This document shows, in pieces, positions 1-64,000 of a stretch of 64,000 nucleotides of DNA. Made by a program: the position numbers and the translations under genes. The notes under the pieces are model-generated. The model did no database searches. It worked only from the letters and a program-made list of their open reading frames with translations, and was not told where the DNA came from. The stretch is from assembly GCF_042242105.1 (NCBI RefSeq), contig NC_092019.1:16537328-16601327 (forward strand), given 5' to 3'. Within the stretch, counting starts at the first letter, position 1, and the number at the start of each line of letters is the position of its first letter. This DNA comes from Pempheris klunzingeri (Eukaryota; Chordata; Actinopteri; Acropomatiformes; Pempheridae).

Positions 1-141
1 CGGCTTATTGTGACATGATGTGAAGACATCTGCTTTCCTTCACTTTAATCTCCTCATAAATGTGCTCTTCGCTAAGCAAACATTCTTGTAGATAAGGACT
101 CAACTTTCTCTAATCAATTTACTGCATCCCCTCCTTCCCAG

Positions 142-1058
142 AATGCATCAGCTGGGGTCAGTCGAATGCTACTAGGTAATAAGTGTGACATTGAAGCAAA
201 GCGGAAAGTTTCCTGGGAGACGGGAGAGAAGGTGAGATGACTTAACAGAAACTTATTTATACTCTATGTCTTGTATTATTTTCATTTGGAAGAAGTGTAA
301 TTTATGCAGTAAAATAATGTCACTAGGATTGGTGAGATTCTCTGTAGCATCATTCAGTAATAGTCAATGGTTTCATTGTCAGAAAGAGACGACAGAAATT
401 AAGACTTGTTGACTTTTTCCACTTTTTAAATATAAGCAGGAATGATTGTTTGAGGAATGGATTGAGTGTGTCACACACATTTTTGATGTACCCGCTCTGC
501 ATTTACTTTAGATAGGAAGCAGGAAGTTATTACCACCCATATCTTGGCCTACTGTAAACAGGTCTGTGTCTGTTGTTGGCAGCTGGCAAAGGATCATGGC
601 ATCAGGTTCTTTGAGACCAGTGCAAAGTCCAGCATTAACGTGGAGGAGGTGAGGCGCAACGTATCCGCTGACTAACAAATGCTGTCTTCATACCTCACTG
701 AACCTTTGTATAAAGGTGATTCTTTGGCTGTGTGTTGATATGCTAGAAATGCCTTAACTTTCATTTTCTCTCTCTTTATCTGTTTCCTTTAGTCTTTTCT
801 GTCTTTGGCACGCGACATACTACAGAAATCCAGCAAGAAACCAGTGAGTCAGAACAGACTTATTATACCAAGTACTCCAACGGTACAACCGGAGCACTTG
901 TTCTTCCCTGATTATAAGACTGTTACTTTATGTTGTGCTGAACATGTCTGTGATTCCTTCTTTGTCTGTATTTCCTTGTTTGACAGGGGCCCACAGGTCG
1001 AGAGGTGAAGATCACAAGCAGCACAGAGAAAAAATCCTCCAAATGTGCTCTTCTTTAG
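142..1058 (+). CDS. rab13: Rab13 small GTPase, C-terminal part (5' exons outside window)
   Basis: Four coding exons are visible: 142-231, 583-648, 793-843 and 987-1058, all joining in phase 0. They encode the second half of a Rab GTPase: the guanine-specificity motif GNKCD in the first exon, the second base-contact motif ETSAK in the second, and a C-terminal CAAX box CALL before the stop at 1056-1058. The stretches NASAG, EAKRKV and [12 protein letters not shown] match RAB13 better than RAB8 or RAB10. RAB13 controls vesicle delivery to tight junctions and recycling endosome traffic. The terminal leucine predicts geranylgeranylation. The P-loop and switch regions lie upstream of base 1. The call as Rab13 rather than another Rab8-family member is fairly sure. 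Confidence 0.9.
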
Positions 1059-2350
1059 ATAGGACACTGGTCAGCGGACATACGAGCGCACCATACAAAT
1101 TTAAGAACACATCAGTATTACTGGGGAGAAATACGGCACAGCCAGTTTTCTGTCTCCATCTGGTGGGCTCAAATATCAAATGCATTCAGGCGTTAAGAGT
1201 ATGTTTTTGTATCTAAATTACTGCTATTCCCTTTACAAGTGTTTGTACCTTTTTAATCCTGAAAGGCATATTTTGTCAGAAAAATAATTTATGTATTCCT
1301 TGTTTGAGCTGAAATTGTATTGATTGTGATTGTGCCTGTATTTCATACTGAATATGTTCTGCCACATATCCTGTGACAGTGTTATTGTCCAGAAAATGTT
1401 GAAAGTGACTCTAAACAGATAACATACAGCATTTCACCAAGCTGTTCCCACCATGTGTAGTTAAGCTACACATTTCTATATAAGCCATATATTTCTCTCT
1501 GTGGCTTATCACCACATTGTCATCCCGACAACTCTCTGGTAATTGATTTAATGTCTTAAAATAACTTTTGCTGGACTTTTTGGACTTGGTAGCTATGTGA
1601 AAAAAAATCACAATCACATTACGTGTGAGCACATACAGTAACACACGAGCCGAGGCAGAGTTTAATGGGAAGTGTTTAGGTTCGCAAACAGTGCACACAG
1701 TAGGCTCCTCGACATAGTGTTTGACCCACATGTTTGCCATTCCTGTTCATCTTAAATCCAAGAGCCGACAGGTCTACAACATGGATATTCTCTGCTTTCA
1801 TCTGATGAAAAGGTTGAAACGAGCTCCTCATTAATGAATTAAACAAATGGATTCTATGGAGTTGAATGTGAAACAAACACTGGTGGTAAACACGCTTTGG
1901 TTTAACAAATGAATGGATTGAGAGTGTGGAGGAGAGGAACTGTGATAAGTGCAATATGAGAAGATGAGTGGAGAGATGAAAGAATGATGGATAATGCAAG
2001 TGAATGGACAGGATGTGAAGGAAGCAGCAGTGCTCACATGCCCCTCATTTTGAATTGATTTAGTGGCTCTTGCTTTTCATCTGAAGTGCCTGGTAAATCT
2101 CTTACTGAACACTATCACACATCAGCTCCATATGGCTGAATGGTCTCCCTGTTCAGGTAATTCAGATCATTCAAAATGACTGTGACTATACAGCTAGGTG
2201 CTCATCTGATCCTGACAGACATACTGTATTTGCTGTATATACTTTTTATGCATTTCATTCACATTCTGTGTCTTTTTAGATCTACCACAAGACTTTATAT
2301 GTAGTTTATGGACCTGCCGCTTGCTGAATAAACCACGACGAGAGTGTAGT
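1059..2350 (+). other. rab13: rab13 3' UTR (approximate)
   Basis: This follows the rab13 stop codon. No convincing reading frame or splice structure is visible. A canonical AATAAA lies at 2327-2332 and is the best candidate cleavage signal, so the UTR end near 2350 is an estimate. From about 2350 to 2880 I see only AT-rich intergenic sequence. Confidence 0.55.
2327..2332 (+). terminator. Polyadenylation signal AATAAA, rab13
   Basis: Canonical hexamer about 1.27 kb past the rab13 stop and before the GC-rich 5' region of the next gene. Confidence 0.5.
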
Positions 2351-2879
2351 CTTGTAATTTGAATGTGAATCTGTGTGTCTGTCGGCGTGATAACATAATC
2401 GTGTATGTATGCATGTACATAGCTTGTTCTTGAATTTTGTAAATGTTTTATTGTGTAGGTCTAGTCTATGTTATGCTTGTAGCCCAAAATCAGGAAATTT
2501 ACCTCAAATGGCTTCACAGTCTGTACCGCACATAACTCCCTCTATCCTTAGACGCTCAATTCAGGTAAGGGGAAGCCCCCCCAACAAAAAAAAAAACATC
2601 TCAGAAAATTAATGGAAGAGACCTCATGGGGAGTGACAGAGAAGGAATTCCTCTTCCAATATGAACATATGTGTAAAAGATGTGCTTACAGAGCAAACAA
2701 AAATTACATTAGTAGTATACAAATCAGAAAAACAGTATTAGGTACATTGCAAACATATATGAGCAATATGGATCCAGGAACATAAATGTTCTGTATTGTA
2801 TGTGTGTATGTGTATCTCAGCTTACAAATTTCTGGCTGTGCTATGAACTGTTTCTACTAAATTTACTCTTTATTTTGAA

Positions 2880-3900
2880 GCTGTTTTAACCCCCCCACCC
2901 CACCCCCCTCATTGCTGCAGCAGCAGGAGTTGGAGCCTGTCGCTAAGCAACCGCCCCTCCTCCTCAGCATCAGCACCAGGACGGTGTGCGCGCGCTCTGC
3001 CGCATCTTCAAGTTGCCTGCACGTTCCGCTGCGTGCCTTGTCATCACGCAGGGCAGGTTTCAGTTTGCAAACACGATACATTTCTTTCCCAGTGCCAGAG
3101 CTCAGCCGAGGAACAGAGGAGAGGACGAGAGGGCAGCAGAGGGAGGGGCGAATTAAAGACAGAAGAAGAAGAATTACGAATAAACTTTGGATGGATTTAA
3201 ACATGTCAGCCCGGACATAGACAGGCTGTAGGCTATGTTGTTATGTTCATATGACGCCTGGTGGGAGGCAGTGAGGTAAACGTCCGGGATACACACACAC
3301 ACATACACACAGACACACACACACACAAACACGGGCTGAACGGGATGCCCGCGTGACTGCGGGGAGGAAAGAGGCGGCGAAGGAGGAGGAAGAGGAGGAG
3401 GAGGTGGAGGGGTCTAGGTGCGTGTATGGACCACCGCAAAACACCCGAGGTGGAGTTGTGAAAGATCGAAACCTGCGAGGGAAGATTCATTCCAGCCTGG
3501 CTGCTATTTTTGGTGCAGTTTGAAAATCGATGGAGGATATTTATTTCCTGTTCATGTCGAGGTAATTAGTCTCGCTTCCCGAACGAACCGATGTGATCTC
3601 GGGGCTTTGATCCCCGCACCGTCTTTGCTTTTTGCGTGACAGGATGAGGACCTAACATAAGGTCGCGGGAGGGGAGCGCACATGTTCGGATGTTACTCCT
3701 CCTGACTGGACACACGGACTGACCGGCTCATGTCATCTCTGCTGGGGGTGAAACAACGAGGGATCAGCTGCTTGCTGTGGGATGCTTTAAAATTTGCGGC
3801 CTGCAGTTACCGCAATGCCACTGGCAAGAGGACGGAGAGGAGGGAAGGCAGAAGATGGAGAGGAGGGAGCAGCAAAAAGCAAATGAGTATAACAATGATG
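2880..3900 (+). promoter_or_regulatory. GC-rich promoter and 5' UTR region of entrep3
   Basis: After AT-rich intergenic DNA the sequence becomes rich in G, C and CpG from about 2900. It contains long GAG/GGA purine runs (3375-3412), a CA-rich microsatellite (3291-3331) and a plausible splice donor at about 3561. No conserved protein is encoded on either strand. This fits a CpG-rich start region with a non-coding first exon for the downstream gene. The exact start site cannot be read from sequence alone. Confidence 0.5.
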
Positions 3901-4034
3901 TTTAGATTGTTAGCCCCATGATTGTGTTATAATTAGAGACTGAAATGGTATAGACTGTACTCTGTAGGCTGCAGTGGCCTGTGAACTGCATGGGGTGAAA
4001 GAGACACTGTATTGACTGAGGCAATCTTAGTATC

Positions 4035-4055
4035 ATGGCTGAAACGTCAAATGAG
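4035..4055 (+). other. Candidate in-frame upstream exon of entrep3
   Basis: An ATG at 4035 opens seven codons (MAETSNE) ending exactly at a strong donor (GAG then gtgagt). The main first exon has a good acceptor (ctctcccag) just before 4329. Joining the two gives an uninterrupted frame adding 16 residues before the usual start MPSPSD. This may be a real alternative N-terminus or chance; no homologous human sequence comes to mind. Confidence 0.3.
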
Positions 4056-4355
4056 GTGAGTACGGTGGCTGTGAGTGTGTAGTGGCTGCACAATTCTCAA
4101 CTTTCTGCTGACAAAGTTCTTGGACTCACTGACTGGACTATAGTGCGCACCATGGGGCATTGCGCAGAACCTATGGCACCTGCCAGTGGAAAGCTTGGTG
4201 CATAATTGTGACAGAGTGGAGCTCAGAAGCCAGCATTTATGTCTCTCCCTCTCCAGCTCTCCTGTGCTTCTACCCACACAACCGAACTTTGTCTCATGAA
4301 CCCAGAGTAAGTGTGAAACCTCTCCCAGCCTCCACCAAATACAGACAAGCCCAAC

Positions 4356-10654
<6,299 letters not shown>

Positions 10655-12780
10655 GGAGGAGAGGAGGGGGGAGGAGGGATGGAGGAGGACGATAGGAGGC
10701 TGACAGGGCTGTAAGGAAGACGGGGATGGGAGGAAATAAGGCAGGTTGATGAAAAAGAGAGTCTAAGGCAGTTTAGTGGAGGTATTAGTACTGAAATGTT
10801 GAAAGTTTTCTCTCCTTTTCCTCTTTGTCACCTCTGTTTCCTGAAGTCAACTGTGCAAATGGCCTTATTCAGTGGTGCTCTTTATCACGCTGAACATCAG
10901 TCTAGAGCTCACACTATTTCACTGTTCAACATCAGTGAAATGGTCACTCGATGCTTATTTCTGGGCAGTGCAGTCCCTGTTCTAACATAAAAAAATCCAC
11001 AACTGGCCGAGACAACGAACCAGAAGCATCTTTTCTGCAGATTTCTTCACTCCCTCTCTCAATAGTCATCTGGAAACACATTTTCCTCGAGACTGGAGAC
11101 AGAACTCAACTAGCACTCATGCTACAACAACCACTTACTCAGATGTACATTCAGTCATTTACATAATGATGGGTTGCTATATGCTTCTGGCCCTTTTGTA
11201 CATTGCTACTCATCCACAGGATCGCTCAGGTGAAGTGATCATGGAAACCCTTATTTTGTCTTCCATTGTTTAAAAAAAATGCATCTCAATAAACATGTAG
11301 TTAGCCAAGTACAATGTAAGATAAAGTTGTACATGAGGACAAATGCTCTCACATGGAAAACCCTTTACTGAGTTGCTAATTTTGTCTTTTTCATTTTTGC
11401 AATTAGGATTCCCACTTTCTCCACCTCCACATTGGCCTTCAAAAAAAAGGCAGCCAGCATTTTTAACATTGACATCAATGCATGGCACAGACACATGCTC
11501 AGCCTTTGAAATGTATTCTCTGTGGGTGGCCCCTGGATGCGGTGGTTTGATTTGCATATGTGCATGTTTTTGCTACAGCCTCCCAAGTACAGCAGGAACT
11601 TTGTGCATTCACTCCTGACCGTCTGTGTAACTGAGTAACATGCCCTCAGAATGTCTTTATCTGCATGTTTTGACAATGCTTCTTACTTTTTTTCCTCTTG
11701 CACCCAAGACCTATGGTAGTAGCCATTTGAAATGTGTGTGTTGATAGGTAGCTCAAGGGGAAGGTCAGAGTCAAAGACGCTCACTGCTCCCAAAGTTTTT
11801 TGCCAGATGGCTCCAAACATGTCTCTGCAGCCTAATTTGATTTTGATTGGGTTTGAAAATGTGTCAAGTGCACTGACATATCTGTGACACTGGCTAAAGC
11901 AGTCTGATCCTGTAAGATAAAGAGGTGTAAATTGCACTGTGGCTCTGATACACAAGGAGTCTCTTGCAATAAATGTACAGACAAATTTGTTACTAAGTTG
12001 GGCTTCACAGTATGTGTTGGTGCGGTTCTCTTTGGACTTGCAGGGGTTGTGGATGGGTGGTGTAATTGGGAAGGGGTGGGTGGGGGGAGGCCTTGGACTG
12101 CTGACAGGTCAGTGACAGTGAACATATGATGAGACTGGCAGCTCTGGATACTGGATTTTGAAGTGTATCAATATTTGTGTCAGATTGGAGTTTTTCTTTG
12201 GAAAGTCTTTTTTGGTGTGCGCACTAAGTGATGATATTGACTCCATATCAGTAAAGGCACATTTTGGATACACTCATATGTATGTAACTAGTTTTAAAAT
12301 CTACACGCATACACACTTAGCCTGCACACAGATACAGGCACACCCATACACTCCCTTATTAAGGCACTGAGCTGTATTTCTACCTCCTGTCTTGCATAAA
12401 ACATTATTTATTTAAAGAAATGTATATCTGTATGGCAGGCTTAACAGGATAGAGCCTTGAAACCTGAATAATAAATGTATCTAAATATGACACCTATTCC
12501 AAATTTTAAATGCAGTGTCAATGGCAAAACTTTAAATGCAAGTTATGTATTTCAAAAATATGAAATAAATGATAGATATCAAATAAATAATTGTATGCAT
12601 GTTGATGTTTTGTATATATTATGAAGCGTAAAATCCCAGACGATAATGTAACATTCATATTCCATTTTCTGTCTCTATTTCCATTTTTCATAATCTTTTT
12701 TACTCCATCAGTAAAGCCATAATAATCTAGGCCCTCCCCTGTTTTCCCAATCTCCCCACTTCTCTTAGACACCGCCCCTC
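10655..12780 (+). other. entrep3 3' UTR and intergenic DNA before fdps
   Basis: No coding exon with consistent splice sites is visible on either strand. Candidate polyadenylation hexamers are at 11288-11293 and 12470-12475. The segment becomes AT-rich toward 12700, just before the fdps promoter. Confidence 0.5.
11288..11293 (+). terminator. Polyadenylation signal AATAAA, entrep3 (candidate)
   Basis: First canonical hexamer after the entrep3 stop, about 630 bp downstream. A second at 12470-12475 could give a longer transcript. Confidence 0.4.
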
Positions 12781-12784
12781 CTGA

Positions 12785-12845
12785 AATCCTATTGGTCAGT
12801 CACCACGAAAGCCCATCCTGGTTCGATGGTACCAGCCAATCAAAA
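12785..12845 (+). promoter_or_regulatory. fdps promoter with inverted CCAAT, SRE-like and CCAAT boxes
   Basis: An inverted CCAAT box (ATTGG, 12791-12795), a sterol-response-like sequence GTCACCACGA (12799-12808) and a direct CCAAT (12836-12840) lie 250-300 bp before the cytosolic fdps start codon. Human FDPS is a known SREBP target whose promoter combines an inverted CCAAT box (NF-Y) with an SRE. The CCAAT boxes are clear; the SRE call is a loose match. Confidence 0.45.
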
Positions 12846-13087
12846 TGCTAAATGTCAAATGGAGCCTTCGAAATCCACGCCCACACGCGCCACCCGCAAT
12901 GGTGCTGGGAAATTTAGTTCTCCTGCGTCATAATAAAGCTGACAGGAGCGTCTCAGTGAACTACAATGTGTACATCCTGATTCAGGAGACGTTCACAGAC
13001 TTCAGTTGGACAAAAGACCGAGAAACAGAAGAGAAACGATTTTGTTGCATTAGACACAACAATTTGGGACAAACGGACTGTATTAAT

Positions 13088-15152
13088 ATGGTAAGTAAAC
13101 ACGTGTGTGTGAGCAAATTTTTTTTTGATTCGTTATAATCTAGCTGGTGTTGTGAACAGACTGGATGCAGAGAATTACTTTGAGCTAACGTCAGCTAACG
13201 CCTCTTTTAGTGACACAAACCTGCTAGCTAGTAATATTAATTCGCTTGACCCTAAGCCTTGCGCCTGTTTACTTATCTCAGAGAGCCATGAGACCATGGA
13301 GCTGTCTGACTCGGCAGCTTTTCTCAACAGGAACAAGCTAACGTTATTGACATTATGTTGTTATATTGGTACTTACACACTAACGCCAAGTAGCTAGCTC
13401 TTTACCGGTTTGACATTAGCTTCCTCACGGTGGGTCGGGACACTTGTTTGGGAATGAGACGCCTGCTGAGCTGGGGCATCCGTGCCCCTAACATAATCCG
13501 GGCCATGTATCTTTCCGTCTCCCCGCACAAGTTAAACAACACTTCCTTTCTGCTGTGCACGTCGTCTTTCCAGGGAGACACCAATTGCAACGGGATTCAC
13601 AGTAAAAAGGCGCTGCTGTCAGACCCCCAGCAGTTTGAAGCCCAGTTTAACGAGCTGGTGACGGAGCTTTCAGAGAGGGACCTCACCGATCCAGCGCTGG
13701 CTGATGCTCTCAGCAGGCTGAGAGAGGTATGTGTGATGTCTTGTAGTTTGCGGTGTTACTTCTGCCAACTGTTAAACTGCTGTTTCATGTAGTTCCTGTC
13801 TGCATCTCCTTTTTTCTCTTTAGGTTTTGGTGTACAATTCCCCTGGAGGCAAGAGGAACCGAGGCCTGTCTGTGATCTGCTCACTGAGGGAGCTTCTCTC
13901 ACCCACCCAGCTCACACAGGATGTAGTGCAGAGGGCCCTCTTGGTTGGATGGTGCATTGAGTTGGTAAGGACATGTTATGGTATGGTAAAATTGAAGTCT
14001 TTTCATTGTTGCCAGTAAATCCCATTGATCATGATGTAGCCCACTTTGTGCCATAGATGTTGCACTGCTGTCCAAAAACACATCAGTGTTTGTACATCAG
14101 TGTCACCCATGCACTCAGTGACATGTTCCTCCATTACCATGAACGAGGGCACTGTAGTTTATTTCCATCCCACAAACACCACACTAATGCTGTACAGTAA
14201 ACTCACTTATGCATTTAATCCTTTTATAGTCCCCATCAAATGTATCCTTTTGCCCTATTTAAGTAATATCTGCAAACACCTACAGTGCTTAGTTTTTAAG
14301 CAAATTATTTAGGCTTTTTAATGTGACCCCCTGTTTTTAAGATTCATGTCTTCAATAGGAACAAATGGGTTTGGGACCAAGTGCCATGAATAGAGTGAGA
14401 AGCTCAGAAACAGACTGAGAAACAGACTGATGCTTTGTTGGTTTTGGTCTTTTCATGTGATTCGTTGAAGCAGAAAAATTAAGCGTCACATCAGCTTTAT
14501 GCTTTAATATTAAGTTAGTGGTATGATGTGACTAGAGCAGAAAGGTGGTAGTTTATTTTATCTTAAACCAATAAAACCGCCATCCTTATATCTAATCTCA
14601 TCTTAATCATATCAGTTTATTGAAGATTTTCTTCAAGCTCATGCTGCACAAGATTCAAGCTGAGCTGCACAAAATTAGGGGGAATATTTTTTTGGTTGAA
14701 GAGCTGTTATGTGTTGCATAAACTTCAGGTCACAGACTTAGACTGACTGTTAAAATGTCACTTTGCAGGGGTGTTACGTTCTTGTAGTCTAAGTGAGACA
14801 TCTCTGTTGTTTGCAGCTTCAGGCATTTTTCCTTGTGGCAGATGATATCATGGATGCATCTGTGACACGGAGAGGACAGCCCTGCTGGTACAAGAAGGTG
14901 AGACTAAATATATTCCAGAGAAAGAGATTGTAAAATGACTTTTTTGTAGTGTGATCACTTATTTTCACTATTAATGGTGTGTTTCTCTGCTTGTTTTTAA
15001 GGATGGAATAGGTCTGGATGCCATCAATGACTCATTTCTCTTAGAAGGGTCAATCTACAGACTGCTCCGCAGACATTGCAGGGATCAGCCCTACTACATC
15101 CACCTACTGGAGCTATTTACTGAGGTACTGTAAATTCTGACTGGTTTCACAG

Positions 15153-15209
<57 letters not shown>

Positions 15210-16443
15210 CATGAGTGTCTTCGTTCATCTCTATTTGTTTCAGATATCTTTCCAGACAGAGCTCGGCCAGGCTCTGGACCTCATGACGGCTCCCCCTGGT
15301 CAGATTGACCTCAACAGATTCACCATGGACAGGTAGTGAAGATAAATCAGTAAAGTCAATTTGCAGACAAGGATGTTGTTTACCAAACCAAGTGTGTGTT
15401 TTATTATTTTTCAATTATTTCTCCTCTTGTCTCCCAGGTATAAAGCTATTGTGAAATACAAGACAGCCTTTTACTCTTTTTACCTCCCAGTGGCAGCTGC
15501 AATGTACATGGTGAGTGTGTTCATAATGTACACATATGACACTTGTAAGGAGGTTAGAATAAGACTGGCTGGCAAACTGTGGACAAAGATGGTAACAGAG
15601 TTCTCATAACTAATGTATCTTACTTTTGTAGGCAGGAATTGACAGTGAAGAGGAACACAATAATGCAAAACGGATCTTACTTGAGATGGGAGAGTTCTTT
15701 CAAATACAGGTAATTACTTTTTCTCGTCATCCCGCTTCCACTTCACATACTGAGTAATCTGCTGCAGACTATACAGAGTTAATAACAGCCCACTGTACTG
15801 TATTTTGTTTGCAGGATGACTATTTAGACTGTTATGGAGACCCTGCTGTGACAGGAAAGATTGGCACAGACATCCAGGATAACAAATGCAGCTGGCTGGT
15901 CGTGACCGCCCTTCAAGTCATGACTCCTGAACAGAGAGCAGAGCTGGAGGTGGGACCTCAGATCCCATCCTGTTCTACTTGAACACTAATTAATTAGATA
16001 TCTACTAATATTATTGGGCTGCAAATCATGTGAAATGTTATATGCGCAGATCTTGTTGTTTGCACACGGTCAGTTGAAACTAAAACGTTGTGGTTTTCTG
16101 AGCCCATTGTGCCCGTGTCTTATAATCCTTTGACTCCTCCATATATGTGGTGGCCTCTGATCCCACCTTTTTAAATGTGCTACTAGAGTCACTTTGTACG
16201 CTACATTAGCAAAGCCTGATTTCACCTTCATCTCTTCCTTAGGCATGTTATGGGCGCCATGATGATGCCAGTGTGGAAAAGGTCAAAGCGGTGTACGCTG
16301 CCCTGGATATGCCAACACTGTACCACAGATATGAAGATGAGAGCTACCAGCGGCTACAGAAACTCATCGCTTGTCACGCTCAAAACCTTCCTCACTCAGT
16401 TTTCCTCAACTTTGCCAAGAAAATATACAAGAGGAACAAGTGA
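13088..16443 (+). CDS. fdps: Farnesyl diphosphate synthase
   Basis: Coding exons: 13088-13090 (ATG only), 13574-13726, 13824-13964, 14817-14897, 15002-15124, 15244-15332, 15438-15510, 15632-15709, 15815-15949, 16243-16443. They give 358 residues, against 353 for the human cytosolic form. The enzyme condenses IPP with DMAPP and then GPP to make farnesyl diphosphate, the branch point of sterol and prenyl synthesis. Both aspartate-rich motifs are intact: DDIMD at 108-112 (first) and DDYLD at 248-252 (second). Other conserved pieces are [42 protein letters not shown] and the C-terminal KKIYKR. The first exon ends exactly at its ATG, as the human cytosolic start MNGDQ also sits at an exon border. 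All catalytic features look functional. Confidence 0.97.
13454..13573 (+). CDS. fdps: Alternative N-terminal extension of fdps (probable mitochondrial presequence)
   Basis: Directly upstream of the exon-2 acceptor, and in the same frame with no stop, an ATG at 13454 adds 40 residues beginning [17 protein letters not shown]. This is rich in Arg and hydrophobic residues and lacks acidic ones, as expected for a matrix-targeting helix. It ends LCTSSFQ then GDTN, closely paralleling human long FDPS (LCSSLR then MNGDQ). A transcript starting inside intron 1 would make a 397-residue mitochondrial form. No second promoter can be proved from sequence. Confidence 0.55.
15153..15206. repeat. (CA)n microsatellite, fdps intron 5
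   Basis: An essentially perfect CA tract of about 54 bp between fdps coding exons. Confidence 0.95.
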
Positions 16444-17048
16444 ATGTGGACTGCGGTCAATAAACAGCAAGTGCTTCGGCCTGGTTCCCTTTTGACTTTT
16501 ATCATGACGCACAACTTCTCTCCTTTTTAAAAAAGGGTCTGCCATGGACGAGGACCAGACTCCTAATAGCACCACCCACGCAGGACTGTGATATTTAGAA
16601 AACCTGCAGGCAGTTATTTGTTTTTTTTAACTTTTCAGTGATTTGTAGATACTGGGCTGAGAATGTCAAACAGCTTGTCTCTTTTGCTCCATGTTATCTA
16701 TTTTACCCAGCGCATAATGGACAGTGTTCACTGTGATCAACCTAACAACGACACTGAAATTAATCGCACACAGACTCGTCTGTATTCCATATATGTCCGC
16801 CCTGAAGAAGAGTGCATGGCAGGACAAAGATACAAATCAAATCAGGCTGCTGAAATAGTTTTGTTTTTGTTTGCATAGACTTATAAATTGATTAGGCACT
16901 TAAAGGGACAGTACCTAAATATATAACAGTGGGTGTTTCCTGGCAGCAGAGGAGGACGGAGAGTCAAACCTGATCAGCTTTCAAATACGTTATATTTTTG
17001 TATTGCTGCTATGAAGTCTGTACTGGCCTGAGTTTTATTTCTTGTAAT

Positions 17049-17054
17049 AATAAA
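17049..17054 (+). terminator. Polyadenylation signal AATAAA, fdps
   Basis: Lies about 600 bp after the stop and is followed by T/GT-rich sequence. An earlier AATAAA only 16 bp past the stop (16459-16464) is less likely to be the main site. Confidence 0.6.
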
Positions 17055-17683
17055 TGTATAATTAGTATTTTCGTCTCCATGTTTCATCCTTGATGCTTTT
17101 GTGTGTGTTTGCTGTAAAGCAGAAATGATAAGTTGATTAAAATAGATAAAAATTCAAGTGTCTTGACAATAATTTGTTCCAGTCATTTTTCAAATGAAAA
17201 AGAAAGACAAATCTCTTATTTGATCTTTTGAAGTGTGAGGATTTGATGCTTTTATTTGCCACATATGACAGTACATTCAACATCTTTAGGTTTTGGACTT
17301 TTGCTCAGATAAAAAAAGGCATATTGAATCAAGTCAGGCTCTGTAAAATTATAATGTTCATATTTGACTTTTCTTACATTTTATATATTAAATCATTAAT
17401 CTATCAATACAGTCTACAGATAGGTCGATCATAACGATCTGATGTAGCTTTAGCTGACTGTGTGTGAGTTTTGCATATTAAGTTCTTTGTAGGCAGACTA
17501 ATAAATGCATTGAATGAATTGCAAAAAAAAGGATGACTGAGGAGGAATTAAAGGAAATGAGACTTTTCCTCTTTAAACAATTTCTTTGAAGGAGGTTAAG
17601 CAGAAGAAAAATGAGTGGAGATAAACTGGATGGGATGATAAGGTGGCCAAGGGGTGTGGTTTGGGTTGTCGGTGGAGGGGAAG

Positions 17684-17712
17684 GGAGGGGAGGGGAGGGG
17701 AGGGGAGGGGGG
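17684..17712. repeat. (GGGGA)n short repeat upstream of rusc1
   Basis: Several tandem GGGGA units about 100 bp before the rusc1 leader exon; possibly part of its promoter. Confidence 0.7.
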
Positions 17713-17814
17713 TGATGGTTTGTTGGATGCTCGCGAGAGGACGGATGCTGAGGCTGTAAACGTCGGAGAGAGACTCACATTCACACGGACTGGGATGTGA
17801 GAGAGCCCGACGAG

Positions 17815-19672
17815 ATGGAGACCTTCGTCCATCTTTACTTCAATCTGATCGTGAGTCTAATCCTCATTTATCATTTTAGTATTCATTTTTCTTTTAGATT
17901 TGTTTGCTTTGAAATGATCCTGCACAGTTTAGTCGGGTTAGAAAAAGCTCCTATTCCCGCACGGAGCCTGCGTAGATCAGGAAACATGGAATTCCGCTAT
18001 TAACAGTGATGTTTCTTCTATAGTGTTTGTATCAAATGCATCATTATTATCTGTTTTGATTAGAATCTGGATATCGTGTGCATTATTTGAGTTATAATGC
18101 GGGCGGATGGGCCTGTATGTGAAGGCGATGCGGTTGGAGGTACCCCCACCTCCCCTCCCTCTCCCCTCCTCCCTGTCTCCATCAGCTCTGTGGGATCAAT
18201 AAATGCAGGGGTAAATACTGTGCCCAGGACGGCTTAGATTACACATGATGATATGCTGTTTTTTATCCTCTTCTTTTGTTTATTTTAAGGCTTTGTTGTC
18301 TTTAATAACCATTCCGACAAAGGCCCTAATATAAGCAAGCACTTGAGTGATTTATATTCATCAGTAATGTGAAGGGCACAGTGGAGGAATATATGAGGAA
18401 TAGCCTTCGGTAGATGGGCTTTAAAAAGGCAGACTCGATATAGTTCAGTGCTGCTGCCTGATTATTTCATGCTCCAGTTAAACGTACGGTATGTTCAGTC
18501 ATTGCTGTAGGTAGGGTGTATCTTTTTACACGACATTTCTTTTATCCAGACCCTGCTTCCTGTCAGCTTGTAAGAATGGACTGGCACAGATGGAGACAGC
18601 TTGACTGCTGTAAACTCATGAATATCAGTGCTCAGTGAAGCCTACCATAACTGATGAAGATGATGAGGGACAGCTATTAAGCTATAAATTAGCTGGCAGT
18701 TGTTATCATTGAGACCATTTCATGTGGTGTGTGTGTGTGTGTGTGTGTGGGTGCGTGTTTGAATTTTAATAGATAGATAATAGCTGAAAGACAACCACCT
18801 TGCAGAAAGCCTACATACAGATGAAGTGGCACTTCTGTTAAAACATTATATGCTATATAACATTATTTGTTCAAATGAACAAATCCATATGACTGTGGCA
18901 TCTCAGTGATTAAAAAACAGTACAGTACAGTAATTATGTAGAGGAGCCATGTCCAGCTGCTCAGCAAAACATGCAGCGTTATTTAAGGGCTGCAACCAGC
19001 AATTTTCCATTATTAATTGATCTTCCAGTTATGTTCTCTGTCAATAATTTAAGCATTTAGTCTGAAAAAAGTAAAAAAAAATGACCATCACAGTATCCCA
19101 AGGTGACAAGTCCAAGGTGACGTCTTCAGATGCCTTGTTTTGTCTGACCAGCAGTCCAAACCCCAAAGAAAATCTGTTTTTGTTACCATGAAAACAAGCA
19201 AATAATCACATTTTGAAAGCTGGAACCAGTGAATATTTCGCATTTTTGCAACTCATACCATTAACTAATTGTCAGCATACTGTTGCTGCAGATTCTGGAG
19301 GTGCTGATTCATTTTCTGTCAATTTATCAACTGGCCAATTATTTCAGCTCGTATTATTTTCCTTAAGTGGTGTTAATGTGCACAATAATGTACTTTTTTT
19401 TTGCAAGACCGTGTGAGAGACCGTGTGTGTTCATATCACTGCTGCGTCCTCCCAGGACTCGGGCTGTGATAATTATGAAACAGAAAGCCCAAAAGCTATT
19501 GAGTTTTAATGAATAGTCCAGATGATGGGTTTAACTTCAAAGACTTATCCTAATATGAAAACATGTGTAGAGCAAGAAAACAGTCTTTGAAGAGCTGAAT
19601 TTGCTCATAGTTGTTGTTCACTGTGTGTGTCCTTTGATGTTGCAGGATCTTGGGAGTCAAGCCAAGATGTGA
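17815..19672 (+). promoter_or_regulatory. Spliced upstream ORF in the rusc1 5' leader
   Basis: The probable leader exon contains an ATG at 17815 giving 12 codons (METFVHLYFNLI) up to the donor at 17850/17851. The next exon begins at 19646 after a clear acceptor (ttgcag), continues DLGSQAKM in frame and stops at 19670-19672. The main rusc1 ATG follows 100 bp later at 19773. The 20-codon frame exists only after splicing, so it would act on the mature mRNA. Confidence 0.55.
17851..19645 (+). other. rusc1 intron 1
   Basis: About 1.8 kb between leader exons. It holds a TG microsatellite (18727-18749) and AT-rich sequence; no conserved coding segment is seen. Confidence 0.5.
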
Positions 19673-19772
19673 CCGTCACGGCGCGTCATTATTTGGATCT
19701 GTCCAGCCCTTACAACACTTGTTTCTATAGTAACAGAAATATCAGAGTATCCTAAAAAGTCCCATTCCCACA

Positions 19773-22700
19773 ATGCAGTCCTCTAGCTGCTCTTCTCAGC
19801 CTCCAAAGCCAAGGCGCTTTGACGTCAGCAGACGGACCAATACCTTAGCTGCACCAAAGTCTCATGGCCCTGGTTTTCAGAGGGAGGATAAAAACATGAA
19901 CACGGTCACCACGTCCTCCCCACGCCGGGTTACTAAAGGCCCCACTGCACCCACCAGGACCACCACCAGGGTGGGAGTGCAGCCTCGAACACCCGCGAGC
20001 CAGTCAAGGTTTAGCTCACAAAAACAGGGTTCTACCATTTCCAAATCAGTTAAGCCCAAACCCAAGAGTGCTCGTGCATCAGCGGCAACCAAAATTGCAC
20101 CCGCAGCAGCTCCTCCCCCGCTCCCCTCTGTTCTCCCTCTTGACCCGAATTGCAACGAGCCGAGCCTCCCGTGTCTGTGCTGCGATGGCCGCTCCCCACA
20201 GGACAACAACAGTATGTTCAACCATAACCACAACAACAACAACACCATCTCTCTCAGACAGCAACTGCAGCTACCGCCTCCTCCGGCCCCGTTGCCCCAG
20301 AGGCAGGATGGGACAGCGGCCAAGGTGCCTCAGCCTTCTTCACAAGAGAAGGCCCAGCTGAAGCCCTCTGCCTGCCCTGCTGCCAGTTTGGAAAATGAAG
20401 GCAAGAATGCAGATGAAAGTCCTGATCTGGACAATAAGAAAAATATAAAAGTAGAGGAAGAAGACGACGAGGAAGAGAGCAGTGGGGATATTGATATTGA
20501 TGATGATGAGGAGGCTGACAATGACGACGATGATGACGATGATGATACCCTAGTCCCCTCGTGCTGTGACTGCCCCCCCTCTCTCCTGGAGTTCTCGCTC
20601 TCCTCTTCTACCTCCTCATCCTCCACTTCCATCAGCTCCTGCTCTGATCTGGAGTCTGACTGTGCAGATCAATCCGCCTCCATCTGCTCTTCCAACGACC
20701 AAGACAATCTCTCTATCGCTTTGTCCCCTAAAGACCACTCACTTCCACAAGCCCCTGAATGCCATCCTCCTTCACGTTCACCCCCATCACTTCCTCTTAG
20801 CTGCAATCCCTTCTCCATAACATCCCATTCCCCGCTTCCCCCTTGCTCCCCAGATGAGGGCTACCCCTCTGCTCTTGATTCCCCTTCTCCTGACTACTTA
20901 GGGGTCAAAGGTGATTCTGAGGTCACCAAACTGGGCTTGCTGGACTTTCTAGAATCAGTAGGGGAGTTTGGGAAAATGGAGCGCTTCAGCCAGGTGATCC
21001 AAGTGGCTCGATGGGATCTGGAGGGGGAACAACACTGGGATGTTCTGAGGGATCGGCTAGATCACCTGGATCGCTTGGAGAAGGTGAACAGGGAAATAAA
21101 ACTGGCCTACATTGCTCGACTCCATGAGAAGGGATTTGATCTTGGAGATCTGGAAGAGCGGGATCTCTCAGATGTCATGGATGAAATGGGAAACATCGAC
21201 ATACCCTGGAAGTTGTATAAAAGCTGCGCAGGAACGATGGGAGACTCTCAGGAGTTTTCAGATGCGGGGGTCGACCTCACTGCTCCATCAGACTGTGAGG
21301 ATCCTCTCGCTCCTGATTCCCTCACCCCGTCTCCTGTCGAGCCGCCACCTAGACCCCCCAAACCTCCAGCGCGTCATGCCAGCGTCAGCTCTGACCTCCA
21401 CACCTACATCAATATCAGCAGGGAGACGACCTCCATGGCTGTCTCCACCTCTCCCACATTGTCTACTTTCTCTCCTAACTCCTCATCCCCCACATTCACC
21501 ACTTTTAGGTGTGAGAAACCCCTACCTCCATCTCCACCATCCATTCCTCCTCTCCCCACTTCTAAACCGGTCCCTTACCTCACCCTCTACACCACTCCTT
21601 CTCCACCTCCTGCTATCCCCACCCCAACTCCTCCCATTCCTCCACCTCGGAGGCGTCACCTTGCCAGAAAGGAGGCCCAGCGGCTCGCTGCTCTTCAAGC
21701 CCAACAGGAAAAGACCCCTCTTTCCCTTCCTCCTCCTACCACACGTCCCCCACCTCTGCCTCCTCCACCAGTTATATCAGTCTCCTCCTCATCTCCCCCA
21801 GCCATACCTCCTCCACCTGCCCTTCCTCCTCCCCCCTCCTTCCATGCACTGGATGTAGAGATTCGAAAGCTACTGATGCTTGCTGGATTGACCCAAGCTG
21901 AGCTCCTTAAACTCAGCCCAGAGCTTGGTGTTTGTGTCGGAGGGTTAGAGGACGAAGAAGACGGAGATAATGCTATCTCGACCAGGTCTGCGGAGCCACA
22001 TGAGTTTAGGCTAAAAGAGAGGGAGGAGGAGAGGGAATGTGACCCAAGGTTGATGACCAGAGATGGATGGAGCAGCAGAAGCAAGTTGGATGGAGATCGA
22101 AAAGCAGATATAGCTGAAGAAGGCAAAAAGATAGAGGAGATCAAAGACACTCAAAGAACCACTTCTTTCACTGAAATGGCAAGGAGAAGGAAGAGGAACA
22201 GCGGTCTGACTGCTGACCCTTACTACAGCACCGGTCGTAGCAATACTCACGAAACTTTCCGGTATCCTGCTGAGATACCAGATTCACCGCCCCCTCCTCC
22301 TCCTCCTCGGCCCTTACCCCCAATCCCCCCATCTGTACCACCCCTCAAAGTGAGCACTCTCCCTGCCAACTCTGCACAACCTGAGCGATTTGATTGGCTC
22401 ATAGCATTCACGCCTGATTCTGAAGCCCCACCACATGCTCCAACGATGGAAATGAGAAAATTTCATTTGGAAACTCAAAAGAAGCTCAGTTCGTCAGGGT
22501 CATCTCCAGGGTCAGCTCCAAAGGTCACAACTTTTAAAGAGCTGCGTTTCCGCAGCAAGAGCGCCTTCCCCCCAACAAAGGTGATCACTGAACCAGAGCC
22601 TGACCCAACAGTTATTACTCCAGATCCAGATATACTGTACAACCTGAGGTGGAGAAGAGAGAAGGCAGGCGGCGATGGCAACCAATGGGAGTACACCTCT

Positions 22701-25700
22701 CAGGCTCAGGCCTTTTTCATACAGCCTCCACCAGCACTCACCTCAATGGCTGCTTTGAAGGAAATGCTCCAGAGAGCTGACCAGGAGGGTGGACGACCAG
22801 AGCTGTGCCCATCACAAAAGATTGGCTGTTCAGTCAGTGACAGTAGCCTGTGGACCATGGGCAGAGAGTGGGAGTGTGAAGATCTCAAGAGGGAGGAAAA
22901 GGAAGGAAAAGAAGAAGAGGAGGAGGAGCAGAAGGAGACGAAGGAGGAGGAGGAGGAGGAGGTGGAGGTGAGAGGACGAGCCGATGGAGGAAGGACTTTT
23001 GAATCAAGAACTTCAGGTATGAATTTCCATGATGATGCTAATGATAATAAAGGAGGCAGATTATTTTGATGACATAAGGGTATGGGTCTCTGTGTGTGTG
23101 TGTGTGTGTGGGAGTAAATAAATGTATCAAAGTAACTTGATTTGGACGACACAACAAATCTGGGATGGGCAAATGATGGAGACAAACAGATGGGGGAAAG
23201 AGTCTGTTCACACTAATAACCTTGGATAGTGCAATAGAAAGAAACAGAAAACCAAGGGAGGTGAAAATGACTCATTTATGGAATTCATATATGGAGCAAG
23301 AGCGAAAAGATGGAGAACAAGCATGAGTCACAGAGAGGCAAGATGCGTGATATGATGGATAAGAGATGATGGGGGATTAACAGACAGGAAGAACGAACAC
23401 GACAGTGGGAGCCGGAGAGTGAACATGAGCAATGGCGAGAGATGGAGGGATAAAGACAGTGAGGAGAGTGAAGGTAATATGAGGAGAAAGAAGAGGTTGG
23501 AAACTTTCCAGCCAGCTTTTCCTGCACTGGTTATGAGAGTGTGATGTCATCACTGCCTTATTCAATTATTCATCCACTCCTCAGGCGGACGAGGGGAGGG
23601 GGTAATGTAGTGCCCACTGAGCTCACTACCTTTCTCTTCCTGCTTTCTACCCCTAACTCTCAGCTTTACTCTGCTACAGTCTTTTTTCTTTCTATCTGTG
23701 TGTCTTAAATCTTTGCCTGATCCTCTTTCTCTGCCTCTTTATTGGTTTTAAATCCCATCAACGTGGGATGTTTATATCCTTTTCTCTTGCTGTCTATCCT
23801 GTCTCTCCACCACCCCCCACCGTTGCTCTCTAGAGTGGCACAGATAGCTGAGATCAAGTTACTTATCTCATACAGTGCTGCAGTAGGCTATGTAGACATT
23901 AAATGTTAGATAGTAAATGTCTAGATAAACTAGGCCGTATGTTTAATTTACATTGCTCATATTCTCATAAAGCAAATTAGCGGCTATTTTAATAGTAAAA
24001 TTAATTCTGTGATCATATATCAATTTTTTGGTATTATTTCAGGATATTACCTTTGTTTTTTTGGTTTTGAAAGTCAAATCAATTACTAAAGAGTTGAATG
24101 GCTGGAGGGCAACAAGCCAGAAATAGGTGTGTACACCTTTAAGAGTCAAAGGGGTGGCTCTTAGCACACGGGCCAATTGCTGAGAGTTCACTGTCAGGAA
24201 AATAGGAAGTATCATGTGTTGGTTACAGTTCAAAGACAGCTCAAGTCTAACCAAGGTATGGTTATTTTCTAGCTCATTTTGTAGCCCATAGCCCAGCAGT
24301 CTCTCACTGGTAATAGAGTGTAATGAAAATGTCGTCGCCACAGTCTCTGAATCCTCACCGAGGCAGACATGGTGATTAAGCAGTAATAGACAGAAGTGTT
24401 GACTGACTCAGCAGTACACTGTATGCCGTACCAGTGGGGAGGGGAGGGGAGGGGAAGGAGAGAGAGAGAAAGAGAAAGAGAGAGAGAGAGAGAGAGAACA
24501 AGTGCAGAGAAGAGAAAGATCGTGAGAGAGAGAAGGTGATCCAGAGGTGATCATGGCACGCACTGCAGTAGAGAACAGAAGAGTTAGCATAAAGTTTGGC
24601 ATCCTCTGGCTTGTCTTCTACTTAACATTCATAGCTTTCAATACAAGTATAAAGTGAAAGAGAAACCAGATGCTGTAAAGAAATCTGGGATCCTAATATG
24701 ATGGATCTTTGTGATTGATGGTGGCATTTTAATTGTGGTGTCATTGGTGAATGAGTGGCTGATTGACAGATTGAGTATTTCTACTGCGCAGCCATGAGAC
24801 TGCTGAACAGTTCTTCTTTCATGGCCACGATATCATTTCCTGTAGTGTCAAACCCTCCTAAATGAAAGACTGGTTATTGCTCTTCATAAATCAACCCCAT
24901 TGACTCATGCACTGTCAATGTGTAACTGTCAATCAACTGTTTGACTTGTTTAAATACTGCATGATGTTACATGATGACGATTTCTGCTGGAATACACTCA
25001 TGAATGTGCATTTTTCTCTCAACAGACACTAACATTTTCTGCATCTCTCTCTCCTTCCCATTTCTTTGCCACATTTTTTTTCAACTTTCATCTTCCTTGT
25101 TTTTCTCACCTATCCATCCCATTCTGTTGTTTCCATTATTTGTCCATGGCTCCGCTTTGCTCCCTCATATCACTTTGCTTGTTTGCCTGCCCTCCTCCAT
25201 CCTGACTCCTGCACCTTACAATTTTTGGCCTTTTTTCCCCTTTCCAATAAGCAGTTTCCTCCCCCCCACTGTCCCTCGCCCAGTCCTCCCAACCCTACTT
25301 CCTCCACACTATCCTCCCTTCCTATCACACAGGCTACTGTAACTCCCAGCCCTTTGCAGATCCCAGACCTCACAGCCATGTAGGCAGGGAGTCCACGGAC
25401 GAGCAGTGCAACACACAGTGGGCTCCTGCTGTCAGCTCAGCTTGTATCCACACAGATGATTTGAACACTGATATAAGCTCTGGGTTTAACTATGAATCCC
25501 TGACTGATTTTGGCATAGACTCTCCTTGTGATTATGGGAATATCTTTAACACACACAGGGACTTTGCGTGTGACTCTATCTGTAATTTTGACTCTCTCTA
25601 CTGCAGTGACTCAGAGAGTGATACACACACTAAGACAGACACAAGTGTTAGTGGCACCACAGATCCAGGTTGCACCACCCCATATAAGAACATTGATGTC

Positions 25701-28700
25701 ATGATGACATATTCAAACAGTATCAGTGCTTCGGGTTTGCAGTGTTCAGGAAAGCGCACACACTCAGACCACAGTAGCAACAAGGCCAGGACATCTAAGG
25801 CACTTCCTCCTCTCCCCACATATTACCTGTACCACCCTAAAAACTGCCCTCTGCACAGGGGTGCCCCCCCTCGCCTTTCCCCTATCGGTGCACTTTCCCC
25901 TCCCCAGCGCTCTGGAGCACCCCCTCCAGGCGCAGCAGGCTCCTGCCTCAGCTCCCCGCTTTTCCCCCGCTCTCACACCTTGCCTGCCCTCGCTGCTCCA
26001 CTCTACTATCCAAACCTCTACCCTCCTATACCGCCCAGGGCGCCCCCCATACCCCCAAAACTCTACCAGGCTCCTCCACAGTCACGCGTGGCGAGTAAGA
26101 TTTCTCTCTCTCTTCTCTCTCCCTACATCTCCCTCCTCTCTGTCTGACATCTTGCTTGCATGCACGTCTGTCTGTCTTTCTTGCTGTTTCTGTCTTTGCT
26201 CTCTGCTCTGTCTAAGGTGGCCTTCACACTCTAGTCACTTTTTTTAACCCAGGGAATTTGCAGATTTGAAAGAACTGGGTAACATTAGCTGTTTTATGTA
26301 TCAGAAGGCAGCTCCCTGCAGGTCATCTGATACGTCTTATCTACACTGTCCTTTCAAATCTGCAAAGGGCCCTCAGAAGGGTAACATCTGTTCCTGTCAG
26401 AGGGTGTCTAGAGTCTCTCTCATCACTCTCTTTCTCTTCCTCTTCCTCTATCTGTCTGTCTTCGTGTCAGTCTTGTCTGGTCTGTCTCCCTGTTGTTTTT
26501 GTTTTCCTTTTGTTTTTGCACGGTGTGTTGGATGAACACGTGCATTTCATGCAAAGCATAACCCAAATAGCTTGTTGATGATGTTGTAATGTAAAGAATT
26601 TTGATTTAAGTTGACCGTCTTTATCCTTATGTGTGTACATTTAGGGCATTTTCAAAGTAATTAAGCTCCACTGCATCCTGTTCATTATAAGAATGTCTGT
26701 ATTTATATAACTAGTTTATATAAATCTATTTATATAAACATCACACTGCGCACTACACCTGCCCTTTGCACATATGTGTAATTGTATCTGACATGACCTG
26801 ATGTGGTAGCTTATGCAGTTGTTTCCCCCCCTGGCCCTGCAGTTTCTCCTATGTATGCTTATGCTTCAGTATGTATGAGTGCTTGTGTGAGTGTATTTGT
26901 GCGTTTGAGTGTGAGTTAAGATTAATGCATGGGATCCAGTTCATCCCTGATGCATACAGAGAGTTGTCTTCACAGATGCAGATGTTGGAAGCTCACCACA
27001 GTAAATCAATACGACATTGCTGGATGTCCTCACACACTGTTTGTTGTCAATAGTACCATCTGCTTCTATCAGCCTACTCCTGTGCTTCTCATTGCTTAAT
27101 TGCTCTTACTAATAATGCAAATATTTTACTTATAGAATTCTGTCTGTGGTGATTCATTTTGCCTCTGTGGAATTTGTACAGTCAGTAACTGCTCTTTTAC
27201 TGTCGCTGTCAGCTGTTCGCAGTGTCTCATTCGCTGGCTCAGTACAGAGGACAGAGACATCCTGGATGGGCGAAGATGTGAAGCATCCAATGAGAGGTCC
27301 GGGCCTGTCCTCCCTGTGCCTGCAGGAAAAAAAAGGTGTGCATCTCACCTGTGTGTATTCGCCAGTGCACCCGTGTATCTTTGTCCCTTGTGTCTATAGC
27401 TCTTAAAGTTTAACTTTAGACCATTGTTCTTCCCTCCAGCTCTGGTCAGTGCGGTCAGTGTGGCAGTGGAAGCCATCTTGGCCCAGTTCAGTTCTTCTCG
27501 GACTGTTGTTCAGAAGGTCAGTCACTGCTGAATTGACATCACTGGCGGGATTTTAAATAACAATGAAATTAAGTTATATGTTGTTGTTTTGTTTCACCCG
27601 TCAAGAAGTGTTTTGTCTCACTTTTGGTCTTTGTAAGGAGAAACAAAATATCATATCGAAGTTATTGTTTATCTTTGTAAATGCTTTCCCTCCCTTCCTT
27701 CTTGTTCTGACTCTACATATTTTGTTCTGTCTCTCCTCAGTCTCTCTCAGTTAACAAGGTACTAGAATATCTTTAGATAACCCAGTCTTGTAGTATTCAA
27801 AATTTCTTTGTAAACTAACCAAACCTCCCCTCCCCCCAAAACCATCTCTCATCACAACATACCGACCCTCATTACCCCCTCGTTTCTCCCATTTATGTGT
27901 CCCATTTTCTTTTCCTCCATATCTCTTGAGTCATCCTTTCTGATCTGTCCCCCTGTCTCTCCCTATCGCTGCACATCTTCTTCCTCATTCTATCCCATTT
28001 TCCTCTCCTCTCCTCTCCTCTCCTCTCCTCTCCTCTCCTCTCCTCTCCTCTCCTCTCCTCTCCTCTCCTCTCCTCTCCTCTCCTCTCAGGCCTTATCAGG
28101 AGACAGCACTATAAATCCATCTCTTGGCCGTCTGGTGCTGCAGTGCCTCTGCCCTGCCCTGCACAGCTTGCTGACCGATGGCTTGAAACCCCATCAGAGT
28201 GACCTGATTGCAGGCAGGAGGCCAAACTCTGCCTGGGGCCTGGTCCAGGCCTCCACCAGGCCAGGTAACACACCCTGGATCGTAGGAGAATTTGCATTTA
28301 TAGACTTGGATATTGAAGATTTGATATTAGGCTTTTATTTCTGTGGGGATTCTTTCCTGAATGGTAATGATAAAGCCTGGACTTTGTCTGTCTCTCATTT
28401 TCCCACACATCAGTCAATACTTGTTGATTTTAGCATCTAAAATGCTGAATAAAGCGAACAACAGGATGGAGATATCGATTGGCCTATGAGTGCCAAGCTA
28501 TTTTTTTGCTCACCTCTGTAAGTTCCTCTGCTGATCCCTTTCACTCTCTTCCTCTCTTTATAAATATATATATATATATTTCTCCCCTTCCCCCCCATTT
28601 TTCAAGGTCCAAAAACACAGGCCTTGTTCAACTTACAAGTTCGAGTTGGAGAGCTGCCCCAGCTCAGACAGAGCAAGCACAGGTTCAACGCATTCCTCCT

Positions 28701-31155
28701 TGGCCTACTGAAGTAAGTACTGGCTCCTAATCCTCTCTGGTCTCCACTGCTAGCATGAATATTCATGCTATATTTTGATTTTCCTGCTCATGTCCTCTTT
28801 GTATCCTTAGTTTTCCTCTGTCTATTTTTATCTTCTAGTACCAAGCTTCTTGATTTTTGGCTGTCTCACCTTCAGTGTTGCAGTGGTAAGTTTCCTTCAC
28901 TTCCGTCTCATCTCATTCTTGTGGAAGTGCATGTACAAAACAGTGATCTCTCTCTTCCTCTCAGATGTTTTGGAGACATATTACCGTCCCACCTCCTTCA
29001 TGCATCTGTCACTGACCACCTGCCAGCATCTGTTCGAGGAGCTGCTCCTCGTGTTGCAGCCTCTCAGCCTGCTGACCTTCAACCTTGACCTGCTCTTCCA
29101 GCACCACCATTTAGAGCCAGACAGTCACAGTGCAGAGATCTCCAACCCATCTTGTCAGGATGCTGGATTCCAGCTCTCTGCAGAGGGATCCCATTCTAAA
29201 ACCACAGGTTGTAGATATATTGAAAGTCTGTCAGAAGTGGACTTTGGAAGCCCAGACCACCAGGCAGCCAAAGAAAAACCGTCACCATTGGCGAATCCAA
29301 AGAATGGAGGATCAGGGGAGTCAACATATAGCAGTGCTGCACCCAGAAAGGCATCAGTCACTCTCGGGCAGACAAGTCCTCAGCTGTTGTGGGTGCAGGA
29401 GAAAGAAATAGGAGAGTTACCTCCTCCGAATATTGAGGAGGACAGCCTCGCTCAGCAGGCAGGACAGGTACTCACCTTTATGTGGCTGTTCACTTTTGTA
29501 GTTAAATATGTTTGTGTGATCCTGCGGGGCTGACATTTTTTCTTAATCATAGGTGATCCAACAGGGATGGGGGGCTGTAATGCGCTGGGGAGGCAGGTTG
29601 AGTCAGAACTTGGCTGAGCTGAGCCTGAAAACGGAGGAGATGAAGACGGATCTGCCGGATCTCCAGGCAGGGAGCGACTTTGCTCCGGTCAGCAGTGGTG
29701 CTCAGGTTCCCTGGGGTCTGGGGCGGCTCTTTGGAGCCACTAAAAGCCCCAACAGTCCAACAGGTCACACACCACAGACCAGGTTAGTCAATGAATTTAA
29801 CACTTGTACTGAAAAGTATATCTCTGATTAGAGAGAAAGTAAATAAACTTGTGAATTAAACCGCTGTAGTGTTTTGTTGGAATGAAAATATAGAAACTCA
29901 TTCAGTGTTGAACTTGAATGGCAACTTTTCTCTGCCGAGCTTTCCTTCTCTCTCTCTCTGTTTTTTCCATTTATCTCATCCTCTTCTGTCTGCCTCTGCA
30001 GGCGTCCCTCTCAGTGGCTGGCTCCTGGTGTCACTGCACTGACCCGAATGGTGAGCAGCAACTCCACTCCGATAATAAGGAGGACCCCAGATCTCCAGGG
30101 AGAGAGTAAACCAGAGTCAGAGAAGGAGGTCGATACAATGGAAATTAAGGACAAACCCAGACCACTCAGGTACAAAAGACATAAAGTGATGGTGATGGTT
30201 ATGAAGGATCAAACTTGTCCTTTTTTCTTGGCTTAGAGGCAAAGAAATCAAGTGGAGAGTGATAGATAAATTGGTTTAATGTTATCTCACAGTTATTCTC
30301 TCAAACCGCTGATTCAGTTTTGATTTAACTTCGAATGCGTTTTTCACAAGTTTTGAAAATAACGAATTGTCCTAAACATGCTGTTGTTAAAAACATGTAA
30401 AGCCTTTAACTGAATCAGTTTGCTGAGTCTAAGAAACCAGACGGTGGCACTATAATCTAAGGTCAAAATCTGAGTAATCATCAAATTTACTCACCAAATA
30501 AGTCATAAATTTGGAAGCTCGTAACCTTCGTCTATGTATCGACTCAACTAATTTTCGCTCTTAATTTAATTGAAATTTAAAGTTATGTCATTTTAATGAA
30601 GATATGATTTCAATCATGGCCATGGTGTAGCATAAAAAAATCACATTTTGGGTAGATGGTTAAAAAATCAAACACTATAGATATGAGCAAATACATTATA
30701 AAAATACACAGATGCTCATCGGTACACTTGCCTTCCTTGGGATGTCTAGCTGTTGTTTCCTTTTTAAAATGACTTCTTTCCCCCCGGACCAGTGGCCAGA
30801 AGCACTCCTGTTATCATGTTTGTCTTTGAGAGACTATAATTGGTGACTCACCAGTCTGACTTTCAGCAATCCTGCCTTGTGACTCATCCAAGATTTGGCT
30901 ACATGATATGTTCAGAATGACGTTATTGCTTGCGGTTGGTGTATATGTGGAAAATTTTGACTGAGGAGATCTCTGGCATGTGTCCTCAGGTCAGTACGAA
31001 CGCTGTGTGACCACGCTGGAACAGGTTCGGAGCTCAGCTTCTGCAAAGGGGAGGAACTAGTAGTGTTAGAAGGGGTCGATCAGGACTGGATTCGCTGTCG
31101 TCAGGGAGACAAAGAGGGGCTGGTACCTATTGGCTACACCTCCCTCATCATGTGA
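19773..31155 (+). CDS. rusc1: RUSC1 (RUN and SH3 domain-containing protein 1)
   Basis: Coding exons: 19773-23016, 25333-26094, 27213-27335, 27440-27516, optional 27741-27758, 28090-28264, 28607-28712, 28839-28885, 28965-29467, 29553-29782, 30002-30169, 30990-31155. Length is 1,872 residues with the small exon and 1,866 without, about twice human RUSC1. The giant exon is disordered and proline-rich, with acidic runs, many SH3-ligand-like PPLPP stretches, and family signatures TSFTEMARRRKR, DWLIAFTPDSE and TTFKELRFRSKS. A RUN domain begins near residue 1377 (QEKKALVSAVSVAVEAILAQ) and continues past FNAFLLGLLNTKLLDFWLSH. The C-terminus is an SH3 domain (ELSFCKGEEL, DWIRCRQGDKEGLVPIGYTS). RUSC proteins act as adaptors in neuronal trafficking and TRAF6/NEMO signalling. 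The start of the third exon (27213) is the least certain border. Confidence 0.94.
23017..25332 (+). other. rusc1 intron 2 (purine-rich repeats)
   Basis: About 2.3 kb. It includes a short GT tract (23092-23111), a GGGGA run followed by (GA)n at about 24436-24500, and a pyrimidine-rich lead-in to the acceptor at 25332. A 34-codon frame (24553-24657) with a hydrophobic stretch is noted under rejected items. Confidence 0.5.
27741..27758 (+). CDS. Candidate 18-nt microexon of rusc1
   Basis: A long pyrimidine tract ending ctctcctcag precedes 18 bases coding SLSVNK, followed by gtacta. Both flanks are phase 0, so it can be included or skipped. It would insert six residues into the RUN domain between VVQK and ALSGDS, a position where human RUSC1 (VQKAQLGDS) has none. 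Confidence 0.4.
28001..28087. repeat. (TCCTC)n minisatellite forming a splice-acceptor pyrimidine tract
   Basis: About 17 tandem pentamers run directly into the AG of the rusc1 exon at 28090, so the repeat itself is the polypyrimidine tract. Confidence 0.95.
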
Positions 31156-31204
31156 CTTCAGCTCCACAACTGCTTCACTCGATCAATGAAAAAAACAAAA
31201 TAAA

Positions 31205-31224
31205 TAAATATATATATATATATG

Positions 31225-31274
<50 letters not shown>
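31205..31274. repeat. (TA)n microsatellite in rusc1 3' UTR
   Basis: Alternating TA with rare G interruptions, starting about 50 bp after the rusc1 stop codon. Confidence 0.95.
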
Positions 31275-31277
<3 letters not shown>

Positions 31278-32855
31278 TAGGCAAGTATTGAGAGGTTATG
31301 GTGAGGCTCCACTACTCTGAAAGGGATATTTCAGATAGAGTTTGAGTTGAGTGCATAACACCATCCGTTCTGCTTTACGTGCATCAGGAGCAGTTTGCAG
31401 CCCTCTCCCTTTCAAACATATGGGAGCTTTTTTCCCCCATAACAATCCATCCAGTTTGGTAGCATTAAACTAATGGATTTTAGCAGCAGGAATGCAGCAG
31501 ATGGTGTGAAATAATGACTCAAGTCAAATTTAGATCACTTCATACTGGAAGACCTTTGATCTTGGTGTGACGTATCCCTTTAAATGTTATTTTCTCAATT
31601 TGTGCCCTCCTAGTCAGCCACTAATCTGAAAACGATCACAAAGAAAATGGTGTGCAATCAACCGCTTGCAGATTCAAGAGCATTCAGATCAGTGGCTGCC
31701 TGTTGTTCGGAGCCAACAGCCTGGTAGCCGTCAGCTGTAGAGAGTCGCGGCTCACAGGTTGTGGATTGGAGAAAGCATGTTAAGAGTACTGGGCCGTAGC
31801 TCCTGTTGCATACTGCGTAGTAATGTAGTGAACTGTAGCTGTGTAGATCTGTGTTCTATTGACCTTTCACCCCTATTGACCTCTCACTTTTATCGCCTGG
31901 TTCATGTTTGTTTGACATGTTTCTGCTACTATATTTGACTGTATAAATATACATAAAAAAATCTATATATATATATATAGGTATATAAATTGAGATTGAT
32001 ATTACCAAGATAGATAGAAAGATAGATGAACAAGAGAAAGCAGATAGTAAAACACAAGCAGCAGCTCAATACTGTGGCCATATTGAGGAAGTGGACGATT
32101 CAAAATGGATAAATACTTAATCTTTACATCTGCAACTTTACACACTTGTGGTTGTCATACATGCAAAAAAAAAAGTATATGTGTTTTAAGTATGAAATCC
32201 AGCATCTTCCCTCTTATGTGCTTTATGAATTGCCATCCTCTTCTTACGTCTTATTCATATCATTATTAGATTTAGCCTCATACCTTAAACAATGTATGCA
32301 TTGTAATGTGCCATGAATGCTTTGAATGAATGCCAGAAAAAAATTTATCTACCCCACACAGTTATAGAAGATAATACGACAGCAATCTGTAGCTAACCTC
32401 TCCACTTTTCTAAAACCTCACAGGGCCAACACATGTTGGAGTAAACACCTCACAAAACTATGCTCAGCTCTTGTTCAACACTATCTGACCTTAAATTAAA
32501 TGCGGTGAGCAGGTCCCAGTTGTATGTAATTCATAAATGCTACTGTAAAGTCTGTAGGTTTGGTGGCTGGTCTTCACCTTGTACCTTAGCTTTTGTCTTT
32601 ATTAGCCCTTCCTGCCATGTTTGCTCATCATAATCATTGATATTAATGATAACGGTAGTAGATGTGGTAGTGCTGAAAGTGATATGTTGATTCTAATGTT
32701 GCTCATATGAGAACACATTGCTTTGTGTCATATATTGCTTATTCTGTATTGATGACTATGCATTATGGTTAAATGTACAACAAAAAGCTTTTTTGTTTGT
32801 TTTAAAGCCATGGTTCAAGTTGACATCTGAAGCCTAAAACAAGAGCTTAAATAAC

Positions 32856-33356
32856 TAAAGGTCCCATATTCTGCTCATTTTGAAGTTCATACTTGTATTT
32901 GGAGGTCCTACCAGAACAGGTTTATATGGTTTAATATTCAAAAAACACAGTATTCTTCTCATAGCAGACATGTCTGCGGCTGCTGTTTCCAGCCTCTGTC
33001 TGAACACTCTGTTTTAGAAGAACAGAACAATCTGCGTACTTCTCTCTTGTCTTTGACATCTTCGTGTTACTGGGAGCTGGTGTGAGTGAGGAAAAAACAA
33101 GATTTTCAGTCAGAAGGGAACAGTCGGCCTGCTGAGGGGCAGGAGGAGGTCACATGCTCAACAGATCCCCTTATGACATCATAAGGCGAGTCAAATTGAA
33201 ACAGAGCGTTTTCACACATTTACTGAAAGGTGGAGCAGGAGAAACAGACAAACGACGGTCTTTTCTCACAATTTGGTGGTCTGTAGGCACATCAGTGACA
33301 CACAGTAATGTTGAAAAGACATTAAAAAGTGGATTTTGCGTAATATGGGACCTTTA
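32856..33356. mobile_element. MITE-like DNA transposon with 15-bp perfect inverted repeats
   Basis: The element starts TAAAGGTCCCATATT (32856-32870) and ends with the exact reverse complement (33342-33356). The outermost TA on each side could be the target duplication of a Tc1/mariner-like insertion, leaving 13-bp termini. At 501 bp it is too small to code for a transposase; the 67-codon frame inside is not a known protein. It is therefore non-autonomous. Confidence 0.8.
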
Positions 33357-34187
33357 AAGTTATCAGAAAAGAGCCTGATTTCATCTGGTCAGGAAAGGCT
33401 GACACTAAAGGACTGCTGCTTAATTCAGCAGGAAATATTCATTGCTATTGATCAATCAGGGAAAGCCCAGTTCTTGAAGGTTTCTTCATGTTATTGTGTC
33501 AATGCCATGTAGCATGACATTACTGTCACTATGGCAACTATCCAGTAGCTTTAAGTTACACCCGTGCTCATAACTTGTAACTTATGATTACAGTAAAATG
33601 CCATCAAATGTGGTAGGTGTTTACACAAAATAATGTCTAAATAAAGATAAAGTATCAGTTGACACATTCAATGTGTTAATGATTTTTTTTCTTTTGTTTG
33701 TTTTTGTATAATTTTTTTTTTCAAATGTGAGGTTACAGTCCATATGCATTTGTTTGAAAGCTGTTAATTTATTGGATGTACTATTTATTGATCTTGAGGT
33801 TTCTGAAAGGAATTAGTCTATCTGACCCATCTAGTGTCTCTCTATCTATCTGGGTTCATTATGTACTGTATGTGTGTGTGTGTGTGTGTGTGAGCGTGTG
33901 TGTGAGCGTGTGTGTGTGTGTGTGTGTGAGCGTGCACATGGCAGTGTATGTGGCAGTGAAAGCAGAGAAGAGTGTGAGCACATCTGTGTCTGCACATCCT
34001 GCACTTTCACTTGTGTGTGTGTGTGTGTGTAACAATGGGTTGTGTACCTCCCTCTCCTCCTCTCTTTCTCTCTCTGGTGTCATGTAGCCTGTATACATCC
34101 CCGTGTCCTACTATTGCATATAGTTCAGTGCCCATATAGTGTCAGTCACTGTCCACCTCCTGCATGTGCTTGTTTGTAAATACACCA

Positions 34188-34193
34188 AATAAA
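34188..34193 (+). terminator. Polyadenylation signal AATAAA, rusc1 (distal candidate)
   Basis: The last good plus-strand hexamer before the ASH1L-like 3' end; its use would give rusc1 a 3-kb 3' UTR. The hexamer at 33640-33645 is an alternative. Confidence 0.35.
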
Positions 34194-34199
34194 ATGATA

Positions 34200-34672
34200 T
34201 AAACCAAATCTATGCATCTCTGTTTGAGTCATATTTCTGCACTTAAGTTCATCTAAAAAGCCGTATTAATCAGAGTTTATAGGTCATCATGAAAAATTTA
34301 ATTACATGTCCTGTTTTTGTTGCCATCTGAACTGTGACAGGAAACTACCTGCATGTGTTAGATTGCAAAGGAAGTGACGACCTCTGTAAAACACTTAAAA
34401 TATCTAACTCCGTCCCCTTTAAGTTCATCGGGGGGAGATTTATTTCATTTAGTTGCTCTGATCTAAAGAGGATGCCCTCAGATGTTGTGAAGGGCAGAAA
34501 GGAGAAAAAATCTCCAGTGTGAGCTGCAGCCCTCCCCCCATCTTGTAACCGAGTTCGTTTGATAGCGTCCTCCATTGTGGGTCATTATGGAGGACAACGC
34601 AGTGTGAGATATACAATCTAACACCACTAGATAGCACTGTTAGCTCAAGCTGATTAAAATCACTGCAGTAAC

Positions 34673-34704
<32 letters not shown>

Positions 34705-36725
34705 TACAGACACAGTAAGAAGAGGGCCTTGAAAGTGATACACTGGGAGTCTGCAGGGTTTAGTACTAGTAGACATAAAATGCTTTTATTATTATGGTTA
34801 TAGAGGCAAAAGGTCTGAGCTGACATTCTATGGCATTGAGTTATAACTGTTTTTGATGTTTTGTTTTTCAGATGCACATTATCAGAGGCAACAGGCAAAG
34901 GTTACATGTCATGCAAACTAGATAAATAACTCTTTATGTGTACCTTTGCTATAAAGTTAATCATCCACTGGCAATAATGTAGTGCTCTTAGTTACAAAAA
35001 GGAAAGAGGAAAAATATACATACAGTATGTAAACAGTCAAAGAAATTGCACTTTCTTGGCTTGTTATTAGAAGCCACACTACTGAAAGGGAGCAGAATTT
35101 TAACACTGGAAAAACGAATTCACTGTCACTGATTGTCTGACCAATAATAGAAAAAAAAAAAAGACATACGCGCAGCTAAAAAAAAGAGACAAATTATGTA
35201 ACTCTACAAAAAAATCATATACAATCATAGTCAATTTTAAGGAGAAATGACTGGTATATTGGTCAGCTGTATAATTTGTTAAAAAATATGTTAGTAAAAT
35301 GAAATATTTGATTATCATTTGAAGTTTTATGTATAATAATCCCAATAGTATTGTCATGTATAATACTAATTTTACACGCTACTGCTGATAGAAGGAAAAC
35401 AGGTCTCTCTCTATGTACATTCACATGAAACTAAACGCTTATGGTTACTTCCACTAAGTGGATTAGCCCATTGCTCTTAAGATGAGAACAATCTACTATG
35501 CAACTGTACAGAAAAATGACCTCCAATCCTCAAATATTCACAACTTTAAAAAAAAAAAACCCATAACAAATTAAGTCCTTATATAGTCCTTATCAGAGGA
35601 GATATTGCTTTTAAAGACTGCATTAGTTCACTTAGGTACGTACACAAGACAACATGGCACTTCTGCAGAGCATTTGGGGCAAATCAATTCTACTTTTCAA
35701 TCCCTCTCCTCTCTCTCCCCTTGGACATTCTGATTGTCAATGCTCTGAAGCAAAGAGCGAAACATTCTCAAAGGCAGTCTGAAGTAAACAAAACACTTTT
35801 TACCCCTCGCCCTCCCTTCCCCAGGAAGCAATACTGAAAATAGTCAACAATAAACATTCCTATCATGAATATATTTTGTCCATTTCTTTAGCAGACAGTA
35901 TGCAAGCTGTCTTTTTTTTTTTCTTTTTCAAAAATAACTTCTTTCTTAAAACCTCATTAGAAATTCTCTTGCAGCGATGCCAAAATTCCTATCACTGAGC
36001 CCACCCCCTCCCCTGCCTATTCACTGGTACATAGCAGACACTGTCTTGGTAAAGTGAAGAAAAGCCCTAACATTGTCTCAACAGCTTTTAACTGGTTCAC
36101 TTCTCCTCGTGTCATTTCCCAAAGGTGCAATGTGACTTTGAAAGCTTAACAATTAAATGAGGGTTCAATTTTGACCTACTTAGGGCCCAGGCTACATTTT
36201 TGTTCCCCCGGGCAGCTTGTGAACTCCTCGTCTCTTGGAAACTTCACAGCCGAAATGCTGAGTACCATATATGTCCACTCCGAACAATGTCGGTCTTTCC
36301 CAGTTTGCTTAAGGTGCCGAAGTAAGAGCAATCAAAAGTGTATGTGTGTGTGTATATAGTGTGTCCACTCAGCATACATACAGTCTTTAGTGTGCTTGTT
36401 CATCCAGCACTAGTGCAAATTCATTTCAGCTGGTCTGTTTCTGTCTTTCATCCGGGACAGTCTATCTCTGTTTCTCTCATCCCTCGCCGCTTGGACAAAA
36501 GATGTGTTGCCATGGTTTCATCCTTGGTGTGATGCCCTTCAGAGCGCTAGGTTCAACACACTCATCTGTCAGTGTGTGAGATGTCTTTCTTGCATTTTCA
36601 GCTGCTATAATTCTCCAACTCTCTTCTCCTTTTCCTGTTTGTTCTCTGTGGAACTACTACTGTTCGTAGCAGTGTTGTGACATCAGTTCCTGTCCATCTG
36701 TCCAGTGGTGGGCCTGGTCCCTTTC
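34200..36725 (-). other. 3' UTR of the ASH1L-like gene and convergent intergenic DNA
   Basis: I searched both strands for bromodomain, PHD and BAH coding exons expected at the 3' end of ASH1L and found none. The DNA is AT-rich with a CA repeat at about 34672-34700. A minus-strand AATAAA lies at 34785-34790. UTR limits are unknown. Confidence 0.45.
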
Positions 36726-39700
36726 TCAGAGTGGTTCCACCTACATAAAGGCAAGATGCTATCAACAAAACAATGCATATACCTCGCTGAGTCCGTCCTG
36801 CTTCTGTATCTGATCTCTACCTTACCTTTCTCTGTTAGCTTATGAGTGCTGCAGGGTCAAAAGTAAATCATTCAGCCGTTTCCTCCTCTGTTCTCTGCTA
36901 CAGACCTCTTCCTCCCCTCGTTTTTCTCCCTCTCCCTCCTCCTCTTGTCTGTTCTGGGTTTTGGTGGGCTGTGGTGAACAAGTATGCGCAACAAATTGCA
37001 AAAACAGATTTTTATCCTTGTGGAAATTTGCGTTCTTGAAAGAAAATATCTTCTTTTTTTTTTTTTACACGGGTAGTGCTGCATTTGCTCACTTACACAG
37101 GGGCTGGCAGTGAGCAAGCTGGTGGTGTCCTGAATCTGATGGTGGGGGTCATTGCTGATAACCGTCACCTCCACCCCCACTGGCTGATCTGAGGGTCAGA
37201 GGTCAAACAGTATTCTGTATGTTAGTGAGATTGTTGCAGGATGAAATGAAAACAACACATCATTTCTTTTACAGACATATCTGTAATTATGTGAGTGTCA
37301 TTATTTCCCCTTCATTCCTATCTGCGATCGGTTGGGGAGTCTTTGATGGAAACTGTGTGGTTTCACTGCTAATGGGGAAAGTCGATGCCTGCTGGGTTCT
37401 TGGACACCAACAGTGGATGACAGAAATGGGGAAACATTTCTGCAGGCTGAAATTCTGTGGTTGGAAAACCACTTAGTTTGTGCTGCTGAGTATGATATGG
37501 AGAGACAAGCCAAATATGAGGACGACGGGCTGTAAACAGAGCACATACACACATACACTCATTCGCACACATACATGCACACATAAAGTAAAAGACACAA
37601 CACGAGACAACAGAAGAAATCTTTACAGATGTACAGTAAAAATGAAAAATGTATAGAGGTCAACCACATACACGTATACATACACAAACACCTACAGAAA
37701 CAAAAACTAACACACACACTTGCTTCATGGACCTGACTTGATGTGGCTGTCGTCCCCATTGGCTCCATCACAGGACAGACGTCTTGAGTCCCTCTCCTCT
37801 CCCTCTGCGTCTCTCTCTCTCTCCCTCTCAATCCGCAGTTGGATCTGTCTGTCTCTCACGAGCTCCCAGTTCCTCACAAGGAACACGTGGTGTTTCACCA
37901 CAAAGCTCCTGGCCCGGCACACAGGGAGAAACATAAGCCATCCACGCTGATATTAATTCAGTAACAGTGCATCAGGTAGTTTATCTGGGAATGTGAATCG
38001 TGTGTTCTTTCCATACCTCTCGCTGCTGGTCAAAGGCTCCATGTCGAGGTGAGGAAACAGGCTGGTAATGTCACTAGAGCTCTCCTCCTGTAGAATAAAA
38101 AGAAAATGGAGGGGCACATGCATGTTTTAATAGCCATTAAGGCTGCTTTCTTCACTGGAATGAAACAACCTCAAGCCACATGAACTCACCGCTGTCTGGT
38201 GAGAGGATACAGTCCTCTCCTTCAGCCGGCCTGAGTGAAACAGAGAGAGAGAAACAGAGTAAGAGTATTGATTTGACCCATCAACTAAACCTGAAAATAA
38301 CACATCTAATACTGGCAACTCACAGTAACGCCGCTTCCTCTTCAGGGGGACGGCAGGCTGCCGCTGAAGCTGTAAAAACAAAATATGAGAATTACATGTA
38401 CAGTCATGCCACTCCACAAATCACCTTGTAACACTGTTTTATCCCCAAACAAGCATCAGCTTGACCTCCAAACTTCACGTTTCTGCGTTATGGGGCTCTG
38501 CTGTACCTGATTGTGCTGCCACAGCCACATAACATCATATGGTAACTGGAAATGAATCCGCTTGAGCCTCAGGTACTTCCCTGGAGGATATAAAAGGAGG
38601 TTTGAATGAATTATCACAACCACAACAAACTGCACTAGTGTTTCCTTTTTCTTATATACTTACCAACATGTATGGGAGCAGGTAAAAGGCTATATTCACG
38701 ATCCTCTGGTGTGTATTCCATACTCTCTCTGCAAAATTGCTGGGTTTGGGAGGGAGGACTAGGAAGGAGACAGATTAAACACATAAACAAAAAAAAAAAC
38801 TGATAACAAAAAATGATGTTATAATAGTTTGTTTATGAACTGAGTCAACTCACTCTGTAGTTTTGTAATCATCAGAGTAAAGACCTGCCCTCAGGAATGT
38901 CTTCCTGGGAGGACCATCTGCTCTCTCCTCTCTTTGGATGGTTACTGGTTGGGATGGAGCCTGGTCGACATCTGATTGGCTAAAACATTCAGGGGGGGTG
39001 TCACACTCAGGTTTATCCTCAGCGACACTAAAAGGAAAGCATGAAGAGAGAGATAGAATGATAGAGAGGAAAAAGAGAAAGAGAGAAAAGGCACTGGTTT
39101 AGCACACAGTGCTGAAAACGATGGGTTAATATAGCAGTAGTGAGTGGTTGTATTGAATTTTCAAGTCAACCAGCTCAGGTACTTTACACTACTACGATAC
39201 AGTTGTGATTGTTTACCTCTGATGACAAGGAGAGTCACCATGTTTTCTCTTTCGTCCTCTCTTCCTCCTGGCCTGCAGCTCTAACTGTGTCACCTGCTGC
39301 ACGGAGTCGCCTCCTCGATCCCTGTCTGGCCCTCTTTCTTCTTTTCTCCCTCCCACTTCTCTCCCATCTCTGCTGTGGCTGTGTCCTGGCAAGAGGTCAG
39401 GAGATGACATGGAGGGAGCTGCGAATGAGTGTGTGGGGGAGGATACAGTGGAGGGCAGTGGGTGCTTTCTGGGCCGTCCTGGCCCTCTTTTGTTTTTCCC
39501 TGCCACACTGTCTGGCGTTGGCACACTTTTCTGCTGCCCCCGGCTTCTTGAGTCACCTTGTAAACCTGCAGTCATTGAAACAGGGAGGGGGGGGGGTTGA
39601 GGCAGGAGGGAAGGGGAGGGAAGGGTGGAGTGTATGTGGCGGAGAGGAAATGAGACAGATGTGGATCAGTGATTGAGCCAGCAGGAGGTGTGAGGTGAGG

Positions 39701-42700
39701 CCAGTCTAGGCTGAGTCATGCAGATGGGCCACAGATTAGGTGAGTCACAACATTTCCTCAGACCAGATCATTTCTGGGAAATACATTAAGAGGTGATTTA
39801 TGTACACACACACAGCAAAAAAAATCAGAAGAATGGACACAAACTGTGCAGAATGCATCCTTTTTAATGTGAGCCTGCACACGTATGCACTCTTTGCACA
39901 TCCAGTTAATGTGGAACACGATCTCAAAAGGCTGAGCAGACAAAGAAAGAGAGAAAAGTGTGTGAGTGTGCCCGTGCGAGTGTGCTCTGCTTCAAAACAC
40001 ATGTGTTTAGTTAGATGTCAAATGTATTCCACCTCTTTCAAAAACAGCATTTTCCCCTCACAAGCTCTGTTTGCCCCTATTCTGACCCCCGTGTGATCCG
40101 TTCATCAATCACTCCTGAGGTCATCTATCTTTTTGTTCCATTTTCCACAGTCCCTGACAAGACTGACCACTCTTTCCTTATTGGATTTTTCCAAGTCAAA
40201 TAGGCCCTGTTGGCCAGCAGTGAGGGATAGGCCAGGCTTTAAATAGCCAATCTGGTGGTTAACTAATGACTGTGTTCACTAGGCAGCCCCGGCCTGCAAC
40301 AGCATGCGGTTCACTGCAGACGGGGAAGATTTCAAAGATTTTCTGGAAGACTCCCATCAAAATGCTGCCCTCTTGCTATAACACTTTTTTAAGATTCCAA
40401 CAGAGAGTGATTGCTAAGTGGCTGCATTTGTGTGTGCATGTGTGTCTGTGTGTGTATTGTTAGGCACGTCCCTTGCACAGCTGAGGGAGTCTGAAACTGG
40501 CTATAAAAAAAGCAAGAGTCTGATTTCCTCTCAAACACGCTCCAGGCTTTAAAGTGTGGCTCAACACCTGAGAAAAAGCTATGCTTTCGCTATATTGGCC
40601 AAACTACTGGTGCCACAATCTCATCTCCACATTGTGCAAATATAAAAATCTGTCATACTGTGCAAGTGAAAAGAGCTTCTTGGCATAAAACCTATTTACT
40701 CAGCTAGCTGTCATGATTTGGGTGGTATTGATGTTCTGTATTTCAGTGAGTAGATGTTAGATTTCCCATGTTATCTAAATCACTGTCAGTATTCTATGTA
40801 TTCACATTTTCCGCAATTTAGATATATAACTTTGCATTCACAGCTCGAGAATCAACGTTAACAATGGAACTGTTTTGGAACAGTTATCAGCACAGGCAAT
40901 TTCCAGCCAGAGAAATACTACCATTGCATCATGTCCAAGTATCAACTAATCTCAAACTGAACCATCCTAAAGAAACACAGCGTTTATTCTGTCACACATT
41001 TATCGGTCAAACCATTCATGCACCCTCACCTGCTTCTCTCCTCTCTGTCCACGCTGGCTCGTCTCTCCTCCATGACCTGTCTCCACTTCCTGGATTCCTC
41101 CCGGCCTGTCCGCTCCTCAGGCCCCTTCCCCCTGTTGCCATGGCAGCGGATGTGAACAGGTTGGTGTGTGTTGGGGACATCCTGTACAGGTGTGACTCGT
41201 CCTCGCCATCTTCGTCCTCTCCATCTGATGCAATCAGTCTGCCTGTTTGCTGCTCTCCAGTGAAGCTTCTCCAGCCGGGGTTTGAGTTTCCAAATCCTGT
41301 CCCTCCAAGGCCCCCGAATTTAGTCCAGCTCTGGCCCAGGCCACCCCATCCCCCTCCGAATGAAGACAGGTGAGAGGAACCCAGCCCAAGTGAGGTGAGC
41401 GATGAGTGTTTGTATCTCTCTGTTGCTGCTGCTGCTGGTGATGATGACGATGATGTGCCAGCAGCAGCAGAGGAGAAGGAATCATTTCCGTTTTCACATA
41501 ACCAGGGCGACTCTTTAGACAGCATACCCCCCATTCCTCTTGATCCTTTTCTTCCTCCTTCTCCTTGTCCCAAAATGAAACCTGACCTTGGCTTTGAACT
41601 GGCCAACCCCTCTCTATCCAGTTCATCTTCCTCATCGTCCTCATGTAACTCCTCTTCGTCATCCATGTCTCGCTCGCAATGCCTGTGACGGTGTTTATGT
41701 TTGTGTTTGTGTTCACTCCTTCCACAGCCACAGGAGAGGTTGGATGTGAACCCTGAGCTGAGGTGTGGGCCTCCTCCACTGCCTCCTCCTATATCTCCGT
41801 CAATCTCCCCACCTAAAGCCCCCTCCCTCAACAGCCTGCTCCGCCGCCTGTGGAATCTGGCAGGGTTGAGGAGGAAGTGGGCATGATGGGGCTGGTGATG
41901 GCTGTACTGGTGTGGAGAGGGAAGCGGGTAGGAGCTGGGGAGGTGGTGGTAAAGTGTTGTGGCTGGGGGATAGCTGCTGTAAAAGCCCATATTTTCAATG
42001 GTCTCCTGGAACTTTGACGGGCAGCCGCATTGCCTGCGGTCCGGTTTCCTGTTACAATGCATAGGCTGGCAGGGATAGAAAGGCTGGGGAGGGAAGGAGG
42101 GATTAGCTGGGTAAGATGAAGGGTGAGGCGAGTAGAAGCCATTCAAATTGATCCTGAAGATGTTGGAGCGGAGAGAATGGGAGGAGTGATGGCGCCTTCC
42201 TCCAGCAGCATTCCCGCTCCCATCAAAGCCCTGTCCAAGTCCCGTCCTCACCCAACTTCGCCGTCCGATATGGACCTCGTTAAACTGGCCGATCAGATCT
42301 TCTAGTTCAGCCAGAAACTCTGGATCCTGCATGTGCAGCTGCTGGTGCTTCTTCTTGTGTTTATTTTTCTGTCTCTTCAGTGCATTGTGCCCAAGGCAAG
42401 GGTAATAGTCTGAATGAGTGCACTTGTTATGTCCGGGGCAAGGGCACGGGCACAAGCAAGTACAGGGGGAGGAGCAGTCGTAATCCCTCCGCCTGTGCCT
42501 GTGTCTGTCTCTGTGCCGCTCCACAGTGGCTGAGTTGGTGATAGGGTTTGTGTGTCTTGGCATGTGAGAGAGAGGTGAAGAGACAGGGGACGGACGGTCC
42601 ACAAGAGAGGAGGGGTGCCTTTGACCCCCCAGAATCACTCCTGACCCCTGACCCAGCCTGAGCATGCCTCGAGCTCCCCTCATCTCCCCTCGTTCGGAAA

Positions 42701-45700
42701 CACTGTTGTTGTCCGTACCAATCCCACTGTCGCTAGGCAGAGTCTCTTCGCTGTGTGACTCACTCCTAGGGGAGGGGGTGGCCTCTTTCAGGTGGCCAGG
42801 AGAGCCAGGTGTGTGATGCAGAGGAGGGGTGGGACAGGAGAGCTTACATGAAGACTGGTGAAAGGGGAAGTGATGCCTTCCCTGACATGGACAACTCTTC
42901 TTCACAAAGGGAGAGAGCGACGAGGAGGAGGGAGGACGCGGGGAGGTACAGGAGGATGACGGGGAAGGGAGGGAGAAGGGGTGAGGAAAAAGTAGAGAGG
43001 ATGTTGGTTCTGTGAGGCTGCCTTCACTATAGGGGCTCTGGGCCCCGCTGGAGTGTGTGAGAGATGGGGAGGGAAATGGGTGGGAGGAAGCAGGCTGGGG
43101 TTGGTTCGACGAGAAGAGAGACGTTTCAGAGGGATTGGTAAACAGAGACGACTGAGTGGAGATCTGAGGGTTGGTCTGCACTGTTGGGGCTGTTTGGGCT
43201 TTAGGCTTTCGTCCTCGCCTCTTCCCCATGTAGATGGTCCCTCTCTTGCTCACATTTATCTGAGGGCCCAGCTTACTCCCAAAGGAGGAGGACAGGGCTG
43301 AGAGTGTGTGTACTGTTGTAGCCTCTATCGATTTACACATTCTCAAAGAGGTCTCACCATCTGCTGCCTCGCTACCCCTCCCCTCCTTTCCCACATACCC
43401 AGACAGCATTACCTTGTGAAGTCTCCTCTTCTTTCTTTTCTTCATCTCATTAATCAGCCTCCGGATCTTTAGCTGCCTGTTCCCCTTTTCAGGAGGATGG
43501 AAATCTTTACTCCTGTCTCTATCATCAGTGCGATTCAGTGCATCTCCACTCTGGTCCTCGGGGAGGGGCCGTTTGGGAGGACGGCCACGCTTCTTGGGGC
43601 TGGATTTAGACTGAGCGGCACACTGCAGTATTGGATTTGGCTCCAGCACAGGGGCTTTCTGAATTCCGTCACACCCTAGAAGAGGCACCTCTGTTGGGAT
43701 AGCGTTTGGAGAAAGTCTAGGTGGAGGTTCATCTAAGGTAGAGCTGTGGGATTTAGGGCGGCCTCTCTTTCGGGCAGGGGTTATGGGGCATCTGGAAGCA
43801 GAGGGGCTAGATTCTGACATGGGGTGACCCTGCTTTGGGGATGGCGGCTTGGTTGAAGAGGAGAGAGGGGAGGAGCTGCTGGTTAAGGAGGTAGAGGGAG
43901 CTGGGTGTGGCTCATCGGTCTGCTGAATAGTGGCCTTGGCAGGAAGGGATGTCTTGGGGTTCTGGGAGAAATTTAGTAAAGGATTATGTTGGGAATCTGA
44001 AGGGGCTTCCTGATTTTCCGCCCTCTGAGCCCTGTGCACCAGCTTGGTCCAGCTGGGCCGTCTGGCTTTACGTTTCTTGAGAGGTCGGCTGTCCTGCTCT
44101 TGTGGGGAAGACGGGGGAGAAACGGGGGCACGGGCTGAAGGAGTGGGCAGAGGGGGAGGAGCAGAAGAAGAGGGATGGCTTGCAGGCACAGTTGAATGTC
44201 TTGAGACGTCTTGGTCTTTTGATTTACTGGTGTCACCTGTTGCTGTTGCTGGCTCAGCTTGTTTAACTGGCTTGCAACTGTCATTTGTCTTTTCTATCTC
44301 ATCTGGCCTGCCTGGATTCACCACTTTACATGTTTTGTCTAGTTTACCACTTTCAACCGTTTCAACAGATTTTGCTATATTATCCTCTGTTCTTTGTCTG
44401 TCTGGGCTAAGCTTATCCCTCTTTTTCTCAGCCTTTCCTCTTTCAGTCTTTAGTTCTTCCCTCCACATATCATCAGGCCTGTGTCGTTCATCCTTTTCTT
44501 TACCATGCCTTGATTTTCCATCCTTCCCTTTCTCCTTTTTCTTCTTCTTGCCTTCCTCCTTTCTGCTCTCACTCTTTGCTCTTTCGGCCTCTAACCTATC
44601 CCTCTTAGATTTTTTGTCTTTCCGTTTCTCCTTCTTTGCTTTCTTCTCTTTCTCTCTCTTTTTCTCTAGCGAGGGCCGTAAAGAGGGATCCTGATCTTGG
44701 GACTGGGCAGAGGAGAGATCCACAGTGGGGGAAGACTGTGGTTTCGAGGTAACCGAGGGAGAGGAAGGTGTGTCTGGCCTACTCTTACTGGACAGGCTAA
44801 GTTCTTTATGGGAACTGGTGGAGACTGGAGGTCTTGTTGAGGTGTCCATGGAAGAAACAGAGGAGGAACTGCTGTGTTTTGCAACTTTGTTTTTCGACGA
44901 GGTGGATGTGCCAAGGATGTCGGCAGAGCCTTTGCCATTGGATAGTCCCTTCTGTTTTGTTGTTTGTACCAGACCATTATGTTTCTTGGATGTCTTTCCT
45001 TCATTCCTGGTTTCCAATGCAGAGAGGGCTTGGATGCAAGGGGTGGAGGGAGTAGTCGAAGCTGTCTGGTCTGTTGTGGGCGAGCAGGGTTTGTGTCCTG
45101 AAGGGACAGGCTGTCCATTGACACTAGGAAGCTTGTCTTTCTTCACTCTCTCAGATGAGCCATTTGAATTCACCTCTGTCTTATCGGCCAGTTTGATAGG
45201 AACCTGGGGAACGCAAACACAAAATCGCTGTCATAGACAACAATGGCTTTGACATCCATTAGTTTGCTGTTGACAACAGTGAAGGACAATGTGGAAGAGA
45301 CAATAACTGAAATGCTTTTGTTTTTGCCCACCCATTAAAAGAGAGAGTGAGGACAAAATGACTCAATCAGGCAGAGAAAAGAGGGCATAGTGAGGAGAAG
45401 GAGAGAGTGAGGTGATGGAAACAGGAATGGGGTTGACACAGAAAGGAGAAATACAAAGGCAGAGAAACAGAGGAAGGGAGTGGGACAGGGACGGAGGGGG
45501 AGTGAAAGATAAATGAGAGCAGGTAGAGAAAAGAGGGGATGTAAAAATAGACGAGAGGGACAGATATAGAGAGCCAGGCAGAGACAGAAAGAGAGAGAGA
45601 AAGCTGTGCTATTGGTAGCTATAAATTGCCACTAATACAGATGAGAAGGCTTGACATTTCGTACTTGTCCTGTAATTTTGGTATGCTGCAGCTTGAGTGG

Positions 45701-46780
45701 CGTTTGTACAGCTAAAGCAATAAGCTTCCCCTTGGGTGATAGTCATAGGGACTGATGGACCAATGTCTGTAATAGCTCCAAGTGGTTGCCGTGCTGTTGT
45801 CCTATTTATAGGTCTGTTCATTTATATGGGCTGCTTAGGTTTCAGTATTGAGACAATAGCTCATTTGACCTTATTACAACTGAGCACAAAGCTGAGCGAT
45901 ATTTTAACTGCAAAGGGCTAAACAGAGCTACAGCACATATGTCCCATTAACAATGTATGGATATCTTCAGCCACTGGAACCCTTTTTCATGTCAAGCTAA
46001 CTGAAATTAAAAGCGGGTTTGATATTAGCAGCTGAAATGAGGGAATCTGTATGTGTGTGAGGCTAATTGGCCTCGTCCTTAACTTACCTGTTTGGCAGAC
46101 TTGGTCCCTTGGCTGGTTATGGCAGGGACGGATGCTGGGGTGGAGGCTGTGGTAAGCGTCGATGATAACGCCAGTGGCTGCGATGATGATGATGAAGAAG
46201 ATGATGATGATGACGATGATGATGACGATAATGATGATGTAAGTGGTGGTGAAGCAGCAGACGCGGTTTGTTTGGATGTGGTCAGGAGAGCGTCCAAGCC
46301 TGAGCGTTGGTCTCTGGTTGCTTCATCCAGAGTAGAGCTGGTTTTGCTCTGCTGGCCCTCTCCGTCCCCCCTCGGCAGTCCCCCTCTGCCTTGTCTCTGA
46401 TAGGTCCTGATGGTGGGCTTGCAGACGTAGCTCTCTAAAATCTTGGGCGGTTTCTTGGTGCGCTTGGCCTGGAGTCCAATCCGGAGTCGTACATTCCCCT
46501 CAGGGCAGCTGGTCTCCTTGCCAGAGATCTGAAGCTGTTGCTGCCCTGCGCTTCCACAGCGCCCCTCGATGAGCAACTCCAGCATTGCCCCCTTGTCTCC
46601 TTCTCTCTTTTTCCCTGCTCCTCGTTTCTCCTCCTCTTTTTCCCCTACATCTCCATTCTCCTCCTCACCTCTCCTCTTTTTCTCTGCTACTTGATCCCGT
46701 TCACAGTCTTCGGGTGCAGAGGTGGGGTCCAGAGTGGTGTTTGTGGTTGGAGGGGGTCCCCCCTTCACTCTCTGGTCCAT
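36726..46780 (-). CDS. ASH1L-like protein lacking the SET, bromo, PHD and BAH domains
   Basis: Minus-strand coding exons, in order: 46780-46088, 45203-41030, 39565-39217, 39027-38854, 38758-38664, 38580-38507, 38369-38324, 38230-38190, 38087-38017, 37908-37733, 37188-37097, 36740-36726. They total 6,000 bases: 1,999 residues (human ASH1L about 2,969). ASH1L signatures include [44 protein letters not shown] and [10 protein letters not shown]-hooks lie near residues 710, 770, 894 and 1652. The pre-AWS segment [20 protein letters not shown], then FQLPYD, is conserved. The frame then skips AWS-SET-postSET and resumes at the post-SET linker ([17 protein letters not shown]), ends at the position of human NIKSD, and adds a new tail of about 35 residues. 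Histone H3K36 methylation is therefore not expected. The last two exons are the least certain. Confidence 0.88.
46181..46239. repeat. (GAT)n trinucleotide repeat coding poly-serine
   Basis: Read on the minus strand this tract is TCA/TCG codons and gives a run of about 18 serines in the first coding exon of the ASH1L-like gene. Confidence 0.9.
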
Positions 46781-47619
46781 CAGAGAAGTCAGGGGGGAGA
46801 AGCAGGATGCTGTGGGATTCCCAGTATAACACTTTTAAATGACCTGGGTGGGTTTTGTGGAGTCAAAGGTACAATGCAGTCAGTGCAGGTGTAGGATGGG
46901 AGATCTCCAAAAGAATATCCTCGAACAGTCCGAGAACAGCTGGGCTCTGTCATCCAGCGAAGTAAGCTCTCTCTTTTTGTCCTTCAGGCTTGAAGTGAGA
47001 TGGAGTAAGTTTGAGGCAGAGAGAGAGGGAAGGAAAAGACAGACACAGAAAGAAAGATAGAGAGGACAGTGATTAGTCATTTCAGTGAGCTCAGATGCTG
47101 AGTAGCAACAGGAATTGAGGGGAAAGTCCCCTTTTGCAGGCAGCTGTAGAGAGGTGCTAAACTCTGCGTCCACAGAGATGATCTCATCATACAGAAAGCC
47201 CAGGGGACCAATCAGCGCCACAGATTCCCAGAATGTCGGCACTAACTGGAAGAAAAACCTACTCACATTCTTCAAAAATGGCCTCAGCTAGTTTTCTCTA
47301 ACTCAATCAATGTAGATAGCGGCAGCTCAGGAAGACAGCAAACACTTTGTAAGCCGCTACATTTTTTACTTATTGGTCTAATCCTTACTCTGCCTCCTCT
47401 CCCCAAATCAATATATCAATCAATCAGCTCCTGGCTAATTCAAACACTTGATCCAGTCTCCTCCCCTCCTCTCCCCACTGTCTTTGCGCCTTCTGTTCTC
47501 AGCTACTCCCACAAGCACTTCTCCTCCCACCCTTCCCTCTGCTGTACTTTCTTTTCTCTCCGAAACTCCCCTTTTCATATTTGGCAGAGAGCGTTTGCAC
47601 GCATTCTCTATTAGTCCCA

Positions 47620-47662
<43 letters not shown>

Positions 47663-49731
47663 TCTCTCTTTCTCTCTCTGTAGACCACACAGTAAAATGG
47701 TCAACTCATACACTGTATCCATGTTAATCAGAACCATATTTTCTTCCTCCGCTTCGTTCTTTTCCTCCTCTCAAGCCTAAATCCCTCCATTCACGGTCCG
47801 ACCATTCCCCTCCTCCCCTTTCAGTAGTGGTAACACAAATCCGTAGGAAAGGGTAAAACTTATTTTTGGAAAGGAGTGCGAATTCCTCCTCCTCCCATTG
47901 CTTCCTCTAAGTCAAGTAAGCTTTTCATTGACCCCATTGTAAATTGACTTTTAATGTGACATTACAGCAGGCAACACACCCTAAAATAACATTCTCCCCA
48001 GCAGAAAAAAAAACAACTTTCACTCTCACTCACACTGCGTTCAGCCCTGTTTTTAACACATCGAAGGGAAGCAGCATCTTCTGTCATGCTTCCTTCATTA
48101 TACTCTTGCTCTCATTAAGGGAGACACTCATCCATTTTCTAATAAAACACACCCTGCCAAGCATTCTTGCAGCTCTCTCCTGAGAGCCTCTTATGAAATA
48201 GCTCGTCTGTCTCTCAACACACTGAACTGCCGCCTTAAACTTACAAGAGCATCTCAGATAATGTTTTCATTTAAGAGCTCAGTGGGCTATCTCTCCTGCC
48301 TCTTGGTCCCTCCACGCCCAAACTCTTTCCTTGAATCATACCGAGCTCAAATCAACATCTGTTCCAGTAACTGCTGTTATGTAACAGTTTTGGAAAGCAT
48401 TTCCAAGGCCAAACAATAAAATAAAACGAGGTGGACAGTGGTGCTCTTAAATAACTGAAGCCACTTCTATTATGACCTCTACTCCAAAGTCCTGACCCTC
48501 GTGAAGAGGAGCAGACCGGAGAGGATACGGCAAGAGGAGAACACTGAGGAGAACACTGAGTCTTTTGGGTTTCAATCTTGTTTTGCAAAAGGGAGTATAT
48601 AAGGGGAGAAGAAGAGTGGCAGGTTTTCAAACTTAAAAGGGCAAGCCCATTCAACATCAGTCAGAGTGCATACTAATAGCTTTTTATACTCTCCAGAGCT
48701 ACACCTCTCAAACATAACTCAGAATTATTCTAACATTAGACCAGAAGCTATTTCCAGTGACAGGATGATGGGTGGACTTGACACAGTAGTCAGTGTGGTT
48801 CCTCGGCAGCGCTGAGGCGACGATTAAATCATGATAATGGCCCACCATATTTCCAGCCATCATCGCCATCCCATGACGGCGTTATCATCAATAACTACAA
48901 CACCATTATCATCTGCCTGACGACAGGACGAGCACGGCAGCCCAGCTGGAAATTAGGGCTGCTGCGATGGCATCTCAAAAACAGTGAACCGTGAAGCCTG
49001 AGACAGGCGGTGCAGCCCCACTCCACGTTCACAGGGAAGTTTCTCACGTGAGTCTCCCTCCTCCTCACACACTTTCCCCTAGTTAGTGTATCAGAAGTGT
49101 GTTGGTCGTACATTGTGTACCCAGGTCGCAGCTGCGTAGGCTGAGTGAGTGATGTTGCTACTGTAGATACAGTATGGGCAGTGGGGGTGTTACCGCACTG
49201 GAGCAACCTATCACTGGTTTACTGAGGACGTCAACAGGGGCTTCCTTCTCCATAATGACTTTGCGCACCCCTGAAAATCACTATCCGCCTGATGCTGTCG
49301 CACTTACAAATGATACACACATGCACGTGTTGTTGTCGTCACTCCTATCTCCATAATAAAATATAACCCACATTTATGCGTCCTAAAACGCACACGCAGC
49401 TGCGCACCGCAACTCAACATGGAAGTGGGGTGCTACGTAGCATCAAAATATGCCTGCTGGTGGTGTTTGTGGCGTGGATCGGTCCCGAGCCACCTTTTTC
49501 TCTCCTATCTGTCCTCTGCCAGCCCTTCTGCTGGTGTCAGCAACACTGAAATGAGAAATATCACCGCGCACGGAGAAACATACTCAGCAACAAGGGATAA
49601 AATTAGCGCAAAGCGGATGCACAAAATTCTCACTAACCTCCCGAGCTGTGAGCCCGCTGATGATGACAGGCCTGCACACATTAATACAGTCTGCCATGAA
49701 AATCTCTAATAAGGCTACGTAGGCTACTTAC
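46781..49731 (-). other. 5' intron(s) of the ASH1L-like gene
   Basis: About 3 kb between the coding start and the probable leader exon. It contains a CT microsatellite (about 47625-47660) and pyrimidine-rich stretches. No conserved coding exon is seen. Confidence 0.4.
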
Positions 49732-50164
49732 CCGAGAGCGCGTCCCAGAGCCAACTGCGTTTAGGCAGGCAGGAGGTTAAGGTGCTGCTTTCCTGCTCTC
49801 TCCCCTTCGCACCAAAGGCAATCCACAGCTTTTGGTGCATTAGATGTTGCTTTGATTACATAACTAAGGCCGGCGGAGGTTAAAACACCTCCTAAAACCG
49901 AGTTTCAGTCTCATCGGAGCGCAGAGCCGAGTGTGCAACAACATTGGCGCGGGTGTTTTTATAATCTAACAGTCGACAGATCTCAGTCGGCGCGTCTCCG
50001 CAGCTAGGTGGCGGACTGGTTACACTGGATCCTGTTTGGCCCGCTCCTCTCGGGGAAAGTTACATCTCTCCCGCCAGTAATAATGGCTCGGATTGTGCTC
50101 TCGTTTGCATACAAGCAGTTAACGTGTCGGGACGGCAGGCTGAAGGCTGAGGGCTGCAGCAATG

Positions 50165-50212
<48 letters not shown>

Positions 50213-50400
50213 GGGGTTACAAGCTGACAGCGCAGAGGGGCTGGTGGATGTGCGGGAATGCAAGTGCGTGGCCATTTTCATGTGGCCAGAGGAGGAGATA
50301 AAACGGTGAATACAGCACAGGATCTCATTGCGGTTCATAACAGGAGATCGGGGAGGGCTATTTAGACGCTTAATAAAATGGCGACGACTTGGCTAAAGTG
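49732..50400 (-). promoter_or_regulatory. CpG-rich promoter and leader exon of the ASH1L-like gene
   Basis: A minus-strand donor (CTCGG then gtaagt) ends a leader exon at 49732. The adjoining 49740-50300 segment is rich in CpG. It contains a (TG)n tract (about 50164-50210) and an AAAATGGCG YY1-like motif near 50376. The transcription start is not resolved. Confidence 0.5.
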
Positions 50401-52300
50401 CTGCTGGTAGGATTTGGGGAGCAGCTCAAAAGTTGTGCCGCGTAATGCAAATATGGGATTCAGTTTACACTAGTGGGGGAGGACAGAAAAGCAGGCACTC
50501 ATTAGAAAGTTATTACGTGAGGGCTGTTTATCATGCACCCGTTTAACAGAAAATATGCAAATCCAAAACTACAAACTGGGTTTTTGCCCACTCATGCAGA
50601 CATAATAACACACAATCTCTATAACATACAACAAAACATATTCATAAGTCTTATCCACATTTAACATAATTGGTTTAGAATGATCATAAAATAAAGCAAT
50701 AACTGATAATAATTAAATAAAATCACAGTGATAACAATAACAATAATTATGATAATGAAGATAATGACAATGATAATGCACTATTGTTGTTGTTACCTGT
50801 AGTGTTATTTAGTACCAACAGTGTTAGTAGCAGTAACACCATTATTTATAGGTGTGTAAGCAAGGCCGGATTCACCCTCTATGTGGCCCAGGAAAAAGAT
50901 AAGCGTCTGGGCTCCTATTGGCCCCCTGCTCTTCCTGCTCTCTGTGCATTGTGTACATTGTAGTCTCCAAATACCCATTACATGCACACTGCAGACTACA
51001 CATGAATTTCACCTGTACTCAGTAAACAGTCAGTGCTGCTTGCCTAGAGTTTACTGTATGTCCAATAGTTGTTTTGGAGTATGTATCATGAAAGGACAAT
51101 ATCAGCTAATAGTTTTTAAATCTAGATTCAGGGTCCCTGATATGTCATAATGTATTTAAGTTGCTGTGCTGTGGTGCTAAATTACTACAAACCAAATGAC
51201 ACATATTGAACTTGGGGCCAGGCCACTTGGTGCTGTTTCCCCGGTTGGTAATCAGCCTCACCTAAAGACATGTGGCTACATTAAGCGGAACCCAGAAAAA
51301 AAAATGTCAGGCCCCTATGGCTCACCCTATAAAGCCTCCACTCCCCACCTCTTGAGCTTTGTGTATTCACCCCGTCAACTTCAAGTTCCCGTCAGCTACA
51401 GTGAGCACAGAGACCAACGCAGCAGTCCTCTTACAGCGTGGGCGTACTGTTACGGGATCCAGATTTTCTGTGAGTCAGTTTGAAGTTTGTTAATAAAACA
51501 CTTAAACTTCTGAGGGGATCAACACTTTCATGACACAAAGCAAAAAAAAAAAAGTCAAATCTTAAAGAAAGGCTGATGACAGAAGACTTGGCATTTGTGT
51601 GCAAAGCCTTTCTTTCTCAAACACAATATACACTAAAACATTTAAGGTCACATTTGGTAATAATGCAGGTAATAGTAATGCCTGTAGGCTATATTTTTCC
51701 TTTTTCAGGTAGGCATAAATGTTTCTGACTAAAATGTTATAAATGTTTGAAAGGCTTAGTTACCATAACTTTGCATAATGCAAGTAATGAAACTGAGCAA
51801 GTATGTACAATGGAGTGAGTAGTGGTTAAAGTATGGATATGGAGCATGGAAAATAACATATGGAATAACATAGAACTTGAGAATGAGGAACCAAATGAGG
51901 CTATTGACATTATATATATAAAACTATAAAGTAAAAATGTACAGTACAAAAGTGTTGTAAAGCAGCTCTGAGGCTTATGGAAGAAAACTTGTGCAGGTTT
52001 TGTTTTCATCATGGATATCCACTTTGTAAAAGCTGATTGTAACGTTTTTATCTCCAAGCAGCTAATACAGGTTAGCAGAGATCATAGCCTAAAGTTGAAA
52101 ATACTGTAGTTGCTTAAGGCACAAGTATGAAAAATCTCCCGTGTTTAGTGCTTTAAAGAAGCACCGTATTTCCCCAAATTGTCATCTACATGTGGAAAAC
52201 CTCCACGGAGAGTTTACAGCTGCTATAGGTCTGACTGCATCCAGCATTTCTGCAGGTGAAATGTGTCAAAGTCTCATAAACTCCATTTTCCTTACTTGTT
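50401..52300. other. Intergenic DNA between the ASH1L-like gene and dap3
   Basis: AT-rich with many AATAAT/ATAATG repeats (50640-50790). Two perfect POU octamers (ATGCAAAT) lie at 50445-50452 and 50555-50562, near the ASH1L-like promoter. No gene is recognised. Confidence 0.4.
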
Positions 52301-52319
52301 GTCGCCTGTCTCGTGTCAC

Positions 52320-52410
52320 CTCATTGGCTACGCACAGTTGTGATGGCGTGGCGTCACTTCCTGCTTCGTACCGCATGATGGCGGAGTCCGTGACATCTCT
52401 GGCACATTGA
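52320..52410 (+). promoter_or_regulatory. dap3 core promoter motifs
   Basis: An inverted CCAAT (ATTGG, 52323-52327), an ETS-type site (CACTTCCTG, 52355-52363) and a YY1-type ATGATGGCGG (52375-52384) cluster within 62 bp. This grouping is typical of housekeeping promoters, including those of mitochondrial genes. The first exon probably begins here and ends at the donor after 52509. Confidence 0.5.
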
Positions 52411-52456
52411 CTTCTCCAGCAGCCTGTTAAACCTCTCCGGGGACATTTTTCAGTGG

Positions 52457-52725
52457 ATGACCTCAGCCGAAATCCTCCTCACTTACTTTTTTAATGAAGT
52501 GAATCGCAGGTAAACGACTTTATGTTCTTAAATAGCTCCTCCTCGCTAATTTTGCCTGTAGGTTACGTGCCTGCTGCAGCTAGCTGTTAGCTAAGTATTT
52601 ACGCAAGGTTACAGGACACTCGTTTGTTTTCGCATTGCTTGTTTCATCGGCATTTTGGGTCCGTGAAATATAACTTAAATTAATTTCGTCCTCCATGTTT
52701 CAGATCATGGCGCTGCACAGACTGA
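52457..52725 (+). promoter_or_regulatory. Upstream ORF overlapping the dap3 start codon
   Basis: An ATG at 52457 opens a frame through the leader exon (ends 52509). After splicing to 52704 it continues out of frame past the dap3 ATG (52707) and stops at 52723-52725, giving 25 codons. A shorter 11-codon frame (52375-52410) precedes it if transcription starts far enough upstream. Confidence 0.4.
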
Positions 52726-55700
52726 CTTTCAGACTGCGACAAACGGTAAGATCACTGCTAGCTGGAGGTTTAAATGCTATTTGAGAAGCTGCAGGCACAC
52801 AACACAACACATAACATAACATAACATAACATAACATAATAAGAATAATCTGTCTAGGTATTTACAGTATGTCGTGATGCAAGCTGCGACTTAGCAGTAG
52901 GTTAATTTACAAGCCGACAAAGTAACTTACAAAAAAAAGCTTCATTGAGGTTTAAATGACTATCCAAGGGGAGGGGGCTTATAAAGTTAACAGCTCATTT
53001 TAACAATATGTTTTAAAAATGACCATCAAATAAACTTATATTTAGAGCATCACTTTTATTGGTCAAGAACCTGTACACATACAAGGGATTTAAGTGTGAT
53101 TTTAAGTTGGTTTCAGTGTACTTGTGCACATTCTCAAGAACAATTTTCAAGAAGACAGAAATAGAGTTACAGCTAAAAAGAAAAAGAAGAGGACTAAAGC
53201 TGATCAAAAACAGGTACAAGTAAGCGTAGGTTGGGTCTGTTTAAATTGTAAACAAGAATACAACAGTGCAAGTGTGCAGGCTGCAAAGAGCACTGGAATA
53301 AATCTTGACTGATTCATGTAAAAAGGTTACGTTCTAAATATGAAGTAGGTGGTTATGTGTTGTGAAGCACATGTACAATCCGGAGCAATACTTTATGCTG
53401 TCTTCACCAGAGTACAGAGATTTCTACGTGATCACTTAAGATTTAGCATTAGTCCGTTGGTTGTGGATGCTGGCTGCTTCCATTCAGTCCGTGAGGAGGA
53501 CAGAAAGGGTCACATGTATGATTTTAGGCTGAAAAGCATTTTATATTCTATTCTGTTTATCATAATCTTTGAGTTAAGCCTTCCCTGAAAATGCCCCGTC
53601 AGACATCCAAGTCTGATCAACATGACAAATGAATGTAGATTACAGTGCATGTTTATTAATCCAACCAGCCATTTGGCTTGTTTGGATTATTTTTCTGTTT
53701 TTATTTTTCCCTCTTTGTGTAACTATTGCTAATACTGTCTTGTAAACCCTTGTGGGCTTGGCAGCTTTGAATATATATGACAAACTATTTATTCTATTCA
53801 ACTTTTGCAGTTAACACATGTAAGGTCCCTTCATACCAGTAGATGTGGGCAGCAGCAGGAGGCTGTGGCTGTAGAGTCAGAACCTGAGCCCTTCTCAGTT
53901 TTCAGAACGCAGGAGAATGATCCGGTAAGAAAACCTTACTTTACTAAGTGCAGATGTCGTCACCATGCTAACAGGTAGGGGGAAAACACAGTACAGCCGA
54001 CTCACTGTTTGTTTCTTTCCAGGCATGTCAATCAGAGAAACATATTGGACAGTACTACACACTGCCCTCGAAACACATCCGCTCTTTGTTCCCTCACGGC
54101 CTCCCTCGGCGCTATCAACAACAGGTATGTGCTTATGTCTATGGATATAATGTTAAACTTACTGGTTCATAAAGAATATTTTGTATCTTGTTTTATTTGT
54201 TTTTCAAGTATTAAAATGTCTACCATGAAAACAAATGGTCATGTCTGGTTTTAGGTGAAGACATTTAATGAGGCCTCTATGATGGTGAGGCAGCCAGCTC
54301 TAGAGGTCATCTCTTACCTGAAGAAAACAGACTTCAACAAACCTCCTGTGCGATATTTATTCTGTATCCTTTGAAAACCTGCTCACACTTGCACACACCG
54401 ATAAACATACTCCTCTTCTGCTGATGCTTCTGAATAAACCTGCTGTTAACCTTATCGTGTTGTTCAGATGGGTTGAAGGGTAGCGGGAAGACGATGTCCC
54501 TCTGTCACACAGTCCACTTCTGCTATACACAGGGCTGGCTGGTGCTGCATATTCCTGACGGTGAGACAAACACACTCAAACACGCTGACTGCTGGCTACC
54601 ACTGCAGAGCATCAACAGTGACCCTCCTACATGTTCTCTGTGTCTTTACAATGCAGCTCACCTCTGGGTGAAGAACTGTAAGGAACTCCTGCCCTCATCA
54701 TTTAACACCTCCCGCTTTGATCAGCCGCTACAAGCCACAGAGTGGTTACGCAACTTCAAAACCACCAATGAGCACTTCCTTTCAAAGGTAATTTTTTTTA
54801 CGTCATGTACCTTTTTGAGCATCACTCATCAGACGATATTATTATGGGCTGTAATTTACAATATGAACTTGATGGCTCTTGCGCTTATGTGGTATTGCAA
54901 AATTTTCCTCACAGTAAAAGCATTTATACACCTTAGATGAGCTTTGACTGTGTTTTCTCTGCGGATTAGGTCACATGGTAATATATGTAAAGCAATCAAG
55001 CAAAGCACTTATGTACTCAGCCAGGCACTGCTCTTTAACATGTAGAAAGGTAAGTGACTGTAAAAGTTCTTAATGCAACATCTTGTTTCATTTAAAGGCC
55101 ATCTAGGAAGTTAACTCTAATTAATTTATACCAATGGAGTGTTTACGATGTTTTTTTTGGTTGTACAAAAAACCCAGAGTAAAAATCTACTACAAACAAA
55201 AACTTACATTCCCACAAAACAACCAAATCTTTAATGTGTTGGGACACATGCAGCACAATGATAACAGTGTACAGCTTAAAAATTAGGATGGCAACTAATG
55301 CATGAATTAAAATGTAGCCCGTGTAAAAATAAAACTGCTCTGTTTCTCTCCCAGATAAAGACAAAGCAGCGCTATATGTGGACGAAGAGAGAGTTCACTG
55401 CAGAGGGAAGTACGCTAGGAGAGCTGGTGGATCAGGTGAGTCCTCTCAGTGTAAATGGCAGATGGCAAATGCCATCCGCACCTCTTGGTTTTTCTGGCTC
55501 TGAGTTTTTAATCGTGTTCATCGGAGATGTGCTCGCTCCAAGACATTTTCATCCATTTGTATTTTCTATCCGTTACCTTTTCTTTCCTTCCGCCCCGGCG
55601 ATTTCCCCACGGGGGTCATTAAAGTTTCATCTTTCACCCTGCCTGTGCTTAGTGATGATCAATAGCCAATGAACTGAGCATGGTGATGGATCAGCATAAT

Positions 55701-58281
55701 ATTTTTTTGTACCAAATACACTGACAAAGGCAGTAGATTTATGTTTCAGCCTGTGAATTTTCACCTCTTTCAAATCAGCCATCTTGTCCTGCTATTGTTC
55801 ACTGTATCATTTGGTGTATGTTATGGAAAGCTTTGAGACATCAGCGATGCTCCTATTTTGTCTGACTTGTCACACAAATATAATTTTTGGTCACTGCTGG
55901 TGTTACAGTGGGTCGTGGGCTGTAATTAAATCTCATGTTATTTGCCAGCTTTGTGACAGCACATTGTTAGACAAAAGAAATCGGATCAGTTCCAAGCCTC
56001 CTCCTCCTGAAGCACCTTTGTTAAACTGTTGGATATTTACATGCTTAAAACTAAAGAAAAGCTTCATGAAATTACAGTGTGCTGTGGCACTTCAGTTGCT
56101 CAGATTTTGACCCATAAACTTATCTGTGGTTGCTATTCAAAGGAGTACGCCACTGATTTAGCATCGCACTCATATAACAATGTCAGACTCATGATTACAG
56201 TTTGAAAAAAGGATCAAAATTGAAGTAGCATAAGAAGAGATCATGTCTTTTTTCATCCTACGCATTGTTCCTCATCAGAAGCATTACATTACCAACAATC
56301 CAGCTAGATCTGCGACAGTTCAGACAGATTCACACGTGTTATGCTGGTAGTGACAAGTGTAGCCTCGAGTCGCTATATTTTAAAGAACTTTTTTCACATT
56401 TGCAGTAGTAGTGGTAGTAAACAGACCTTGACATGTGAAATAGGCGTAGTTCCCCTTTAACTGCCTTTCATTTCCCTTCTTAAGACATTGTCATCAGTCT
56501 TCTGTTGGTGCTTCTTCTGCTGCAGGGCATATCTCGTGTGAAGAGCAGCAGTGATGTGGTGGGGGCGGTGATGAAGGAGCTGAGGCTGCAAAGCGGCCAG
56601 CCAGAGTCAGACTTCCGCCTGGCCGTGGCTGTGGATGGCGTCAACAGCCTGTGGGGAAAATCCACCATCAGGAAGGAGGATAAGAGCACTGTGAGGAAGC
56701 ACACTCAAAATCCTGTCACGCATCGTGCTTGTTGTCGTGCTTTTTTCCCACAGGTAGGAAGTCTTATGTGTCTCTCTTCCTTGACGTCCATCAGGTGGAT
56801 CCAGAGGAGCTCACTTTGGTTTATAACCTGAAGAAGCTGATGAAGAACGACTGGGTGAGAAGAACACACTGAAGGCGATGACCACAGTTGCATGAGAATA
56901 TTATACAGCAGATTTTTTTTCTCCCACTAACATTCACTGTATTTGTCTCAGACCGGAGGCGCCATTATCACCACTTTGTCTCAGACGGGGTCTCTCTACA
57001 CTTCAAAATCTGCCTACTTGCCTCAAGAGCTGCTGGGAGAGGTCAGGGCTCATTTTATTGTACTTTTTAATCTCTAGTGCTTGCCCTCAAGCTCTGACAG
57101 CACATTAGTCTTCCCTTCTCTTTTCTAACTTCGGTCATTAGTCAAGAAATTGCAAACCAGACCTCAAGACTTCATTACTCTACTTGTCAGGACAGTTGGG
57201 CGGAAGTTGTTTTCTGTTTTCCAGACTGTGAGCAACAAAACAGCCCATATATCCAGTGGTGCTGCCAGTGTTCAGATTACTTGCTTTCCTTCTGTATTAA
57301 CTAGACTGTTTAACACACAAGCAAAGCGTTCACTGATCAGTAACGCAATCATCATCGAATCCTTAGATCTGTCAGTACTGTCGCCATCCGGTCTACGTCG
57401 TTCATTTAGTTTCATGGCTGAAGCTATACCTGTTTCCAGTGTTATACTGTGGCTGTGTTGTTGCAGGGGCTTGTAATGTTATTTATTATGGTCATATTTA
57501 TCTGATGTCTGCATGTCATAAGATCCATTTCCTAATGGACCAATAAATCCATCATGACCACTTCCATCCATGAACTGAAATATAAAAGTCAAAGTAGGGT
57601 CATATAGCATTCTTCTCTCGCCAAATAGAAAAATGTTGATGTTATAATTGTAAAATATTAATCAGTTAGACTTCTGTTCTTGACCGCTGATCATGCAGAC
57701 TTCAGCTTGTCTTTTTTTAATAGGTTCGTTGCAATGTATGTTTATATATAAATTACCAAGAAATATGCACTATTATGCAGGATATTCCTCTTTCTGCATT
57801 TAAATGATACAAATATTAATATCTATTTGTTTGAATATTGTCACAGGTGCGAGTTCCAAATTTGTTCCATCTAAATGGAGTTAATCATATTTATGGTATT
57901 TTTCTTTTTGAAAGCACTATTTAAAACCATACTTGACGTGCAGTATGCTGGCTTCCTGTTCCGTTTGTGTTTTGCTCGTCAGGAGGGGTTTGACCGCATG
58001 GACCCGCTCATCCCAGTGTCGGTGCCCAACTACAGCGAGAAGGAGTTCGAGAGCTGTTTCCTTTACTACGTGGACCGCCACTGGCTGCAACATCCACAGA
58101 GTAAGTGGTGATACTGTGGATGCTTTGCTCTATAAAAAAAAAAAGACATTTAAGTGACGCTGTTCTATTAACTTTGAGTTGTTTTTCTTCATCAGGTCAA
58201 ACAGAGGAAGGAAAGAAAGAACTCATCTTTTTGAGCAACAGAAATCCATCAACGTTGGAGAGAATTTGTGCCTTCCTATGA
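52707..58281 (+). CDS. dap3: DAP3, mitochondrial small ribosomal subunit protein mS29
   Basis: Twelve coding exons: 52707-52745, 53811-53924, 54023-54124, 54255-54363, 54468-54560, 54657-54787, 55355-55435, 56526-56690, 56795-56854, 56952-57041, 57983-58100, 58196-58281. Length is 395 residues (human 398). DAP3 is a P-loop GTP-binding protein of the mitochondrial 28S ribosomal subunit, also linked to apoptosis. The Walker A motif GLKGSGKT (residues 123-130) and Walker B-type strand LAVAVDGVN (Asp near 260) are intact. [29 protein letters not shown] and the C-terminal KKELIFLSN match the human protein. The N-terminus [13 protein letters not shown] is basic and amphipathic, as for mitochondrial import. 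The gene looks fully functional. Confidence 0.97.
52809..52839. repeat. (CATAA)n short tandem repeat, dap3 intron
   Basis: About six pentamers just after the first coding exon of dap3. Confidence 0.9.
55590..55635 (+). mobile_element. Decayed fish retroelement 3' tail
   Basis: The sequence around 55600-55625 (TTTCCCCACGGGGGTCATTAA followed by AGTTT) is a typical 3' tail of teleost LINE/SINE copies. It lies in dap3 intron 8 (55436-56525), which is otherwise without recognisable features. Confidence 0.4.
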
Positions 58282-58408
58282 AGACTTAAAACACACTTAA
58301 ATATCACACACACAAATATCAATGTCCTAGGAATACATAAACATACAGGCGTCTATCTCTGTGATGCGTGTCCCTCTGTAAATTATGATGCTTGTATGTT
58401 ACTTTGAT

Positions 58409-58414
58409 AATAAA
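58409..58414 (+). terminator. Polyadenylation signal AATAAA, dap3
   Basis: Canonical hexamer 128 bp past the dap3 stop, followed by a T-rich stretch. Confidence 0.75.
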
Positions 58415-58894
58415 ATACTGAATTAAGTACTTGTTTTACTTTTTCGAGAAAAGGTTGCATATTTATTGTACATCAGCCCAAATTCACAGAAAATAACTCT
58501 TTTTTTTTTTTTTTTTTCTGAAACTCAACACGTAGTCTTTAATTGCAGGAAGATCACACTCATTAGTATTCAGATGTAAACCTTGAAACAGATTCACATT
58601 ATTCACTAAAGTGCATTCATTGTGAAGAAAACAGTATTATCTTATCTACAATTTAATGATGTGCAATTAGAAAATGGGTGCAGGATGATTGTTCACAGAC
58701 AATTGATAACAAAACTAAAAGATATTCCAAAGCTGTAGTTTTTTAAACAGTTTTCAATTATGTTAAAAGCATTGTTAAAAAAAAAAAAAGCATGTTAAAA
58801 TAAATTTTGAATGAGATCAGAGTAATCAAGTTAACTTCCTGTACTCTGTGTCCCAGTTCATGCTGCAGCGCCACCTGGCTGCTGATTTGTGCAG

Positions 58895-58930
58895 ATTGTT
58901 CACGTGACACTCCACAAAGTCACATGACTG
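58895..58930 (+). promoter_or_regulatory. CLEAR-type E-box pair in the gba promoter
   Basis: TCACGTGAC (58900-58908) matches nine of ten bases of the lysosomal CLEAR consensus GTCACGTGAC bound by TFEB/TFE3/MITF. A variant GTCACATGAC follows at 58919-58928. They sit 340-360 bp before the gba start codon, and human GBA1 is a known CLEAR-network gene. Confidence 0.65.
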
Positions 58931-59259
58931 GCTAAAAGTACCATTTGATCGCCAGAAGGCACAAGGTGACAGGGAAGTGCTGGTGTAATGGCAGACTGGA
59001 GACAGTTGAGGTGACGATCGTGTGTAAATATTTAGATTATTTTGCAGGAGATGCCAGAGTCTCCATCAGGAGCCTCTATGGTGAGATAATCTCCTCTGAA
59101 GTGCCCCGAATGACACGACAATGAAATGCGTGTGTGTCAGCTAAATGAAAGGAGCAGTTTACTTGTGTTTTACTGTTTACTGCAGTACCGCCTGATGCTG
59201 ATTTGAAACGTGTTGTATCCATCTCCGTAGCCTCATGTGGATATCTGTTTCTAGATAAA

Positions 59260-62200
59260 ATGGCGTTGTCCTTGCCATCATTTGTGCTTTTGGGTCTTGT
59301 TTTGCTCTCAGCAGAAGTGACCCTCTCTACAGGTAACACTAAACACCACACAACAGCTGCTTTTGCTTGCATTGTCCCAGTGCTTGCATGTAAAGTTGAT
59401 CACAAAACCTCACACATGAAAAATAAATCATGTTTCTGTGACTTCCTCTCCTTCCAGGAAGTAGTGAGTGTATTGCCAGAAATTTTGGCCATGACTCGGT
59501 GGTGTGTGTGTGTAACTCAACCTACTGTGATAGTGTTGGTTCAGCCACCTTGCCTCCTCTGGGCCAGTACTCCTCCTACCTGACCACCATGGCCGGCAGC
59601 AGGCTAAAAGCAGGCCAGGGTCAGCTCCAGGTGAACAGCACCTGGGCAGGTGAGTGACCCGGCCTTTTCCTGGGACGTGTGTGATGCTGAAGCAGGCCCA
59701 TGGTATCTCTTTTGTTGTATGCTTTTGTTTGTGCGTCTCTTTCAGGCCTCAGGTTGACTGTCGTCCCCTACCAGAAGTACCAGAAGATCAGGGGATTCGG
59801 TGGAGCCATGACGGACGCGGCAGCCATTAACATCCTGTCTCTGTCTGCTGGAGCACAGGACCAGCTGCTGCGCCAGTACTTTTCCCCTGAAGGTACAGAG
59901 TAAAAAGCTGGTAGCCACTATCAAAAAGAAGAAGTAAATGTTCTGTGCAATAGCTGAGTAATTAGATCAGAAAAGGAATATCCAGGAATAAGATGCACAG
60001 TCAGTATTCTTGTTTGTCTAATTTTAATGTAAAAAAAACATAGTAACCAGTGTTTCTCGCATAGCAACGGTTGTTCTGCTTCAACGTAATGAAAAATTCA
60101 TTTCACACGTTCTCTTAGAGGTGTCTATATGTGCAGGTTAGTTTGTTTCCTACATTAACAGGATGGAGGATCATCAGTAGCAGCAACATCTCATACCAGC
60201 AGTACATGTATGCGTGTAAAGGAATTAATTCAGTATGTAGATGTGGGATGGCTAATGTGTGCAGAATCACTTAGAAAATATTGAAACTGTTGTTCAAAGG
60301 AATTAACTATATTCCACTATTAGATGACACCAAACGCTTTACATGTGTGTAAGGGTAACACTTTACTGTGACTCCCCCTATTGGCACATGTACCATCTAA
60401 ACAAATAGGTTTTTAACACAGAATATTGTAGTTCTAACCAGAAATAAAGGCATTTTAAGTGTTTATGAATGTACAGTGTTTTGCTAGTACAACTACTATT
60501 ATATTTTCACTAATACTCTTTTATTCACCAGTATCCACTCTTGGACGCCCTCAAGAGGAATAATTATTGTTTGCATTGCAAAAAAGAAACATTGTACAGA
60601 AATAAAAAGACATAGAAAGTATTATCACTCCCTAATATCTTACTTCATATGAATAATCCAAATTATTAATGTAGTCATTTTATGTGGAGGTTTCCAACGT
60701 ATATAATCAAAATATTTTCCTCTATAAGTTGTATAAATGATAATAGTGAATTATGACCCATGCTGAATGTCTGGCAGGGATCGGCTACAGCGTGGTGCGC
60801 GTGCCCGTGGCCAGCTGTGACTTCTCCACCCGTCTGTACACATATGCTGACACACCTGGAGACTACAGCCTGGACAATTTCACACTGGCCCCTGAAGACG
60901 TCAACATGAAGGTGTCTCTCCTCTCCTACGCTCACACATGCATATGTCCATCGCTCTGTCATCCTGATCTCTCCTCCTCCTCCTCTTCCTCTCAGATCCC
61001 TCTCCTGCAGCGAGCTCAGGCCTTGTCTCCTCACCCTCTGTCTCTGCTGGCCAGTGCCTGGAGCGCCCCTGCCTGGATGAAAACTAATGGTGCACTCATA
61101 GGAAAGGGCTCCCTGAAGGGCCAGCCTGGGGGCAAGGAGTATAAAACCTGGGCTCAGTACTACATCAGGTGACATGTGGGGCTCAACCTTAATGTGACGT
61201 CACATGTTTTATACAAAGGAAAACTTATTCTGCTGGTCACTTTTTCCTTTCCTCTCAGGTTCCTTGAGGAATATGCTAAATATAACTTGACTTTCTGGGC
61301 ATTGACCACAGGGAATGAGCCCTCTGCAGGACAGATGACAAACTACAGGTCTCTCATTTTATTACACAGAATTAACCGTCTTCATGGCTCCTAAATTTCA
61401 CAACAGACTGAGAAACATCTTTGTCTCGCTGCAGTTTTCAGGCTCTGGGCTTCACTCCTGAGGAGCAGAGGGACTGGGTAGCTCTGGACCTCGGCCCTGC
61501 CCTGCACGCTTCATCATTCCCACACACACACATCCTCATAATGGATGACAACCGCCTGCTGCTGCCTTACTGGGCTAAAGTGGTGAGTCCAAGGGCAGAG
61601 AGATAGTGGGAAAGGTCATGGTGAGGTTTGTTATCCCTGAAGCTGCACTGGTGTAGAAAAGAAATCAGGAATTAATCAGCATAAGAGACGACAATAGATT
61701 CATTGATTAATAATGTACAATACAGATTAAAATCAAGTCAAGAAAGATATGACATGATAAAAATGTTTAGATGAATGTTGATATAGGTGTAGTTTGCTAC
61801 CATACGCTGGTGAAACAGCTGCAGGAATAAAACAGCCTCTTAGATCTTCCATCTTTGGGCTCCAAGTTGCTCTCTGGAGGAAAGAGTCTGAAACTACCAA
61901 TTTATCAGGAATAAACCAGCTTGTCTTGTGTAGTAGATGAGATAGCTTTTTTTGTTTGTCATAGAGAGGCCGCAAGAATCCACGACAAGATTTAATAAGA
62001 AAAAAACAGATTTCTGCAGGGTTAGCCAAGTTAAATTGAAGACTTTTTTTGACCCTTTAATATGACCTAGAACACAATTTAATATCTGTTTCACGGTCGT
62101 ACCAGCTAAAGCATAAAAACGTGATGGAAAACTAGGAGGTATGATACGGCCTAGAAATATTTGTTATTCTTTGATATTTTTTTCAGTTCTTCCCACCAGT

Positions 62201-63780
62201 ATGTGACAAAAATTCCAAATGATATAATCAATTATATTAATGAAACCTGGACTCAGATGAGCTGCATCCAGCTCACACAATCCACTTTTAGTTTATAGGA
62301 GTATAACCTCTCCTGACAACCCACAAAGAACTTGGCTAACACTACTGTCTACAGCAGGCAAGAGGAAATATTTATGACCACTGTAAATTAAATCAATGGC
62401 TTTTTAATACCTTCTAAAGAACTTTTTTGACAAAATTCAGTGCTTTTTAAGGCTTTTCATTACCCGTAGATACCCTGAAAAAAGGACATTGGTGCTCTTT
62501 TTGGCTTGTACTTTACTTGGAAACTCAGTTTTGTCTTCCGTGTCCCTCCAGGTCCTAAGTGATATTCATGCAGGAAGGTACATTCACGGTGTGGCTGTTC
62601 ACTGGTACTTGGACAGCCTGGTCCCAGCTGAAATTAGCCTGGGAGTCACCCATGATCTCTACCCAGAGTATTACCTGTTTGGCACAGAGGCCTGCTCTGG
62701 CTGGAACTCACTAGACAGAGGGGTGAAGCTGGGAAGCTGGAGCAGGGCTGAACAGTACGCGCATGACATTATAGAGGTAAGATCATCTTAGCTCATACGT
62801 GAGACTTGTTCAGTCAGATCCACCGTAACAGATGTGAGATTTGACAAGCTATGAGCTGTTGTTGAAAGGTGAATCTTCCCCCCTTTGATGCTGCAGTGCA
62901 GGTTTACAAGTTGCACTCGGCTGCACACTCTGTTCAGAAACTGCCTGCAGGCTATCAAAGCAAGCTAGAACTGGTGTTCTGTTTCTTCTTTCTTCATTTG
63001 CTCACAAAGGAAATTGGACTCCCTCCATTCTATCCATTTTGCATGGGTGCTTTCAGACTGTAGATATCTTGAGAATCTGGAGGGATTTGTTTATGTAGAT
63101 GTGTTGCACTTGTGATGTTTAAACAAAACACCAGACACAGACCAATTGATTCATTTAGACAAAACACAGACTGGATACTAAACTGTGGGTGTTTTCTCCA
63201 TGGCAGGACTTAAATCATTACGTGGTGGGTTGGACTGACTGGAACCTGGCATTGGACCAGACTGGTGGGCCAAACTGGGATAAAAACTTTGTAGACAGCC
63301 CTGTTATTGTGGATGCACAGCGAGACGTCTTCTACAAGCAGCCATCCTTCTACGGCATGGCCCACTTCAGGTAGCAAACTGGGCCGCACATGAGCTTTGT
63401 TTGTACTTAATGCCATTTTTCACCTGTTCCACTATGAGGAGGAAGCTGTATCATGAATCCACACAACTCACCTTTGTACACAGTAAGTTCCTGTGGGAGG
63501 GGTCTCAGAGAGTGGGCGTGTCCGCCAGTCAGGAAACCCACCTGGAATACTCTGCCTTCATCAGACCAGATGGCTCAGTAGTGCTCATCATACTCAACAG
63601 GTACATGAAATGTGGGTTTAATGAGCAAACGCCAGGAAATTAATTCTACTGAACGGTGTGCTTGTGTTTTGTAGGTCATCCTCAGTGATCCAGTTTGAAG
63701 TCTGGAATCCCGCTGTGGGCTACATCCCCTCCACTGCGCCGGCTCATTCATTGCTCACACTGGCCTGGAACACACACTGA
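59260..63780 (+). CDS. gba: Lysosomal acid beta-glucosidase (glucocerebrosidase)
   Basis: Eleven coding exons: 59260-59332, 59458-59649, 59746-59892, 60778-60911, 60996-61168, 61259-61348, 61435-61582, 62552-62776, 63207-63370, 63484-63600, 63675-63780. Length is 522 residues (human 536). The enzyme (GH30 family) hydrolyses glucosylceramide in lysosomes, assisted by saposin C. The N-terminus [18 protein letters not shown] is a signal peptide. The acid/base Glu260 is in NEPSAG and the nucleophile Glu365 in FGTEACSG; their spacing of 105 residues equals the human enzyme (E235/E340 mature). N-glycosylation sequons include NSTY (counterpart of the essential human N19), NSTW and [32 protein letters not shown] and [11 protein letters not shown] are conserved. 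An in-frame ATG slightly upstream is less likely as the start because it would bury the signal peptide. Confidence 0.97.
59893..60777 (+). other. gba intron 3
   Basis: 885 bp, AT-rich. The segment from about 60350 (GGGTAACACTTTACTGTGAC) resembles termini of teleost non-autonomous DNA elements, but no matching far end was found. No coding content. Confidence 0.35.
61583..62551 (+). other. gba intron 7
   Basis: 969 bp without recognisable exons. Minus-strand frames in this stretch lack any known domain. Confidence 0.4.
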
Positions 63781-64000
63781 TCATTAATACAAGTTCACAT
63801 ACATTTGTTTCAACTGAACCACATTACAAACATTTCTATGCACATTTTAACACTCCACAAAAAAGTAAGCCTCTCATATTGAAACTTTCTCATTACCAAA
63901 GCAGTTATTTCTCACACGCACATTTTTCTATTAACTGGAGGGAGATTATTTTTATCTGCCGTGCTTTTCTGCACAGCTACGGTGATTTCAACGGTCACTT

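Follow-up and report, generated by a model that had tools for sequence, protein, structure and literature searches.

Structure of an ash1l-type gene in the window

The window, a stretch of 64 kb from Pempheris klunzingeri, carries on its minus strand, between 46780 and 36840, an open gene of the ASH1L type. ASH1L (KMT2H) is a histone H3K36 methyltransferase. The gene was modelled as 12 exons that together encode 2037 codons and a stop, and all 11 introns start with GT and end with AG. Its features are given below in the order of transcription; C16 denotes the contig of the same genome that carries a second ash1l gene, and also the locus of that gene, and the other C numbers are likewise contigs.

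49001..50750, no strand: CpG-rich stretch (by CpG observed/expected ratio) upstream of the gene, candidate promoter
46088..46780, minus: exon 1, 693 nt, start ATG (MDQRV..)
46088..46780, minus: within exon 1, N-terminal conserved block of 28 residues
41030..45203, minus: exon 2, 4174 nt, long and of low complexity, with AT-hook cores
41030..45203, minus: within exon 2, a block of 18 residues and a degron-type motif of 10 residues
39217..39565, minus: exon 3, 349 nt, with an AT-hook segment of 11 residues (tblastn E=0.002)
38854..39027, minus: exon 4, 174 nt, length identical in C16, with a segment of 11 residues
38664..38758, minus: exon 5, 95 nt, length identical in C16, with a segment of 19 residues
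38507..38580, minus: exon 6, 74 nt, length identical in C16, with the FxLP motif (FQLP)
38324..38369, minus: exon 7, 46 nt, length and phase as in C16, final segment ahead of the missing AWS
38231..38323, minus: intron 7, 93 nt, place of the lost AWS-SET-postSET block
38190..38230, minus: exon 8, 41 nt, putative 3′ remnant of the post-SET exon
38017..38087, minus: exon 9, 71 nt, linker of 24 residues, homologue of a 68-nt C16 exon
37733..37908, minus: exon 10, 176 nt, with a segment of 22 residues and a weak donor, GTCCAT
37189..37732, minus: intron 10, 544 nt, place of the lost bromodomain-PHD-BAH block
37097..37188, minus: exon 11, 92 nt, without clear homology, tentative
36840..36968, minus: exon 12, 129 nt including the stop, with a segment of 19 residues, tentative

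Exon 2 contains no stop in its own frame and 37–79 in each of the other five. The CpG observed/expected ratio was 0.65–0.85 in windows starting from 49001 to 50251, against a median of 0.34; equally high values occur elsewhere in the 64 kb, for example 0.91 at 52251.

The coordinates proposed for exons 7–10 in the first-pass annotation of this DNA (38369–38324, 38230–38190, 38087–38017 and 37908–37733) were exact to the base, and the introns between them, given there as about 90 bp, were modelled as 93, 102 and 108 bp. The joined coding sequence is not the exactly 2,000 codons that had been stated. Our model gives 2037 codons and a stop, or 1966 if exon 10 is read through its weak donor, CAG|GTCCAT (position 37733, minus), where C16 has CAG|GTGAGT. 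If this donor is unused, the protein would possibly end two residues later, at 1966. The assignment of exons 11 and 12 is tentative, and the match of exon 12 to the C-terminal region of ASH1L was not significant (E=1.5 and 5.7).

Loss of the methyltransferase and reader blocks

To compare the gene with ASH1L, we used an approximate human ASH1L sequence as a tblastn query, with E values up to 10. In the window the search found the N-terminus, the long central exon, the AT-hook exon, the pre-AWS segment and an 11-residue linker; SET, bromodomain and PHD gave no match there. A Pfam scan of 36801–39230 at E≤0.1 gave no domain in any of the three minus-strand frames; a single frame from the C16 locus, scanned as control, showed SET and no other domain, so that the scan is validated for SET only. 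Between the counterparts of exons 7 and 9, C16 has five exons of 109, 207, 147, 109 and 150 nt, where the window gene has only one, of 41 nt. The absence of the AWS-SET-postSET block between exons 7 and 9, reported in the first-pass annotation, was confirmed, and the window gene does not contain this domain of the ASH1L enzyme.

The 13-residue peptide of exon 8 aligned without gaps to the terminal part of the 150-nt C16 post-SET exon, matching it at 7 of 13 positions, a score reached by 2 of 20,000 shuffled sequences. The most plausible reading of exon 8 is therefore as what is left of the 3′ end of the post-SET exon, and the loss would comprise four complete exons together with the 5′ portion of the fifth. 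The acceptor apparently now lies inside this former fifth exon, with the reading frame preserved. The phases agree, as had been reported: with exon 8 set against the post-SET exon, those after exons 1–10 are the same in both copies.

A second block that the earlier annotation had not described, bromodomain-PHD-BAH, is missing between exons 10 and 11. The BAH domain of human ASH1L gave only chance-level tblastn matches in the window (E 2.6 and 7.6). The statement that bromodomain, PHD and BAH are all absent is based on tblastn, as the control of the Pfam scan lacked these domains. At the deletion sites we found no tandem array, just short matches with mismatches, most of them rich in purines or pyrimidines or made of A/T runs. 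These results show that the window copy lost its methyltransferase and reader blocks by two internal deletions, while the 5′ two thirds, the linkers, the splice frame and the reading frame survive.

An intact ash1l gene elsewhere in the genome

The first-pass annotation had proposed a genome-wide tblastn for a second, SET-containing ash1l. In the 646 Mb of the genome (439 contigs), a search for the AWS family found five places, one of which, on C16, is ash1l. Its AWS and SET exons are 71–86% identical to the human ASH1L query; the other four are less similar to it and look like the NSD type. The C16 locus matches residues 22 to 2955 of the 2964 of that query, BAH included; here the exon-by-exon model covers the first 14 exons, and the remainder was followed by tblastn. 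Exons 4, 5, 6 and 7 have equal lengths in the two copies (174, 95, 74 and 46 nt).

We considered whether the SET and reader exons could have been dropped or misplaced in the assembly. When peptides of the C16 SET, bromodomain-PHD-linker and BAH exons were searched against the 439 contigs, the three strong matches all lay on C16. Six weaker matches elsewhere reached at most 51.7 bits with 31–39% identity, one of them on the contig of the window, about 260 kb beyond it. C-terminal pieces of the window protein matched only C8 (seven places) and C16 (three places). As ash1l-type SET and BAH exons are found only on C16, mis-assembly is unlikely. The window is also free of N, and an artefact would have to account for two separate losses with the phases in order after each. 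Nothing was seen in favour of an assembly artefact, which we regard as very improbable.

Descent of the window gene

Trees were constructed from the window gene, C16, human ASH1L and a further ash1l-related locus, C7. In the 1025 columns (of 2968) that were filled in all four rows, the window gene paired with C16 with support of 99/98. When human SETBP1 (SET-binding protein 1) was added (940 columns) the pairing was retained at 97/94, and C7 grouped with SETBP1 at 100/100. C7, which on its N-terminal match had been a candidate for a third, SET-less ash1l, is thus setbp1.

Because N-terminal blocks of the window gene are common to SETBP1, it could be asked whether the window gene is itself setbp1 or another relative rather than a copy of ash1l. 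We give this possibility practically no weight: setbp1 is the separate C7 locus, and the window gene falls with ash1l in the trees, not with SETBP1, and contains ASH1L exons 4–10, for which no match was found in the C7 stretch that we fetched, part of which reads N. The window gene shares both the exon structure and the phases of ash1l.

The terminal branch of the window gene is 1.46, against 0.41 for C16, in the four-row tree, and 1.54 against 0.30 with SETBP1; this 3.5–5-fold difference counts against the reading of the gene that we favour below. In the tree with SETBP1, the program flags the row of the window gene as long and its placement as less sure. Long-branch attraction would, however, be expected to draw the window gene towards SETBP1, not towards the short branch of C16. 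The window gene is thus the sister of a SET-containing ash1l against human ASH1L (bootstrap 97–99%), in agreement with the earlier proposal of a SET-less paralogue. This pairing indicates a duplication in the fish lineage, after the split from tetrapods, with the human rows of the trees being approximate sequences. From the trees, the saturated synonymous divergence (below) and the neighbouring genes, the teleost genome duplication (3R) is likely to be its cause. A scan of viral contigs gave no relative.

Seven ORFs near the C16 gene were tried as neighbours: an SK channel was matched by two of them and a ligand-gated channel by another two. The neighbourhood of the window gene includes a gene for a glycosyl hydrolase 30, a CD20-like ORF and a sub-threshold RUN match. 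We take the neighbours of both copies to be KCNN3, CHRNB2, GBA1, FAM189B and RUSC1, genes of human 1q21-22. Two ORFs beside the window gene, which we presume to be of RUSC1 and FAM189B type, were tried as markers of a duplicated block, and for neither was a further copy found close to C16 ash1l. The RUSC1-type ORF matches only itself in the genome and the FAM189B-type ORF has relatives on C1 and C7, and both were rejected as markers. Upstream of the sub-threshold RUN match, an ORF of 1111 residues lies at 19734–23069 on the plus strand; it has no Pfam match and is probably the long exon of rusc1.

The relation to SETBP1 can be described further. Like the window gene, SETBP1 is a SET-less relative of ASH1L with the N-terminal block and AT-hooks, and the two share a block of 11 residues and the degron of 10 residues. 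SETBP1 differs in forming a separate, older branch, and ASH1L exons 4–10 with FxLP were not seen in it. A motif scan found no [DE]HxY in the window gene, a motif that we take to be of the HCF1 type and a feature of the SETBP1 side. Both C16 ash1l and the window gene have the long exon in one piece. In C7 setbp1 it is divided into three or more open segments that differ in frame, which suggests that introns were gained there.

Constraint on the coding sequence

The first-pass annotation held that the gene is still under coding constraint. The alternative is that the gene is decaying: with constraint relaxed once SET was lost, it would be heading towards a pseudogene and be open only because the loss was recent. 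The long branch (1.46 vs 0.41), the weak donor of exon 10 and the loss of all folded domains are what such decay would leave. Among 1484 columns common to the window gene, C16 and human ASH1L, 335 were changed in the window gene only, 120 in C16 only, and 452 were different in all three. Simulated mutation of the window coding sequence gave 0.056 nonsense changes per missense change, so that about 19 nonsense changes would be expected alongside the 335 unique changes if these were neutral; none was observed. The protein alignment places 59 gap events on the window lineage (34 deletions and 25 insertions, the SET block, the other large loss and the unmatched tail included, with gaps in disordered stretches being uncertain), and the frame is open throughout.

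Human, C16 and C7 have the same residue at 245 sites, 82 of which are changed in the window gene; of 259 sites at which human and C16 agree and C7 differs, 146 are changed in it (p=3e-7). Synonymous divergence from C16 is saturated, with pS of 0.776 over 1701 codons and 0.765 over the 1072 best-aligned codons, and no dN/dS ratio was obtained. The lack of nonsense changes and the fewer changes at deeply conserved sites therefore support coding constraint over the whole history of the copy, the time before the SET loss included. Set against the open frame after so many substitutions and gaps, decay seems improbable to us.

Retained motifs

Exons 5–7 match the ASH1L chains of PDB entries 6ine and 6ago (E=1.3e-17 and 4.5e-12), which we take to be complexes with MRG15. 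FxLP, to which the first-pass annotation did not refer, is present in its ASH1L context as FQLP in exon 6, and prolines of exon 7 match P2064 and P2067 of ASH1L by the numbering of the human sequence used here. The assignment of the two entries fits the structures described in PMC8106495, where P2064 and P2067, beside FxLP, are implicated in activation. According to PMC5963871, FxLP is needed for binding of MRG15, which stimulates Ash1 about 30-fold in the fly and 7-fold in human. In the P. klunzingeri genome, genes with an MRG domain were represented by five exon matches, on C1, C5 and C24.

Of the 24 sites in exon 6 at which C16 and human are identical, 5 are changed in the window gene, compared with 335 of 912 over the whole gene; this is slower than the gene average, but the sites are not numerous enough to demonstrate selection on FxLP. 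Chance alone can also produce the bare motif, as a second match to F.LP, at residue 974, makes plain, and this counts against the reading given below.

AT-hook cores of the window gene lie at residues 711, 770, 894 and 1725, with one further PGRP in exon 3. C16 has five such cores, and those at its residues 631 and 1311 are without an equivalent in the window gene, which likewise tells against that reading. The window gene also contains a degron-type D-S-G-phi-X-T sequence, DSGIGT, within the 10-residue motif at residue 1056 (42700–42750, minus). It follows the definition of the SETBP1 degron, DpSG-phi-X-pT, given in PMC5386295. Human ASH1L, C16 ash1l, the window gene and C7 setbp1 all carry this degron, the disease hotspot of SETBP1, which raises the possibility that beta-TrCP targets ASH1L itself.

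Possible function of the SET-less copy

ASH1L, as represented by C16, and the window gene are alike in exon order, phases, the four equal-length exons, the N-terminal block, the AT-hooks, FxLP and the 11-residue linker. They differ in that the window gene is without AWS, SET, post-SET, bromodomain, PHD and BAH, and so has no methyltransferase domain of its own, and has the longer branch. It probably serves as a scaffold instead of an enzyme, or else competes with the active copy. On balance we favour a fish-lineage duplicate which, having lost both blocks, would act as a SETBP1-like, non-enzymatic chromatin scaffold with an MRG15-binding arm, perhaps as an antagonist of Ash1l.

The product, of about 2,040 residues and mostly of low complexity, would most likely bind AT-rich DNA through its AT-hooks. 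DSGIGT would most likely govern its turnover, and FxLP would hold MRG15 on a protein without the capacity to methylate histone H3. Least certainly, competition for MRG15 and for target sites might lower the activity of Ash1l.

Published observations favour the SETBP1-like scaffold with an MRG15 arm. Fly ASH1 without SET is reported to bind chromatin as before and to support survival (PMC8426247); catalytically dead ASH1 together with MLL1 activated the HoxA9 promoter in cell culture to twice the level of wild type (PMC3225378); Ash1 is described as multimeric, with domains that complement one another in trans (PMC6829142); and SETBP1 is described as a DNA-bound hub acting via its AT-hooks (PMC5989213). 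The N-terminus of ASH1 was called most similar to SETBP1 in PMC3225378. Other reports speak against the scaffold. Loss of BAH alone reduced mitotic binding to 41.5% (PMC8426247), and in flies SET, PHD and BAH, and not the AT-hooks, were each found to be needed against Polycomb, while a truncation starting inside SET was not dominant negative (both PMC6829142). The weak donor of exon 10, and exons 11 and 12 without significant homology, count on the same side.

As an unlikely alternative, the product might be a SETBP1-like DNA-binding protein of which the N-terminal half alone matters, with the FxLP exon and the later linkers as passengers and no part for MRG15. The best conserved blocks of 20 residues are mostly in exons 1 and 2, several being common to SETBP1, and exons 5, 7 and 10 are changed at 11 of 28, 6 of 14 and 15 of 41 sites, close to the gene-wide 335 of 912. 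Against this, frame and splice sites are preserved throughout exons 4–10, exact lengths in four of them, and FQLP with both of its flanking prolines is intact. The scaffold with an MRG15 arm could be taken further, to a built-in antagonist of a trithorax enzyme, given to fishes by a genome duplication, that withholds MRG15 from the active copy, tunes H3K36me2 and reached its SET-less form independently of SETBP1; this extended proposal is rather doubtful, if possible.

Relation to known ASH1 systems

The individual pieces are known, and SETBP1 is a precedent for a SET-less relative of ASH1L. Laboratory parallels are provided by the Drosophila Ash1 deletion lines (delta-SET, delta-BAH and ash1-3M). 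Those lines were made by design, whereas the window gene is a natural duplicate without both blocks beside an intact copy. Among the matches listed for open-licence papers, none described a natural SET-less ASH1L by its title and the start of its abstract. The form 'ash1la' that occurs in the literature proved to contain a footnote mark. A zebrafish SET survey (PMC2200798) and a tilapia bromodomain survey (PMC9454494) each give one ash1l in the passages concerned. A gene count based on SET or bromodomain is blind to such copies, and SET-less loci may already be annotated as ASH1L-like in gene databases.

The locus represents a natural separation of the ASH1L scaffold from its enzyme and reader domains, with an intact copy alongside. 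Whether ASH1 acts via H3K36 methylation or by other means is disputed (PMC6829142, PMC3225378, PMC8426247), and a vertebrate ASH1L without SET makes possible a direct test of methylation-dependent against other action. Exons of glycosyl hydrolase family 30 (GBA1 by family) adjoin the SET-less gene at 60750–63643 on the plus strand, and this gene next door provides a handle for locating the locus in other fishes.
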